Shown here: piece by piece, positions 1 through 54,443 of the stretch
Numbering within the stretch: the stretch's first letter is position 1
Layout: every line of letters starts with the position of its first letter
Source: a virus
Virus record (IMG/VR): IMGVR_UViG_3300047321_000419
Coordinates: 1 to 54,443 of that record
Reading direction: 5' to 3' (one strand)
Length of the DNA: 54,443 nt
Position numbers and translations under genes: made by a program
The notes under the pieces: model-generated
The model's input: only the letters and a program-made list of their open reading frames with translations
Databases searched by the model: none
What the model was told of the DNA's origin: nothing

Positions 1-1057
1 CCGATTCGTGCGGGATAATCCAGACCTTGCCGTCGATCATGCAGTAATTGTGGAAGGTGTAGCCGTCGAGATTGGGCACATCGACCTGCAAATAATGCTT
101 GAGCACCCACTCGGACTTGAACACCGACTCGAACAGCCATTCGCCGGCAAATTCAGGGGCGACGGAAACCCCCTTGGAAAGTTCGGACATTAACGTCGGG
201 AAATTCTTACACGCCGCCATCAACACGCCGCCTGGGGGTGACGGCACGCGGCAGGTCGCATCGGTAAAGAACGTCTGCCCGTTCGGCAGGATTCGCATCT
301 CGTTCGAGAAGAACCCGCGGTATTCGTGCTCGCTGAAATACTCGCCCAGCGCCTTGATGATGCGTTGAGTTTCCTTCGGTAATTTCTTCACGCTGTCGCA
401 GACATAGCCCCAATAGCGGGCATCCTTGGTTTCGGCGCCGACCACGAACGGCTCGACCATCTGGCCATCGCACCACCAGCAATCGATACCGATTTCGAGC
501 GCATCGGGAATGGCATCCTCGACCACGAAACGAACCTTATCGCCCAGCGGCCCGAGGCGATTCTTGAGGTGGTTGTATTCGGTGAGCCAGTCCTGCGCCT
601 TGCGGGTTTCCATGTCGCCGCGGAACACGCTCACCTTGACGTAGGTTTCGGGGTGTTCTTCGACGTAATCCTTGACGTGATCTATGCCCTGGATTTCGAC
701 CGTTCTGATGACATCCAGGTCGTGCTCAACGAGAAATTCCTTGAGCTTCCAGCGGTCGGTTTCGAGCTGGTTAGCGTCGCTCGCGCCGATGGTTGGAATC
801 CCTAGATTGCGGGCGGCCATCTCATAATCGTTCAGGTAGAGGTCCGGCACCACCACGAGGTCGGGCGGCTTGGTAATCATCTCGCGAATTGGCTCATTGA
901 CCCGCTCGATACCGGGTATCCCGACGCCGACCGCCTGTTCCTGCGAACGCGGGAAGGCATTCGTCCAACTGGAGAAGTAGCGCACGTCGTAGGCCTTGCT
1001 CAGATGGCGGGCTACATCGGGGAACAGGCCGGAATCGATTACCAGGGCTGATGGCAT
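1..1057 (-). CDS. ATP-grasp family enzyme, partial (left copy)
   Basis: The gene runs off the left edge of the window, so its 3' end is missing; it covers about the first 352 residues of the complete copy at 49549-50778. The start ATG (1057) has the same context as in that copy. It shows the same ATP-grasp signature: a YVKVS lysine strand, a VEDAIPDALEIGID segment and an NEMR...DATCRVPSPPGG end. It is transcribed away from the head operon. The upstream intergenic DNA, which carries the promoter for the plus-strand genes, is almost identical in the two copies, whereas the coding parts differ at many third positions. Confidence 0.7.
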   Translation of the reverse strand, partial: MPSALVIDSGLFPDVARHLSKAYDVRYFSSWTNAFPRSQEQAVGVGIPGIERVNEPIREMITKPPDLVVVPDLYLNDYEMAARNLGIPTIGASDANQLETDRWKLKEFLVEHDLDVIRTVEIQGIDHVKDYVEEHPETYVKVSVFRGDMETRKAQDWLTEYNHLKNRLGPLGDKVRFVVEDAIPDALEIGIDCWWCDGQMVEPFVVGAETKDARYWGYVCDSVKKLPKETQRIIKALGEYFSEHEYRGFFSNEMRILPNGQTFFTDATCRVPSPPGGVLMAACKNFPTLMSELSKGVSVAPEFAGEWLFESVFKSEWVLKHYLQVDVPNLDGYTFHNYCMIDGKVWIIPHES

Positions 1058-1061
1058 GAAT

Positions 1062-1089
1062 TTGACAGTAGCACGATGTTTGATATATG
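1062..1089 (+). promoter_or_regulatory. Sigma70-like promoter of the head operon (P1)
   Basis: A perfect -35 TTGACA (1062-1067), a 16-nt spacer and a -10-like TATATG (1084-1089) lie just upstream of the first head-operon gene, in the gap between divergent genes. The hexamers and most of the spacer are shared with the second promoter at 4114-4141. The motif AACGCTGTTCGA lies downstream at 1099-1110 and recurs inside the spacer of the second promoter. Confidence 0.7.
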
Positions 1090-1129
1090 GCTAAATCAAA
1101 CGCTGTTCGAGTGCTACGGAGTAACGATT

Positions 1130-1327
1130 ATGCCTCGCGGTTCAAACGGTCCAGAAGAAATTTCCCGCATTCGCTCGGGTGAGCAGAATCTACGCGACGG
1201 CGACCGCGCCAGCGGCAAGAAAGGCTCCGGCGTCGGCATCGACGGCTTCGGCCCCGGCAATAAAAAGGGGTTTGGCTCCGGCTCGATGCAGAAGAACCCG
1301 TCGCGGATGCCCAAGCCGAGTTTCTAA
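1130..1327 (+). CDS. Small Gly/Lys-rich protein of unknown function
   Basis: A 65-residue protein chosen to start at ATG 1130 after a GGAG-like site; an in-frame upstream ATG (1076) would overlap the promoter. It is rich in Gly, Lys, Ser and Arg with a KKGFGSGSMQKNP tail and no hydrophobic core, so it is probably disordered or nucleic-acid binding. Its C-terminal motif resembles that of the small protein at 7715-7867 (KKGYGSMNTQK). The intact duplicate at 50851-51048 argues that it is a real gene. First gene of the head operon; function unknown. Confidence 0.6.
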   Translation: MPRGSNGPEEISRIRSGEQNLRDGDRASGKKGSGVGIDGFGPGNKKGFGSGSMQKNPSRMPKPSF

Positions 1328-1657
1328 ATGGCGGCCGGCGTAACAGTAGTTACGAACGGGCGGACGTGGACGCTGGCCTATGCCGCGTCCTCGGCGAATA
1401 CCCTGCCGTACACGCTCTGTACCTACGACCTCATCCCGAAGCGCATCGTAGTAGTCACGGATAGCACGGGCGTCGGCGATGGCAAGGTCATCATCCAGAG
1501 TCAGCCCGTCGGCGGCACCGCGGTCGACGTGTACCGGCAGGTTTGGCAGGGTGCGGACTCGGCTCCGACCGAGCAACGACCGAATACTCAATGGTCAGGC
1601 CCGATTGTCGTGACCCAATTTGACATCGGCGCGGAATTGCTCATCGATTTGGTCTAA
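1328..1657 (+). CDS. Hypothetical beta-rich structural protein
   Basis: A 109-residue protein whose ATG follows directly on the previous stop codon. The sequence alternates hydrophobic and polar residues (VTVVTNGRTWTL, KRIVVVTDSTGVGDG), as in a small beta domain, with no signal peptide or membrane segment. It sits upstream of the portal and is kept in the right copy at 51049-51378 with few amino-acid changes. A minor virion or decoration role is a guess from position only. Confidence 0.6.
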   Translation: MAAGVTVVTNGRTWTLAYAASSANTLPYTLCTYDLIPKRIVVVTDSTGVGDGKVIIQSQPVGGTAVDVYRQVWQGADSAPTEQRPNTQWSGPIVVTQFDIGAELLIDLV

Positions 1658-2035
1658 ATGCCCGAGCTACGAATGACCGTGAGCTTCGAGTTGGACGGCA
1701 TCCCGCTCGCGGACATGCCAATCGTCCGACGCTACATCGTCGGCGAAGCCTCTACGGGAATGACGCTAATTGCCACGCCCGACAGCGGCACTGTGACATA
1801 CCATCCGATTCAGGCTGCGATTATGCCGACGCTGGGGACTATCTGCGTCACCAATGACCAGCCGGCCAATCTTACAATCAACCAGAATACACCGCTGCCG
1901 ATGAATGCAGGCGGCTTCGTGCTCATCATGGGGGCCAACCTCGCGCAGGGCACGCCGAATCTCAACGTCACGTACAATAATCCGTCGTCCACCGACAATG
2001 TGACTCTGGGTATCCCTGTCCTCGGGGGTACTTAA
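1658..2035 (+). CDS. Hypothetical beta-rich structural protein
   Basis: A 125-residue protein whose ATG is immediately adjacent to the preceding stop. It is predicted beta-rich (LRMTVSFELDGIPL, a GGFVLIMGANLAQGT loop). The duplicate at 51379-51756 differs most around residues 30-50, more than its neighbours do, which would suit a surface-exposed loop. No family recognised; translationally packed with the portal gene, so a virion role is likely. Confidence 0.6.
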   Translation: MPELRMTVSFELDGIPLADMPIVRRYIVGEASTGMTLIATPDSGTVTYHPIQAAIMPTLGTICVTNDQPANLTINQNTPLPMNAGGFVLIMGANLAQGTPNLNVTYNNPSSTDNVTLGIPVLGGT

Positions 2036-3898
2036 ATGCGCACCATCTCCATCGGGGAGGGCAAGCCGCTCAAAATCAACATGGAGCAGCGTGCCCGCCT
2101 CAAGGAACGCCTCCAGAACAAGCATAAGAGCGCCCTCCAGGCCCGTGCGGGCTGGGAGAATATGTGCCGCACGGCGATCCGCATGTACCAAGGGACGCCG
2201 CCCGACCACGCGCGCTGGCTCCCGTTCGAGAATGCACCTGTAATCGAGGTGACAATCGGTGCGATGGCCTGCGATACGGTCATCTCCCAGGCCGAAGACC
2301 TAATCTTTCAAGTCAAGCCGCCGCTTACCATCCGTTCGCGCAAGGGCGATTTCGATGACGCCGCCGATGCTGTACAGGATTTGGTCAATCATGGCGTCGA
2401 ATCGGGCTTCTGGAACTTCGAGCCCGGCGTCAAAGAAGGCCTAATCGACCAAGTTCAACTCGGAATGGTCGTGGGATACATCCCCTACACCAAGACGGTG
2501 CGCAAAACCGATGTTCGTGAGGTCGTGACGTTTGGGCCGAAGATTCATTGTCTCGCGCCCGAGGACTTCATCATTCCGGCCAACGCCACCAAGAACATCC
2601 AGACCTGTGAATTTGCCACGATGCGGATGTGGATGGGCAAGGATGAACTGAATCTTCGCGCCCGACTCAATAACTGGACGGTTGACGACGCTGCGGCGCC
2701 CGATACGTCGAGCGTAATTCGCGCTGACCGCCTGCGCACGGCCGGCGTCAGTGGCGGGCAGCTAGATACCAAGCCGCCGGTCACGATCGGCGACACTTTC
2801 ATCTATTTCGACATCGACGACGACGGCATCGAGGAGGATTTAGAGGTTATCTGGAACATGACTTCGGGGAACGTCCTGAAGGTCATGTATAACCGCTACG
2901 ATTCGCGGCCGTTCGTGCTCGAATGCTACCAAGACCGCGCCCACACGGCGTTCGGCCTCGGCGTGCTCGAAATGATGATCCCGTTCGAGCGCGAAGTGAC
3001 CGAGATTCACAATAACCACATCTGGAATATGATGCTCGCCAACACGAAGATGTACCAGGGGCCGTCCACGGGGATGCAGGAGACCACCGCGGCGTATCCG
3101 GGCAAGTACCTCATCAACGATGAGGGTCCGCAGGGCGAAATCAAGGTTTTGGACATGGGCGAAGTGAACGGCACGGCGATTCAGGCCGAGTCCGTGGTCA
3201 CAGCGATGGGCCGCGAGCGCGTAGGAACGACGCAAATCAGCGCCCCGATTCGCTCGTCAAGCCGCACGCCCGGCATTTCGATGCTCTCGATGATGCAGCA
3301 GGCCAACCGGCGTTTCACGCATCCGTTCAACAACATGCGGAACTTTGGTTCGCAGGTCGTGATGCACTGTCTATTCCGGCTACAGGAGCAGGTCCGCGCC
3401 GGGAACAAGGATGTCGCCAAAAAGCTGAAAGAAATCCTCGGCGACGATAAGGCGGGGCTGGTCATCGACCTGTTCAAGCACAGCAAGGTCGAATTGACCG
3501 ACGCGTTGGATATTCAACTCACCGCCTCCAGTGTCAGCGTCAATCGCGAGTCCGACCGGCAGAACATGGTCATGCTGGCGACGCAGATTTGGCCGGTTTA
3601 CTTCCAGGCCATGACCCAACTCGCGCAATTCATCGCGCAGCCGCCGTTCCCCGGCGCTGATAAGGTAGCGAAGCAGGCCGAGAAGGCCATCAACAAGTTC
3701 TTCGGCAAGATTCTCAAGACCTTCGACCAGATTAGCGATGTTCGCAGCCTCCAGGTGGACCTCGACGACATCCAGCCGATGATGCAGCAACTCGGCATGG
3801 AGCAGGTACCCGGCCAGCTCAACGGCATGATGAGCCAGATGGGCCAAAACGGTGCTGGTCCCGGTGGCCCGCCGCAAGGCCAGCCGCCGATGCACTGA
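2036..3898 (+). CDS. Portal protein
   Basis: A 620-residue protein that would form the dodecameric head vertex through which DNA is packaged and ejected. The N-terminal third has the podovirus-type portal pattern: an early basic helix, then FENAPVIEVTIGAMACDTV followed by QAEDLIF, and later the APEDFIIPANATKN segment typical of the clip/wing region. The C-terminus is Met/Gln/Gly/Pro-rich. Length and position before a scaffold-like gene and the capsid gene fit. The stop overlaps the next start (TGATG). The second copy (51757-53613) is 618 residues and differs mainly by conservative changes and at the tail. Confidence 0.85.
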   Translation: MRTISIGEGKPLKINMEQRARLKERLQNKHKSALQARAGWENMCRTAIRMYQGTPPDHARWLPFENAPVIEVTIGAMACDTVISQAEDLIFQVKPPLTIRSRKGDFDDAADAVQDLVNHGVESGFWNFEPGVKEGLIDQVQLGMVVGYIPYTKTVRKTDVREVVTFGPKIHCLAPEDFIIPANATKNIQTCEFATMRMWMGKDELNLRARLNNWTVDDAAAPDTSSVIRADRLRTAGVSGGQLDTKPPVTIGDTFIYFDIDDDGIEEDLEVIWNMTSGNVLKVMYNRYDSRPFVLECYQDRAHTAFGLGVLEMMIPFEREVTEIHNNHIWNMMLANTKMYQGPSTGMQETTAAYPGKYLINDEGPQGEIKVLDMGEVNGTAIQAESVVTAMGRERVGTTQISAPIRSSSRTPGISMLSMMQQANRRFTHPFNNMRNFGSQVVMHCLFRLQEQVRAGNKDVAKKLKEILGDDKAGLVIDLFKHSKVELTDALDIQLTASSVSVNRESDRQNMVMLATQIWPVYFQAMTQLAQFIAQPPFPGADKVAKQAEKAINKFFGKILKTFDQISDVRSLQVDLDDIQPMMQQLGMEQVPGQLNGMMSQMGQNGAGPGGPPQGQPPMH

Positions 3899-4107
3899 TG
3901 GCATCCGCCGACCGCCTCATTTTCGCCTGCCGTGAAGATACCGCCGTCCTGACTTCGCTCCGCGCGTGGCTCAACGAGGAGCGCGAAGCCGTCAAGGAAC
4001 GCGCCATCAAAGAGAAGAATCCCGACGAGGTTTTAGCGCTCCAGGGCGCTGCCGCAGTACTCCGCAAACTGGCCGATACCATCGCCTCGCAGGTCAAGAC
4101 AAAGTGA
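3898..4107 (+). CDS. Small helical protein downstream of the portal
   Basis: A 69-residue charged, predicted all-helical protein (LRAWLNEEREAVKERAIKEK). Its start overlaps the portal stop by one base, so translation is probably coupled. In the right copy the same gene (54010-54219) is separated from the portal by the anti-defence cassette and gains its own Shine-Dalgarno. The function is not recognised; small coiled-coil proteins at this place in other phages are usually uncharacterised. Confidence 0.65.
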   Translation: MASADRLIFACREDTAVLTSLRAWLNEEREAVKERAIKEKNPDEVLALQGAAAVLRKLADTIASQVKTK

Positions 4108-4113
4108 CGATGC

Positions 4114-4141
4114 TTGACAGTAGAACGCTGTTCGATATAAG
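4114..4141 (+). promoter_or_regulatory. Sigma70-like promoter upstream of the scaffold-like gene (P2)
   Basis: TTGACA (4114-4119), a 16-nt spacer and TATAAG (4136-4141) lie 9 bases before the ATG of the next gene. The spacer contains GAAC-GCT-GTTC, a short dyad that could be an operator. The sequence from the -35 through the first codons is identical in the right copy (54226-54253) while surrounding coding DNA has drifted, which suggests selection on the element. Confidence 0.75.
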
Positions 4142-4150
4142 GCATTAACT

Positions 4151-5035
4151 ATGCCCGACGAAAAGCCTAACGATACGGCGCAGAGTACGCAGGACGAAAA
4201 GCTCGCCGGTCTAGTCTCCGCATCGGTCACGGCAGGCCTTAAAACAGCGTTACCCGAATTGATGAAGCCGTTCGCTGACCAAATCAGCGGCGGGTCGATT
4301 CGTCGGGAAGTTCAGCAGCCCGTTCGCGCGGCGCAGATTGCCGAAGTGAACGAGGACGACATCGCCAACGCCATCGAGGCGGGCGACAAGGCTCTAGTCT
4401 CGAAGTTGCTCAAGCAGCAACGCGCGGCAGACCGTCAGCGGGCTGATCAGGAAATCCAGCGCATCACCTCAGCGGGTGGCGCGGCCTTCGGGTCCGTCTC
4501 GCGCATGGCGGCGGACAAACTCCCCTACTACTCGGGCAAATATAAAAAGCTCATCGACGAAAAGGTCGAGCAGTTTCAGGCGAATAACCCCGGCGTGATG
4601 GTCACGCCCGAGCACTACAAAGCGGCGCACGACATCGTTGTCGGCGAGAATATCTCAGACATTCAGGCGGCAGACCGCGAAGAAGCTATTAGGAAGTCCC
4701 GCGAGCCCGACCCGGCATTGCTGCCTAGCGGTGGTCGCGTAGACATCGAGCCCGAGGAGCGTGAGCCCGAAAACTTGGCTCAGGTACTCGCCGGCGACTG
4801 GAAAAAGGAATTTCGCGTCAAGCAGCGCGCCGTCGGTGGCCGTAGCGACGACGAAGAATTGCGCAAATTCGGCATCGCTGGCGGCCTGAAAGAGTTTGTC
4901 GGCGTTCGTAAGCAGATGGAAGCGCTGGAAGACGAGACCAACGGAAGTCTCGGACTCGACCGCGATTTTCGAGACGAAAATGGCAGAGTCCACGGGGACC
5001 GGGGATTCCAGCCCAAGACGGCGAGGTTTGAGTAA
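4151..5035 (+). CDS. Scaffold-like capsid assembly protein
   Basis: A 294-residue acidic, Gln/Glu/Lys-rich, mostly helical protein with no membrane segment, lying between portal and capsid genes as scaffolds do. Residues 75-125 are strongly helical (LLKQQRAADRQRADQEIQRI), and the C-terminal half is rich in acidic and basic residues, as in scaffolds that bind the inner coat. It has its own promoter 9 bases upstream. Assignment rests on position and composition rather than a specific motif. The stop overlaps the next start (TAATG). Confidence 0.55.
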   Translation: MPDEKPNDTAQSTQDEKLAGLVSASVTAGLKTALPELMKPFADQISGGSIRREVQQPVRAAQIAEVNEDDIANAIEAGDKALVSKLLKQQRAADRQRADQEIQRITSAGGAAFGSVSRMAADKLPYYSGKYKKLIDEKVEQFQANNPGVMVTPEHYKAAHDIVVGENISDIQAADREEAIRKSREPDPALLPSGGRVDIEPEEREPENLAQVLAGDWKKEFRVKQRAVGGRSDDEELRKFGIAGGLKEFVGVRKQMEALEDETNGSLGLDRDFRDENGRVHGDRGFQPKTARFE

Positions 5036-5778
5036 TGCCGAAAGGCGAAAGGCCAATGGATTTGCCTGCGGGCCACGAGCGCGACGAAGCGAAGCGCGAA
5101 GTCGCCGACGAATTGCAGGAAGAAATCGAGAAGCGGCAGGCGCAGGACGGCATCGAGCCAATCGACGCTTCCAAACTAGCCCAGCGCGACAACGAAATTT
5201 TAGGGCAGCTCGACGCCGAAGGCTTTATCCCAATCCAGAATCAGGAGCCCGGCAAGCGGTATGTCTTTTTGACGGTCGCCGACGGGTATCCCGAGCAGGC
5301 GCAGTCGAATATCCGTCGTCAGCATACGCGGGCGGAACATTTCCGGTTCAAACCAGTACAAGGCGCGGATAATCCTGTTGCGCAGAATTTGATCGGCGGT
5401 GGTCGCGCGAGCGGCACTACCCTCCGCGGAGTGGGCGATACGGTGCTGTTTGAGCAGCGCCTCGAAGACGAAGAACAGATGATCGCCTACCATCAGCACC
5501 AGATGGACAAAGATATGGCGATCGAGGAGAACTCGGTCGTCTTTGCGCAGAAGGTATTAGGCAGCGCCCAACTCCCGAATACCATGCACGCTGCTCGTGG
5601 TGATTTTGGCAGCGACCCGTTGCTTCGCCACGTGGCTGGGGCGGCGGGTCATTCCGAAACCTTCGCATACGACCCTAATCGAACAAATTTCACGGAAGGC
5701 GATTTGCGCCGCGGCTCGCTGAAGGGGCCGGATGGGCGTCCGATCCAACCGGGATATGAAGCAAGGAGATACCGTTAA
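5035..5778 (+). CDS. Hypothetical head-module protein
   Basis: A 247-residue hydrophilic protein with an acidic helical N-terminus (residues 10-35) and a mixed remainder including KRYVFLTVADGYPEQ and a His/Gln/Asp-rich stretch (YHQHQMDKDM). It overlaps the preceding stop by one base, and its stop overlaps the following start, so it belongs to the head operon. No family recognised. It could be an accessory scaffold or a virion-associated protein. Confidence 0.6.
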   Translation: MPKGERPMDLPAGHERDEAKREVADELQEEIEKRQAQDGIEPIDASKLAQRDNEILGQLDAEGFIPIQNQEPGKRYVFLTVADGYPEQAQSNIRRQHTRAEHFRFKPVQGADNPVAQNLIGGGRASGTTLRGVGDTVLFEQRLEDEEQMIAYHQHQMDKDMAIEENSVVFAQKVLGSAQLPNTMHAARGDFGSDPLLRHVAGAAGHSETFAYDPNRTNFTEGDLRRGSLKGPDGRPIQPGYEARRYR

Positions 5779-6272
5779 TGGCGTCGAACATTCAGCCCAT
5801 CGCGCAGGGGCCAACTCCGGGGGCCTGGTCGGATGCTTTCACCTACCACTATGCCGAGGCGGCATCCCAGACTTACATCATCGGGGCGCCATTGAAATTT
5901 TCCTCGGGCGGAATGGCGATCATTAGCTCGGTTACGGCACCGACCATTGCGGGCATCGCGCTGGTCAAAGCGACCGGCGTTACCGCTGCGGACGCGATGG
6001 TGGTCCTTCCGTACCAGGCTGTGCAGTTCGAGGTCAGCGTGGATACGACCACGACCTCCGGCACCGCGGCACTCGGCACCGGCAAGCCCTCCGATTTCAC
6101 TATCGGCACCAACTATCAGCTTCTGCTCGATAGCACGAGCGGGAACTACTACATGGGTACGGGCACCAGCAATGCGGTGTTCCAGCTTATGGGCTACGAC
6201 CCCGACCAAAAGAGCTTAGTCAACGGCCGCGTACAGGTTCGCATCCTGACGAGCCAGACCATTTACAGTTAA
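5778..6272 (+). CDS. Head decoration-like protein
   Basis: A 164-residue small-residue-rich protein (Ala, Gly, Thr, Ser) predicted to be beta-rich, immediately upstream of the major capsid gene, the usual site of decoration or stabilisation proteins. A pattern such as GAPLKFSSGGMAIISS followed by AGIALVKATGVTAADAM is typical of phage decoration proteins that trimerise on the capsid. No enzyme motif is seen. The start overlaps the previous stop. Confidence 0.6.
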   Translation: MASNIQPIAQGPTPGAWSDAFTYHYAEAASQTYIIGAPLKFSSGGMAIISSVTAPTIAGIALVKATGVTAADAMVVLPYQAVQFEVSVDTTTTSGTAALGTGKPSDFTIGTNYQLLLDSTSGNYYMGTGTSNAVFQLMGYDPDQKSLVNGRVQVRILTSQTIYS

Positions 6273-6280
6273 GGAGAACT

Positions 6281-7183
6281 ATGCCGGCCGTAACCTCAGC
6301 CTTTAGCGACCTGCTCGGAACCAAGTTTCAAACATACTTGGTCAATGTGGGCAAGGAGTATCCCCGTCTTTGGCCGCGCTGGATCAAGAGCGTGGACATG
6401 GAGACCAACCCGTATATCTCATCGAAGATTTCGGGTATGGGGCAGCAACCGTACAAACCGGAAGGCCAGCAGTTCGTACCCGACCTGCCGATTCCGGGGC
6501 CGAACTTCCAAGTCACTGCGACACCCTTCGGGAGTTTGTTCAGCGTGACCTGGGAAATGTGGCGCGACGACAAGTACGGCGTGATGGGCGAGATGTGGAC
6601 CGACATGGGCCGCAGCAATCGTTTCCGTCAGGAAGTGCAGGCCTTCGCGACTTGGCCGAATAACTCGTTCTCGGTGGCGACCGGCTACGACAACGCGACT
6701 CTCTACAATACCGCGCACGTCGACTTGGACGGCACCACGCAGTCCAACCGGCCTTCGCCTGATGTCACCTTGTCGCAGACCGCCGTACAGGCGGGTCAGG
6801 TCAACTTCGACCTGCTGAACGACGAACGCAGCCGCCCGCAGAACATGGCGGCGGCCCGCGTGATGATTCATCCAGCGAATCGATACGTCGCGCGAGTGCT
6901 GTTCGGTTCGTCAGGCCAGAGCGGAAGCGCCAACAACGACACGAACTCGATTATCGAGGATGATCTGACTTGGGGCGCTGTGCGCTACATGAACCGCACC
7001 CAGGACTGGACGCTCTCCGCACCGATGATGGAATCGGACGTTGAGTTCATGTGGCGTGACCGCCCGCGTGCGCGCACCTTCGACGACCCCTTTATCGAGG
7101 CGTCGGACCATACCGTCTATCAGCGGTTCGCAATGCGAATCGGTGACTGGCGCTGGACTTACGGTTCGAGCGTAGGATTCTAA
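6281..7183 (+). CDS. Major capsid protein, HK97-like fold (probable)
   Basis: A 300-residue protein following AAGGAG. Features seen in Mu/HK97-type major head proteins are a compact N-terminus without a protease propeptide, an aromatic-rich central region (SVTWEMWRDDKYGVMGEMWT), a long loop with small polar residues, and a C-terminal part with RVMIHPANRYVARVLF and a closing IGDWRWTYG strand. Length and location after scaffold and decoration genes support the call. No proteolytic domain is fused, consistent with a separate scaffold. Confidence 0.75.
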   Translation: MPAVTSAFSDLLGTKFQTYLVNVGKEYPRLWPRWIKSVDMETNPYISSKISGMGQQPYKPEGQQFVPDLPIPGPNFQVTATPFGSLFSVTWEMWRDDKYGVMGEMWTDMGRSNRFRQEVQAFATWPNNSFSVATGYDNATLYNTAHVDLDGTTQSNRPSPDVTLSQTAVQAGQVNFDLLNDERSRPQNMAAARVMIHPANRYVARVLFGSSGQSGSANNDTNSIIEDDLTWGAVRYMNRTQDWTLSAPMMESDVEFMWRDRPRARTFDDPFIEASDHTVYQRFAMRIGDWRWTYGSSVGF

Positions 7184-7184
7184 A

Positions 7185-7715
7185 ATGCCGACTACCAATT
7201 TCCCTAACGGTATCACCGCTCCGGGCGTTGGCGCGGCCATCCAAACCCCGGCCATCCTGCTGCCGCAGACCGCCAACAAGACCATCTTCACGGTAGCCGG
7301 CGGCTCCGTGTACGTGTCGATGATCTACGGTCATTGCACGGTAGCGGTCGGCGCGGTCGCCAATGCGACCAAATTACAGGTTGTTCCGACTGCGGCTGGC
7401 CTTGAGCCGGTTACTGCGGTCGATATTTGCGCGACGGCAGAGCTGAACGCACTAGCGGCGGGCACGCTCTATATCCCGGTTACCTCGTTCGCTACGGCGG
7501 CCTCCATTACCGTGACCAGTGGCGTTGGCCCGATTGCAGCGGCGACGCTGTTTACCGGATTCATTATGAAGCCGGGCGTCATTCGGATTAACTGCGCGGG
7601 CTCCGATGGTTCGGTCGGGATGATCGCATGGCACATGGTTTATGTGCCGGTCAGTTCGGAGACGGCGAAAAGCATTCCAGGCGTCGGCCTGTCGGTAACC
7701 GCGGCGCAAGTGTAA
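7185..7715 (+). CDS. Hypothetical small virion protein
   Basis: A 176-residue Ala/Gly/Val/Thr-rich protein, predicted beta-rich, starting 2 bases after the capsid stop. The tight packing with the capsid gene implies co-translation and probably an abundant structural role, for example a head fibre or decoration subunit. No motif identifies it. Its stop overlaps the next start (TAATG). Confidence 0.6.
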   Translation: MPTTNFPNGITAPGVGAAIQTPAILLPQTANKTIFTVAGGSVYVSMIYGHCTVAVGAVANATKLQVVPTAAGLEPVTAVDICATAELNALAAGTLYIPVTSFATAASITVTSGVGPIAAATLFTGFIMKPGVIRINCAGSDGSVGMIAWHMVYVPVSSETAKSIPGVGLSVTAAQV

Positions 7716-7867
7716 TGGCCGATAACAAGCAGGGCAAAACCGTCATCCCGGCGAAGAACGTCGTCCAGCGCATCGGTGAGAAGTCCGGGCCGATTGCGGG
7801 GACGGGCGTGGCGAAGAAGGGCTACGGCTCGATGAACACGCAGAAGGCCGGCAAGGATAATGTCTAA
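7715..7867 (+). CDS. Small basic protein of unknown function
   Basis: A 50-residue Lys/Gly-rich protein beginning at the ATG that overlaps the previous stop. Its KKGYGSMNTQK tail resembles the tail of the 65-residue protein at 1130-1327. The two may belong to one family of short basic head-module proteins. The overlapping starts and stops on both sides support it as a real gene. Confidence 0.55.
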   Translation: MADNKQGKTVIPAKNVVQRIGEKSGPIAGTGVAKKGYGSMNTQKAGKDNV

Positions 7868-8045
7868 GAAAGCGGCCAAGGGCAAGGTCGAAAAGACCAT
7901 GAAGGAGTTCAAACAGGGAACGCTTCATTCAGGCTCGAAACAAGGCCCGAAGGTCAAAAACCGCTCGCAGGCTATCGCGATTGCGCTGGCCGAGAAGAAG
8001 AGGAAAGGCGGAATCGTCAGCAAAGTCGGTAAGGCACTATCATGA
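7860..8045 (+). CDS. DUF6496-like small basic protein
   Basis: A 61-residue Lys-rich protein containing the pattern TMKEFKQGTLHSGSK followed by KVKNRSQAIAIALAE, which I recognise as the core of the DUF6496 family, common in phages and some bacteria and of unknown function. It overlaps the previous gene by 8 bases and the next by 4. The high charge suggests nucleic-acid binding or packaging with the DNA, but that is inference. Confidence 0.7.
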   Translation: MSKKAAKGKVEKTMKEFKQGTLHSGSKQGPKVKNRSQAIAIALAEKKRKGGIVSKVGKALS

Positions 8046-8152
8046 ATCGTAAAGGACCAATGGGGACCGATCAGGCTTACAAGCCTACGCCGTCCATTAT
8101 GGGAGGAAAGATGAAGAAGAAGGCGATGCCCAAAAAGGGCAAAAAGAAGTAG
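8042..8152 (+). CDS. Very small Lys-rich protein
   Basis: A 36-residue ORF starting in an ATGA overlap with the upstream stop and ending in a run of lysines (KKKAMPKKGKKK). Several consecutive small basic proteins are encoded here. The overlap and the RBS for the next gene immediately downstream support it, but its size leaves some doubt. Confidence 0.45.
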   Translation: MNRKGPMGTDQAYKPTPSIMGGKMKKKAMPKKGKKK

Positions 8153-8167
8153 AGGAGTTTACTCGGT

Positions 8168-9193
8168 GTGGCGATCGCTGTCAGAGAAGTTGCGCGGCAG
8201 GTTGTCGCGAATCTGGGGCTCGACTCCGGGTACGAGCTTGCCGCTCAATGGGTCGGGCAGCGATACGCTGAACTTGCAGCTCGTGCAAAATTTCGACACC
8301 TTCGCCAATATGGACAGATTTACCTCCCGGCCCCTATTAACACCGGAACTTGCACGGTTAACCTCGACAATCCGACCGTATTACTGGACTCTCAAGCCCT
8401 AGCTACCTGCCAAGCAAATCAGTTCTATCATTGGCCGGACGGCTTCACCGGCCTTTTCTTTCGCCCGCAGGTCGCGCTCACCTGGTATCGCATCGCCTAT
8501 GCCGAGCAGGACGGCACCATCATCCTTGAGACGCCCTTCGCGCAGGATAACGGCTTCCTGTTCAACCAGAGCAACCCTCCGCCGCTAGTGCAGAGCGGCA
8601 TTCCGTTCTACATCCTCCCGCGCTACGTCCAACTCGCGCCCGAAGCGCGGCAGTTGGGCGAGTTCATTTGCGACTTCATGTATCGCGCGCTGGAGATGGT
8701 CAGCGAAGATACGCTGAATCGCCGGATTGCGCCTAACCGCTTCCTAGTGTGGGCGTATCCGCAATTCGTGGCCGAACTTAACTCGAACCTCAACGTGACG
8801 GGGGCACCGAAGCAGGTCGAGATTTATCCGTGGCCGACGCAATCGATCACGATGCACTACACCTATTGGGCGACGCCGCGGCTGCTCGACATCAGCGATT
8901 ATATCCCGCCGACCATCGACCCCGACATCGTGCGGACGGGGGCGATGATAGATGCGTGCATGAATCGCGCTGGCAAGGCCGTGCGCATGGGGAACCTCCA
9001 AGAGGCGGCCTTCTATACCAACCTCGGCAACCAGAATCGCACCGAGTTCGAGAAGAAGATTCTCCGCGCCATCAAGAACGACATGGGGGCAGAGGACTTA
9101 GCGTTTGAGCTGCGGCGTAACGGCTGGAAGCCGCCGCTCGATTGGGATCCAGTCCAAGGGGCTTACGAAAATTTCCTTGCGCGTGGATACTAA
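8168..9193 (+). CDS. Head-tail connector / adaptor-like protein
   Basis: A 341-residue protein with a GTG start after AGAGGAG. It is largely helical with aromatic patches. The N-terminal [17 protein letters not shown] stretch and the C-terminal helical [15 protein letters not shown] segment resemble phage tail-accessory or connector proteins (P22 gp4-like) that sit below the portal. Position at the end of the head module agrees. There is no transmembrane segment. The fit is by general character, not by a diagnostic motif. Confidence 0.5.
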
Positions 9194-9195
9194 AA

Positions 9196-10526
<1,331 letters not shown>

Positions 10527-10545
<19 letters not shown>

Positions 10546-13244
10546 TCGTCATAGCGGTGCTCTTGTGCGCCTCCGTGGCGTCGGCCACCAGCTATTTCTA
10601 CGTGCGCAGCGCGACGGCGGGGAACCAGTTCTTCGTCGATAACTCGGGGTCGCCCGCGTGCAACGACGCCAACCCCGGCACCAGTAGCGGGGCGCCGTGG
10701 TGTACGCTCGCGCACGTCGCGTCTGTGCAATCGGCGTTTGTGGCGGATAGCCAAATCAATCTCAGGGGCGGTGATACCTGGAACGAGCAACTCGACATCA
10801 CCAATATGCACGGCACCCCTGGGCATCCAGTAGTGATGGGCGCTTACGGCACCGGGCGGGCCATCATTAACGGTCAAGGCGTTCGCAGCTATTGCGTCGA
10901 TTCGCTATCGGGAACGCGCCACGACCTGACCATTTCGGGCATCGAATGCACGCAGTTCACCTTGCAGGGCATCACCTTCCAAGGGACTGGCGGCGCGGGC
11001 GGATACGCCCCCGGAATTACCTATCTCAACAATTACATTCACGATGGCGGTCCGGGGAAGTTCAGCGGCGCGACCGTAGGCCCGGACTCTCACGGTTATT
11101 GCGTCGCGGTCGGCACGCACTCGGGGACCGACTGCAACGGCAATTCCTATTCGGGGACGTTCACGGCCGGCGCGTGCGACGATTGCGGATACACCAACGC
11201 GCTTGATTTCGACGACTTCGGCTCGGGGCTCGGCATCGACGGTGTCCACATGATCTCGAACACCGTGCAGAACGTCGGCGGGCACAATTGCCTCCAAGTC
11301 CATTATGACGGCGGCGACTCGCTGGTGCAGGGTAACACGGTCGGCCCGGGCTGCAATCACAACGCGATCGACATCAAAGGCTCGGGCACGCTCGGCTCGC
11401 ATACCGCGACAGCCGACTCGAACATCATCACGACAGGGACCAATTCGGCGTTCACCGCTGCCAATGCCAGTGCGTGCATGTACAACGAGAATACGTTCAA
11501 CGCGGCTTCGAGCGTCTTGTGGACGAGGAACGTCTGCTATACGGCGGCCAGCACTTTGGGCAATTACGGCTACCAGGAAGCGAACGACGGGAGCTGCACG
11601 CACGCGAACTGCACCCAGAACATCACGCTCTATAACAACACGCTTAAGACGACCAATGGATTGACCTTCCAGAAATGCTTCGGGGTGGGCGGCTCGGGGA
11701 ATAACGCCGACCAGACCTTTATCGCCAAGAACAATATCTGCGAGGGCGGCACTGCTTCGGCGGCGGCGGGCGTCAACCTGACTTGGGACTTCAACGATGA
11801 CGGCGGCCATCAGGGCAAGTCATCGTCCTACAGCGGCATCTCAACGGGCGCTCACGATCTGGTCAATATCGACCCCGGCTATGTGAGCTTTGCGGGGAAC
11901 AATTACCATCTCGCATTGCCCACCAGCCCCGTCGCCACCGCAGGGCAGCCTCTGCTGGTGGATTCGCTGACGGCGATGGGGTACGTCAACGCCCCCGCCG
12001 GGGCCTTGGTAGTCAAAGCTAACGATTTTCTCGACACCTTGGGCGTGGCTACCCATATCGTCATAGGCGGGGACATCGCCGCCTCCGACGCGACCGCCAT
12101 CACGTATCTCGGGGTGCGGCATGAGCGCGAGGACGCCACGCACGACTTCTCACTCCTCACGACCCTAATCGGCGTGCATAACACGACTGGCGTCACCTTC
12201 GACCAGTTGCCGATCGTCGATAGCGACCCGAACAATATCGCGGATACCCTCGCCCAGTACGACTTTATGAAGGCGGGCGGCGCGTTGTTCGCTACAGAGG
12301 GGCCGAACGAGCCGAACAACTTCCCGTTCACGTATCAGGGGATAAACAGCGCGTCTAATTATGCGGCGGTCTCGAACTTCCAGAAGGACTTATACGCCGC
12401 GGTCAAGGCCGACAGTAATCTCGCCGGGCTCCCGGTGTTCGACACCACCGCCACGGGCTCGGAGACCAGCAACGTAGGTTTGCAATTCATCGTCGTGCCG
12501 GCTGGTTCCGGCACCTTGGCGCCCGACGGCACCGTCTATGCCGATTGGGCGAACCTGCACAATTACGTGATCTTCAACGGCGAGACGACGCCGGAAGATA
12601 ATCAAGCCTGGTGGGCAGAATGGCCCGGCGGTCCCTCTGGCTCGGATGGGCCATACGCGAATTACGGGGTTACGTGGCGCAATGGGTACACCGGCTACAC
12701 GATACCCCAGCTAACCGTCTTGCCAAAAATTACGACCGAAACCGGCTGGCCGACTACCGGAACGGGCGCCATCAGCGAGGACAAGCAAGGCAAGTTGCTC
12801 ACGAACGTCTATCTGTCGGCGGTCAAATTGGGCTGGCGCTACACCTTCATTTATCTGCTGCACGACGATGGGCACGGCTACGGGCTCCTGCATACCGACT
12901 ACACGAACAAGCTCTCGGCCACGTACATCCACAATCTGACGACGATTCTGGCCGATACTTCATCGGCTTTTACTCCGACCTTGGTGAATTACACCGTCGT
13001 CGGCGAGCCCGACACGGGGCATGACCTGCTGATGCAGAAAAGCAACGGGACATACGAGCTGGCGGTCTGGGGCGATGCGTTAACCGCCTCCACGCCCGTG
13101 ACGGTGAACCTGGGCGCCACGTACCCCACGGTGAAAGTTTACGATATTACGGTTGGGACATCGCCCATCTCGACGATCAGTAGTACCGCGTCGGTGCCGC
13201 TGACCCTGACCGACCATGCGTTCATTGTCGAGTTCGGGCCGTGA
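10527..13244 (+). CDS. Exported beta-helix plus glycoside hydrolase fusion
   Basis: A 905-residue protein. It opens with a signal peptide ending near CASVASA. Residues about 25-470 have the pectate-lyase-like right-handed beta-helix pattern ([20 protein letters not shown], repeated [11 protein letters not shown] turns). Residues about 480-860 look like a clan GH-A barrel: GPNEPN gives acid/base E595, and TTETGWPT gives the nucleophile E738. A short beta domain closes the chain. It probably cleaves a surface polysaccharide; the substrate is unknown. Overlaps both neighbours. Confidence 0.75.
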
Positions 13245-13543
13245 GGTTGTGGATCATATTGATGGTCGTGTGGATGTGCATAGCTGCGTGGCAGAGGGGG
13301 ATTGAATCCTTTGAAGGGGCGGACCATCGCTGCGGCGATTATACCTGGGAGCACACGCTGGAGCAGTGGGCGAAGCTGAGCGCCGACATGGAGAAGCCTC
13401 AGTTGACGTGGATTTGGGTGCCGCTGAACGTGCCGAATGCCCCGGGCGACCTGACCAGCGGCGGGCACCATGAGCAATGGGGCTGGTACCAGATTGTGAA
13501 AATTCCGACTTGCCGATGGCTGAGAGTGAACAATGAACCCTGA
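13241..13543 (+). CDS. Small membrane-anchored or exported protein
   Basis: A 100-residue protein with a GTG start overlapping the upstream stop (GTGA). Residues 2-17 are hydrophobic (LWIILMVVWMCIAAW), either a signal peptide or an anchor. The rest is Trp-rich with two Cys and a WIWVPLNVPNAPGD segment. The function is unknown. It sits between two collagen-like/exported protein genes. Confidence 0.6.
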   Translation: MRLWIILMVVWMCIAAWQRGIESFEGADHRCGDYTWEHTLEQWAKLSADMEKPQLTWIWVPLNVPNAPGDLTSGGHHEQWGWYQIVKIPTCRWLRVNNEP

Positions 13544-15293
13544 CAAATTTATGAAACGACTACGCTTCGCGATAATCGCTGCGGTCATTGTAACCGGCGT
13601 CGGCATCTTCCGGTTGCCTATCCTAGAAGCGGTCGCGGTCCCCTATAACAAGACAATTCAAATCGTAGATAGCATGGGGAACATCATCGGCGGCGTCGCC
13701 AGTGCGGTAACGGGAGTCGCCAGCCAGACCGTTCAGGTCGTCGATTCCGGCGGGCATGTACTTGATGGCTTTGGCGGCGCAACGGGTCCGGCTGGCCCCA
13801 CTGGACCGACAGGACCGGGCGGTGGCCCCACAGGCCCAACCGGCCCGGCAGGTGCGACTGGAGCGGCCGGTGCGACTGGACCGACAGGCGTTGGTGCATC
13901 GGGCGCAACTGGACCGACCGGAGTTGCCGGTGCGACGGGGCCTGCGGGGGCGACTGGTCCGGCTGGATCGGCCTCACCTCCGGGGGGCATTTCGAGCACT
14001 GGCTCGATTGTGGCTCATCCAGTTACGGCACCCGCGGCACCGAGCATCGTCAGCGGATTCACGTCAGGAACGACGGATTACTACTATTGCGTCGCGGGCG
14101 ACACGAACGCGGACCCCACTAATGGCCTCGGTCTTACTCCGCAATCGACCTCTACGGGCACGACTGCGACGACCGGCACGATGTCCTGCCCCGGCGTAAC
14201 CGGCGCGCTGAAGCTCTACCTGCTGCGTGCCGCGACGCCTACCCTCACCAACGGGGCGCAGAGCGTCCAAGTCGCAGTCTGCACGACCACGAGTGGGGTT
14301 GGTTGTAATCTCTCCGATGCGGCCAATTCGCCGAGCAGCTTTTTCGTTCAAGGTACGCAGGGCAACGGAACGGCCTATATGGTTGCGCAAAGCGGTATCT
14401 TCGTGCCGCTGCTGTCCCTCCAGGATGGCCTCGACGTTTTCATGCCGAGCGGGACATCCGGCAATCCGCTAGTCAATTATCTCAACGGGACTGTCGTATC
14501 GGCCATCAACGCGAACGGGGAATTTTTCAGTCAGCCGACCGATACCACGACGGTTCCCTTCGTCGGCAATGCGCCTTCGGGAACCACGGCCAGCCTCATC
14601 GATTTGCTGGTGAATGGTTCCCATAAATTCACAGTCACCTCGAACGGAGCGCTGCTAGTCGGTTCGCTAACCTCCAGCGTGACGGGCAGTCCGTCGATCG
14701 GTGGAGCGAACTTCACTTCGGCGACTATTCCGAACGCGGCGCTCGTTACTACTCCGCTAACGGCCGCTTCGACCCTCGACACGACGAAACTTAGTTCGGC
14801 TGCAATGCCGACGGGCGTAACGGGCAGTCCGACTTTGGACGTGTCGAATTTTACTGGCACGCTGCCCGCGCTGAACGGCGCTGCATTGACGAGCCAGAAA
14901 TGGGTTTGGTTGGGCGGCTCGAACGCGACGCTATCTAATTCCGCCGCGACGTTTTTCACGATCAACGGATTGTCCCCAGCGGCTTCGTCGGGAACCATCG
15001 GCAACGTCCAGGAGACCGCCGGCGCGGTTTACAGCATATCGAATCTGAATTGCACCTTAATGACTTCGGGCGGCACCATCACCGTAGCGGGTGGCACGAA
15101 TTATGTCCTCGCAGTCCAAAAGAACAACTCAAGTCAAACACTAACGTGTACTATCGCCGCGGCGGCTTCTTCGTGTTCAGATGTGACTCATTCTTTCACG
15201 ACAGCCGCGAACGATATTCTCAATTATGTCGGGACTCCGAGCGGCACGCCGACCGCGCTGGAAGCAAAATGCTCGGTTCAGGTGAACGGATGA
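13533..15293 (+). CDS. Exported collagen-like protein 2
   Basis: A 586-residue protein. Either ATG 13533 or ATG 13551 can start it; both give a hydrophobic N-terminal helix ([18 protein letters not shown]) acting as signal or anchor. Residues about 82-148 are collagen-like Gly-X-Y repeats. The rest is a long Ser/Thr/Ala/Gly-rich beta region with [13 protein letters not shown]-like repeats, similar to tail-fibre shaft repeats. The C-terminus contains three or four Cys. It overlaps the previous gene. Confidence 0.75.
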
Positions 15294-17158
15294 TGAAGCG
15301 CTGGCTCTTTATCGCCTTGCTGATAGCGGGATGCACGAAGGTCAATAGACCCACCGCTTACGGCACTGGGCACGACGATTCCAATACCGTCAATTCGCTG
15401 TCGAACCTCAATCCGGCGCTAGGCACTTACGGCGGCTCGGCATATCCCGGACAGCTCTATGCTTCGCTCTCGAAGGAGGACGCTAACCGCTGGTCCGAAC
15501 AGGGGGCGCCCTTCCAGAATTGGGTTTCTATCGTCGCTAATGCCTCGTCCTGCCTCGGCACGACCTCGGCTGGCCTGACCATGACACCTTCGTCGTGCAT
15601 CGCCTACAACGCGGGTTATCGTGGCACTGAGACCGGCCCCATCACATTTGGCGACAATCGCACCTGCTGGGTGGCGATGGACGAAAATACCACCGGCAGC
15701 AACGCCAGTCTGCCTAACTTTACGCGGGTGCCGAGCACTCATTACCTCATAGATTGCATCGATGCGACTCAACCCGGGATGGCCCCTGACTCGCAAATCC
15801 TGATGAAAGTGGTCGCGAGCGGTGGGGCGATTGTGGCGGTCACGGATTTGCGGACGACGCGCGCGGTAACTGGCACTGGCGGCGGTGGCACGGGGCCTAT
15901 GGGTCCGACTGGGCCATCGGGCGTTATGGGGCCGACTGGACCAGCAGGAGCGACCGGCCCGACTGGGGTCGCGGGGTCGCCTAATTCCTCTGGTAGCTCG
16001 CTATTCACTTCAAGCGGAACATTCACGGTACCCAGCGGCGTATTCTCGTTCTACGTCGAGGGATGGGGGCCGGGCGGAGGCGGCGGTGGCTGGGGGTCGG
16101 CTGCGACCAACGGCTCTAATGGCAGCGCGGCTACGACGGTCGGGACTAGTTGCACCGCCAACCCCGGTGAGGGTGGCGTGGGGGCAGTTTCGGGGATTGG
16201 CCTCGGCGGCCCGGGCGGCACTGCGACGATTGGCGCGTTGAAGATTACTGGCGGAACGGGCAGTTCCGGCGTCGGTGGATTTGGCGGCGATGCTCCACGC
16301 GGAGGCTCGACCGCCAATGCGCCCGGTAGCGGTGGTGCTGGCGGTAACGTGGGCTCGACAACCGGCGCAGGTGGAGGTGGCGGCGGTGGCTATTGCTTCA
16401 ATACCGTGAACACGACTCCGGGGAGCACGTTCACTGTAACGATTGGAACTGGGGGCGCTGCGGGTACGGGCGGGACCAGCAATGGTGCGGCGGGCTCCAA
16501 CGGATCGGCGCTATTCACCTGGTTCGGAGGTGGCGCGGTTGGACCTGCGGGAGCCACAGGCCCTGCTGGACCGACCGGCGCAGGCTCCACGGGACCGAGC
16601 GGCCCAGCAGGGGCTACAGGGCCGACTGGAGTGGACGGTGCGACAGGGCCTACGGGAGCGACGGGACCGTCGGGCGGTGGCGGTGGAGTCGGGGCAACGG
16701 GGCCGACTGGTCCTGCGGGAGCCACTGGACCTGCGGGGGCCACTGGACCTGCTGGAGCAACCGGACCAACTGGCGCCACGGGGCCGAGCGGAACTCCGGC
16801 TTGCACGACGTTGACCGGCACGACACCGACCTTGACGCCGACAAATACCTCAGCACCCGTGAAAGAATGCTTCACTGAAGTCACGCCTGGCAGCCTCACG
16901 CTGACGACATTCGCTTCGGGTGCGGCTCCGGCTCATATGTGGACGGCGCACATTATTTTCACCCAGCGTAGTGGCGGTCATAGCGATACGGTGACGTTCA
17001 CTGCGGGCTCGGGTGAGGCGATTGTCTATACGACCGGATGCCCGACGGCGCTTCCGACGATGCCAACCACCACGGGTCATTCATTGGCGATCGACCTCAT
17101 CTACAACACGAATCCGTCGAGCCCTGAAATCGATGTGCTTAGCTGTCCGACCAGTTAA
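15290..17158 (+). CDS. Collagen-like lipoprotein 3 with glycine-rich tip domain
   Basis: A 622-residue protein starting at the ATGATG that overlaps the upstream stop. The N-terminus [13 protein letters not shown] has a lipobox, so the mature protein would be lipid-anchored at Cys15 or nearby. Next come a beta domain (to about 195), a short collagen stretch (about 200-225), and a glycine-rich domain of the type seen in phage receptor-binding tips (about 240-410, [13 protein letters not shown] to [14 protein letters not shown]). A second collagen stretch (about 420-503) and a C-terminal beta domain follow. Confidence 0.75.
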
Positions 17159-18388
17159 ATGAAACGTCTAGCAATAATCCTAGCGTTCTGTCTGTGGGCG
17201 GTGCCCGCGCACGCGCAGACGCGCAACTGGATAGCTTGGGGCGACTGGGGCGGCTACGGCGCCCTTAATCCGATTGGCGTGTCCAGCAGCCAATATCTCT
17301 ATCCCTACGCGGTGAGTTATCCAAATTGCTTCGCCATCAGCACGATCACGGTGCCGCCGTGGGATCCGAACGCCGCTGCGACCGACTATATGGTGACGGC
17401 GACCAACGCCGCGACGTGCGCGGGCGGAGGCGGGCCGAATCCGGGGCAGGGAATCTATCTCGGTTTGAATCAGCCGCACCGCGCGCTTGGTATCGTCCAG
17501 TGGATTCGACTCAACGGCAATATCACGACGCTGACGTTCATCACTCGCTTCAACGATTGCACCCATGCGGGGACCACGGGGGTCTTTAAGGGCTGTATCG
17601 ACTATGCTGCCTTAAGTCTGACGACAGCGAATAAACTCCAAGGGCAAACCGGCGCGGGCTCGGTGAGCGCGGCCTTGACTCTGAACACTTGGGCTCAAGT
17701 CGAATGGTGCTACATCTCAGGGACCAACGGCAGCGGTACGGTTCCCGCTAAAGAAGCGGCGTGGCTGAATGGCACGAATTTCATCAGCAACGCGACGGGG
17801 GCTACGACCTCGCCCAATGTCGGCGGCGGCAGCGGCGTCACGATCGATTATGAACTCGGCGCGGGCGGCACTACGGACTTCGGCCCGTTCGGCATCTACG
17901 ACTCGGGCACGGCCTGTCCTGCCAGCGCCCTTGCGACGTTCTACGAGGTGCCGTATTTCCCGACCGCGAACGGCGCGATCCAATTCACCGCACAGGCGAA
18001 TACCAACTGGCAGAACGTGGCGGCTGCGACGCTCGGAGCGCTCAGCTACAACTTCGATGTGACGGCGGGCCAAGAGGACATCTATAACCTGACCCTCGGG
18101 ACGCACTCGAACATCTTGTTCATCGGTCAGCGCGCGAGCGTCGAGAAGGACGCGGCGGGCGTGCGCATGGGTGCGATTGGCTACCATATCGGCAGCACGG
18201 ACTACCCCTGTGCGGCGTCTAACGGCTTTTCGTTCGGCACTGATACGAACCAAGCCTACCTAGCGAGCGCCCTCCAGCTTGGCACCTACCAGTCGATTAT
18301 GTGTACGTCGCCAAATGACCCTTCGACGAGTAGCGCATGGTCGGGCGTGACGAACGCGGGCCATTTGCTCGCGCGGGTGCTCCAATGA
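17159..18388 (+). CDS. Exported beta-sandwich protein, function unknown
   Basis: A 409-residue protein starting at the codon right after the upstream stop. It has a textbook signal peptide (RLAIILAFCLWAVPAHAQ) with an AHA-Q cleavage site. The mature part is Gly/Thr/Asn-rich and predicted beta, with about ten Cys, consistent with folding outside the cytoplasm. It could be a concanavalin-like carbohydrate-binding fold, but I recognise no motif. Co-located with the other exported proteins. Confidence 0.65.
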   Translation: MKRLAIILAFCLWAVPAHAQTRNWIAWGDWGGYGALNPIGVSSSQYLYPYAVSYPNCFAISTITVPPWDPNAAATDYMVTATNAATCAGGGGPNPGQGIYLGLNQPHRALGIVQWIRLNGNITTLTFITRFNDCTHAGTTGVFKGCIDYAALSLTTANKLQGQTGAGSVSAALTLNTWAQVEWCYISGTNGSGTVPAKEAAWLNGTNFISNATGATTSPNVGGGSGVTIDYELGAGGTTDFGPFGIYDSGTACPASALATFYEVPYFPTANGAIQFTAQANTNWQNVAAATLGALSYNFDVTAGQEDIYNLTLGTHSNILFIGQRASVEKDAAGVRMGAIGYHIGSTDYPCAASNGFSFGTDTNQAYLASALQLGTYQSIMCTSPNDPSTSSAWSGVTNAGHLLARVLQ

Positions 18389-20478
18389 GGCGGATCGTCC
18401 TGGCACTGGTAATCATGCTTTTCGCCTACGCGCCGTTCGCGCGCGCATCGACCATCATCGTCGGCACGAGCTTCCAAACGGCAGCCAGCGGGAACGCGAA
18501 TAATGCCGTTCCGGTGCCCGCAGGCGTGCTCAACGGCGATACGCTGTTCATGTGTTTCAAGCTCGATTCATCGAAAACCGTCACCACGCTGGGCGGGACG
18601 TTCACGAGCTGCACGAATTTCGCTTCACTGGTCGACGTAACGGCCAGCACTTACGACATGAAATGCGGGTGCCGAACGGCGAGTTCGGAGCCTGCGAGCT
18701 ACACGCCCACCTGGACGGGAAGCGCAGCCTCAATCGGCGAAATTGCGATCGTGCGCAACACCGACGGCACCACGCCCGCGATTGACGTAGCGCCGACCAC
18801 CGCGACGGATGCCACCAATATCACGTCGATCACCACCAGCACGAACAATGACCTGATCGTGGCGATGGTGCTCGATGCGGCGGGCGGTGCGGGATTAATT
18901 ACGGCGGGCGCGCAGCCGATGGCACTCTCGCTCAACGTCGCGAATGCGCACGTTCTCTATGCTACCCAAGAGACCGCCGGGGCGACGACGTGGATACCGA
19001 CAGGGCTCGCCTACTCCGGCGCCGGCACGCGCCTCGGAATCACAATCGCGGTCAAATCGAACACCACCACGGCGGCAACCTTCACCGGTCGCAGCTACGA
19101 CACCTATAATTCGGGTGCCGCATCTTCGCTGGTAGCGGGAGCGCCCACGAATGGGAACGCGAACGATACGCTGATTGTCCCGATTACTGAGTTGACGCCA
19201 GCCGTCGCGATTACCGCGCCCCCGGTTATCGGCATCCGCGGGTGCGCGGTCCCGGCCAACGTGAATGGAACGAGCGGGAGCATCGTTTATAACCGTTCGG
19301 CTTTTGTAGATGCGAACGGCATCGCCGCGCCACCGCAATCAGGAGACATGCTCATCGCCGAATCGACTTCGGTTGGTGCGGTGACGACCATCCCAACGTC
19401 ATTTAATCTGCAAACCAATACGGCGTGGGGTTCGGGCGGCGTCGCCAATCTGGAGACTTGGACGAAACTCGCGGGCGGCTCCGAGCCGTCCAGCTATACG
19501 TTCAGCCTCGCGGGCAACAATATGTATTGCGGCTCGCTATGCGCGGTTTACGATAGCTCGGGCGGCACCCTGACGGTGGGGAATACGCAGGCCTCAACCT
19601 CTGGGGCCAGCGCCGTCACCTCGTTCGGCGCGACCTCGGTAACGACGGGCCATAACAACGCTTATATCCACAACGCCTGGGCGTGGAATATCGGATCGGG
19701 GAGTATCACCCTGCCGGCGACTCAAAATTCGGCGTTCTCGCAAGCGACGGGCGGCGCGATTGCGCAGGCGGTTGGCTGGCTGAATCAGCACACGGCAGGG
19801 GCGATCCCGACGCAGACCGCCACAGCGCCAAGCGGGCCGGTAGCCACGTCGCAGATCGAGATTTATTCTACCGCGGCAGCGGCACTCGGCGGTTCGACGG
19901 TATGGGCGCATCAATCGCCCACCGCGGTCAAGAACGAAAGCGCGACCGTGCAGGAAGACCTCTATTCGATGGTGGCTCCAAATGCCGAATCTATCGGTCC
20001 AGCGTTATTCGTGTTTGGCTCTAGCGAGTCGTCCTCGGACGGCTACATGGTAGATATTGGCAACCTGAATACGACCACGCCCATCGATTCGAGTAATTCT
20101 CTGGTTAACGAAGGGCTGGCGGCGTCTGTGAGCGCATCGCTACCAGCGCCGACGGCGACCGACGAACTGGCGGCCGTCTTTCAGAGCTATGCGACTTGCA
20201 CCCCCGCCGCGGCGCAAGCAACGGGAACCAATTATTCGCAAACCATGCTCGGGGGCGGACGCGCCTCGGCCTATCTGATGACGGCTGATTATGCGGCCAC
20301 TTGGCAGTTGGTCGATGCCTGCGCCAACGCTTTCGCATCGATTGCGGTGGGCCTCAACGCAAACACGACGCCGACGCGGACGACCGCGCAGATGCGAATC
20401 CAGCAGCAGATGGAGTCCATATTCAGCCTCGCGCCGGCCCCATTGCCTCCCGCATCGGTCGGAAGCTGGTTCTTTTAA
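18385..20478 (+). CDS. Exported multi-domain beta protein, function unknown
   Basis: A 697-residue protein starting in an ATGA overlap. The signal peptide is RRIVLALVIMLFAYAPFARA. The mature chain appears to contain repeated beta-sandwich units, each beginning with a VPAGVLNGDTLFMCF-like strand and later a strand with an NDLIVAMVL or NDTLIVPI pattern. Such units occur in phage and bacterial surface proteins. Last gene of the exported set; the following gene has its own RBS. Confidence 0.65.
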   Translation: MRRIVLALVIMLFAYAPFARASTIIVGTSFQTAASGNANNAVPVPAGVLNGDTLFMCFKLDSSKTVTTLGGTFTSCTNFASLVDVTASTYDMKCGCRTASSEPASYTPTWTGSAASIGEIAIVRNTDGTTPAIDVAPTTATDATNITSITTSTNNDLIVAMVLDAAGGAGLITAGAQPMALSLNVANAHVLYATQETAGATTWIPTGLAYSGAGTRLGITIAVKSNTTTAATFTGRSYDTYNSGAASSLVAGAPTNGNANDTLIVPITELTPAVAITAPPVIGIRGCAVPANVNGTSGSIVYNRSAFVDANGIAAPPQSGDMLIAESTSVGAVTTIPTSFNLQTNTAWGSGGVANLETWTKLAGGSEPSSYTFSLAGNNMYCGSLCAVYDSSGGTLTVGNTQASTSGASAVTSFGATSVTTGHNNAYIHNAWAWNIGSGSITLPATQNSAFSQATGGAIAQAVGWLNQHTAGAIPTQTATAPSGPVATSQIEIYSTAAAALGGSTVWAHQSPTAVKNESATVQEDLYSMVAPNAESIGPALFVFGSSESSSDGYMVDIGNLNTTTPIDSSNSLVNEGLAASVSASLPAPTATDELAAVFQSYATCTPAAAQATGTNYSQTMLGGGRASAYLMTADYAATWQLVDACANAFASIAVGLNANTTPTRTTAQMRIQQQMESIFSLAPAPLPPASVGSWFF

Positions 20479-20488
20479 AGGGGAAACT

Positions 20489-20959
20489 ATGAGCGTAGCG
20501 CCGCCCCTCGGGACTCATAAGGGGCGGCAAATGACGAAGCGGGAGTTGACAAGAAGTGAGCAAAAGGTTGACAACGAGTTAGCAACAATGATTCCATCGC
20601 CACAGGTAGATACTTCGTTCTGGATGCCTGCGAGTTGGTTCCAATGGGTACTATCCGTCTTAATGACCATCAGCACGGGGTTCGTGGGGCTGCTCTGGTG
20701 GGTATTTCGGCGGCATTTATCGGAGGACGACCTGCGCGAGGCGAACACGCTCAAACGCTTCGACGACCGCCAAGAGGAGATTGCGGCTCAATTCAATTTG
20801 CAGGAGGCCTTAATCGAGCGCCGGCACGCGGAGAACATAGCGGCGCGCGAGGCCAGTCGGGCAGAGGTCAGCAGGGGTAACGAACAATTAATGGCGCAGA
20901 TGATTGCGATGCGCCGTGAGATCGTGGACGTTCTACTAGATAGGCGGAACGGCAAATGA
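20489..20959 (+). CDS. Membrane protein with cytoplasmic-type coiled coil
   Basis: A 156-residue protein after AAAGGGG. A hydrophilic N-terminus is followed by one transmembrane helix (residues about 54-75, VLSVLMTISTGFVGLLWWVF) and a charged coiled coil (about 80-150). This topology occurs in spanin inner-membrane subunits and in some holin-associated proteins. It lies at the start of the lysis/membrane segment, so a lysis role is plausible but unproven. Confidence 0.6.
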   Translation: MSVAPPLGTHKGRQMTKRELTRSEQKVDNELATMIPSPQVDTSFWMPASWFQWVLSVLMTISTGFVGLLWWVFRRHLSEDDLREANTLKRFDDRQEEIAAQFNLQEALIERRHAENIAAREASRAEVSRGNEQLMAQMIAMRREIVDVLLDRRNGK

Positions 20960-21060
20960 CACCCAGCCAATACAACATTCGAGACCGCTCAGACCGGCTG
21001 ATGCTGGCGATAGTATTCGTCGTCATCTGGGGACTAATCCTTTACGGCTTGTCACAATGA
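20956..21060 (+). CDS. Tiny single-span membrane protein
   Basis: A 34-residue ORF in ATGA overlap with the upstream stop. It has a charged N-terminus and one hydrophobic helix (MLAIVFVVIWGLILYG). This is one of at least eight such micro membrane proteins in this genome. A possible lysis accessory. Confidence 0.5.
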   Translation: MTPSQYNIRDRSDRLMLAIVFVVIWGLILYGLSQ

Positions 21061-21121
21061 CCGCACAGCAGGCCAGTACGGCGAGTTGGCTCATGTGGAA
21101 GTGGCGCTACGGAGGTGGGCT

Positions 21122-21364
21122 ATGGCGGCACCAATAGACGATTTCTGCACCTGCGGGCACCGCGGGCGCTTTCACGAGGGGCGACGGTTGCTCTGCGTGA
21201 TGGCGGCCTGCCATACCTGCAAGGGCTTCGACCTCGCGCCGACCAAGGTGGAGGAGGAGCCGACGCCGACCGCAACGCTGGCACCTCGCTACGCCTGCCT
21301 CTCGATGGGCGACGGCACGTTCCAGTGGGTCACGAAGGACGGCAAGCCCTGCGCGGAAGGATAA
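21122..21364 (+). CDS. Small zinc-binding-like protein
   Basis: An 80-residue protein. ATG 21122 is preceded by GGAGGTG at good spacing. Residues 8-35 carry CTCGHRGRFHEG followed by CVMAACHTCKGF, a Cys/His cluster likely to bind zinc. The C-terminal half contains a YACLSMGDGTFQWV strand. The same Cys/His arrangement occurs in the protein at 44817-45011, so the two may be paralogues. The function is unknown. Confidence 0.6.
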   Translation: MAAPIDDFCTCGHRGRFHEGRRLLCVMAACHTCKGFDLAPTKVEEEPTPTATLAPRYACLSMGDGTFQWVTKDGKPCAEG

Positions 21365-21369
21365 GATAC

Positions 21370-21591
21370 ATGGCGGAATCAATACCTCAATTTGAACTTG
21401 GCGTGCTGCGGCAAATCCTCGCACAACTTCAAGCGCACACCCGCCTGCTTAGGGCGCTAGTCAGGGGAACCAGCATCGAAGTGCTGGAACTCGGCCAATT
21501 AGAGGCCGAAGTCCAGCAGATCATCGACGGCAATACGGATACGGATGTAGCCAGTTTTCAACCCACACTGGATTCAATAACTAAGCAATAA
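21370..21591 (+). CDS. Small helical protein with conserved C-terminal tail
   Basis: A 73-residue protein starting at ATG 21370. Residues 8-50 form a helix or coiled coil (VLRQILAQLQAHTRLLRAL). The last 15 residues, DVASFQPTLDSITKQ, closely match the end of the neighbouring and otherwise unrelated protein at 21604-21966. The function is unknown. Confidence 0.55.
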   Translation: MAESIPQFELGVLRQILAQLQAHTRLLRALVRGTSIEVLELGQLEAEVQQIIDGNTDTDVASFQPTLDSITKQ

Positions 21592-21603
21592 GGAGATACG
21601 AAA

Positions 21604-21966
21604 ATGGCAGTACACAGTTTCAAAAGCGGCGCGGGCACCCTCATGGACGACGACAAGGGCGTCATCCACGCCAACCCTCTTGAGGCGGACGGCGTTACCC
21701 CGGCCCCTCTCGGCACTATGGTCCCGACCTACGCGGCGGACGTGGCGACCTTCGGCGTGCTCGACCCGACCGTTGACCCGACTGGCGCGACCTGCGGCTG
21801 GACCTCCGTGAAGGGTCAGGCTGGCGTGACCACCGTGACCGTATCCGGCACCAACGCAGACGGCACAGCGGCGACCGGCTCGATCGTCATCACCACGACC
21901 ATCGACCCTGCGGAGCAGGACGTGGTAAGCTTCGGGCCGACGCTCGATAGCGTCACCAAGCAATAA
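21604..21966 (+). CDS. Ig-like domain protein with the same C-terminal tail
   Basis: A 120-residue protein after TAAGGAG. Residues about 30-103 look like a bacterial Ig-like (BIG2-type) beta domain (GVTTVTVSGTNADGTAATG). The final residues DVVSFGPTLDSVTKQ match the tail of the preceding gene product at the protein level but not closely at the DNA level. Such Ig domains usually decorate virions or bind carbohydrates. Confidence 0.6.
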   Translation: MAVHSFKSGAGTLMDDDKGVIHANPLEADGVTPAPLGTMVPTYAADVATFGVLDPTVDPTGATCGWTSVKGQAGVTTVTVSGTNADGTAATGSIVITTTIDPAEQDVVSFGPTLDSVTKQ

Positions 21967-22057
21967 AGGATAGGTGCCCGGCCGGTAGCAATGCCCATAA
22001 CGGCTCGTACTCCCCCTACGAGCCAGCCCGAGGCCGGGCTCCTAAAAGGAGACTCCG
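21967..22057 (+). promoter_or_regulatory. Structured leader with two mutually exclusive hairpins
   Basis: This 91-base gap holds a perfect 8-bp hairpin (GGCTCGTA 22002-22009 with TACGAGCC 22017-22024, 7-nt loop) nested inside an outer stem GCCCGGCC (21976-21983) with GGCCGGGC (22032-22039). The 3' arm of the outer stem can instead form a local hairpin AGCCCG/CGGGCT (22025-22030 with 22035-22040) just before the RBS AAAAGGAG of the holin-like gene. There is no U-tract, so a simple terminator is unlikely. It could tune expression of the lysis genes. Confidence 0.55.
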
Positions 22058-22276
22058 ATGCTTGAATGCCTTATTTATCTAATCGTGTGGGTGATCATTG
22101 CGGTCATCGTGCTCTACATCCTGGAGAGCGTGTTGGCCCCGTTCATTACCTTGCCGCCGCCCGTTTATATGCTGATTCGGCTGTTAATCGGGTTGCTGGT
22201 GCTTATCGCTTTTTTGAACTGTACTGGGCTTGTGGGCGGGATGGGCCACTACGGCCTCGATTTTGGAAGGCGCTAA
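22058..22276 (+). CDS. Holin-like small membrane protein
   Basis: A 72-residue protein with two hydrophobic helices (residues about 4-24 and 36-58, e.g. LIYLIVWVIIAVIVLYIL and LLIGLLVLIAFLNC) and a short charged C-terminus (FGRR). It sits directly upstream of another small membrane protein and a muralytic enzyme, the expected place for a holin or antiholin. Its translation start follows the structured leader. Confidence 0.55.
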   Translation: MLECLIYLIVWVIIAVIVLYILESVLAPFITLPPPVYMLIRLLIGLLVLIAFLNCTGLVGGMGHYGLDFGRR

Positions 22277-22600
22277 ATGCCCGACGAAACCATACCGCCG
22301 ACCACCGAAACCAAGACCGAGAAGCACGAAACGGTCGTTACCAAGGGCGACCCCACGGCGGAGCCTGAAACGCTCCGCAATGTGATGACCGACAAGCCCT
22401 TCCTCATTACGCTGGTCGTCATGTTCCAATTCTTCTTCCTGGTCATCTACTTCAGCGCGGAGCCTTCGCAGATGGCTAACGAGGCCAAGCAAATAGTTCT
22501 GCAAGCCTATGTCGTCGCCTTCTCCGCGGGATGGGGATTCTGGTTGGGGTCGAGCCACAGCAGCCAGCAGAAAGACAAGGTTATCGCGGGGAAAATGTGA
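22277..22600 (+). CDS. Holin-like membrane protein 2
   Basis: A 107-residue protein starting at the base after the upstream stop. The hydrophilic N-terminus (about 40 residues) is followed by two hydrophobic segments (about 44-63, ITLVVMFQFFFLVIYF, and 76-93, AYVVAFSAGWGFWLG) and a polar Ser/Gln/Lys tail. Its GTGA overlap couples it to the endolysin gene. It is a candidate holin, with the preceding gene as alternative or partner. Confidence 0.6.
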   Translation: MPDETIPPTTETKTEKHETVVTKGDPTAEPETLRNVMTDKPFLITLVVMFQFFFLVIYFSAEPSQMANEAKQIVLQAYVVAFSAGWGFWLGSSHSSQQKDKVIAGKM

Positions 22601-22944
22601 ACACCGCAGACTTTCTCGTATGCCTTGGCAAGACGGAATCGCACGACAATCCGAACGCGCCGTTAGGGGACGCCGGCCGAGCGCTGGGCCGGTTCCAGGT
22701 GCATCCCGACTGGGTGCATACGCAGGAAGTCGCCTTCGGCCTCCAGCCAATTGTCAACGAGACATGGGATTCATTCATCACGCGGCTGGTGACAGCTTTT
22801 TTCAACCGGCACGTCAAGGATATGGACGAGATCGAGGTCGCGATGTATTTCCACTTGGGCCACCACACGCTGCCCACGGACGCGGATTGGGACGCGCACT
22901 ATGCCGAGCGGTTCCAGACCTTCGCGGCGGACTTCGAGCGATGA
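22597..22944 (+). CDS. Endolysin, lysozyme/transglycosylase-like
   Basis: A 115-residue protein with a GTG start overlapping the upstream stop. It contains KTESHDNPNAPLGDAGRALG followed by RFQVHPDW, the pattern of small muramidase/transglycosylase-like domains in which a catalytic Glu (here E12) is followed by a Gly/Gln substrate-binding motif. It is short compared with usual endolysins and has no cell-wall-binding domain. Position next to holin-like genes supports a role in lysis. Confidence 0.7.
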   Translation: MNTADFLVCLGKTESHDNPNAPLGDAGRALGRFQVHPDWVHTQEVAFGLQPIVNETWDSFITRLVTAFFNRHVKDMDEIEVAMYFHLGHHTLPTDADWDAHYAERFQTFAADFER

Positions 22945-23045
22945 AAACGTACAAATCGCCATATCCGCCCGCGTGGACGTTCCTGATACCGCTCGGAATC
23001 GTCGTCGCACTGGCGGTCGGCCTGCACGTTATTTTCTGTTTATAA
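22941..23045 (+). CDS. Tiny single-span membrane protein
   Basis: A 34-residue ORF in ATGA overlap with the endolysin stop. It has one hydrophobic helix (FLIPLGIVVALAVGLHVIF). It may be a spanin-like or holin-accessory peptide; it is too short for a conventional inner-membrane spanin. Confidence 0.5.
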   Translation: MKTYKSPYPPAWTFLIPLGIVVALAVGLHVIFCL

Positions 23046-23057
23046 AGGGAGGATACT

Positions 23058-23534
23058 ATGAAACGAATCGCAATCGCACTAATCGCGCTGGCCCTGATCG
23101 GCTGCGCTACGCAGACCTCCGGGCCGGTCATCCCCGGCACCGAAGCCGGTGGACGCCTGAGCCATCTCATCGGGCAGAACGTGCTGATGGACGACGGGAC
23201 GGTCCTGACGCTCTACGCGACGAACAACTGCAACGTCGCCGCAGCGCAGGAGTTCCGCCTTACCGTGATGGCCTGCGAGGGGCAGCTTGCGGCCCTAGCT
23301 GGCGGCGCGATCATCCCGGCGAATCTGGTGACGGCGATTAACGACGCCTGCCAGATCCTCGGGTACACCAACGGAAGCAACCAGCTATTGCCCGCGTTCT
23401 CGCAAGGAGTAGTGCCCGGCCCGGCCGCGGCGTGCCTTCAGCCTGCCTCAAAGATTGGTCCTGCCCCACTTGGCGAGCCCCTGAAGCCGCTGCTGTTGGC
23501 TGGGCCGCAACCGTCAGTCCATATGGTGAAGTAA
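23058..23534 (+). CDS. Lipoprotein in the lysis cassette
   Basis: A 158-residue protein after GGGAGG. The N-terminus KRIAIALIALALIGC is a lipoprotein signal with Cys16 as the lipidated residue. The mature part has several Cys and a Pro-rich C-terminus. An outer-membrane lipoprotein downstream of an endolysin recalls an o-spanin (Rz1-type), though it is longer than most. The adjacent 34-residue membrane peptide might be its partner. Confidence 0.65.
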   Translation: MKRIAIALIALALIGCATQTSGPVIPGTEAGGRLSHLIGQNVLMDDGTVLTLYATNNCNVAAAQEFRLTVMACEGQLAALAGGAIIPANLVTAINDACQILGYTNGSNQLLPAFSQGVVPGPAAACLQPASKIGPAPLGEPLKPLLLAGPQPSVHMVK

Positions 23535-23677
23535 TGAACAACGGAATAGAGATTGAGAAACTCATATACGTACCGAAGGACAACGCCGACGCCGAAGAAT
23601 ACGCGAAGGCCATGCTACGACAGACCGGCCACAGCGAAGAAGACATCGCCGATTACATGTCGCGCCGCATCAAATAG
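23534..23677 (+). CDS. Small helical protein of unknown function
   Basis: A 47-residue protein starting in a TAATG overlap. It is charged and helical (KDNADAEEYAKAMLRQTG), with no membrane segment. It is followed by an RBS GGGGG and the protease gene. The function is unknown. Confidence 0.5.
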   Translation: MNNGIEIEKLIYVPKDNADAEEYAKAMLRQTGHSEEDIADYMSRRIK

Positions 23678-23686
23678 GGGGTTTTA

Positions 23687-24520
23687 ATGATCGGCAAAGC
23701 TACTGACCACACTGGCGTCGAGCGCAAACTGAATTACCTCTGGGACGGCCCGACACGGATTCCGCACTACCAGCCCTTGAGGACATTCGGGGCCACCTCG
23801 GCGCCGCCGTTTATGACGATCATCGGTAAATGCCCGCGCATCACCGACCAAGGCCAACAGGGCGCGTGCACGGGCCATTCGTCCGTCGCTCCGTACTACA
23901 TCGCCGAGGTCAACGCGGGTCGCACGCCGTTCATTCCATCGCCGGCATTCATCTACTACAACGAGCGGCTAATCAACGGCCAGACCGACCAGGACGCGGG
24001 CGCTTCCATCTCCGACATCTATCGCGCGGGGAACAAGTACGGCATCTGCCCCGACAACCTGATGCCTTACGATGAGAGCGATTTCACGACACCGCCGCCA
24101 CAGATCGCCTACGCTACGGCAGTATCCCACCGCGCGCATATCTACGCGCCGGTGCCGCAGCTTCTCGAGAACCTGATCGGCTGCCTCCATCACGGCGGCT
24201 TTCCGGTGAGCATCGGCGTCAGCGTCTATCAGAGCTTTATGGACGCGAGAGACGGCAACATTCCGATGCCGGGGGCGAAGGAGAATCTGCTTGGCGGGCA
24301 CGCGCTGAGCTTGGTCGGCTACAACAATACCGATCAGCCGCAGCCCTGCCCCTACCCGATGGCCGACGCCGAGGGCGTCATCACGATACCGCCTAAGAGT
24401 TTCGTGTTCCGTAATTCCTGGGGCATTCTCTGGGGCCAGAAGGGCTACGGGTTCTTCCCGTTCGCGTACATGCTGGACTCGGGGCTGTCGTCAGATTTCT
24501 GGATGATTCGCAGTATATGA
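23687..24520 (+). CDS. Papain-like (C1) cysteine protease
   Basis: A 277-residue protein with the papain triad in order: Cys61 in DQGQQGACTGHS (compare the papain QGxCGSCW box), His205 in LLGGHALSLVGYN, and Asn243 in FRNSWGILWG. The C1 fold is also indicated by PSPAFIYYNERL. There is no signal peptide or propeptide, so it acts in the cytoplasm or after lysis, or enters the virion. Possible roles are cleavage of host proteins or of a phage precursor. C1 proteases are uncommon but known in large-genome phages. Confidence 0.85.
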   Translation: MIGKATDHTGVERKLNYLWDGPTRIPHYQPLRTFGATSAPPFMTIIGKCPRITDQGQQGACTGHSSVAPYYIAEVNAGRTPFIPSPAFIYYNERLINGQTDQDAGASISDIYRAGNKYGICPDNLMPYDESDFTTPPPQIAYATAVSHRAHIYAPVPQLLENLIGCLHHGGFPVSIGVSVYQSFMDARDGNIPMPGAKENLLGGHALSLVGYNNTDQPQPCPYPMADAEGVITIPPKSFVFRNSWGILWGQKGYGFFPFAYMLDSGLSSDFWMIRSI

Positions 24521-24696
24521 GCAACGGCGGCGAAGCCGAGGTCATTCCGGTAGCGCCCGACGCGCCGGCCAGCGGCAAGGACTTCGACGACCGCCTGCCC
24601 AAGCCTAGCGGAGACGGGCCGTCGGAGGTCATCGAGATTCCCGAAGGGCCTCCTGCCGCAGTTTACAGGCGTTGCACTCTCCGCAGCCGGCGTTGA
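24517..24696 (+). CDS. Small acidic/proline-rich protein
   Basis: A 59-residue ORF in ATGA overlap with the protease stop. The first 45 residues are Pro/Glu/Asp-rich and the end is Arg-rich (RRCTLRSRR). Its last 68 bases run antisense through the 3' end of the queC gene. The Arg-rich end may simply reflect that overlap. Low-complexity; moderate doubt. Confidence 0.4.
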   Translation: MSNGGEAEVIPVAPDAPASGKDFDDRLPKPSGDGPSEVIEIPEGPPAAVYRRCTLRSRR

Positions 24697-25183
24697 TGTA
24701 GCAACTCACCGTTTTCTCAATCGGCACGCCTCGCCGCTTGGCCTCGGCGATAACCATTCGCTTCGTCATGTTGATCAGCGGGCGCTTGATCTTAACCTCG
24801 CGTCCTTGAGCAGCCTGCATTTGCTCGAAAGCGATAAAGAACGCCTCGCGACAGTCAGGGTAATCGGCCTGATCGTCGGCATTTGAGCCGATATAGATGC
24901 GACCGCCAGAATCAGGCAGCATCGCCGCCGCCAAGCTCAGGAACATCGCGTTGCGACCTGGAATCAGGTTTGTCCCGCTAGCGTCCACCGAGCGCGGAAA
25001 TTCCGTTACGTGGACCCGCGCCGATTCGATCCCTAGTTCGTCCAGCGCTTGAAGTTCATAGCGATTCTGTCCGTAATCGACGCTGAGCATAGCCACTGAA
25101 TCCTCATCTCGCTTCGCTAAGAGAGCGCAGAGCGTTGAGTCGATTCCGCCAGAAACGAGAACGACTGTTGAGCATTTATACAT
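24629..25183 (-). CDS. queC: 7-cyano-7-deazaguanine synthase (QueC)
   Basis: A 184-residue protein. I start it at the Met before YKCSTVVLV because an AAGGGAG lies upstream and the N-terminal strand then matches the family. It converts 7-carboxy-7-deazaguanine to preQ0 with ATP and ammonia. Seen are the PP-loop SGGIDST, SVDYGQ, the GRNAMFLSLAA segment, ADYPDCR, and the zinc site CYINAGCGECNACKLR. It is slightly shorter than cellular QueC. It overlaps the DpdA-like gene by 67 bases and ends the minus-strand operon. With that gene it points to 7-deazaguanine DNA modification. Confidence 0.9.
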   Translation of the reverse strand: MYKCSTVVLVSGGIDSTLCALLAKRDEDSVAMLSVDYGQNRYELQALDELGIESARVHVTEFPRSVDASGTNLIPGRNAMFLSLAAAMLPDSGGRIYIGSNADDQADYPDCREAFFIAFEQMQAAQGREVKIKRPLINMTKRMVIAEAKRRGVPIEKTVSCYINAGCGECNACKLRQEALRESR

Positions 25184-25758
25184 CTCACCCACTCCCTTAG
25201 TTGAGGCCAATTTGCATCGAAGCCGAAGGCTAATCGCGTGCCGTCAACCGAATCGGCCCCCGCCCTCGCCGCCAAGATAATTCGCTCTGGTGTATTCACG
25301 CGGCCATAGTGCGCCCATACGCCACGAGCGCGGGCCGCTTGGACAAGTTGCGCAGCGAACGCGCTCTCTTTCCAAGGAATCGAGCCGCCGATAAATATGC
25401 CGTCGATGTCCTGCCAAGGCGTTGATTCGACGGTCAGCCCGTCTTGAGCTACGAGCGTCGCGCGATGGCCCTCGGAACGCAGCGTTCTTAAGGCGGATTC
25501 GGCCCGTCTGAGCGTTTCCGGCATGTCATACGGTACGTCGGGCGCGTTGACGAACAAGCAAGCCTCACGCGGTCCTTTGCGGTCCAGCCAGCGCAGGTAC
25601 TTGTCGAGATTGAAAGCATCGGGATGGCGGAAGCAGCCCGTATCTGCCGCCCAGGTCGCACCCTCGGGCAGGCGATTGCCGATGCGGGGCGTCAGCAGAA
25701 AGCCGAAATGCGGCTCGATGGCGACTGGCCCTCGCACCGCTCCGCTTAGGTAAATCAT
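25117..25758 (-). CDS. dpdA: DpdA-like DNA guanine transglycosylase
   Basis: A 213-residue TGT-fold protein of the compact phage type, expected to exchange guanine in DNA for a 7-deazaguanine. The start is the ATG in an ATGA overlap with the upstream stop. Characteristic segments are WAADTGCFRHPDAF, CLFVNAPDVPYD, VAQDGL, DGIFIGGSIPWK, WAHYGRVNT and GADSVDGTRLAFG; the Asp residues of ADTG, APD and SVDG correspond to the TGT active-site region. It is adjacent to queC. The earlier pathway enzymes (FolE, QueD, QueE) are not seen here, so the host probably supplies precursor. Confidence 0.8.
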   Translation of the reverse strand: MIYLSGAVRGPVAIEPHFGFLLTPRIGNRLPEGATWAADTGCFRHPDAFNLDKYLRWLDRKGPREACLFVNAPDVPYDMPETLRRAESALRTLRSEGHRATLVAQDGLTVESTPWQDIDGIFIGGSIPWKESAFAAQLVQAARARGVWAHYGRVNTPERIILAARAGADSVDGTRLAFGFDANWPQLREWVRCINAQQSFSFLAESTQRSALS

Positions 25759-25910
25759 TCTGGCTCTTGGCAATCGTGGTGCATGGCCGAAATGAAATAG
25801 CGCTGGCAGGGGACATGGAACCAACAATCGTCCATGCCGTAGTCGATGGCCGTGGCGCAGAGCGGGATTTGCACCCAGATTGGCGGTAGCGGTTGCGTTG
25901 GGGCGCTCAC
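25755..25910 (-). CDS. Small Cys/His-containing protein
   Basis: A 51-residue protein with a GTG start overlapping the upstream stop (GTGA) and a stop overlapping the dpdA start (ATGA). It has four Cys and three His in the second half (CWFHVPCQRYFISAMHHDC), possibly a metal site. The function is unknown; the double overlap supports that it is translated. Confidence 0.5.
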   Translation of the reverse strand: MSAPTQPLPPIWVQIPLCATAIDYGMDDCWFHVPCQRYFISAMHHDCQEPE

Positions 25911-26083
25911 GGCTTCTCCTCCAGTACGCGCACGGCGTCGTTTAAGAACCGCACCGCCTCGCGCAAGCTGTTTAATTCGATCTCCTGCTCGTCGATATGG
26001 GCGAGCAATAGACACACGACGCTCTGGCGGTTCCCATCGCCCCATGCACGTTTGATTTCGTCGAGTTTTCCCTTCGTCAGCAT
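25907..26083 (-). CDS. Small helical protein of unknown function
   Basis: A 58-residue protein. The start ATG (26083) overlaps the upstream gene by 7 bases. The C-terminal half is a long helix (HIDEQEIELNSLREAVRFL), likely a coiled coil. No family recognised. It is part of the early leftward operon. Confidence 0.55.
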   Translation of the reverse strand: MLTKGKLDEIKRAWGDGNRQSVVCLLLAHIDEQEIELNSLREAVRFLNDAVRVLEEKP

Positions 26084-26250
26084 CGCTTCGCATCCAGGCA
26101 CGGGACGATACTAAAATACCAAGTGTTGCTGTGCGGGATGGGCGCGTGAACGAACATCTGCGCGGCGAGTGTTCGAGCTTCGTCCTTCGTCGGAGCTTCG
26201 TAGTATCGCGTGCCGCACTCTATGACTGAACAATCGACGATCCACATCAT
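26077..26250 (-). CDS. Small hypothetical protein
   Basis: A 57-residue protein starting at an ATGATG that overlaps the stop of the upstream gene. It contains TRYYEAPTKDEARTLAAQM, a short alpha/beta pattern, and several Cys. It is chosen over the overlapping Arg-rich ORF in another frame because both ends fit the overlap chain of the operon. The function is unknown. Confidence 0.5.
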   Translation of the reverse strand: MMWIVDCSVIECGTRYYEAPTKDEARTLAAQMFVHAPIPHSNTWYFSIVPCLDAKRC

Positions 26251-26447
26251 AGCGCGTACCTGAAGTCGCGGGTGGCCGTGAACGGGAAGCCGTCCTCGTC
26301 GAACACGTCATCGCCCTCGCAATGGCAGCAAACCGGCCGGCCGAATTTGCTCACCTTGACCTCGACGACTTCGCCCCACTTCTCGCACTCCTCGTTCAGG
26401 CAGACGCCGGGGCGGCTCACGTAGGTGTTTCGTGCTTCGTATTTCAT
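26247..26447 (-). CDS. Small zinc-ribbon-like protein
   Basis: A 66-residue protein preceded by GTGAGGAAG. CLNEEC and, about 18 residues later, CCHC form a two-knuckle zinc ribbon (residues about 16-45), followed by an acidic stretch and a basic end. Such mini-ribbons are frequent in phage early operons and often bind nucleic acid or RNA polymerase; no specific function is assigned. Confidence 0.6.
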   Translation of the reverse strand: MKYEARNTYVSRPGVCLNEECEKWGEVVEVKVSKFGRPVCCHCEGDDVFDEDGFPFTATRDFRYAL

Positions 26448-26548
26448 CGCTTCCTCACTTTCCAAAGTTCGAGAACCGCCCAAACCGTCAGCCAATTCAT
26501 AACGAAATTACATATGACGAACGTCAAAATCAGTCCTTCGTAGGGCAC
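26444..26548 (-). CDS. Tiny single-span membrane protein
   Basis: A 34-residue ORF with a GTG start 7 bases after GAAGGAG and an ATGA overlap with the zinc-ribbon gene. One hydrophobic helix (ILTFVICNFVMNWLTVWAV) is followed by a basic tail (KVRKR). It also overlaps the 3' end of the upstream gene. Moderate confidence because of its size. Confidence 0.45.
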   Translation of the reverse strand: MPYEGLILTFVICNFVMNWLTVWAVLELWKVRKR

Positions 26549-26808
26549 GCTGCTTTCTCCTTCTCGTACTCGGCTTCAAGTTTCTTGATTTGCTTGGCGT
26601 ACCATTGCGCCCGCTCGACGCGCTTCAGCGCCACGCAGCACCCGCACAGGAAGATGAAGGCGCGGCCCTCGCGACGCTCCCTGCCATATAGCTCATAGAT
26701 TTGCGAGGCGATATGCTCGCAGCCGCCCAGCTCGCACGCGCGCCCGTTGGCCTGATACATCTCGGGCAGCGCCTCGTCGAGGTCGATTTCGCCAGTCTCG
26801 GTATTCAC
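26530..26808 (-). CDS. Hypothetical Cys-containing protein
   Basis: A 92-residue protein with a GTG start in a GTGA overlap with the annealing-protein gene. It contains CELGGCEH and, about 25 residues later, CGCC, which could form one zinc site, then a C-terminal charged helix (QWYAKQIKKLEAEYEKEK). It is co-translated with the recombination protein and might be its partner; the function is not recognised. Confidence 0.55.
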   Translation of the reverse strand: MNTETGEIDLDEALPEMYQANGRACELGGCEHIASQIYELYGRERREGRAFIFLCGCCVALKRVERAQWYAKQIKKLEAEYEKEKAACPTKD

Positions 26809-27692
26809 GAGTTTGCCTCCTCGGCCGCCTTGCACATCTCGTCATAGACCGGGCCCTTCCAAGGAATCTGGGCTGCGTCGGCAAAGCCGAACTGGTCGAG
26901 AACCTGCTTCGCGACTTCCTTGCTCTTGGCGATGGCCCAGAAACGCCGCTGCTTGCCCTCGCTGATGCCACCGTTGGTGTTGGTGCTCGGATTCTGCTGG
27001 CGGACGCGCTCCTCGGCTTGGTTGATGATTTTCTCAGCCTTCGCGATGTCCTTCGAGGGCGGATTATTGCGCTGGCTGTAGCCCAGCACGATCGAATCCC
27101 GCTTCTCAAGGAAAATCGCGTATTGCGGGTTGGTCATCTTCTCAGGCTTGTCGACGCTGAACCAGGGGCCGAACACGGCCTTGAAGTCGACGCCGAAGCT
27201 GCGGCACCACTGCGTCACGCTGAGGGCTTGCGCATCGGTCACGGCCTCGTCCGACGAGGCTTGGAAGCTATCGGCTGGGTCAGGATTATCGGCAGGGAGT
27301 ACGCCCTCATCCCATTCAGCTTCTAAAGCTCGACGTTCATCGGGCTCGACGTGTTCATGGCGCTTGTTCTCGATTTCGTTGCGCGACGCGATGCCCCGCT
27401 TGACCTCGAAGCCCAGCGCGGCGAGCGCCCGTCCCCACGCGGAGGTTTCCGTGTTCTCCAATTCACTGCCGATGGTGTATGTAGTCTTGCCGGGGAGCGC
27501 CATATATGAGTGCCCAATGCCCGGAAGCGGGTCACCAGCCTTCCGATAGGCGTAAGCCTTCACCACCACCCGCTTTTCGCTAAACTCGACGATTTCGGAC
27601 TGTATGCTGCCTTCCGGGTGCATTTCATAAAAGGCGATGATCCGCTCGTTGACCTGAATGTAGTCCTTCATCCGCTCGCTATAATCAGCCAT
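26805..27692 (-). CDS. ssDNA-annealing / ERF-like recombination protein (probable)
   Basis: A 295-residue protein after AAGGAGGGG. The N-terminal 120 residues contain YIQVNERIIAFYEMHPEGS, KAYAYR, and TETSAWGRALAALGF followed by GIASRNEIE. This resembles the conserved core of phage single-strand annealing proteins of the ERF/Rad52-like group, where an SA...GRALA helix follows beta strands. The middle is acidic, and the C-terminal part (about 230-290) has a Gly-rich linker and a helical end, possibly a partner-binding tail. Expected role: homologous recombination or annealing of phage DNA. Confidence 0.6.
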   Translation of the reverse strand: MADYSERMKDYIQVNERIIAFYEMHPEGSIQSEIVEFSEKRVVVKAYAYRKAGDPLPGIGHSYMALPGKTTYTIGSELENTETSAWGRALAALGFEVKRGIASRNEIENKRHEHVEPDERRALEAEWDEGVLPADNPDPADSFQASSDEAVTDAQALSVTQWCRSFGVDFKAVFGPWFSVDKPEKMTNPQYAIFLEKRDSIVLGYSQRNNPPSKDIAKAEKIINQAEERVRQQNPSTNTNGGISEGKQRRFWAIAKSKEVAKQVLDQFGFADAAQIPWKGPVYDEMCKAAEEANS

Positions 27693-27704
27693 TGCGTCCC
27701 CTCC

Positions 27705-27869
27705 TTAATCCTTACCAAGCGCCATACCTGCGGGCACCCAAATCAATAATGCAAATCCCACAAGCCAGAAATTCCCGGTGTCCAGTCCATAGACGAACAT
27801 CCAAAGAAATCCGACCAACCACACACTCACGAATATGAGACCGATAAAGCGGCCGAAGTAATCAGCCAT
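27705..27869 (-). CDS. Small two-span membrane protein
   Basis: A 54-residue protein whose start overlaps the upstream stop by 8 bases. It has two hydrophobic helices (LIFVSVWLVGFLWMFVYG and NFWLVGFALLIWVPAGMAL). The RBS for the recombination gene overlaps its end. It may be an early membrane protein, for example for superinfection exclusion, but that is only a guess. Confidence 0.55.
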   Translation of the reverse strand: MADYFGRFIGLIFVSVWLVGFLWMFVYGLDTGNFWLVGFALLIWVPAGMALGKD

Positions 27870-28098
27870 TCTTGTGTCCTCTCACTGCGCACAGGCAGCG
27901 GTAATGCCCCGGCCGATGCCAGCATTGATCCTCGTCGTGTTCGCCGTAGTAGCAGGGACCGCAGACTACATTGCCGTGGCTGGCGTCCTGCTCCCGTTCG
28001 CCCTCGCGGTCGCCGCGGCCCTTCCAGTTATCGTAGGGCTCGCTCGGATAGCCGAGCAGGTCCAGCGCGGCCATGACGGTCTTAAATTCGTGGCTCAT
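27862..28098 (-). CDS. Small Cys/His-rich protein
   Basis: A 78-residue protein starting at ATG 28098 after AGAGGTG. The C-terminal half holds CGPCYYGEHDEDQCWHRPGH, then CLCAVRGH, a probable zinc-binding cluster. The N-terminus is helical. The function is unknown; operon member with overlaps on both sides. Confidence 0.6.
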   Translation of the reverse strand: MSHEFKTVMAALDLLGYPSEPYDNWKGRGDREGEREQDASHGNVVCGPCYYGEHDEDQCWHRPGHYRCLCAVRGHKNG

Positions 28099-28172
28099 CA
28101 CTTCACCTCTTTAACGTATAAAGCATGGTAGAGAACCAATACCGCGACTATGTATAGAACCGCTGAGCACAT
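28098..28172 (-). CDS. Tiny membrane peptide
   Basis: A 24-residue ORF whose ATG follows directly on the upstream stop. A strong RBS (GGAGGAGG) lies inside the upstream gene end. The sequence is one hydrophobic helix (VLYIVAVLVLYHALYV) and a KEVK tail, and its stop overlaps the next ATG. Size makes it uncertain. Confidence 0.45.
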   Translation of the reverse strand: MCSAVLYIVAVLVLYHALYVKEVK

Positions 28173-28355
28173 TTATTTGGCCTCCTCCAGGTCCAGCAGG
28201 ATGTTGAGGCGAATCAGCAGGGCTACCTTGACGCGCTCGAATTCAGGCCAATTACCACGGGCGCCGGTAATCTCGAAACAATGGGTCAGCGCCCGCGTCA
28301 GCATTTCGATTTCGCGGGCGTAGATCGTCGCCTCGGCTTTGGTCTTGTCGTACAT
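28173..28355 (-). CDS. Small helical protein of unknown function
   Basis: A 60-residue protein starting in a TAATG overlap after GGAGAAG. It is all helical (AREIEMLTRALTHCFEI, VKVALLIRLNILLDLEE). No motif identifies it. Position in the early operon, between a coiled-coil protein and a membrane peptide. Confidence 0.55.
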   Translation of the reverse strand: MYDKTKAEATIYAREIEMLTRALTHCFEITGARGNWPEFERVKVALLIRLNILLDLEEAK

Positions 28356-28720
28356 TAGGGCTTCTCCAGGCGATACGGGCCGAGCACGGGCCGGCCGAGG
28401 CCTTCTCGCGCCACCACGCGCATTCGCATCATGGCGGCGTCGAGGGTGCAGCCAAATTCGGAACAGACCATTTCGCGGGTGCAAACCTTGTTGGCAATCC
28501 AATGGCGTTTGATGAACTCCCGCATCTTGGGTATGGCGTCCTTGTCCACGGCATGTCGGGCCTTCACGCCCGGTTCGCTGAATACGGCGGCAGGCCGGGC
28601 ACCATTATGGATTTGCCGTTCGAGGTCAGCCCGGCGCGCTTCGAGCGTTTCGAGGTCGGAATAGAGCTTGCCGATTTTCTCGCTTACGTCGCGGTATTCT
28701 TTGAGTACTTGTACGTCCAT
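28355..28720 (-). CDS. Coiled-coil plus winged-helix-like protein
   Basis: A 121-residue protein starting in a TAATG overlap. Residues about 5-45 form a coiled coil (KIGKLYSDLETLEARRADLE); residues about 65-110 look like a small helix-turn-helix domain (CTREMVCSEFGCTLDAAMMR). It could be a DNA-binding regulator of the early region. No specific family recognised. Confidence 0.55.
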   Translation of the reverse strand: MDVQVLKEYRDVSEKIGKLYSDLETLEARRADLERQIHNGARPAAVFSEPGVKARHAVDKDAIPKMREFIKRHWIANKVCTREMVCSEFGCTLDAAMMRMRVVAREGLGRPVLGPYRLEKP

Positions 28721-28932
28721 TATTCGACCCTCCATACGCGCACGCCCCTGACGCCATTTTCCGTGACCACGTGGCGGGCGAACTTTTTAGGCTTCAAGTG
28801 CTGAAGGCCCACTCCATATTGGGTTATGCCGGGGATAAAACACGATTCACCCACCTCCATGCGCGCGTAGGGATACTTACCCCGTGGCGGCGGTAGCGGC
28901 ACGCCCTTGTCGATTTTGATTTCGTCGTCCAT
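28720..28932 (-). CDS. Conserved phage protein of unknown function
   Basis: A 70-residue protein starting in a TAATG overlap with the repressor stop. It has the pattern YPYARMEVGESCFIPG, then FARHVVTENGVRGVRVWRV, typical of a short family widespread in phage early regions whose role is unknown. Predicted as a small beta/alpha domain. Confidence 0.6.
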   Translation of the reverse strand: MDDEIKIDKGVPLPPPRGKYPYARMEVGESCFIPGITQYGVGLQHLKPKKFARHVVTENGVRGVRVWRVE

Positions 28933-29087
28933 TACTTTAGCTCCTTCAAATGGTTAGACAGGATGCGCTCCATCTCCTCACTCAGCGAGAGGCGTTGGCG
29001 CGCGGCACTGCGGTGGAGTAGGCTGTGCGTCTTCGGCCTAACATACCCCACCACGCGAATTTTCCGTTCTGGTTTCCGAATCTGCAT
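28932..29087 (-). CDS. Ribbon-helix-helix DNA-binding protein (probable operon repressor)
   Basis: A 51-residue basic protein, first gene of the leftward operon. A KIRVVGYVRP strand is followed by two helices (HRSAARQRLS, SEEMERILSNHLKEL), the layout of Arc/CopG-type RHH dimers. An 18-bp imperfect inverted repeat lies 27 bases upstream of its start and overlaps the predicted promoter, so autorepression and control of both divergent operons is likely. Its stop overlaps the next start (TAATG). Confidence 0.6.
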   Translation of the reverse strand: MQIRKPERKIRVVGYVRPKTHSLLHRSAARQRLSLSEEMERILSNHLKELK

Positions 29088-29094
29088 AACTGGT

Positions 29095-29123
29095 GAGATA
29101 CCAATTAGGCACTATCGTGTCAA
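29095..29123 (-). promoter_or_regulatory. Leftward early promoter (predicted)
   Basis: Read on the minus strand, TTGACA (29123-29118) is followed after 17 bases by TATCTC (29100-29095), a weak -10, just upstream of the repressor start at 29087. The -35 lies inside the left arm of the inverted repeat at 29114-29159, as expected for a repressed promoter. Confidence 0.45.
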
Positions 29124-29159
29124 GCACCTAAAGAAAACTTGTTAGGCCCTTGACACGAT
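29114..29159. promoter_or_regulatory. Operator-like inverted repeat between divergent operons
   Basis: Arms 29114-29131 and 29142-29159 are 18 bp each and match at 16 of 18 positions around a 10-base AT-rich centre. The outer 11 bp, ATCGTGTCAAG / CTTGACACGAT, are perfect, and each arm contains a TTGACA on its outward strand. It lies in the 168-base gap between the repressor gene and the methyltransferase gene. It is best read as an operator for the RHH protein. Confidence 0.6.
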
Positions 29160-29255
29160 TTATGGATTTATGCGACAACCGACGAATGGAAAGCGGCGGG
29201 GATGCGGATGGCGGTGAAATGAGGCGGAGTGCGGGGATTCTGTGAGGGGTAACGA

Positions 29256-29987
29256 ATGAAGCCGTATTACGAGGATGAGGCGGTGACGATTTACCACGGC
29301 GATTGTCGCGAGGTGCTGCCGGGGCTGGAGCCGGTCGCCCACGTCATCACCGACCCGCCCTACGAGGCCGAAGCTCACACACAACAGCGTCGTGTGAAAC
29401 GGGGCGGGGGTGTGATGGAGTGCGAGCCCCTGTCCTTCGCTCCGATGTGGGGCGCGATGCGGGACTTTACGGGCGCTCAAGTCCGACGATTAGTCAAGCG
29501 CTGGATTCTTACCTTCTGCCAAATCGAAGCGGCCCCGCTATGGCGGAAAGTGTACGAAGATCAAGGATTAGTCTACCGACGCACGTGCATCTGGGTGAAG
29601 CCTGACGGTATGCCACAATATTCAGGCGACAGGCCCGGGATGGGCTATGAAACGTTACTGGCCATGCACACGGCGGGCGCGTGCCGATGGAATGGCGGCG
29701 GTCGCCACGGTGTATTTATCGTCAACAAGAGCGATGGTGCGGGCGCTAGCCCACATCCCACGCAGAAGCCGCTCCCGTTGATGACGATGCTGGTCTCACT
29801 ATTTACGGACGAGGGCGAAATCATCCTCGACCCATTCATGGGCAGCGGAACGACGCTGCGCGCGGCGAAAGACCTCGGGCGCAAGGCCATCGGCATTGAG
29901 ATTGAGGAACGCTACTGCGAGATAGCCGCTAAGCGAATGTCCCAATCTGTCTTTGACTTCAGGAGTTCCAGTGTACTTGGGGAGTGA
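29256..29987 (+). CDS. DNA adenine/cytosine-N4 methyltransferase (beta class)
   Basis: A 243-residue protein after GAGGGGTAACGA. Catalytic motif IV is DPPY (33-36) and the SAM-binding motif I is DPFMGSGTT (192-200), so the order IV then I indicates the beta class of amino-methyltransferases. The middle, with PHPTQKPLPL before motif I, fits. It probably methylates adenine N6 or cytosine N4 in phage DNA to block restriction. No restriction partner is adjacent, so it is an orphan enzyme. First gene of the rightward early operon. Confidence 0.9.
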   Translation: MKPYYEDEAVTIYHGDCREVLPGLEPVAHVITDPPYEAEAHTQQRRVKRGGGVMECEPLSFAPMWGAMRDFTGAQVRRLVKRWILTFCQIEAAPLWRKVYEDQGLVYRRTCIWVKPDGMPQYSGDRPGMGYETLLAMHTAGACRWNGGGRHGVFIVNKSDGAGASPHPTQKPLPLMTMLVSLFTDEGEIILDPFMGSGTTLRAAKDLGRKAIGIEIEERYCEIAAKRMSQSVFDFRSSSVLGE

Positions 29988-30241
29988 TAACGGAATTGGT
30001 AGAGGCGCAGGGGCCCCATATCAAGAGTTTGGGGGAACTCCCGTCGGCGTCCTTTCGCCTCTCTCGCAACCAAGCTCTTGCTCAGAGTCTTATAGGTCGG
30101 TCAACCATCCCTGCCCGCAGACCGGGGAGGATGGATTTGGACTTAGCGCAGTCAGCCCACCACGTTCGGCCAAGGTTTTTGAAATCCAACTCCGACGTAG
30201 CGGGATTGACTATAAACGCAGAAACGCCCCGAGTCAATTAA
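29984..30241 (+). CDS. Possible 85-residue protein in a highly structured segment
   Basis: An ORF with a GTG start in a GTGA overlap with the methyltransferase stop, the coupling style of this genome. It would encode a basic protein (e.g. SRNQALAQSLIGRST) with no recognised motif. The nearest AGGAG is 18 bases away, which is far, and the same DNA is full of strong inverted repeats, so this may instead be non-coding. Confidence 0.35.
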   Translation: MITELVEAQGPHIKSLGELPSASFRLSRNQALAQSLIGRSTIPARRPGRMDLDLAQSAHHVRPRFLKSNSDVAGLTINAETPRVN

Positions 30242-30300
30242 GACCCGAGGCGCGGCTGCCAAAAACCTTGGTGCGGTGGGTGTCCCGTGAGGAGGACGAA
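29988..30300. other. Structured inter-operon segment, candidate origin or RNA element
   Basis: This 313-base stretch has no confident gene. Inverted repeats: AGAGGCG 30001-30007 with CGCCTCT 30056-30062, extended by TTGGT/ACCAA; CCATCC 30105-30110 with GGATGG 30129-30134 around CCCG/CGGG; and CCAAGGTTTTTG 30170-30181 with CAAAAACCTTGG 30260-30271, extended by CCCACC/GGTGGG. It sits directly before replication genes. A D-arm-like GGAATTGGTAGAGGCG is present, but no tRNA cloverleaf can be built. Confidence 0.5.
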
Positions 30301-30633
30301 ATGATAATGCCAGATGAACCAACGAAACGCAAGCGCCAGCTAACCGAGTTCCCCGAGGGCTGGGCGCTGGGCGACCCTGAGCGCGAGACGTTCCGCAAGT
30401 ACAACCCGGCCTCGACCGATAACGACATCGACTATATCTGGAGCCAGTTCGAGGCCCACCACCGCGCCAAGGGCTCGAAATTTAAGCTGTGGTCGCAGGC
30501 CTGGGTGTTGTGGGCAATACGGACGCCCACCTACGGTTTTCGACCGACGCCACGGCCCCCGATCGGTTTCCATCACAACTTCGGCACGTCGGGGATGGCG
30601 AACCTGGCGCGTCATCTCGGGAGGGGCAAATGA
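30301..30633 (+). CDS. DnaT/replication-organiser-like small protein
   Basis: A 110-residue protein starting at ATG 30301 after GAGGAGGACG. The segment TEFPEGWALGDPERETF through QFEAHHRAKGSKFKLWSQAW resembles the C-terminal domain of phage replication organisers (DnaT-like), where an FxxxHxxKGxxxxxWxxAW helix pair binds ssDNA and helps load helicase. It lacks the N-terminal DNA-binding domain usual for full-length organisers. Downstream genes look replication-related, supporting the idea. Confidence 0.55.
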   Translation: MIMPDEPTKRKRQLTEFPEGWALGDPERETFRKYNPASTDNDIDYIWSQFEAHHRAKGSKFKLWSQAWVLWAIRTPTYGFRPTPRPPIGFHHNFGTSGMANLARHLGRGK

Positions 30634-30833
30634 CCCTGAGAGAGCAGATTGCGGCCATTAATGCGAAACCGTGCCGTTGTATCCATTGCGAGTTCTGTCG
30701 CGGGACGGGGAACATCCGCGTCGATGACCTGTCTCAGCCCGAGGGCTGGGATTTAGAGCCATGCGACCAATGCAGCGGTGGAATCGTCGATGTATGCGAT
30801 CGCTGCGCGCTTCTTGAGGATATGGTCCAATGA
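30630..30833 (+). CDS. DnaJ-type zinc-finger-like small protein
   Basis: A 67-residue protein in ATGA overlap. CIHCEFCRGTGNI and CDQCSGGIVDVCDRC give four CxxC knuckles, close to the CxxCxGxG repeats of DnaJ zinc fingers and common in phage early operons. Possibly a chaperone mimic or nucleic-acid binding. Function not assigned. Confidence 0.6.
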   Translation: MTLREQIAAINAKPCRCIHCEFCRGTGNIRVDDLSQPEGWDLEPCDQCSGGIVDVCDRCALLEDMVQ

Positions 30834-30851
30834 ACTTGAGGAGTCGGATCG

Positions 30852-31220
30852 ATGACCCACGAAGAAACCGTGAAGGTGCTGGGGATGGTCAAGGGCAACT
30901 GGCGTTGGCAGCCGGCCGACGACATCACTATCAGCGCTTGGCGCCATATCTTTGCCGAGGCGGACGCTCGAGACGTGATGGCGGCGGTAATGCGGGCGAT
31001 TCAGACCATGCCGAACCAAGATAGAATCCCGACGGCTGGGGAACTTTGGATAATGAGCGCCGATGATCGTGAGGTTCGCATTCGCGCTGAGAATGCCCGC
31101 CGGCCGCGTTTAGAAGCCCGTACAGCCCCGATTAGCCCCGAGGCGGTAGAGAAGGGCAGGGCGATGCTGCGCGAGGCCGTGGCGGACCTGACGGCTAAGC
31201 TGAGGATGAAGAACCGATGA
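30852..31220 (+). CDS. Helicase-loader-like protein (G39P/LIG40P type)
   Basis: A 122-residue protein. N-terminal helices with THEETVKVLGMVKGNW, a central AWRHIFAEADARDVMAAVM segment and TMPNQDRIPTAGEL recall the small helicase loader and inhibitor of SPP1-type phages: a compact helical N-terminal domain and a flexible basic tail. It would bind the host DnaB-like helicase and load it at the phage origin. No phage helicase is seen here, so a host helicase would be the target. Similarity is judged by pattern only. Confidence 0.5.
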   Translation: MTHEETVKVLGMVKGNWRWQPADDITISAWRHIFAEADARDVMAAVMRAIQTMPNQDRIPTAGELWIMSADDREVRIRAENARRPRLEARTAPISPEAVEKGRAMLREAVADLTAKLRMKNR

Positions 31221-31330
31221 GCAGCATGGACACGGACCTGCTTAATCAGGTGGCTCTAATCGAAGCGATAAACGTAATTGTCCTATTCATTGGAGTGTCG
31301 ATAGTCCTATGGTTGACCCGGCATCGTTAG
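31217..31330 (+). CDS. Tiny single-span membrane protein
   Basis: A 37-residue ORF in ATGA overlap. Its acidic N-terminus is followed by one hydrophobic helix (AINVIVLFIGVSIVLWL) and a basic end (TRHR). It overlaps the start of the nuclease gene by 22 bases. The function is unknown. Confidence 0.5.
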   Translation: MSSMDTDLLNQVALIEAINVIVLFIGVSIVLWLTRHR

Positions 31331-31686
31331 ATCGCAACGCGGTAGCAAACGCAAAGCTTAAGGTTCGCAGCGAGCACGAGGAGCTATTCGCGATGCAACT
31401 CAAGGCGGCGAAGCTCCGCGGCTGGGAGCGCAACTGGAGATTTGATCCTGTGCGGCGTTGGCGCCTCGATTTTGCCCATTTCGTTTATCGACTTGCCGTC
31501 GAAATCGAGGGCGGTACGTGGATTAAGGGCCGACACGTGACGGGGGTCGGATTTCGCAACGATTGCGAGAAATATAACGCGGCGACGCTCAAGGGCTGGC
31601 GGATATTCAGGTTCACGGCCGAGATGGTCTCGAGTGGCGAAGCGCTCAGGGTCACAGAGGCGGCGCTGGAGAAATTCGCCCGATGA
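31309..31686 (+). CDS. PD-(D/E)XK endonuclease
   Basis: A 125-residue protein with the core of a small PD-(D/E)XK nuclease. D54 in RRWRLDFAH, E65-x-E67 in LAVEIEGG, and later RHVTGVGFRNDCEKYNAA and GWRIFRFT match the phage endonuclease family related to very-short-patch/DUF559 types. It could resolve recombination intermediates or degrade host DNA. It lies between a replication module and a cytosine methyltransferase and overlaps both neighbouring genes. Confidence 0.75.
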   Translation: MVDPASLDRNAVANAKLKVRSEHEELFAMQLKAAKLRGWERNWRFDPVRRWRLDFAHFVYRLAVEIEGGTWIKGRHVTGVGFRNDCEKYNAATLKGWRIFRFTAEMVSSGEALRVTEAALEKFAR

Positions 31687-32297
31687 GGCCGTTGGTATGG
31701 CTCGACCTCTGCTCGGGGCTTGGCGGGGCATCGCAGCCCGCTTTAGACCGGGGCTGGAAGGTTATCCGCGTCGACATCGACCCTCGATTCAAGCCCGACA
31801 TCGTGGCGGATGTAAGAAACTTGCCCTTGAGGCGGTTTCACGTCGATGTGTTGTGGGCGAGTCCGCCCTGCCAGGAGTTTAGCAAAATCGGGATGCGCTG
31901 TTTTTATCCCGAGCCGATTGACCCTGATTTATCGATTGCGGAAGGCATTAAGGCCGAGATTGGCCGATTGGCGCCGCAGACTTGGGTGATCGAGAACGTA
32001 TGGGCGGCTCGTCCATATCTATCGCGATTATTTGGGCCGGTGGCGGCGAAGCCGTTCGGGCATGCGCTGTGGTCGAACGTCGCGCTGTTACTTCCGAACA
32101 TTGAGCCGCATAAGGGCGGCCGACGAGCATTCGCGCATCTCAAAAAGAGCGGTGCGCACAATCGCTCATTCATCCCAAACATGCGCCATGCGCCAGCCGA
32201 AGCCGCGAAGATTCCCTACGAAATCGGCGAAGCAATTTGCCGCGCAGTAGAGAGTCGCACAGAGCAAGATGCGACCGAAAATAGAGTGGAGGGGTAA
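31683..32297 (+). CDS. DNA cytosine-C5 methyltransferase-like protein (compact)
   Basis: A 204-residue protein. Motif I is LDLCSGLGG (8-16), the catalytic Cys63 is in WASPPCQEFS (motif IV), and VIENV (102-106) is motif VI. It is shorter than standard C5 methyltransferases (about 300 or more residues), so the target-recognition domain must be minimal or missing. It overlaps the nuclease gene (ATGA). It probably methylates cytosine in phage DNA, although an altered activity is possible. Confidence 0.75.
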   Translation: MRPLVWLDLCSGLGGASQPALDRGWKVIRVDIDPRFKPDIVADVRNLPLRRFHVDVLWASPPCQEFSKIGMRCFYPEPIDPDLSIAEGIKAEIGRLAPQTWVIENVWAARPYLSRLFGPVAAKPFGHALWSNVALLLPNIEPHKGGRRAFAHLKKSGAHNRSFIPNMRHAPAEAAKIPYEIGEAICRAVESRTEQDATENRVEG

Positions 32298-32299
32298 CG

Positions 32300-32470
32300 A
32301 TGGAGAAGTGTCCATATTGCGGCCTCGTACTCGAAGATGACGAGCCGCCGAAGAATAGCGACGAGGAGGATGCGCTGCTTTGGAGGCATCCGCGGATGGC
32401 ATGCGAAGAACTCGGGAAATTGATGTTCGCTTTGACCGAATTGGGCAAACAAAAGACGCGGCCTAACTAG
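32300..32470 (+). CDS. Small protein with a CxxC motif
   Basis: A 56-residue protein after GGAGGGGTAACG. It opens with MEKCPYCG and an acidic region (LEDDEPPKNSDEEDA), followed by an amphipathic helix. A single CPYC knuckle plus one further Cys may bind zinc. The same RBS module GGGGTAACG precedes the genes at 29256 and 32484. Confidence 0.55.
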   Translation: MEKCPYCGLVLEDDEPPKNSDEEDALLWRHPRMACEELGKLMFALTELGKQKTRPN

Positions 32471-32483
32471 CCGGGGGGTAACG

Positions 32484-32813
32484 ATGGACGAGCACGAGAT
32501 ATTAGCCAAGGTGGCGGGAAAATTCGGCGTGAGCATCGAGGTTATCAGGGGCAAAAAGCGTAGTCAGCATATAGCGTTTGCGCGCCAGGTCGCGATGTAT
32601 CTGATACGGGAGAATACCGGCATCACCTGGAAAGCAATCGGTGAGCTCCTTGGGCATCGCGACCATTCGACGGCGATGCACGGCTGGAGGGTAATCAAAA
32701 TGCGGATGGCGGATGCCTCCTTCACGCGAATGATCGATAGCGTGGGCGTTTATTCGGCCAAAAATGCTCCTTGGGAAGATCGCCACGAGTTCGAGAGGGG
32801 GTGCATGGCGTAA
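32484..32813 (+). CDS. Stand-alone DnaA domain IV-like protein
   Basis: A 109-residue protein closely following the C-terminal DNA-binding domain of DnaA: FGVSIEVIRGKKRSQ, then ARQVAMYLIRENTG, and the signature GHRDHSTAMHG (57-67), with IGELLG before it. No AAA+ ATPase domain is present. It should recognise DnaA-box-like sites, so it could mark the phage origin or compete with host DnaA. It lies in the replication segment, with the helicase-loader-like gene upstream. Confidence 0.85.
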   Translation: MDEHEILAKVAGKFGVSIEVIRGKKRSQHIAFARQVAMYLIRENTGITWKAIGELLGHRDHSTAMHGWRVIKMRMADASFTRMIDSVGVYSAKNAPWEDRHEFERGCMA

Positions 32814-33223
32814 TGGAACCATTAGAAACGCTGGGCTCGGGCTCGGATACGCTCCTGCCCTCGCAGTATTACGACAAGGACAAGGCGAGCAGGACGCCAA
32901 TGGGCCGCCTGATGATTGCCGTGCTGGAGGACGCGCTTAGATGGCTTCAGCGCCGCCCGGATAGCGCAGGAGGCAGGGAGGCCCGCATTTGGGTGGATGA
33001 ACCGCAGGAGGGGCCGTTTACGTTTGATGGCGTATGCGATTATTTGGGTATCGAGCCCGAATATCTACGCAAAGGGCTCGAACGATGGGATGGCGCGCGA
33101 TTGGCTCGGCGTGCTGCGGTTAACGGGGCCGGTGGAGCTCGGCCGACTGTGACCACCGAGCGGGGATCGCATAACAAGCGGCGCTATCCAAAGAAAACGG
33201 GCGCCCGATTGGACGCCCGCTGA
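32813..33223 (+). CDS. Conserved phage protein of unknown function
   Basis: A 136-residue protein starting in a TAATG overlap. The pattern GRLMIAVLEDALRWLQ, EARIWV, GPFTFDGVCDYLGIEPEYLR matches a family common in phage genomes near replication genes (a helical domain with a conserved FxFxxVCxxLGxxP segment). The C-terminus is basic and low-complexity. Its stop is 15 bases from the convergent gene; a 6-bp GC stem (33198-33203 with 33214-33219) lies at its end but without a T-run. Confidence 0.6.
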   Translation: MEPLETLGSGSDTLLPSQYYDKDKASRTPMGRLMIAVLEDALRWLQRRPDSAGGREARIWVDEPQEGPFTFDGVCDYLGIEPEYLRKGLERWDGARLARRAAVNGAGGARPTVTTERGSHNKRRYPKKTGARLDAR

Positions 33224-33237
33224 TACCAGCGCATTAG

Positions 33238-33471
33238 TTAGGCTTGCGATGCGTAAACGTGACCTTGGCTATTCTTAAAGAAAATCAAGCAGAAAGCCCG
33301 ATCGGCGCCCAGGTAAACGATTACTCGCCCAAGCGCATCAATTTGCCAATCGGTCTTGATTCGCGCTTCATGTAGCGCATCATCAGTGAGTACGCCGCGC
33401 GTGTAGCGCCATTGCGCTTTTGCCTCTTTCATTGTTGCGGCGTCGTGAATGTGGATTACTTTTGCAGTCAT
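33238..33471 (-). CDS. Small hypothetical early protein
   Basis: A 77-residue protein starting at the Met after the GTGAGGAG leader. It has an alternating alpha/beta pattern (KVIHIHDAATMKEAKAQWRY, RVIVYLGADRAFCLIFF). No motif is recognised. Last gene of the small-gene leftward operon. Confidence 0.6.
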   Translation of the reverse strand: MTAKVIHIHDAATMKEAKAQWRYTRGVLTDDALHEARIKTDWQIDALGRVIVYLGADRAFCLIFFKNSQGHVYASQA

Positions 33472-33500
33472 TGGTCGTCTCCTCACAGACGGTTGCGGAG

Positions 33501-33614
33501 TTATTTGGTACAGGCGTTGCGGCGGCGCCCTTGTGGCGCATTTTGAAAATGACATTTGCAGGCGCAGCCTAGGGTTTTGAACTTCGGAGTACATCCGCAT
33601 TTGCGGTATTTCAT
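33501..33614 (-). CDS. Very small Cys-rich protein
   Basis: A 37-residue basic ORF with six Cys and one His (KCGCTP, CACKCH), likely binding a metal. Preceded by AGGAC. It fills an otherwise empty gap between two genes with leader modules. Modest confidence because of its length. Confidence 0.4.
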   Translation of the reverse strand: MKYRKCGCTPKFKTLGCACKCHFQNAPQGRRRNACTK

Positions 33615-33631
33615 TTAAGTTGTCCTGCCGA

Positions 33632-33805
33632 TTAAGGGAGCCAATAGAACGCGACGAGGGCGAATATCGTCAGCACCAGGGCGGCGCGCCAATAGCTAAC
33701 CTCATGCCTGGGGCGATAGAAATCGCCATAATCATAGACGTGCTCGCGCCAATATGCGCGGTTATCCTGCTCGTAAGCCTGGGTGGTGGTGCGGGTCGTG
33801 TTCAT
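33632..33805 (-). CDS. Small C-terminally anchored membrane protein
   Basis: A 57-residue protein after TAGGAGC. The hydrophilic N-terminus is Tyr/Arg/His-rich; residues about 39-56 form a membrane helix (WRAALVLTIFALVAFYWL). Tail-anchored topology. Function unknown. Confidence 0.55.
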   Translation of the reverse strand: MNTTRTTTQAYEQDNRAYWREHVYDYGDFYRPRHEVSYWRAALVLTIFALVAFYWLP

Positions 33806-33816
33806 CGTGATTGCTC

Positions 33817-34182
33817 CTAGCGAATCCAGTAATCGATTCCGTCGAAAGTGACGCTCGTATAGTCCTGTTGGAGTTCGCGCGCGGCTTGGTCCCAATCGAT
33901 ACAGGTATTCGGCCAAGTCGCGTCTTTATTGATGGCGCCGATGTCCTCGGCCAGTTCCTGGGCGAAATCCTTAAAGTACGAATCGCGGATTAACTGCTCG
34001 CCATATTTCCAATCGGCCGCATAGCCCGAGGCCTCCTCGGCCAATGCGCGGAGTGCATTCAATTCGTCCATCGTTTCAAGTGCTTCGGGACTATCGGTCT
34101 CCATCGCTTCAAGTTCTTCGATTCGTTCAATCACATCGCGCGAGTCGATTACGTCATCCATATTTGAGATTGCGTTTGCCAT
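33817..34182 (-). CDS. ArdA-like antirestriction protein (probable)
   Basis: A 121-residue acidic protein after the GTGAGGAGACGAC leader. The C-terminal part, YFKDFAQELAEDIG and then CIDWDQAARELQQDY, ending in FDGIDYWIR, follows the C-terminal pattern of ArdA (acidic ELAED, IDW...A..L..DY, closing aromatic strand). The net negative charge is typical of DNA mimics that block type I restriction enzymes. It lacks the N-terminal ArdA domain; residues 1-60 are an acidic helix, so it may be a shortened relative. Confidence 0.55.
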   Translation of the reverse strand: MANAISNMDDVIDSRDVIERIEELEAMETDSPEALETMDELNALRALAEEASGYAADWKYGEQLIRDSYFKDFAQELAEDIGAINKDATWPNTCIDWDQAARELQQDYTSVTFDGIDYWIR

Positions 34183-34219
34183 TGTCGTCTCCTCACGGAC
34201 GGTTACTGAGTTAATCGGT

Positions 34220-34420
34220 CTAGCTGGCGATTAGAGCGCTATAGGGCGTGCCGCCAGCCTGGAACAGGCTCGGCTTGAGATGGCGGTACAAGTCATCAAG
34301 AAAGCAGCCGAGCGGCGCAACCTCGCGGAATATGATCGCGCCAGTCTCCTTGTTGACCGCTTGCCATTCATTGCCGATCTTCTGAGTTTTAACTTTCGCC
34401 ATCATGTCTGTGAGTTTCAT
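34220..34420 (-). CDS. Small hypothetical early protein
   Basis: A 66-residue protein after CTGAGGAG. It has a mixed alpha/beta pattern (GNEWQAVNKETGAIIFREV, FLDDLYRHLKPSLF), with no recognised family. One of several short early genes each with the same leader type. Confidence 0.55.
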   Translation of the reverse strand: MKLTDMMAKVKTQKIGNEWQAVNKETGAIIFREVAPLGCFLDDLYRHLKPSLFQAGGTPYSALIAS

Positions 34421-34435
34421 TGGTGATCTCCTCAG

Positions 34436-34660
34436 CTATTCAGGCCGTTTCGCGTCAGCGCATCGCGCAGCAGTCATTGCCGCGTTTACCGCATTTGTAA
34501 CCATGTTGCCGTCGGTGAGGGCATAGTGAAGCAGAGCGCTCGTCAGGCTGGCAACGCTTATCCGGTACTTTTGCGCCATGCGCTTGATGTCCGCATATTC
34601 GTCATTGGTCAGGCGTACCGGCCGGATGCTCACGTCGATCAATTCGCTCTCGGCTGCCAT
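34436..34660 (-). CDS. Ribbon-helix-helix-like regulator
   Basis: A 74-residue protein. IRPVRLTNDEYADIKRMA followed by KYRISVASLTSALLHYAL resembles CopG/ParD-type RHH domains: a beta strand and two helices with a short turn. It is probably a DNA-binding transcription regulator of the early genes. Its start overlaps the preceding gene's stop by one base. Confidence 0.6.
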   Translation of the reverse strand: MAAESELIDVSIRPVRLTNDEYADIKRMAQKYRISVASLTSALLHYALTDGNMVTNAVNAAMTAARCADAKRPE

Positions 34661-34953
34661 TAGCGTGCATCCTTGCCGATGTATCGGTTGGTCGCCTCGT
34701 CATCGGTCATCAGGTTCGCGAAATTCGCCATGCCCAGCTTGTAAACTTCATAGTGGCGATGCTTGGTTTCTTTGATGAACACGTAATCGTCGCCATGCTT
34801 CATGACAGTCGTAGATGCGCTAAAAGCGTATGGCGAAGGAATGTCGCGAGGCGTGGGAATGCAATTCGCGTCTTCCGGCAAATCCTCGCATTCGGCCAAG
34901 TACCGCGCATGTTCTGCGTAGCTGGTAATCGTCTTGATTCTTCGATAGGTCAT
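34660..34953 (-). CDS. Hypothetical early protein
   Basis: A 97-residue protein starting after AGAGGAGACAAGACG. It contains YRRIKTITSYAEHARYLAE and HGDDYVFIKETKHRHYEVYK, an alpha plus beta arrangement with no catalytic motif. The function is unknown. Confidence 0.6.
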   Translation of the reverse strand: MTYRRIKTITSYAEHARYLAECEDLPEDANCIPTPRDIPSPYAFSASTTVMKHGDDYVFIKETKHRHYEVYKLGMANFANLMTDDEATNRYIGKDAR

Positions 34954-35025
34954 CGTCTTGTCTCCTCTTGGTCTCGTCAGTGAGCGCATTACGCCCAGAC
35001 GGGCATTGCTGCCCGTTTCGACCTG

Positions 35026-35256
35026 CTAGGCGAGATTCAATGCGATACGCGCATCCAAGGTCGACCGGGGGCAGACTCGCGCGCTTGCATCGTCAATCCA
35101 CACGCCGATCTTCGAGGTGGACGCGATCTGCTGCTGCGCACCGCACTCGCACAAATATTTGTCGACGCCGTAGCCCTTGAATTGCGCAGTCGCGACGAAG
35201 TTGGGGTTGTGGGCGTGGGCCCGTGCGATTTCCATTCCGTTGATTCCGTATGCCAT
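35026..35256 (-). CDS. Small Cys-containing early protein
   Basis: A 76-residue protein after the GTGAGGAGCAAGAC leader. It contains YLCECGAQQQIAS and a later Cys, a possible half zinc site, within a beta-rich domain. Function unknown. Confidence 0.55.
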   Translation of the reverse strand: MAYGINGMEIARAHAHNPNFVATAQFKGYGVDKYLCECGAQQQIASTSKIGVWIDDASARVCPRSTLDARIALNLA

Positions 35257-35283
35257 TGTCTTGCTCCTCACAGCTTGACGGGG

Positions 35284-35460
35284 TTAGCCGATACGCGTGA
35301 TGTGGTATCCGGGTTGATTCAATTCACGGATTTCGCCGAGCCGCATATCGTGAAACGTCTCGGTAATTTCGTCCTGGTTGCGCAGCGCGATGGTCTTGCA
35401 CGATTCGACCCTCACGCCGTTCTTTGAATCCATCATGGTTACGGTTATCTCGAATTTCAT
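35284..35460 (-). CDS. Small beta-rich early protein
   Basis: A 58-residue protein after the leader GTGAGGAGCAAGAC. Strands such as KFEITVTMMD and VESCKTIALR alternate with short turns. The function is unknown. The leader shares most of its bases with that of the preceding gene. Confidence 0.55.
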   Translation of the reverse strand: MKFEITVTMMDSKNGVRVESCKTIALRNQDEITETFHDMRLGEIRELNQPGYHITRIG

Positions 35461-35491
35461 CGTGGTCTTGCTCCTCACAGTTTGACTTGGT

Positions 35492-35647
35492 TTAGCGTAC
35501 GTTGATTTGATTGCGCAGGTTCGCGATCGCTGTATCCATGCGCTTAAGCAATAGCGCCTTGCCTTCCGTGACTGCCGCCTGATGCTCGCTTGCGTCGTGG
35601 TCTCTATCGGCCCTGCAGTGAGTGCATCGCGCATCGTATCGTTTCAT
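35492..35647 (-). CDS. Small early protein with CxxC motif
   Basis: A 51-residue protein after GACGAGGT. An N-terminal CTHC and acidic/His-rich segment (ADRDHDASEH) is followed by a helix (LLLKRMDTAIANLRNQI). No family recognised. Confidence 0.45.
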   Translation of the reverse strand: MKRYDARCTHCRADRDHDASEHQAAVTEGKALLLKRMDTAIANLRNQINVR

Positions 35648-35653
35648 CTTTGG

Positions 35654-35956
35654 TTACCTCGTCTCACTTGGGTTAGCGTTCGTTGATGCCTCTTGGCAGT
35701 ATTTGCAAGGACAATCATCGCGGGTCTTCGCGTGAGCCTTCGCAATCTGCTCTACTTCGCGTTTGTGCATTTCTTCTCGATACGTCATACCTAACACAGT
35801 TGCGACAATTGCGCCAAATGAGATAGCTAGACATTGCCAACGATAGCGCGTATAGCTCACAAGCTGCACATAGCATGAATGACGCAAATAGGTTGAATGT
35901 AGCAAATAGTGTAGGTAACCGGGTTGCTCACGTATTGCACGGCATTGACAGGGCAT
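35654..35956 (-). CDS. Membrane protein with CxxC tail, first gene of small-gene operon
   Basis: A 100-residue ORF. One transmembrane helix (WQCLAISFGAIVATVLGM) is followed by a charged stretch and a CPCKYC motif near the C-terminus. The ATG at 35956 has GGAGGA upstream, but the first 35 residues are unusual in composition and overlap AT-rich repetitive DNA with TATTTG repeats, so the true start may lie further in. Confidence 0.5.
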   Translation of the reverse strand: MPCQCRAIREQPGYLHYLLHSTYLRHSCYVQLVSYTRYRWQCLAISFGAIVATVLGMTYREEMHKREVEQIAKAHAKTRDDCPCKYCQEASTNANPSETR

Positions 35957-35988
35957 GATATAGCTTGTCCTCCGAGTTGGTTAAGACA

Positions 35989-36192
35989 ATGGCGTTTACG
36001 TCTGAATCAGGTCGCTGGGCGCTATGCCGCCGAGGCGGTCTCGGCTACATTAAGAACCACCAGGGCCGCGGCTATCCTAACCTGGTTCGAGCCCGAGCCG
36101 TACTAGCCGCCAAGCGCGAACGCTTACGGCTAGAAGCTGAGCAGTTAGCGCTTAGCACCCATTGCAAATGCTGCTCGCTACGCCGCAAGTAG
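35989..36192 (+). CDS. Small basic protein of unknown function
   Basis: A 67-residue protein, divergent from the small-gene operon (33 bases between starts). Its basic, helical C-terminal half (VRARAVLAAKRERLRLEAE) ends in THCKCC. It has a weak RBS. Possibly DNA-binding. It is separated by 248 bases from the next gene. Confidence 0.45.
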   Translation: MAFTSESGRWALCRRGGLGYIKNHQGRGYPNLVRARAVLAAKRERLRLEAEQLALSTHCKCCSLRRK

Positions 36193-36440
36193 GGAGTAAC
36201 TTCGGGGGTAACTAACCCGTCAGCACCCGAATAACCCTTGCATATGCTCGCTATGTGACGGAGGCCTACTCCATCACATTGGATTAGCTGGTCCGAGCTA
36301 GTGCTAGCCCAGCGCTGCTCGACGCCGGGGCGGGGTAGCCCCCCGCGCGTGTGTGTGAATGTTGATGATGCCACTCGCCCAACAAAAAAATAAAAATCGC
36401 AATTGACGAGACCCCCAAGGGTGTATAGAGTTCAGACCTT
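36193..36440 (+). promoter_or_regulatory. Intergenic control region with UP-element promoter
   Basis: There is no gene here. Position 36381-36396 is an A-tract (AACAAAAAAATAAAAA), an UP-like element upstream of TTGACG (36403-36408) and TATAGA (36424-36429) with a 15-nt spacer. A GGGGC/GCCCC stem lies around 36331-36350, and ACCC/GGGT forms a small dyad in the spacer. Reading the plus strand, this should drive the packaging and tail operon beginning at 36441 or 36601. Confidence 0.55.
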
Positions 36441-36623
36441 ATGTACCCTATACGTAAATGTAAGTGCGGGCATGAGCATGAATGCCCGAGGTTAGACCCG
36501 CGGGAGAACGGGAAACTTTCGGCGAGGGCCCGTGGGTCGCGCACGGACCTGCTACATGGCCCGCAGGGGCGGCCTTCGCCGGATTATTCGAGGGGGGACG
36601 ATGGGGATGGGGACCATGATTGA
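36441..36623 (+). CDS. Possible small Cys/His protein
   Basis: A 60-residue ORF starting about 10 bases after the predicted -10, so its mRNA would have a very short leader. The N-terminus KCKCGHEHECP could bind metal; the rest is Arg/Gly/Asp-rich and its last 23 bases overlap the next gene. It could be spurious. Confidence 0.35.
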   Translation: MYPIRKCKCGHEHECPRLDPRENGKLSARARGSRTDLLHGPQGRPSPDYSRGDDGDGDHD

Positions 36624-36777
36624 ACTGATGAAGACGCAGGACGTGGAGGAGTGGTTGCAGATGAGCAAGCAGACGGTTCACCGGCTGGTGAAGGCCGGCG
36701 AGATACCTGGGTTCAAGGTGGGCAACAACTTTAGGTTCCAGGTCGAGGCGCTGCGCGAGTGGATGGAGGCCAAATGA
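36601..36777 (+). CDS. Excisionase/MerR-type helix-turn-helix protein
   Basis: A 58-residue protein after [31 protein letters not shown] followed by AGEIPGFKVGNNFRF and VEALREWM is the HTH_17 pattern of excisionase-like DNA-binding proteins. It sits upstream of the terminase, so it might act as a small-terminase-like DNA recognition protein or as a late regulator. No integrase is present, so a real excisionase role is unlikely. Confidence 0.7.
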   Translation: MGMGTMIELMKTQDVEEWLQMSKQTVHRLVKAGEIPGFKVGNNFRFQVEALREWMEAK

Positions 36778-36884
36778 TGGATTTCATAATCGCGATCGGG
36801 CTTGGGTGGGGCGTGTATTGTGCCCTGATGATGGCCTATATATTGACGGAGGTGTTCCTTGGACAGCAGCAAGACGCTGAATAA
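36774..36884 (+). CDS. Tiny single-span membrane protein
   Basis: A 36-residue ORF starting at ATGATG in overlap with the upstream stop. One hydrophobic helix (IIAIGLGWGVYCALMMAYIL) and a Gln-rich end. The RBS (GGAGGTG) of the following gene lies inside it. Confidence 0.5.
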   Translation: MMDFIIAIGLGWGVYCALMMAYILTEVFLGQQQDAE

Positions 36885-37092
36885 TATCCGGTTGCAGGCG
36901 GGCAAGATGAAGGCGCCGATGGTGAGGTTTCTGGACGGCCATCTAAGGGGCTACGGCAACTTGGTGGACCAGCTCCGGGTGATGGGGTGGCTGGGGCAGG
37001 CGATGGTCGATATGGCGAATGCGGAGTTGGCCGCGCTCAAGTTGCAGGACGAGGCCGAGAATCGCGAGCCGGCGGTGAAGGTCTATCAGTGA
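36859..37092 (+). CDS. Small helical protein upstream of terminase
   Basis: A 77-residue protein. The TTG at 36859 is preceded by GGAGGTG at ideal spacing, so I take it as the start; an in-frame ATG at 36907 is the alternative. It is helical (MGWLGQAMVDMANAELAALK). Its location directly before the terminase suggests a terminase-associated or small-subunit role, without motif support. Confidence 0.55.
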   Translation: MDSSKTLNNIRLQAGKMKAPMVRFLDGHLRGYGNLVDQLRVMGWLGQAMVDMANAELAALKLQDEAENREPAVKVYQ

Positions 37093-37262
37093 ATGAGCCG
37101 GTTCCCTATGGAATCAGGGTCGCGTTCACGTTCGAGAAGTGCGGCGTATGCGGCGCGGTCTGGATACCCGACGGCGAATATACGAAGGACTGCCCTCAAT
37201 GCCAGCACGCTAGATGGCAAATCGAGATGATTCATAATGCCCGAGTCCCGGCGCAGAGGTAG
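37089..37262 (+). CDS. Small zinc-ribbon protein
   Basis: A 57-residue protein with a GTG start in a GTGA overlap. CGVCG and, 16 residues later, CPQC form a zinc ribbon. It overlaps the terminase ATPase gene start by 26 bases. The function is unknown. Confidence 0.55.
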   Translation: MNEPVPYGIRVAFTFEKCGVCGAVWIPDGEYTKDCPQCQHARWQIEMIHNARVPAQR

Positions 37263-38529
37263 GCCGCGCAAGGGCCGGGCGGTCGAAAGGCACCCACCTC
37301 GCGAGATTACCCTCCAGGAGCTTAGGGACGGGCTCTCTGAGGCCGGGGAGGAGTTTCCTGTAGACGATGAGGAGTTCCGGCTGTGGCTCAAGAAAAAGAG
37401 CGAGAAGGAACTCTGGTTCTTCAGCCGGTGGATTCTCGGCAACGACCTGCTCGGCAAGGGGCGGTTCCATCGGGACGAGGTCTGCCCCTTCCTGACCAAT
37501 TTCAGCAACGGGCGCAGCAAGCTGCTGATGCTGCCCATGACGCATCTCAAGACGACCGTCGCCAGCCGCTCGATTCCGCTTCACTTAATTGTTCAGCCGG
37601 CGGCGAGCAATATCTATTTCCCCGGGATGCATGGGGTCAATTCAAGGACGCTGCTGGCGAGCGAGAACGAACTCAAGAGCAAAGAGAATCTGTCCTATGT
37701 GCGTGCTCATCTCGAATCGAACGAGTTGCTCTGGTGGTGCTGGCCCCAAGTCGTCTGGGAGAATCCCAAAGAGGCAAAGCGCTGGTCGGACGCCCAGCTT
37801 GAAGTACCAAGGAGCTCCATCTGGGCTGAAGCGACTGTTGGCGCGGTGGGTATCAAGTCTGGATTCATCGGAAAGTATTTCGATCTCATCATCGCCGACG
37901 ACATTGCTGCTCAGGAAGCATCGCTGAGCCCCCCGACGATGGAGCGCGCCCGCAAGTGGCGCCGGGCCGCCCGCACGCGCTTCTACGACAAGTCCAAGGG
38001 GACGGGCATCTTTATCGGTATCGGCACGCACTGGCCCTCGGACAACGATATTTACGTGGAGTGGAAGTCAGAGCCGACCGTCGAGGTGATGATCCGGTCC
38101 ATCATCGAGATGGACGAGGTGACCAAGCGCGAGCGGCCACTGTGGCCCGAACAGAACTCGATGGAGAATATCGAGAAGCTGCGCCTCTCCACGGACCCGC
38201 AGGAATGGACCTGCTGGTACATGAACAAGCCGTCCAACCGCGGCTATACGGCCCTGAATTGGGACGACCTCCGCTCGTACAATGTAGTGCGCATCGAGGA
38301 CCATGACGTGCTGATGTTCGAGGATTCGCGGATGGACGAGCGCATCGCTATCCGTCAGGAGCAGATTGCCCGCAACCTGGGATTCGTGATGGGCGGCATG
38401 GCCTATACGCGGGATAACGCGAAGGTCAGGAGCAAGCCGCCGACGGGGATGAGCCAGGAGTTCTACGACTTCATGCACGAGAAGTATCCCGAGAAGGTGC
38501 CCAAGAGTGCCGACGGTAGCGGCGAATAA
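37237..38529 (+). CDS. Terminase large subunit, ATPase part
   Basis: A 430-residue protein carrying the packaging motor ATPase. Features: an adenine-binding-region-like WFFSRWILGNDLLG (60-73), a deviant Walker A PMTHLKTT (100-107), a Walker B DLIIADD (216-222) and IGIGTHW in the coupling region. The chain stops after the ATPase core, with no nuclease domain; the nuclease is a separate overlapping gene in another frame. The basic N-terminus (RRRGRPRKGR) might bind DNA. It would dock on the portal and translocate DNA. Confidence 0.85.
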   Translation: MPESRRRGRPRKGRAVERHPPREITLQELRDGLSEAGEEFPVDDEEFRLWLKKKSEKELWFFSRWILGNDLLGKGRFHRDEVCPFLTNFSNGRSKLLMLPMTHLKTTVASRSIPLHLIVQPAASNIYFPGMHGVNSRTLLASENELKSKENLSYVRAHLESNELLWWCWPQVVWENPKEAKRWSDAQLEVPRSSIWAEATVGAVGIKSGFIGKYFDLIIADDIAAQEASLSPPTMERARKWRRAARTRFYDKSKGTGIFIGIGTHWPSDNDIYVEWKSEPTVEVMIRSIIEMDEVTKRERPLWPEQNSMENIEKLRLSTDPQEWTCWYMNKPSNRGYTALNWDDLRSYNVVRIEDHDVLMFEDSRMDERIAIRQEQIARNLGFVMGGMAYTRDNAKVRSKPPTGMSQEFYDFMHEKYPEKVPKSADGSGE

Positions 38530-39151
38530 GCTCTACAAGACCGCCTTCTGCGATCCGGCTGGCGGCATCAATACCCTGCTCACCCATGCGGGCACCCGCT
38601 CGCGCGCCTCGATTTGCGTCGTCGGGCAGGACGACCTCGAACGTATCTTCATCCTTGAAGCGTGGGCCAAGCGGCTGCCGCCCGACCAATTGATGGCGAA
38701 GATGTTCGAGACGCAGTTCAAGTGGAAGCCCGCCATCTTCGGTATGGATTCGAGCGGGCCGCAGCTCCAGTTCCATCAGATCGTCAAGAAGGAAGCCCGC
38801 GACCGCAACGTCCACTGGAATCTCCGGGGCGTGGCCGAGCGTACCGACAAGATTACCTTCATCGAAACCGTGCTCCAGCCTATCGTCGCCCAAGGACGGC
38901 TGCTGCGCTCGAGCGTCGAGCACGAGGTTGCCGACCTGAAGAACGAGTGGCAGGCGTTCCCGGGCGGCAACTACCGCGACATCATGGACGCACTGGCCCG
39001 GGCGGTATGGTTATTGCCGTCCTCGCTGCCTCAACATCTGCGTCTCATGGACAGGGCGCAATTAAAACGGTATTTGGAAAGGACGGGCATGGACCCGTCG
39101 CAGGTGGAATTAAGGTTGGCGCAACACGCTGAATTAACGGGGCTTCGATGA
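38507..39151 (+). CDS. Terminase large subunit, nuclease part
   Basis: A 214-residue protein with a GTG start preceded by GAGAAGG, overlapping the ATPase gene by 23 bases in a different frame. It has the RNase-H-like terminase nuclease pattern: D16 in FCDPAGG, D81 in GMDSSG, and D158/D161 in YRDIMDALARAV. It cuts concatemeric DNA at the start and end of packaging. In most phages this is fused to the ATPase; here the two parts must associate as separate proteins unless a ribosomal frameshift or sequencing error joins them. Confidence 0.8.
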   Translation: MPTVAANKLYKTAFCDPAGGINTLLTHAGTRSRASICVVGQDDLERIFILEAWAKRLPPDQLMAKMFETQFKWKPAIFGMDSSGPQLQFHQIVKKEARDRNVHWNLRGVAERTDKITFIETVLQPIVAQGRLLRSSVEHEVADLKNEWQAFPGGNYRDIMDALARAVWLLPSSLPQHLRLMDRAQLKRYLERTGMDPSQVELRLAQHAELTGLR

Positions 39152-39303
39152 CTTCATTTTCGGAACTTTTGCTGCCACGCTGGCGTAAAATCGCGCGTCA
39201 GATGTGGACTGAGCAAACTGGAATCGATTGCTCGAATCTATCCGATGAGGCGACCGACAAGATTGCGGCTGAACTAGCGCGCGATTGCGAAGACGATGAC
39301 TAA
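39148..39303 (+). CDS. Small acidic-tailed protein
   Basis: A 51-residue ORF in ATGA overlap with the nuclease stop; its own end overlaps the next start by 8 bases. The basic N-terminus (PRWRKIAR) is followed by an acidic helix ending in DCEDDD. Function unknown. Confidence 0.5.
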   Translation: MTSFSELLLPRWRKIARQMWTEQTGIDCSNLSDEATDKIAAELARDCEDDD

Positions 39304-39886
39304 CCTCGGCGTGATGTCAGCGCAGGCGGCGTCCCGCGCCCGCGACCCCAACTTCGGCGCCACCACGCAGCCGCAGGTCATTAATCTGCTCTCCTACTCG
39401 CAGCAGGTGGTCAATGGTTCGCTCGATGAAGAAACCGGGACAGCTTCCTTGGTGCTACAACCACGGACGGTCATTTACCCGATTTCAGCATTTTTTCCGA
39501 ATGCTGTGCGGGTGCTGGGTGTTCGCGATGCCTCAGGGCGAGACCTTGATTCTATCGCCTACGAAAACCTGCAGCAAATTGACCTCAATTGGCCGTTCGC
39601 TATCGCCGATAGCCCTCGCTCGTTCTGTCAGTGCGGCCGAGACCTCCTCATCGTGCATCCAGGCATTGAGACGAACCCCACGACCCTGACCGTCATCTAT
39701 ACGCTGCTGACGCCGGTGCTTGCGGGCACTTCCGACGCTACCGTCGTCCAACCCGAGGCCGATAGCGCAGTGCTTGACCTCGCGGAATGCCTGCTGGTGC
39801 TCCAGCATCGCGACCTGACGGCGTTCAAAGAGGCCCATGACCGGCTGGTCGCCCGCATGAAGGAGTTGAAGGGTGAGCGTCGCTGA
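39296..39886 (+). CDS. Hypothetical connector/tail-associated protein
   Basis: A 196-residue protein. Its first part is Ser/Gln-rich, then beta-rich (TASLVLQPRTVIYPISAFF), and it ends in a long helix (CLLVLQHRDLTAFKEAHDRL). This layout is common in head-tail joining proteins near the terminase. No diagnostic motif. Start overlaps the previous gene. Confidence 0.5.
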   Translation: MTNLGVMSAQAASRARDPNFGATTQPQVINLLSYSQQVVNGSLDEETGTASLVLQPRTVIYPISAFFPNAVRVLGVRDASGRDLDSIAYENLQQIDLNWPFAIADSPRSFCQCGRDLLIVHPGIETNPTTLTVIYTLLTPVLAGTSDATVVQPEADSAVLDLAECLLVLQHRDLTAFKEAHDRLVARMKELKGERR

Positions 39887-40457
39887 CGTTCATGGCCTCG
39901 TCGCGCTCATCTCCAATGGGCAATACGACCCGACGCTCTTTCAGGGCTTCTTCAATTCGGAGATGACCCGCATCGGCGCGGCCGACTGGCACACTACCGC
40001 CGTTCCTATCACCTTCACGGCCGGCCAGCCCGAGGTGCAGCTTCCAACGTCGCTGCTCAATCTCATTACCGTCATCTACGACAAGACCGTGCTCTCGGAG
40101 CTGACCCTGCGGGAACTCGAAGCGCTGACGACTGGCTGGCGGAACTGGCCCGGGGCCCCCATTGCCTACACCACCGAGACCGAAACCTCAAAAAGCATCG
40201 CAGTGGCCCCCGTTCCCTCCCTTACCTCCCCGCTTATCATCCCGGTGCATGGACTTCCTACGGGCCGCGACTACCAGCCAGGCAACGGTATCTCTATTCA
40301 CTCAGAGTCGCGTGACGATCCACTGGATTACCTGACGCTGCCCTTCGCGCTGGCGATTCTCTGGCGGGAGTATGTGAGAGAATCGGACCACCAGGATTTC
40401 GCCTTCGCCGCGGCCTGCAAGCAACTCAGCGACACGCTCTACGGGATGCTGAAATGA
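39873..40457 (+). CDS. Hypothetical head-tail joining protein
   Basis: A 194-residue protein with a GTG start overlapping the upstream gene by 14 bases. It has an N-terminal helix, a beta-rich middle (VPITFTAGQPEVQLPTSLL) and a C-terminal helical segment with FALAILWREYVRESDHQDF. This alternates with the previous gene in type and is reminiscent of podoviral adaptor proteins. Function inferred from position only. Confidence 0.5.
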   Translation: MSVADVHGLVALISNGQYDPTLFQGFFNSEMTRIGAADWHTTAVPITFTAGQPEVQLPTSLLNLITVIYDKTVLSELTLRELEALTTGWRNWPGAPIAYTTETETSKSIAVAPVPSLTSPLIIPVHGLPTGRDYQPGNGISIHSESRDDPLDYLTLPFALAILWREYVRESDHQDFAFAAACKQLSDTLYGMLK

Positions 40458-40594
40458 AATTCAGTGGGAACAGTAAACAGCGACGGGTGGCGCGTCGCGT
40501 CTACGAACGCGAAGCTCGCTTGTGGAGTCGGATTTTCACGGCTTACTGGGAAAGCAAGCAGCGAATGTGGGACGACAAGGAATATCGATTATGA
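40454..40594 (+). CDS. Very small basic protein
   Basis: A 46-residue basic ORF in ATGA overlap, Arg/Lys/Trp-rich (RRVARRVYEREARLW). It is chosen over a competing ORF in another frame because both its start and stop overlap neighbours. Function unknown. Confidence 0.45.
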   Translation: MKFSGNSKQRRVARRVYEREARLWSRIFTAYWESKQRMWDDKEYRL

Positions 40595-40803
40595 AACCAG
40601 TGTCGCGCATTCAGATCGACCATCACAATTATCAGGGACCGCGCCTGCACAACGACTTGAATAAGCTCGTGACCGAGACGAACGACAATCTCACTACGCA
40701 TCAGGGCCTCATCGACGCGCAGGCCAAGACCATCGCGACCCACACCGACACCATCGCCAGCCTGCTGGCGCGCATCTCCGCGCTGGAAGCCGCCGACTCA
40801 TAA
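40591..40803 (+). CDS. Small coiled-coil protein
   Basis: A 70-residue protein in ATGA overlap. Residues about 25-68 form a Thr/Asn/Ala-rich coiled coil (DTIASLLARISALEAAD), suited to trimerisation. Possibly a small tail-associated or internal structural protein. Its stop overlaps the next start (TAATG). Confidence 0.55.
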   Translation: MKPVSRIQIDHHNYQGPRLHNDLNKLVTETNDNLTTHQGLIDAQAKTIATHTDTIASLLARISALEAADS

Positions 40804-43256
40804 TGCCCCAGAAACGCATATCCTTTACGAACTTTAACCGCCGACTGGTCCTTGCCGGGGGACGCGAGCAAGCCGGAGAGGCGGCCTTGCGCCGCGCTTC
40901 CGGTGTCGCCCCCGAACTGACGACCTCGGTGCTCTCCCGCTGGGGCTCGGTCTCGCTCTACGACATCGACGCCATCCAGCTCTATTACTGGAACAACCAT
41001 CGCTATCAGTACGATGGCACGGTCCTCTACAGAGACGGCGCGCCGGTCGTCTCCGGCTTCAACGGCAATCGCATCACGTTCAATTCGATGCCGCCTCAGC
41101 CCGGCCTGCAGGATTACCTCTTCATCCTCGGCGGCGGCAAAACGCCCTTCAAGATTGCGCCCGACGGCACCATCACCAACTGGGGCATCGTCCAGCCCGA
41201 GAACTCGATGGTCGCGGCCAATGTGCCGTGGGACCAGATCGTTATCGACGATTTCGAGAACTCCTCGTCCCTTTACACCGTCGTCGGCGGGACCAAGGGC
41301 AACGAGAGCACCATCGTCCAGATTGGCAATGGTTCGCTCTTTATGAATCCGACAGGCACGCCCTCGACGGTCTTCGAGCCGGTCAAAATCACGCGGCAAT
41401 ATGGCAGTGCGCAGAACTGGGCGCAGTATCTCGGCGGGGATTTCTCGCTCAATACGGATGTGTTCCAGATTTGGCTCTACATCGATAACTTCGGGGCGAC
41501 CCAGCCCGCGACGTGGATCGAAATCGACGTTGATATAAATGACGGCAGCTTCAAGAAGGATTGGTATAGCTTCGGCGTCGGTTTGCTGAATCCAGGCTCC
41601 CGCGTCCAGCGCGGCCCCGACTTCCGCCGCAGCATCCAGTTGGAAATCACCTTCCAGCCGGGCCAGTGGCAGCAATTGACCTTGCCCAAGTCCCAGTTCA
41701 TGCGTCACGGCGACAATACCCAACTCGACTGGAGCATGGTGCAGGGTTACCGGATTCAGGCGGGCATCCTGTTCGTCGCCACCGCTAAGTACTACCTCGA
41801 CAACTTCACACTCTCGGGCGGCGCCGGCCTTGGCGCGGGACCGGCCGTAGGCAATGGTGGCTCGGAATACATCTATTATACGACCTTCCAGAATCTCGTC
41901 ACCGGCTCGGAATCCAACCCGCAGGCGACCCCGACTCGCATCTCTGCTGTAGCGGACAACAAGGTCCAACTGACGAATATCCCGACCTCGACCGACTTAC
42001 AGGTGGGCGCGCGCAATATCTATCGCTCGGTCGCCCAGATACTTCCCGGCCCGACCTTCCCGGCCTTCCTGCTCGATACCATTTGGGACAACACCACCAC
42101 GACCTATCTCGATAGTGTGACCGACTTCACTATTCCATTGGCGCAGACGCCGTGGACGGCGAATATCATGGTCCCGCCCGTGACGCCGCCGACTCTGCCG
42201 AGCACGGCGCCGTACTACATCGACGCGGGCAACGGCTATTACTTCAAGTTGACGACTCCGGGGACGACCGGCGCACAGCCGCCGCCGTGGAAAATCCCGA
42301 CGACGGACTGGTCGCCGGTTTCCATCTTTCTGCTCAACGAGACTATCGCGCCGCGCAAGGCGAACGGCCAGTTCTGGATCGTGACGACGCGCGGCACCTC
42401 GGCCACCACCCAACCAAATTGGGCGGCCAGCCCGGGTATCGGCAGCACTATCCTCGACGGCACCGTGGTCTGGACGAATCAGGGCTTGCAGACCACCGCG
42501 GACAACTCGGCGGTCTGGACCTTCCAGGGTATCAACTCGACCCAGACGCTCACCGACCAAGGCCTGCTGTTCGATAACCTCAACCCGCAGTCCACCTATG
42601 ACGACGCCTACGGGCCATCCCCCGACAATACGATGCTGTTTGCTCGCGACAGCGCGGCAACTGGGTATGTCTATTCATCGCCACCAGGGCGTCCCGAGAG
42701 CGTGGGTCAGGCCTATCCGGTATCCTCCTCGAACGACCCGATTCAGAAAGTGACGGAGTGGGACGGGCAGATTTGGGTGTACTCGACGGCGCGGTGCTAT
42801 CGCGGCTTCGGCACTTATCCACAGATTTCCTTTCCCGCCATCGACGACTCGCTCGGCACGCTCAAGCCCTACACGGTGGTGCCGGTCAAGCTCATCGGCA
42901 TTATGTCGTGGGCTCCCGACGGCATCCGCATAATGAACTACTCGGGCTCAGTGCTCATCGGTTTCCGCGAGTTGGCGCCCATCTTTCGCGGGCAGCCCGA
43001 GGAGAACGTCCTCATCGCGTGGAACGAAACGACCGGGCCGGTCTGGGCCGAGGAGTCGCGCAACGAAGTGATATTTAGCGATGGGGAAGCCCTGACTCTT
43101 GGTCTCACCTATGACGGGACAGCCGGCCCAGTTTGGCGGCAGCCAGGGCGCATCCTCACCGCAGGTTATTATGAACATCAAACGGGCGAGTTTGCGGTTG
43201 CTTTTGGCGGTACTGTTTATCTGTTCGAGCATCCGGGGAGCCTCAGCGATGGCTAA
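40803..43256 (+). CDS. Large tail nozzle/propeller-like protein
   Basis: An 817-residue protein. The N-terminal part has beta-propeller-type blades (LYDIDAIQLYYWNNHRYQYD, DYLFILGGGKTPFKI) as in podovirus tail-nozzle proteins (P22 gp10/T7 gp12 group). A jelly-roll-like insert around residues 150-350 (DDFENSSSLYTVVGG through YYLDNFTLSGG) looks like a carbohydrate-binding module. The C-terminus returns to blades (EWDGQIWVYSTARCYRG). There is no signal peptide. Likely part of the short tail tube. Confidence 0.6.
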   Translation: MPQKRISFTNFNRRLVLAGGREQAGEAALRRASGVAPELTTSVLSRWGSVSLYDIDAIQLYYWNNHRYQYDGTVLYRDGAPVVSGFNGNRITFNSMPPQPGLQDYLFILGGGKTPFKIAPDGTITNWGIVQPENSMVAANVPWDQIVIDDFENSSSLYTVVGGTKGNESTIVQIGNGSLFMNPTGTPSTVFEPVKITRQYGSAQNWAQYLGGDFSLNTDVFQIWLYIDNFGATQPATWIEIDVDINDGSFKKDWYSFGVGLLNPGSRVQRGPDFRRSIQLEITFQPGQWQQLTLPKSQFMRHGDNTQLDWSMVQGYRIQAGILFVATAKYYLDNFTLSGGAGLGAGPAVGNGGSEYIYYTTFQNLVTGSESNPQATPTRISAVADNKVQLTNIPTSTDLQVGARNIYRSVAQILPGPTFPAFLLDTIWDNTTTTYLDSVTDFTIPLAQTPWTANIMVPPVTPPTLPSTAPYYIDAGNGYYFKLTTPGTTGAQPPPWKIPTTDWSPVSIFLLNETIAPRKANGQFWIVTTRGTSATTQPNWAASPGIGSTILDGTVVWTNQGLQTTADNSAVWTFQGINSTQTLTDQGLLFDNLNPQSTYDDAYGPSPDNTMLFARDSAATGYVYSSPPGRPESVGQAYPVSSSNDPIQKVTEWDGQIWVYSTARCYRGFGTYPQISFPAIDDSLGTLKPYTVVPVKLIGIMSWAPDGIRIMNYSGSVLIGFRELAPIFRGQPEENVLIAWNETTGPVWAEESRNEVIFSDGEALTLGLTYDGTAGPVWRQPGRILTAGYYEHQTGEFAVAFGGTVYLFEHPGSLSDG

Positions 43257-44820
43257 TCCAGCTTACGTCGCGAACAATATTCCGACCGCGTTGCCCGCCG
43301 AGCCGATTCTCGGCACGGACGACCTCAAGACCTACACGCCGCTGGCGGGCCTCGGCGCGCTCGCGTTGGCTGCGGGCGTCCCGACGGGACTGACCAACTG
43401 GGGCGGCGACCTCTACTACGACGGCACCACAGTCATCTCGACCAACTTCACCAATCCGGCGATGATTGCCGCGTGGGATGGTTCGTGGGCGATTCCGTTC
43501 GTCAGCGGCCCCACGGACTTCAACACCTTCGTCGGAGGCGGTGGCAATAATCGTCAGCCGCAGAGCGGGTCGCAGGCCATCGATTTCGACGGGACGACCT
43601 ACGCCATTGGCGCCTACGACGAGAACGGCAACACGTCGGTCTATATTTCGACTTCGCCGAAAACCGCTTGGACGCTCGTCAACCTCAACACCGATGCGAG
43701 CTTCGACGCGGTGCAGGGACTCAAATGGATTCCACGGCTGAATCTTTGGGTCGCGGTTGGCGATGACATCTGGACCTCACCCAGTGGCGCAGCCGTTTGG
43801 ACGGTTCGCGAATCGAGCGACCATTTCTATCAGCAGATTTACGACGACGGCACGACACTTTGGGCGATTGGCACGACGAAGGTCTGGAAATCGACGAACG
43901 GCACGACCTGGACCGGCACGATTCAGGGCGCTAATTACCCTTGGTCTTCGACTAACAATCGCTCGCCGTTGTGGTTTTCATCGCGGCTCAATCTCTGGAT
44001 TGGTATAGCCGCGAAAGGCGGTTCGTCGCCCGACCCGAACTACGGCATCGTTTATGCCACCGCCCCCGACCAGGCATGGCAGTACGGGTACACCTCGCCG
44101 AATAACCCCCCGAGCGTGCCTGCGGACGAGTTCGACCAAATCGCCGAAATAGGCGGAACGCTCTATGTAACAGGTCGGCGCGTTACTTCGATTAGCCCTG
44201 TGTCTACCGAAGCCGTCATTGCGGCGTCCGTATTTGGCACGTCGTCATGGGCGCTGACCATCTCGACGCTGCCCGAAGTGCCGTCGTTCGCCTTTTCGTC
44301 GTTTTCAGGGATCGTCGGCGCTCCCGACAATACGTCCTTGGGTCTTGGACTCAAGAATGCGAACGCGCTCGATGAGTTCACGAACGTCTTTTCGACCGAT
44401 GGCGGCGCGACGCTCACGAACGAATATCTCGGCGGACAGTTCCATCAGATTATCGGAATCACCGTAATCCCGCCGAAACCTACCGCGTGCGTTGATTTCG
44501 AGATTCAGTCGCCCGGCGACATGCCCGACAGCGGCGCCCAGTTCACCGGCCAGCGGCTCTACATTGCGGTCGATTGCTGGAAAAGCCGCCCATTGGGGTC
44601 GCCCGAAAAACTGACCCCAACCATAATCGTGGATGGCGTTGAGACCATACTGCCGCAGATCACGAATACCGAGCGGAGCACCATCGAATTGCCGATTAGT
44701 CAGCATCACGGCAGATTCTTCGATGGTGTCCGGCTTGACGGGTGTTTACTTACAAGTCGTGTCGAAATATACGGCATTTGGGCGGATGTCTGGCTCGGGG
44801 AGCAGAGCGAATCGTCGTGA
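43249..44820 (+). CDS. Sialidase-like beta-propeller tail protein
   Basis: A 523-residue protein starting at ATG 43249 after GGGGAG. Repeats with Asp-box/BNR character (STNGTTWTG, STDGGATLT) suggest a six- or seven-bladed propeller, followed by a beta-sandwich C-terminus (ACVDFEIQSPGD to the end). It probably caps the nozzle or binds receptor. An in-frame ATG at 43171 would add a perfect signal peptide (RASLRLLLAVLFICSSIRGA) that overlaps the upstream gene. Confidence 0.55.
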   Translation: MANPAYVANNIPTALPAEPILGTDDLKTYTPLAGLGALALAAGVPTGLTNWGGDLYYDGTTVISTNFTNPAMIAAWDGSWAIPFVSGPTDFNTFVGGGGNNRQPQSGSQAIDFDGTTYAIGAYDENGNTSVYISTSPKTAWTLVNLNTDASFDAVQGLKWIPRLNLWVAVGDDIWTSPSGAAVWTVRESSDHFYQQIYDDGTTLWAIGTTKVWKSTNGTTWTGTIQGANYPWSSTNNRSPLWFSSRLNLWIGIAAKGGSSPDPNYGIVYATAPDQAWQYGYTSPNNPPSVPADEFDQIAEIGGTLYVTGRRVTSISPVSTEAVIAASVFGTSSWALTISTLPEVPSFAFSSFSGIVGAPDNTSLGLGLKNANALDEFTNVFSTDGGATLTNEYLGGQFHQIIGITVIPPKPTACVDFEIQSPGDMPDSGAQFTGQRLYIAVDCWKSRPLGSPEKLTPTIIVDGVETILPQITNTERSTIELPISQHHGRFFDGVRLDGCLLTSRVEIYGIWADVWLGEQSESS

Positions 44821-45011
44821 AGCATCCCAAGTGCCGATGCGGGCATGTAGATTTTAGCCATAGCGATAGGGTCGGTGAATGTCTCTGTATCGTCGGACAA
44901 AGGCAAAAGACCGAATATGGCATACAGGGCAACAGGCGATGGTCTGAGACGAACTACACTACTTTGCGGTGCGATTGTGATAAATTTCGGCGCCTTGAAT
45001 CAGTAGAATGA
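44817..45011 (+). CDS. Small zinc-binding-like protein
   Basis: A 64-residue protein with a GTG start in GTGA overlap. CRCGHVDFSHSDRVGECLC, then CDCDKF, gives the same Cys/His layout as the protein at 21122-21364, so the two may be paralogues. It sits between tail protein genes. Function unknown. Confidence 0.55.
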   Translation: MKHPKCRCGHVDFSHSDRVGECLCIVGQRQKTEYGIQGNRRWSETNYTTLRCDCDKFRRLESVE

Positions 45012-45715
45012 TCGAGTACGACCGCGACCGCCACGAGATGTTGATTCTCAAGTGGTACTTGGACTTGAACTCCAAGCCGCTTGAGTTCGCGAATCTCTTT
45101 GCCAAGCCGCTCCGCAACCTCACCGAAATCCTGTTCTGGTCGGCGCGCACGGTGAAGCTCTACTTCGAGATTGACGTGTCGGGCATCTGGATTGCCACCT
45201 GGTTCGTCCCTGACCTGTCGGGGGCGTTCTGGGGTATCTGGGTACGCGAGGACAAACGCCAGACCAAGGCGATGCTCGCGCACGTCAATGAATCGCTCGA
45301 ATTAGGGCTGGCCCATTTCCCCGTTCTGATGGCGAATACCAAGCAGCCGCGGCTCCAATCGGAGATGGAAAGATTAGGCTGGGTCCATCAGGGCGAAGTG
45401 CCCCACTTGTTCGATGGCGATGCAAGTAGCATATATTGGATGGACAGAGGTTCCAGAGATGGGCGCAGGCGGCGGAAAATCATCGACGAGCAGCCAGAGC
45501 ACGAACAGTCCGTGGGCCGACGTTTTGGGGAGGATTGGACAGCAGCAGTGGCGGATGGCGAAGCCGGCCCTGTCGGCATACTCGGGCCAAGCGGCGGAAG
45601 CCCTGAAGACGGGGGGAGTGAACGCGAACATCCCGTCGATAAACAGCGCCGTGGACGCAAGCCGCCAAAGCTCAAGCCAAAGCGAGACCCAGATGCGCGA
45701 ACAGTTGGCGCGTAG
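45008..45715 (+). CDS. GNAT acetyltransferase-like protein
   Basis: A 235-residue ORF. Residues about 1-150 fit a GNAT-type fold seen in phage virion-assembly proteins (T7 gp13-like): ILKWYLDLNSKPLEFANLF, GIWIATWFVPDLSGAFWGI, SEMERLGWVHQGEVPHLF. The last 85 residues are Arg/Gly/Pro-rich, lie antiphase over the next gene and look like read-through of non-native sequence. The true gene probably ends near 45455, or a base is missing there. Acetyltransferase activity is not certain. Confidence 0.55.
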   Translation: MIEYDRDRHEMLILKWYLDLNSKPLEFANLFAKPLRNLTEILFWSARTVKLYFEIDVSGIWIATWFVPDLSGAFWGIWVREDKRQTKAMLAHVNESLELGLAHFPVLMANTKQPRLQSEMERLGWVHQGEVPHLFDGDASSIYWMDRGSRDGRRRRKIIDEQPEHEQSVGRRFGEDWTAAVADGEAGPVGILGPSGGSPEDGGSEREHPVDKQRRGRKPPKLKPKRDPDARTVGA

Positions 45716-46025
45716 TGGTCTAGCTGGCACGCCGTTCGCCGAGACCATCATGTCGCAGCAGCAAGGCGCGGATTCCGCGCGCACCGGCGCGATTCCCGCC
45801 GAAGCCGCACAGTCATTCATCGGTCAGGCCATTCCGCAACTGGAGGGTCAGGCGGGTCGTGCTGCGGGTGCGATTAGCGGAGCGGGCGGCCTACAAAATA
45901 CCCAGACTGGCACCTCGACGCCGAGCTTTTGGGACTTCTTCAGCCAAGGCCTTCAGGCCGGCGGCAGCGTCGGCACGGGGCTTGGTGGCTATGGTCTCGG
46001 CTTTACGCCGTTTGCAGGAGCGTAA
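45459..46025 (+). CDS. Internal virion-like protein, Ala/Gly/Gln-rich
   Basis: A 188-residue protein starting at ATG 45459 after AGAGG; an in-frame upstream ATG (45414) lies deep in the GNAT gene. It is Ser/Gln/Gly/Ala-rich with a central LARSGLAGTPFAETIMSQQQ segment typical of small internal or tail proteins of podoviruses. It overlaps the GNAT ORF by up to 257 bases in another frame. Its stop overlaps the next start (TAATG). Confidence 0.55.
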   Translation: MGAGGGKSSTSSQSTNSPWADVLGRIGQQQWRMAKPALSAYSGQAAEALKTGGVNANIPSINSAVDASRQSSSQSETQMREQLARSGLAGTPFAETIMSQQQGADSARTGAIPAEAAQSFIGQAIPQLEGQAGRAAGAISGAGGLQNTQTGTSTPSFWDFFSQGLQAGGSVGTGLGGYGLGFTPFAGA

Positions 46026-47038
46026 TGGCCGCAGCACTTGGCATGATACTGGGGGCGGGCACGCGGATGCTCAGCGAACATGCGCAACAGCAGCGTCAAT
46101 TAGAGTTCCATCAGAAAGAAGCCTACAACCAGATGCTCGAGGACCATTTCAACCGGAATCCCGAAGATGCAGCTAGTCCCTCGTTTGCCAAGGAAGGTAA
46201 GAAAGCATTTGGCGAGACGTGGGATGCGCGCCAGCAGATTTACGGCATGGCGGCGATGCACAAGCAAAAGGATGCGGCATCCTTCCCCGGTAATGAGCAA
46301 GGGCAATCGCAGGGGCAACCGCAAGGCCAACCGCAGAGTTTGGACGACCAACTTGCCGCGAAGCGTAAGCATATCGCCGACCTTCAGCAATGGGGATTGA
46401 CTCATCCCGAACACGCGGATCAGGTAAAATCGTTCGTCGAGCAAACAAACAAAGACATTGAGTCAATCCAGAAGCAGGGAGATTACGAGGCGACTCGTGC
46501 CGACCGCCTACAGACTCATAAGGATACCGAAGCCGACCGTGAGGCGACGCGCGTTGGACAGGCGGAAACTCGCTCGCTGATGATGGGTATGAAGGCCAGT
46601 CAGGACCAGTTCGAGCGCGATTACAAGACTCAGCAACAGGGACTTGAAAAAGAACGAGACCAGGCTACGAAAGACAGCAAGGTCGAGACCCTGAAGCGAA
46701 CGCTTGACACAGGTGCCGATAAGATAACGGCGGATTTTGCTGCCGCTGCGGGTAAGCAGAATTCCGACGACATCAAGTCGGCCTTCAAGGCTCGCGCGGA
46801 TTCCTACAATACATCAGCCGCGCAGTTCTATCGGAAGCACGCCGATGCGGGTGCGCCGACCTTGTTGAAGTTCAAAGAGGGCGTCAAGAGTACGGGCCTC
46901 GGCGGAACGATGGGATTGGGTACAGCGGGGGTATCTCCGACTCTTGAAGCGGTGCCGCCACAATACGGCAATTATAAAGGCAAATCCGGCTGGCTAGATG
47001 CCGATGGGAATTTCTACCCTGATGCCGGAACCAACTAA
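46025..47038 (+). CDS. Helical internal virion protein
   Basis: A 337-residue, strongly helical, Gln/Lys/Glu/Asp-rich protein with a Gln/Gly/Pro repeat (QGQSQGQPQGQPQ, residues about 95-110) and long charged helices (QDQFERDYKTQQQGLEKERD). It has an N-terminal LGMILGAGTRML hydrophobic patch. Position before the large ejection-like protein suggests an internal core component released into the cell with the DNA. Confidence 0.55.
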   Translation: MAAALGMILGAGTRMLSEHAQQQRQLEFHQKEAYNQMLEDHFNRNPEDAASPSFAKEGKKAFGETWDARQQIYGMAAMHKQKDAASFPGNEQGQSQGQPQGQPQSLDDQLAAKRKHIADLQQWGLTHPEHADQVKSFVEQTNKDIESIQKQGDYEATRADRLQTHKDTEADREATRVGQAETRSLMMGMKASQDQFERDYKTQQQGLEKERDQATKDSKVETLKRTLDTGADKITADFAAAAGKQNSDDIKSAFKARADSYNTSAAQFYRKHADAGAPTLLKFKEGVKSTGLGGTMGLGTAGVSPTLEAVPPQYGNYKGKSGWLDADGNFYPDAGTN

Positions 47039-49328
47039 GATAGACCCGACCGATTTCAAGCCCGCGCCTCGTTCAGTCGTCTCGAAAATCGATCCGAAAG
47101 ATTTCACGCCGCTCGACGTGGCGAAGGGCGTCGGCGCGATGGCGCTCGGCGGTCTCCATGCCGACGAAGCTGCGACCGCTACCAAAAAGGCCTTTTCTAG
47201 TCCCGAAATGGCGCTCCGCACGATTCCGCCCATAGCGCTGCAAACGGCGGGTGCGGTCGGTGGCGGCATGGTTGCGGGCGAACCTGGGGCTGCCGTCGGG
47301 GGCGCCGCCGCATCAGTTCTCACCGACTATTACGAGCGATTCCTGAATCATATGTACGGGCGGCCGAACGCCCCCGTTAGCCTCGGTCGGGAAGCCACTA
47401 GCGCCGTTATCGGAGCCATCACCTCAGAGGCCCCTGCTGGCGCTAAAGCCATTTCTGGCCTTCGAGGCGCAGAGAAAATCGCAGCCGAAGCGGCAACGAA
47501 GCAGACCGCCGCGCGTCAGGAAATCGTTGGCGATATTGCCGATCGCGCGGCAACTGCACGAACAAACGTCAGCAAGGAACAGGCGCGTATTTCGGCCGAG
47601 GATGCCGCCAACAAGGCGAAACTCTCTCAGGACGCCACTGCCAAAACCGCCGACGCTACCAAGAAAATCCAAGAGGACATCGCTCAGAACAGGGACAAAC
47701 TGCTTCACCATCAGATCAAGGTGGTGGGCAAGGCCCGCGAAGAAGTAGCGCCGCAGATAGCGACCGAACAGATTCAGAGAATGGCGGTTAAAACTCCGCA
47801 GCAGCTCGCACGGCAGGAAGCGACGGCCGATACTCCGGCGTTTGCCGAGCAGCGGGCCAAGGCAATGTCGCCGGTTTACGACGCCGCGCGCCAGTACCAT
47901 CAAGAAGTGGGGGCCAAGTTCGAGCCTTACATCAAGGACCATCGGGACGAGATTATCGAGGGCAAGGAGCTCGACGATCTCAATTCCAATATCGCTGGAA
48001 TCAAGCAACGCGCCGCTGAATACGGGCACAACATCGATAGCGATACCGAACTCAAGAAGATTTTCAATCGCATCGATGAAGCGACCGGCGCGACTCCCGA
48101 AATCGACGCGACGGCGGCTAAAGGCGGAAAGGTCAAGCTCAGTAACGAGCAGGTCTTAGCCATCAAACAGGCCGAAAAGGGGAAGGGCTCGCAAGGCCCG
48201 ATTAGAGCCCTGACCGTCGGCGAGTTGTGGGGCCTGCGCTCGCGACTCGGGGCTCGATTGGCGGGCTCGACGAATCCCGGTGTACGATTGGCCGCGCATC
48301 AGGGCATGGACGCCATTACCGAACTGATGCCCAACGTCCCGCAGGCTATCAAGGACCAGTATGCGACGCAGAAGACCCTCTTCCCACAGAAGCTGATGGG
48401 AGAACTCTCGCGCGCACGCAATCCCGGCGAAGTGGGGCAGGCCATTTTCGGCACGCCGACCACGCCCGAGCCTGCGCAAATCGCGCTCAACGTCATTCGC
48501 CGCGCCAAGACCCCCGAAGCGCAGGAAGGCCTGCGCACCGCATTCGCGGATAATTGGCTGAGTAAGCCACGGAATCCCGACGACATCAACCGCTACAATC
48601 CCGCTGTCATCAAGGAACTCTACGGCAAGGACGCCGACATGGTGTTCAGCTTGCTCGGGCATGACGGCAGTTTCAAATCAGCCAAGTGGAACCAGTTAAT
48701 CGCCGCCAATCCGAAGGCTCAACAGGCATTGATTGCGGCCAACGATAGTGCGCTCCAAGACGAGAAGGGCAAAGCGCTAACCGATGCGATTGCGAAGGGC
48801 GAAGCGGCCCTGAAAGACATCCCACAGGCGCACGCGGCATATCTCGCGGCGATTAAGGGCGAGAAGGCCCCCGAAGGCAAACTGCCGAAGCTGATGGAAG
48901 CGCTCCAGAAGGCTCAGCAGCCAACCGAAGCGGAGCAAGAAAAACTGCTTAAGAGCCCGCAGGATGCCGCTGTGGGTGCTCTTGCTAAGCGCGGGTTTGC
49001 TCCCGATTCTCGTCTCGAACGTATGGCCTTGGCCGGTCTTGCATTTCGCGCCTATTTCTCGATCGCAGGGGCGGGTGGTGCAATCGCGAAACACCCCGAA
49101 TTAGCCGTTGGGGCCGGCGTGCTACTCGGTGGGCGTGGCCTGATTCGCTCCGCGCTCAGCTCCCCGAAGCTCGGCCGCGCTTACGTGAATATGCTCAATC
49201 TGCCGGCCATCGAAAAGAACGCCGCCAGTATGGGCAATGTCCTCGGGCAACTCACGGCGGCAAGTGCGCTCCAGTACGTCAAGGACACCGCGCACGACGG
49301 GGGTACGAGTGCTCCAGCTAACCCCTGA
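47022..49328 (+). CDS. Large internal/ejection-type virion protein
   Basis: A 768-residue protein; start ATG 47022 (46998 is also in frame). Early Gly/Ala-rich potential membrane segment (residues about 75-105, LQTAGAVGGGMVAGEPGAA), long coiled coil (about 140-260, with DAANKAKLSQDATAKTADAT), a mixed middle, and a second Gly/Ala hydrophobic part near the C-terminus (about 675-710). This architecture fits podovirus ejection proteins that form the trans-envelope DNA channel. Assignment by architecture. Confidence 0.6.
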   Translation: MPEPTKIDPTDFKPAPRSVVSKIDPKDFTPLDVAKGVGAMALGGLHADEAATATKKAFSSPEMALRTIPPIALQTAGAVGGGMVAGEPGAAVGGAAASVLTDYYERFLNHMYGRPNAPVSLGREATSAVIGAITSEAPAGAKAISGLRGAEKIAAEAATKQTAARQEIVGDIADRAATARTNVSKEQARISAEDAANKAKLSQDATAKTADATKKIQEDIAQNRDKLLHHQIKVVGKAREEVAPQIATEQIQRMAVKTPQQLARQEATADTPAFAEQRAKAMSPVYDAARQYHQEVGAKFEPYIKDHRDEIIEGKELDDLNSNIAGIKQRAAEYGHNIDSDTELKKIFNRIDEATGATPEIDATAAKGGKVKLSNEQVLAIKQAEKGKGSQGPIRALTVGELWGLRSRLGARLAGSTNPGVRLAAHQGMDAITELMPNVPQAIKDQYATQKTLFPQKLMGELSRARNPGEVGQAIFGTPTTPEPAQIALNVIRRAKTPEAQEGLRTAFADNWLSKPRNPDDINRYNPAVIKELYGKDADMVFSLLGHDGSFKSAKWNQLIAANPKAQQALIAANDSALQDEKGKALTDAIAKGEAALKDIPQAHAAYLAAIKGEKAPEGKLPKLMEALQKAQQPTEAEQEKLLKSPQDAAVGALAKRGFAPDSRLERMALAGLAFRAYFSIAGAGGAIAKHPELAVGAGVLLGGRGLIRSALSSPKLGRAYVNMLNLPAIEKNAASMGNVLGQLTAASALQYVKDTAHDGGTSAPANP

Positions 49329-49521
49329 AATTCTGGCGCTCGCCATCTCCATCGAGCCAGGCATCATCTGCCTGAACCGGGGCGAGCAGCACCTTGCTAT
49401 TAACCGCCTGGAGACTATCCTGAATATCGCGATGACGCCCGAGAGCAAGCGACTTATCTATTACCGATGCAAGAGGCCACGACGTGACCATTCTCATTAT
49501 GCTAAAGGTTCTATGGGGTGA
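49309..49521 (+). CDS. Small hypothetical protein closing the virion operon
   Basis: A 70-residue ORF with a GTG start overlapping the previous gene by 20 bases. Helical N-terminus (TPEILALAISIEPG) and a basic end (YYRCKRPRRDHSH). The 27-base gap to the convergent ATP-grasp gene has no clear terminator. Confidence 0.45.
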   Translation: MLQLTPEILALAISIEPGIICLNRGEQHLAINRLETILNIAMTPESKRLIYYRCKRPRRDHSHYAKGSMG

Positions 49522-49548
49522 AGAAGATTTTGGCAGCGACGACATCGG

Positions 49549-50778
49549 CTAGGGCACAAATCCTAGCTTCGCCGCTTCTTTGATTTCGTCCTCAATATCT
49601 TCGAGCGTGCCCTTATCGCAGTCCAGCCGATTCGCGCTCGCGGCCTCGCAGTTCTCGGTCGCCATATCAAAGCCCTCTTTTAACCCGCCCCAGCCGAGCG
49701 CCGAGCCAAATTCGGCCATCTCCGATTCGTGCGGGATAATCCAGACCTTGCCGTCGATCATGCAGTAATTGTGGAAGGTGTAGCCGTCGAGATTGGGCAC
49801 ATCGACCTGCAAATAATGCTTGAGCACCCACTCGGACTTGAACACCGATTCGAATAGCCATTCGCCCGCAAATTCGGGGGCGACGGAAACCCCCTTGGAA
49901 AGTTCGGACATTACCGTCGGGAAATTCTTACACGCCGCCATCATCACGCCACCCGGAGGCGACGGCACGCGACAAGTTGCATCGGTAAAGAACGTTTGCC
50001 CATCCGGCAGGATTCGCATCTCGTTGGAGAAAAAGCCGCGATACTCATGCTCGGCAAAATACTCGCCCAAGGCCTTCAGAATGCGCTGAGTTTCCTTCGG
50101 GAGCTTCTTCACGCTGTCGCAGACATAGCCCCAGTAGCGGGCGTCTTTAGTCTCGGCACCGACCACGAACGGCTCGACCATCCGATCATCGCACCACCAG
50201 CAATCGATACCGATTTCGAGGGCGTCTGGAATGGCATCCTCGACCACGAAGCGAACCTTGTCGCCCAACGGCCCGAGGCGATTCTTGAGATGGTTGTATT
50301 CGGTGAGCCAGTCCTGCGCCTTGCGGGTTTCCATATCGCCGCGGAACACGCTCACCTTGACGTAGGTTTCGGGGTGTTCTTCGACGTAATCCTTGACGTG
50401 ATCGATGCCTTGGATTTCGACCGTTCGAATTACGTCTAAATCGTGCTCAACGAGAAATTCCTTGAGCTTCCAGCGGTCGGTTTCGAGCTGGTTAGCGTCG
50501 CTCGCGCCGATGGTTGGAATGCCGAGATTGCGCGCCGCCATCTCGTAATCGTTCAGATAGAGGTCCGGCACCACTACGAGGTCGGGCGGCTTCGTGATCA
50601 TCTCGCGAAGCGGCTCGTTGACCCGCTCGATGCCGGGTATCCCGACGCCGACCGCCTGCTCCTGTGAGCGCGGGAAGGCATTCGTCCAACTGGAGAAGTA
50701 ACGCACGTCGTAGGCCTTGCTCAGATGGCGCGCCACATCCGGAAACAGGCCGGAATCGATTACCAGGGCTGATGGCAT
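49549..50778 (-). CDS. ATP-grasp family enzyme (complete copy)
   Basis: A 409-residue protein. The N-terminus is Rossmann-like (PSALVIDSGLFPD, DLVVVPDLYLND). The ATP-grasp core follows: RWKLKEFL, the catalytic-lysine strand YVKVSVFRGD, VEDAIPDALEIGIDCWW, and EMRILPDG...TDATCRVPSPPGG, with Glu and Asp positions for Mg-ATP as in carboxylate-amine ligases of the GARS type. It should ligate a carboxylate to an amine. It is the only minus-strand gene within a long stretch of plus-strand structural genes. The substrate is unknown. Confidence 0.75.
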   Translation of the reverse strand: MPSALVIDSGLFPDVARHLSKAYDVRYFSSWTNAFPRSQEQAVGVGIPGIERVNEPLREMITKPPDLVVVPDLYLNDYEMAARNLGIPTIGASDANQLETDRWKLKEFLVEHDLDVIRTVEIQGIDHVKDYVEEHPETYVKVSVFRGDMETRKAQDWLTEYNHLKNRLGPLGDKVRFVVEDAIPDALEIGIDCWWCDDRMVEPFVVGAETKDARYWGYVCDSVKKLPKETQRILKALGEYFAEHEYRGFFSNEMRILPDGQTFFTDATCRVPSPPGGVMMAACKNFPTVMSELSKGVSVAPEFAGEWLFESVFKSEWVLKHYLQVDVPNLDGYTFHNYCMIDGKVWIIPHESEMAEFGSALGWGGLKEGFDMATENCEAASANRLDCDKGTLEDIEDEIKEAAKLGFVP

Positions 50779-50782
50779 GAAT

Positions 50783-50810
50783 TTGACAGTAGCACGATGT
50801 TTGATATATG
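50783..50810 (+). promoter_or_regulatory. Right copy of promoter P1
   Basis: Same TTGACA (50783-50788), 16-nt spacer and TATATG (50805-50810) as at 1062-1089. Sequence conservation here, compared with the drifted flanking coding DNA, supports its function. Confidence 0.7.
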
Positions 50811-50850
50811 GCTAAATCAAACGCTGTTCGAGCGCTACGGAGTAACGATT

Positions 50851-51048
50851 ATGCCTCGCGGTTCAAACGGTCCAGAAGAAATCGCACGTATCCGGTCGGG
50901 TGAGCAGAATCTACGTGACGGCGACCGCGCCAGCGGCAAGAAAGGCTCCGGCGTCGGCATCGACGGCTTCGGCCCCGGCAATAAAAAGGGGTTTGGCTCT
51001 GGCTCGATGCAGAAGAACCCCTCGCGGATGCCCAAGCCGAGTTTCTAA
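50851..51048 (+). CDS. Small Gly/Lys-rich protein (right copy)
   Basis: Duplicate of 1130-1327; 65 residues with a single Ser-to-Ala change (EEIS to EEIA), despite many synonymous differences. The conservation supports a real gene with purifying selection. Confidence 0.6.
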   Translation: MPRGSNGPEEIARIRSGEQNLRDGDRASGKKGSGVGIDGFGPGNKKGFGSGSMQKNPSRMPKPSF

Positions 51049-51378
51049 ATGGCAGCCGGAGTCACCGTCGTCACGAACGGGCGGACGTGGACGCTGACCT
51101 ATGCGGCGTCCTCGGTGAATACCCTGCCGTATACGCTCTGCACCTATGACCTCATCCCGAAGCGCATCGTAGTCGTTACGGATAGCACGGGCGTCGGCGA
51201 TGGCAAGGTCATCATTCAGAGTCAACCCGTCGGCGGCACTGCGGTTGACGTGTACAACCAAGTTTGGCAAGGTGCGGACTCGGCTCCGACTGAACAACGC
51301 CCGACTACTCAATGGTCAGGCCCGATTGTCGTTACCCAATTCGACATTGGCGCGGAATTGCTCATCGATTTGGTCTAA
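51049..51378 (+). CDS. Hypothetical beta-rich structural protein (right copy)
   Basis: Duplicate of 1328-1657, 109 residues, with a few substitutions (for example LAYAASSAN to LTYAASSVN, VYRQ to VYNQ). Same overlap with its neighbours. Confidence 0.6.
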   Translation: MAAGVTVVTNGRTWTLTYAASSVNTLPYTLCTYDLIPKRIVVVTDSTGVGDGKVIIQSQPVGGTAVDVYNQVWQGADSAPTEQRPTTQWSGPIVVTQFDIGAELLIDLV

Positions 51379-51756
51379 ATGCCCGAACTACGTATGACCG
51401 TCAGTTTCGAGCTAGACGGCATCCCACTGCCGGATATGCCGATTGTGCGGCGCTACATCGTCGGTGAAGCGCTGACCAATTCGACCATCATCGCAACGCC
51501 TGATAGCGATGCGGTTACGTTTCATCCGATTCAGGCCGCGATTATGCCAGCGCTGGGGACTATCTGCGTCACCAACGACCAGCCGGCCAATCTCGAAATC
51601 AACCAGAATGCGCCGCTGCCGATGAATGCGGGCGGCTTCGTGCTCATCATGGGCGCAAACCTCGCGCAAGGCACGCCGAATCTCAACGTCACCTACAACA
51701 ATCCGTCGTCCACCGACAATGTGACTCTGGGTATCCCCGTCCTTGGGGGTACTTAA
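51379..51756 (+). CDS. Hypothetical beta-rich structural protein (right copy)
   Basis: Duplicate of 1658-2035, 125 residues. Changes concentrate in residues 30-50 (GEASTGMTL versus GEALTNSTI), which suggests a variable exposed loop. Confidence 0.6.
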   Translation: MPELRMTVSFELDGIPLPDMPIVRRYIVGEALTNSTIIATPDSDAVTFHPIQAAIMPALGTICVTNDQPANLEINQNAPLPMNAGGFVLIMGANLAQGTPNLNVTYNNPSSTDNVTLGIPVLGGT

Positions 51757-53613
51757 ATGCGCACCATATCCATCGGGGAGGGCAAGCCGCTCAAGATCAA
51801 CATGGAGCAGCGGGCCCGCCTCAAGGAACGCCTCCAGAACAAGCACAAAAGCGCCCTTCAGGCCCGCGCTGGCTGGGAGAATATGTGCCGCACGGCGATC
51901 CGCATGTACCAGGGGACGCCGCCCGACCACGCGCGCTGGCTACCATTTGAAAACGCGCCGGTAATCGAGGTCACCATCGGCGCGATGGCCTGCGATACGG
52001 TCATCTCACAGGCCGAAGACCTTATATTTCAGGTCAAGCCGCCGCTCACTATCCGCTCTCGCAAGGCCGACTTCGATGATACCGCCGACGCGGTGCAGGA
52101 TTTGGTTAATCATGGCGTCGAATCGGGCTTCTGGAACTTCGAGCCCGGCGTAAAAGAAGGTCTCATCGACCAAGTGCAGCTCGGCATAGTGGTCGGCTAC
52201 ATCCCGTACACCAAGACCGTCCGCAAAACCGACGTGCGCGAGGTCGTGACATTCGGCCCGAAGATTCATTGTCTCGCTCCTGAAGATTTCATCATCCCGG
52301 CCAACGCGACCAAGAACATCCAAGATTGCGAATTTGCGACGATGCGGATGTGGATGAACAGGGAAGAGTTGAATCTGCGCGCTCGCCTCAATAACTGGAC
52401 GGTCGATGATGCCGCGGCGCCCGATACGTCGAGCGTGATTCGCGCAGACCGCCTTCGCACGGCCGGCGTGAGCGGCGGACAGCTCGATACCAAGCCGCCA
52501 GTCACGATCGGCGACACTTTCATCCTTTTCGACATCGACGACGACGGTATTAACGAAGATTTGGAGGTTATCTGGAACATGACTTCGGGGAACATCCTGA
52601 AGGTCATGTATAACCGCTACGATTCGCGGCCGTTCGTGTTGGAATGCTATCAGGACCGCGCCCACACGGCATTCGGCCTCGGCGTGCTCGAAATGATGAT
52701 CCCGTTCGAGCGCGAAGTAACCGAGATTCACAATAACCACATCTGGAACATGATGTTGGCCAACACGAAGATGTACCAGGGTCCGTCCACGGGGATGCAG
52801 GAGACCACCGCGGCGTATCCGGGCAAGTACCTCATCAACGACGAGGGTCCACAGGGCGAAATCAAGGTTCTGGACATGGGCGAAGTCAACGGAACAGCGA
52901 TTCAGGCCGAGTCCGTCGTCACGGCTATGGGTCGCGAGCGCGTAGGAACCACGCAAATCAGCGCCCCGATTCGTTCGTCGAGCCGCACCCCCGGGATCTC
53001 GATGCTCTCGATGATGCAGCAGGCCAACCGGCGCTTCACGCACCCGTTCAATAACATGCGGAACTTCGGTTCCCAGGTCGTGATGCACTGTCTCTTTCGG
53101 CTACAGGAGCAGGTTCGCGCGGGCAACAAGGATGTCGTCAAGAAGCTCAAGGAAATCCTTGGCGACGATAAGGCGGGGCTGGTAATCGACCTGTTCAAGC
53201 ACAGCAAGGTCGAATTGACCGATGCGCTCGATATTCAGCTAACCGCCTCCAGCGTCAGCGTCAATCGCGAGTCCGACCGACAGAACATGGTCATGCTGGC
53301 GACGCAGATTTGGCCGGTCTACTTCCAGGCCATGACGCAGCTCGCGCAGTTCATCGCGCAGCCGCCGTTCCCCGGCGCCGACAAGGTGGCGAAGCAGGCC
53401 GAACGCGCGATCAATAAGTTTTTCGGCAAGATTCTCAAGACGTTCGACCAGATTAGCGACGTTCGCAGTCTGCAAGTTGACCTCGACGACATCCAACCGA
53501 TGATGCAGCAGCTCGGGATGGAGCAGATGCCGGGCCAGCTAAACGGCATGATGAGCCAGATGCAGCAGCCTAACGGCGCTGGCCCTGGTGGTCCGCCGCA
53601 AGGCCTGCATTAG
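51757..53613 (+). CDS. Portal protein (right copy)
   Basis: A 618-residue version of the portal at 2036-3898. Substitutions are scattered and mostly conservative (e.g. MWMGKDEL versus MWMNREEL, FIYFDIDDDGIEE versus FILFDIDDDGINE). The C-terminus has a short QQP insertion and lacks the PPM end. Here the gene ends in TAG and is followed by the anti-defence cassette rather than the coupled small helical gene. Confidence 0.85.
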   Translation: MRTISIGEGKPLKINMEQRARLKERLQNKHKSALQARAGWENMCRTAIRMYQGTPPDHARWLPFENAPVIEVTIGAMACDTVISQAEDLIFQVKPPLTIRSRKADFDDTADAVQDLVNHGVESGFWNFEPGVKEGLIDQVQLGIVVGYIPYTKTVRKTDVREVVTFGPKIHCLAPEDFIIPANATKNIQDCEFATMRMWMNREELNLRARLNNWTVDDAAAPDTSSVIRADRLRTAGVSGGQLDTKPPVTIGDTFILFDIDDDGINEDLEVIWNMTSGNILKVMYNRYDSRPFVLECYQDRAHTAFGLGVLEMMIPFEREVTEIHNNHIWNMMLANTKMYQGPSTGMQETTAAYPGKYLINDEGPQGEIKVLDMGEVNGTAIQAESVVTAMGRERVGTTQISAPIRSSSRTPGISMLSMMQQANRRFTHPFNNMRNFGSQVVMHCLFRLQEQVRAGNKDVVKKLKEILGDDKAGLVIDLFKHSKVELTDALDIQLTASSVSVNRESDRQNMVMLATQIWPVYFQAMTQLAQFIAQPPFPGADKVAKQAERAINKFFGKILKTFDQISDVRSLQVDLDDIQPMMQQLGMEQMPGQLNGMMSQMQQPNGAGPGGPPQGLH

Positions 53614-53617
53614 AGAT

Positions 53618-53633
53618 ATTCCCTTCGACGGGA
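53618..53633. repeat. Left inverted repeat of the anti-defence cassette
   Basis: ATTCCCTTCGACGGGA, five bases after the portal stop. It is the exact reverse complement of 53993-54008 (16 of 16). The pair brackets the Acb2/Tad1-like gene, and neither arm occurs at the equivalent place in the left copy. Confidence 0.85.
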
Positions 53634-53658
53634 CTTAACTAAAAGGAGGGCACAAAAC

Positions 53659-53985
53659 GTGGCCCAAATTGAAGAAGTCAGCAAAGAAGAACAGATTCGG
53701 CGAATAAACGAAGAAGTCTCGCATCGGATTGAGTTTGGCGAGTACGGATTCCTCAACTTTCAGAAAGGCCCGCGCAATGAAGTGGGCGTCAACGGTCTAT
53801 TCATTGCTGAAGACGTGATGCCGAAATTGGTGGAGCATCTGAAAAGCCTAAACAAAGTACTCCCATCCCGCGAGACTTCGCTCGCCATTACTAAACTCGA
53901 AGAATGCACGATGTGGCTCTTGGAGCGGCGGCGGCAGCGCGAGACGCAATCAGTACTCGGAACCTATAAGCCTCATCAGTCGTAA
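53659..53985 (+). CDS. Acb2/Tad1-type cyclic-nucleotide sponge (anti-CBASS / anti-Thoeris)
   Basis: A 108-residue protein with a GTG start after AAGGAGGG. It matches the Acb2/Tad1 hairpin family: GPRNEVGVNGLFIAEDVMPK, then LPSRETSLAITKLEECTMWL and an RRRQRETQSVLGT end, the conserved Arg/Glu-Leu/Ala-Leu-Thr-Lys-Leu-Glu-Glu-x-x-Met-Trp core. In studied phages such proteins bind cyclic di- and trinucleotides or gcADPR-type signals and stop CBASS or Thoeris effectors. Only the right genome copy has it, inside inverted repeats. Confidence 0.8.
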   Translation: MAQIEEVSKEEQIRRINEEVSHRIEFGEYGFLNFQKGPRNEVGVNGLFIAEDVMPKLVEHLKSLNKVLPSRETSLAITKLEECTMWLLERRRQRETQSVLGTYKPHQS

Positions 53986-53992
53986 TTAATTC

Positions 53993-54008
53993 TCCCGTCG
54001 AAGGGAAT
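53993..54008. repeat. Right inverted repeat of the anti-defence cassette
   Basis: TCCCGTCGAAGGGAAT, ending 1 base before the ATG of the next gene. It also supplies that gene's Shine-Dalgarno (GAAGGGA), which the left copy lacks because it uses a TGATG overlap instead. Confidence 0.85.
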
Positions 54009-54009
54009 T

Positions 54010-54219
54010 ATGGCCTCCGCTGACCGACTTATCTTTGCCTGCAAAGAAGACACCGCCGTTCTGACTTCGCTCCGCGCGTGGCTCAATGAGGAGCGCGAGA
54101 CGATCAAGGAACGCGCCATCAAAGAGAAGAACCCCGACGAGATTTTGGCGCTCCAGGGTGCCGCAGCCGTGCTGCGCAAACTGGCCGATACCATCGCTCA
54201 GCAGGTCAAGACCAAGTGA
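54010..54219 (+). CDS. Small helical protein downstream of the portal (right copy)
   Basis: Duplicate of 3898-4107, 69 residues, with a few changes (CREDT to CKEDT, EEREAV to EERETI). Its start context differs from the left copy because of the upstream cassette. Confidence 0.65.
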   Translation: MASADRLIFACKEDTAVLTSLRAWLNEERETIKERAIKEKNPDEILALQGAAAVLRKLADTIAQQVKTK

Positions 54220-54225
54220 CGGTGC

Positions 54226-54253
54226 TTGACAGTAGAACGCTGTTCGATATAAG
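54226..54253 (+). promoter_or_regulatory. Right copy of promoter P2
   Basis: TTGACA (54226-54231), 16-nt spacer with GAAC-GCT-GTTC, and TATAAG (54248-54253), identical to 4114-4141 through the following start codon. Confidence 0.75.
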
Positions 54254-54262
54254 GCATTAACT

Positions 54263-54443
54263 ATGCCCGACGAAAAGCCTAACGATACGGCACAGAACGC
54301 ACAGGACGAAAAGCTCGCCGGTCTAGTCTCCGCATCGGTCACCGCAGGTCTCAAAACAGCGTTACCCGAATTGATGAAACCGTTCGCTGACCAAATCAGC
54401 GGCGGGTCGATTCGTCGGGAAGTTCAGGCGCCCGCACCTCGCG
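54263..54443 (+). CDS. Scaffold-like protein, partial (right copy)
   Basis: The first 60 codons of the gene at 4151-5035, cut by the right edge. The last dozen bases begin to differ more from the left copy (CGCCCGCACCTCGCG). Confidence 0.6.
   Translation, partial: MPDEKPNDTAQNAQDEKLAGLVSASVTAGLKTALPELMKPFADQISGGSIRREVQAPAPR

Follow-up and report, generated by a model that had tools for sequence, protein, structure and literature searches.

An overlapping compact dpdA–queC couplet as a probable host-dependent 7-deazaguanine DNA-modification module in a viral genome

Architecture of the dpdA–queC couplet

The window, by which we mean the whole stretch of DNA analysed here, is a virus record of 54,443 bp (G000) classed as linear. 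When the two ends of the record were compared, bases 1-4322 and 49722-54434 were found to be 91% identical, with a single break in the match. Rather than a real duplication, this would be the outcome of a contig that went once round a permuted genome of ~49.7 kb and continued into a second, co-occurring strain. Because its ends overlap at this identity, the record is probably a complete genome of ~49.7 kb. Its large terminase gave four weak record matches, with no host indicated. The dpdA–queC couplet is present once and has the following features.

25117..25758, minus strand: compact DpdA-like gene of 213 aa, from the ATG at 25758 to the last base of its stop codon at 25117
24629..25183, minus strand: queC of 184 aa, from the ATG at 25183 to the last base of its stop codon at 24629
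25210, minus strand: possible earlier queC start, TTG
25117..25183, minus strand: 67-nt overlap of the dpdA 3' end with the queC 5' end
25192..25198, minus strand: Shine-Dalgarno-like AAGGGAG, within dpdA and 8 nt 5' of the queC ATG
25755..25758, minus strand: ATGA, in which the stop of a short upstream frame overlaps the dpdA start

An earlier note on this DNA had described a QueC gene and a DpdA-like gene overlapping in one operon. Our analysis agrees: the frames overlap by 67 nt, QueC is identified by Pfam, the DpdA-like protein belongs to a PHROG family and aligns with phage DpdA in hhalign, and the overlap suggests that the two genes may be translationally coupled. Overlapping couplets in the same gene order were found at five loci, namely the window, L003, L013, L094 and L096, with overlaps that are, in order of size, 8, 10, 40, 40 and 67 nt, so that the pairing appears to be more than chance. 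Between L003 and L013, dN/dS was low for both dpdA (0.09/0.68) and queC (0.26/1.60). Convergent with the window queC lies a papain-like cysteine peptidase gene (23687-24520, plus strand; Peptidase_C1, E 8.4e-7).

Searches of the whole record recovered QueC and gave no match for FolE (PF01227), QueD (PF01242) or, as the family of QueE, Radical_SAM (PF04055), each of which gave matches in most control genomes. The lack of FolE, QueD and QueE proposed in the earlier note thus extends to all 54,443 bp. QueF, canonical phage DpdA and the Vut_1 transporter were likewise not found in the whole-record search. The same note had seen no second modifying enzyme, a statement that has to be corrected in view of two further frames.

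29256-29987, plus strand: N4/N6-type DNA methylase (E 1.6e-31)
31683-32297, plus strand: short C5-methylase-like ORF (E 0.00024, 21.1 bits, just below the cut-off of 22)

With the N4/N6-type methylase and the C5-methylase-like ORF, the couplet genome would carry several DNA-protection layers.

The compact DpdA-like protein

The compact protein was assigned to PHROG 15826 (phrog_15826, function unknown; E 7.5e-48) and matched no Pfam, NCBIfam or PADLOC family. The canonical DpdA of phage Sonali also had no NCBIfam or PADLOC match, so these models are narrow. Relatives in several actinophage records carry the annotation 'DpdA-like tRNA-guanine transglycosylase'.

Motifs of the window protein are D39-T-G-C-F, P73-D74, Q105-D-G, G124-G125, H150-x-G-R and S170-x-D172-G. 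Among the non-redundant homologues, D39 is kept in 76/76 and D74 and D172 in 77/77, as are P73, Q105, F122, G124, G125, H150, G152, R153, N155 and G173. The key Asp residues on which the earlier note had made its reading depend are therefore retained, an assignment made by motif and spacing, not by residue-by-residue structural superposition. Judging from the motifs, we take D39, D74 and D172 to be D102, D156 and D280 of Zymomonas TGT.

The compact protein has motifs I-VI of phage DpdA in the same order and with near-equal spacing, the equivalents in the canonical DpdA of Sonali (gp87) being D37, D73, H103, G124-G125, H155 and D174. All six sit where they do in the N-terminal ~180 residues of phage DpdAs of ~300 aa, and the final ~100 residues of those proteins have no counterpart, which bears out the earlier description of a compact DpdA without the extra domains of the longer form. 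An hhalign comparison with five phage DpdAs gave E 1.9e-6 and a probability of 89.6% over 92 columns that cover the first four motifs only; the match of the last two is spacing judged by eye. One-to-one hhalign matches with phage DpdA had probabilities of 74.1%, 60.3% and 5.3%. On the matching motif order and spacing together with the profile alignment, the compact protein is thus equivalent to the catalytic N-terminal ~180 residues of phage DpdA (~300 aa).

The structural model is a TIM barrel (pLDDT 94.2). Its longest structural alignments are with TGT structures (194-197 residues, Z 14.3-14.6), with which ribulose-phosphate epimerases tie in Z (14.3-14.9). Foldseek placed 7ui4, the DNA preQ0 insertase DpdA, at rank 3 (E 5e-5, TM 0.57), behind transaldolases at ranks 1-2. 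The predicted fold by itself does not decide for TGT/DpdA. Against the PDB, sequence profile A2 found no TGT among five weak matches (E >= 0.08); profile A6 found none either, and its match to Prod 1 (E 0.0018) was taken as chance, followed by a fucosidase at E 1.

The couplet QueC

The window queC product matched Pfam QueC (PF06508) with E 8.8e-42 and 143.4 bits (cut-off 22). It retains SGGIDS, YGQ, IPGRN, YPDC, SCY and four Cys, with motif names taken from PMC13329287. Its YxQxHxxE site reads YGQNRYE, keeping Y, Q and E and losing His. This His is absent from all five couplet QueCs and also from those of HVTV-1, Vibrio D484 and one Acinetobacter record and from Cap9, whereas most other aligned sequences retain it.

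Under the NCBIfam equivalog model of QueC (TIGR00364), the window protein scored 105.8 bits against a cut-off of 150.3, and all five couplet QueCs fell below that cut-off (103.3-129.6 bits). By comparison, the QueCs of L065 and Sonali, which belong to fuller pathways, reached 197.9 and 185.2 bits. The window protein is therefore filed as QueC family only, not as a proven preQ0 synthase.

The QueC model (pLDDT 83.8, built with 8 sequences) fits Cap9 best (9nto_B; Z 20.2, 170 residues, 2.2 A), ahead of canonical QueC (Z 17.9 and 17.3, 177 residues), and its 184 aa are close to the length of the minimal QueC fold of Cap9 (~185 aa). In contrast, phmmer placed the sequence nearer QueC (71.9 and 56.4 bits) than Cap9 (51.5), and a 15-row tree put it in no well-supported group. 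At the residue level it is QueC-like, with SCY and YPDC where Cap9 has SCE and YYDC; the Glu that follows the first zinc Cys in Cap9 (CE for CY) is absent. L003 and L013 QueCs have YWDC. Scores below the cut-off, taken with the Cap9-like model fit, make other chemistry possible. The window protein also retains Y37, R77, Y108 and Y162, whose counterparts are reported to be essential in E. coli QueC (PMC13329287).

A further couplet-type QueC piece lies in L097 (1973-2458); it is 55% identical to that of L003 and is without an intact start region, and no compact DpdA match was found within the 8.4 kb of L097.

Relatives of the compact DpdA and their supply genes

A single-protein scan of viral contigs retrieved no relative with the window DpdA and one, L003, with the window QueC; a scan with the L003 DpdA retrieved L013. 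Alignment searches reached further: in viral contigs they yielded 194 related stretches, of which the top 80 were used, and in genome contigs 14 compact-DpdA loci, 12 being actinobacterial by name. Before counting, we dropped nine duplicate loci (L001, L002, L004, L005, L012, L014, L015, L095 and L098) and matches of fewer than 120 profile positions, which leaves the split phiG7 copy (L011) outside, and collapsed sequences at least 0.9 alike. The last of these steps reduced 102 sequences to 77 non-redundant loci. The set contains the window and five GenBank phage loci, as well as L094 and L096, both found via QueC.

A VUT-type gene lies within 1.5 kb of the compact dpdA, on the same strand, at 44/77 loci. 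QueC is near dpdA at 7/77, and VUT and QueC occur together at none. For the 69 loci fetched by dpdA alone, the corresponding counts are 42, 4 and 0. The chance of such zero overlap is 0.0018 for the 77 loci and 0.020 for the 69, figures that ignore kinship. VUT-like frames in these loci were confined to the vicinity of dpdA (44 near, 0 farther away): 26 overlap the dpdA start from upstream by 1-158 nt, another 6 stop no more than 24 nt from it, 7 stop at a distance of 226-412 nt and the remaining 5 seem to lie downstream of dpdA. Examples are L016:9520-10029, L032:9475-10041 and L005:7408-7941. Four of five VUT-type members scanned with Pfam Vut_1 scored above the cut-off and one below. We take Vut_1 to be the COG1738 family of E. 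coli YhhQ, the preQ0 transporter. That YhhQ transports preQ0 in E. coli has been reported (PMC5372724), and we infer an import role for the VUT gene: adjacent YhhQ/VUT genes are likely the precursor importers of 'DpdA-only' phages. Of 50,697 GenBank phage records, 37 contain a relative of the ReqiPine5 VUT protein; counting the best 30 of these 37, at least 15 of the 23 compact-DpdA records have one, with some phages entered twice and many closely related. Hutinet et al. 2019 reported YhhQ to be uncorrelated with any phage group (PMC6884629).

Other loci have more of the pathway. L065 and L071 show the order QueC-QueE-QueD-dpdA, and L064 (9869-11573) has compact dpdA-queE-queD with no QueC found in its 26.5-kb contig; the pathway of L064 would end at CDG (7-carboxy-7-deazaguanine) unless the host adds QueC. 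The compact DpdA is the only TGT-like gene found beside these gene sets. Neither FolE nor QueD was found in the five couplet records, the other four of which (15.6-77.9 kb) are perhaps fragments. The gene just upstream of dpdA in L013, the only one among the couplet records with a radical-SAM match, matched weakly (E 3.8e-4) and was not read as QueE. At 25/77 loci VUT, QueC, QueD and QueE are all absent nearby, and some of these contigs stop less than 500 bases upstream.

The compact DpdA is thus a family whose supply gene varies by locus and, occurring beside differing supply genes, it has the look of a small core enzyme whose supply partner can be exchanged. In Sonali, R29Z and phiG7 a compact copy stands alongside canonical DpdA and pathway genes; that of Escherichia phage phiG7 (L011:7875-8521) is split across two frames. 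Because phages with canonical DpdA, such as Sonali, also carry the compact copy, its role in them may be a different one.

Eight of the 77 loci have a PAPS-reductase-like PP-loop gene no more than 3 kb from the compact dpdA (among them L003:3056-3796, L005:8652-9569, L100:8581-9402 and L103:8579-9400), the one in L003 with a weak PADLOC SspD match (E 7e-6); none was found in the window record. A TIM-barrel-annotated protein near a short QueC in Vibrio phage 1.081.O was rejected as a relative: it gave no profile match, and its Cys motif resembles radical SAM.

Proposed function of the couplet and alternative explanations

Taken together, we consider it probable that the couplet is a host-dependent 7-deazaguanine DNA-modification module, in which a single-domain transglycosylase with swappable supply genes is here served by a minimal QueC acting on host CDG. 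The analysis established the genes with their overlap and family, the predicted fold, the conserved motifs, the gene content and the pattern of supply genes; catalysis, the DNA substrate, the use of host CDG, channelling, the inserted base and an anti-restriction role we infer. The host queuosine pathway would provide CDG, its use being the simplest reading of the gene content. Phage QueC, co-translated with DpdA, would activate CDG with ATP and convert it to ADG and probably on to preQ0. The single TIM-barrel domain of the compact DpdA would then swap chosen guanines in phage DNA for the deazaguanine base in a TGT-type double-displacement reaction, and the modified base would shield the DNA from restriction. 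Among the relatives the core enzyme would stay constant, with supply by a YhhQ/VUT-type importer, QueC alone, QueC-QueE-QueD, or QueE-QueD.

A precedent for so small a gene set is Enterobacteria phage 9g, whose dpdA and gat-queC conferred resistance on plasmid DNA in wild-type and delta-queC E. coli, an effect not seen in delta-queD (PMC6884629). What counts against the proposal is the atypical QueC, the lone L097 piece, and the little or no modified G of DpdA-only phages: none in Orion, ~0.02% in 7-11 and ~0.13% in MED16, with dADG in small amounts in two of such phages and none in a third (PMC6884629, PMC8306585).

If the proposal is true, phage guanine modification takes much less than the five genes of the known sets, since a single-domain enzyme of ~205 aa and one supply gene would suffice, and the compact enzyme would be a very small DNA base-exchange tool. 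The 'DpdA-only' phages would be explained as well, because many may import the base, and the base in DNA would be predicted to follow the supply gene. Parts of these couplet and compact DpdA findings may, reportedly, be covered by Cui et al. 2023 (NAR).

The base put in by the couplet would be preQ0, as proposed in the earlier note, or ADG. It is possible, though doubtful, that an otherwise identical module inserts ADG or another CDG derivative, the minimal QueC performing the amidating half-reaction only. ADG is the QueC intermediate en route to preQ0 (PMC13329287), so that dADG could be the inserted base, and dADG is known from phage DNA (PMC6884629, PMC8306585). Cap9, the best match of the QueC model, performs the amide-forming step only (PMC13279940) and, like all five sub-cut-off couplet QueCs, has no His in YxQxHxxE. 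However, the HVTV-1 QueC also lacks this His, yet HVTV-1 DNA contains dPreQ1, which needs preQ0 (PMC6884629); the His is therefore no marker of product, and we rejected its loss as a sign of ADG. The four retained residues that match essential positions of E. coli QueC also speak for the complete reaction. The scant modification measured in DpdA-only phages, the split phiG7 copy and the solitary L097 QueC would suit a remnant that is non-functional, or functional only in special hosts, but this seems unlikely given the open overlapping frames in five contigs, the full motif conservation and the low dN/dS.

The TGT superfamily fold would also accommodate a pair that acts on host or phage tRNA rather than DNA. 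We regard this as quite unlikely, since the compact profile aligns with phage DpdA and gave no alignment with E. coli TGT, the protein has 213 aa against the 375 aa of E. coli TGT, and no tRNA gene was found in the window. Very unlikely, in our view, is a phage counterpart of Cap9-Cap10, in which a QueC with a TGT-fold partner attaches host CDG to a protein, or the pair counters deazaguanine-dependent immunity (type IV CBASS, Qat) by depleting CDG or by acting on the mark, instead of or besides DNA modification. The anatomy is the same, a minimal QueC and a TGT-family protein with no upstream gene (PMC11996544), and the QueC model fits Cap9 best. Nevertheless, the window QueC keeps QueC-like residues (SCY, YPDC, IPGRN), the Asp residues of the compact DpdA are conserved in every homologue examined, and a scan of nine window proteins recognised no CD-NTase. 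Moreover, the compact DpdA mostly occurs without QueC and often by a transporter, which a QueC-dependent reader would not need. Cap10 was absent from the best 50 matches in either search of the PDB by the DpdA model, which excludes nothing.

Comparison with known systems

Hutinet et al. 2019 grouped phages into those with DpdA and the pathway, DpdA alone, and the pathway without DpdA; neither a QueC-DpdA-only group nor a tie of compact DpdA to YhhQ was seen in the available text (PMC6884629). Such a module, or compact DpdA with YhhQ, was likewise not found in the largely open-access literature searched, including the available portions of PMC8306585, PMC13279940, PMC11888242, PMC8651126 and PMC11996544.

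Like Escherichia phage CAjan and Mycobacterium phage Rosebush, which have dPreQ0 and encode DpdA with FolE-QueD-QueE-QueC, the couplet combines QueC with a DpdA-type TGT homologue of shared motifs. Unlike them, its genome lacks FolE, QueD and QueE, its DpdA lacks the C-terminal ~100 residues, and its QueC is shorter and atypical. Reliance on a host or outside precursor would be shared with the DpdA-only Salmonella phage 7-11, Pantoea phage MED16 and Mycobacterium phage Orion, to which the couplet adds QueC; none of these phages is among the 23 compact-protein records. In phage 9g, two phage genes suffice in CDG-making E. coli as the couplet would in its host, but 9g has the whole pathway, a glutaminase-fused QueC and the product dG+. 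Type IV CBASS Cap9-Cap10 also joins a minimal QueC, using CDG, to a TGT-family protein, whereas the compact DpdA keeps the catalytic Asp motifs and mostly lacks QueC, and the couplet QueC has QueC-like motifs.

The compact family itself includes Arthrobacter phage proteins Sonali gp81 and Aoka gp40 and Mycobacterium phage GreaseLightnin gp55, which are 34-44% identical over most of the protein. These have no overlapping queC: in GreaseLightnin and Aoka the compact DpdA is paired with a VUT gene, and in Sonali it comes in addition to a full canonical set.
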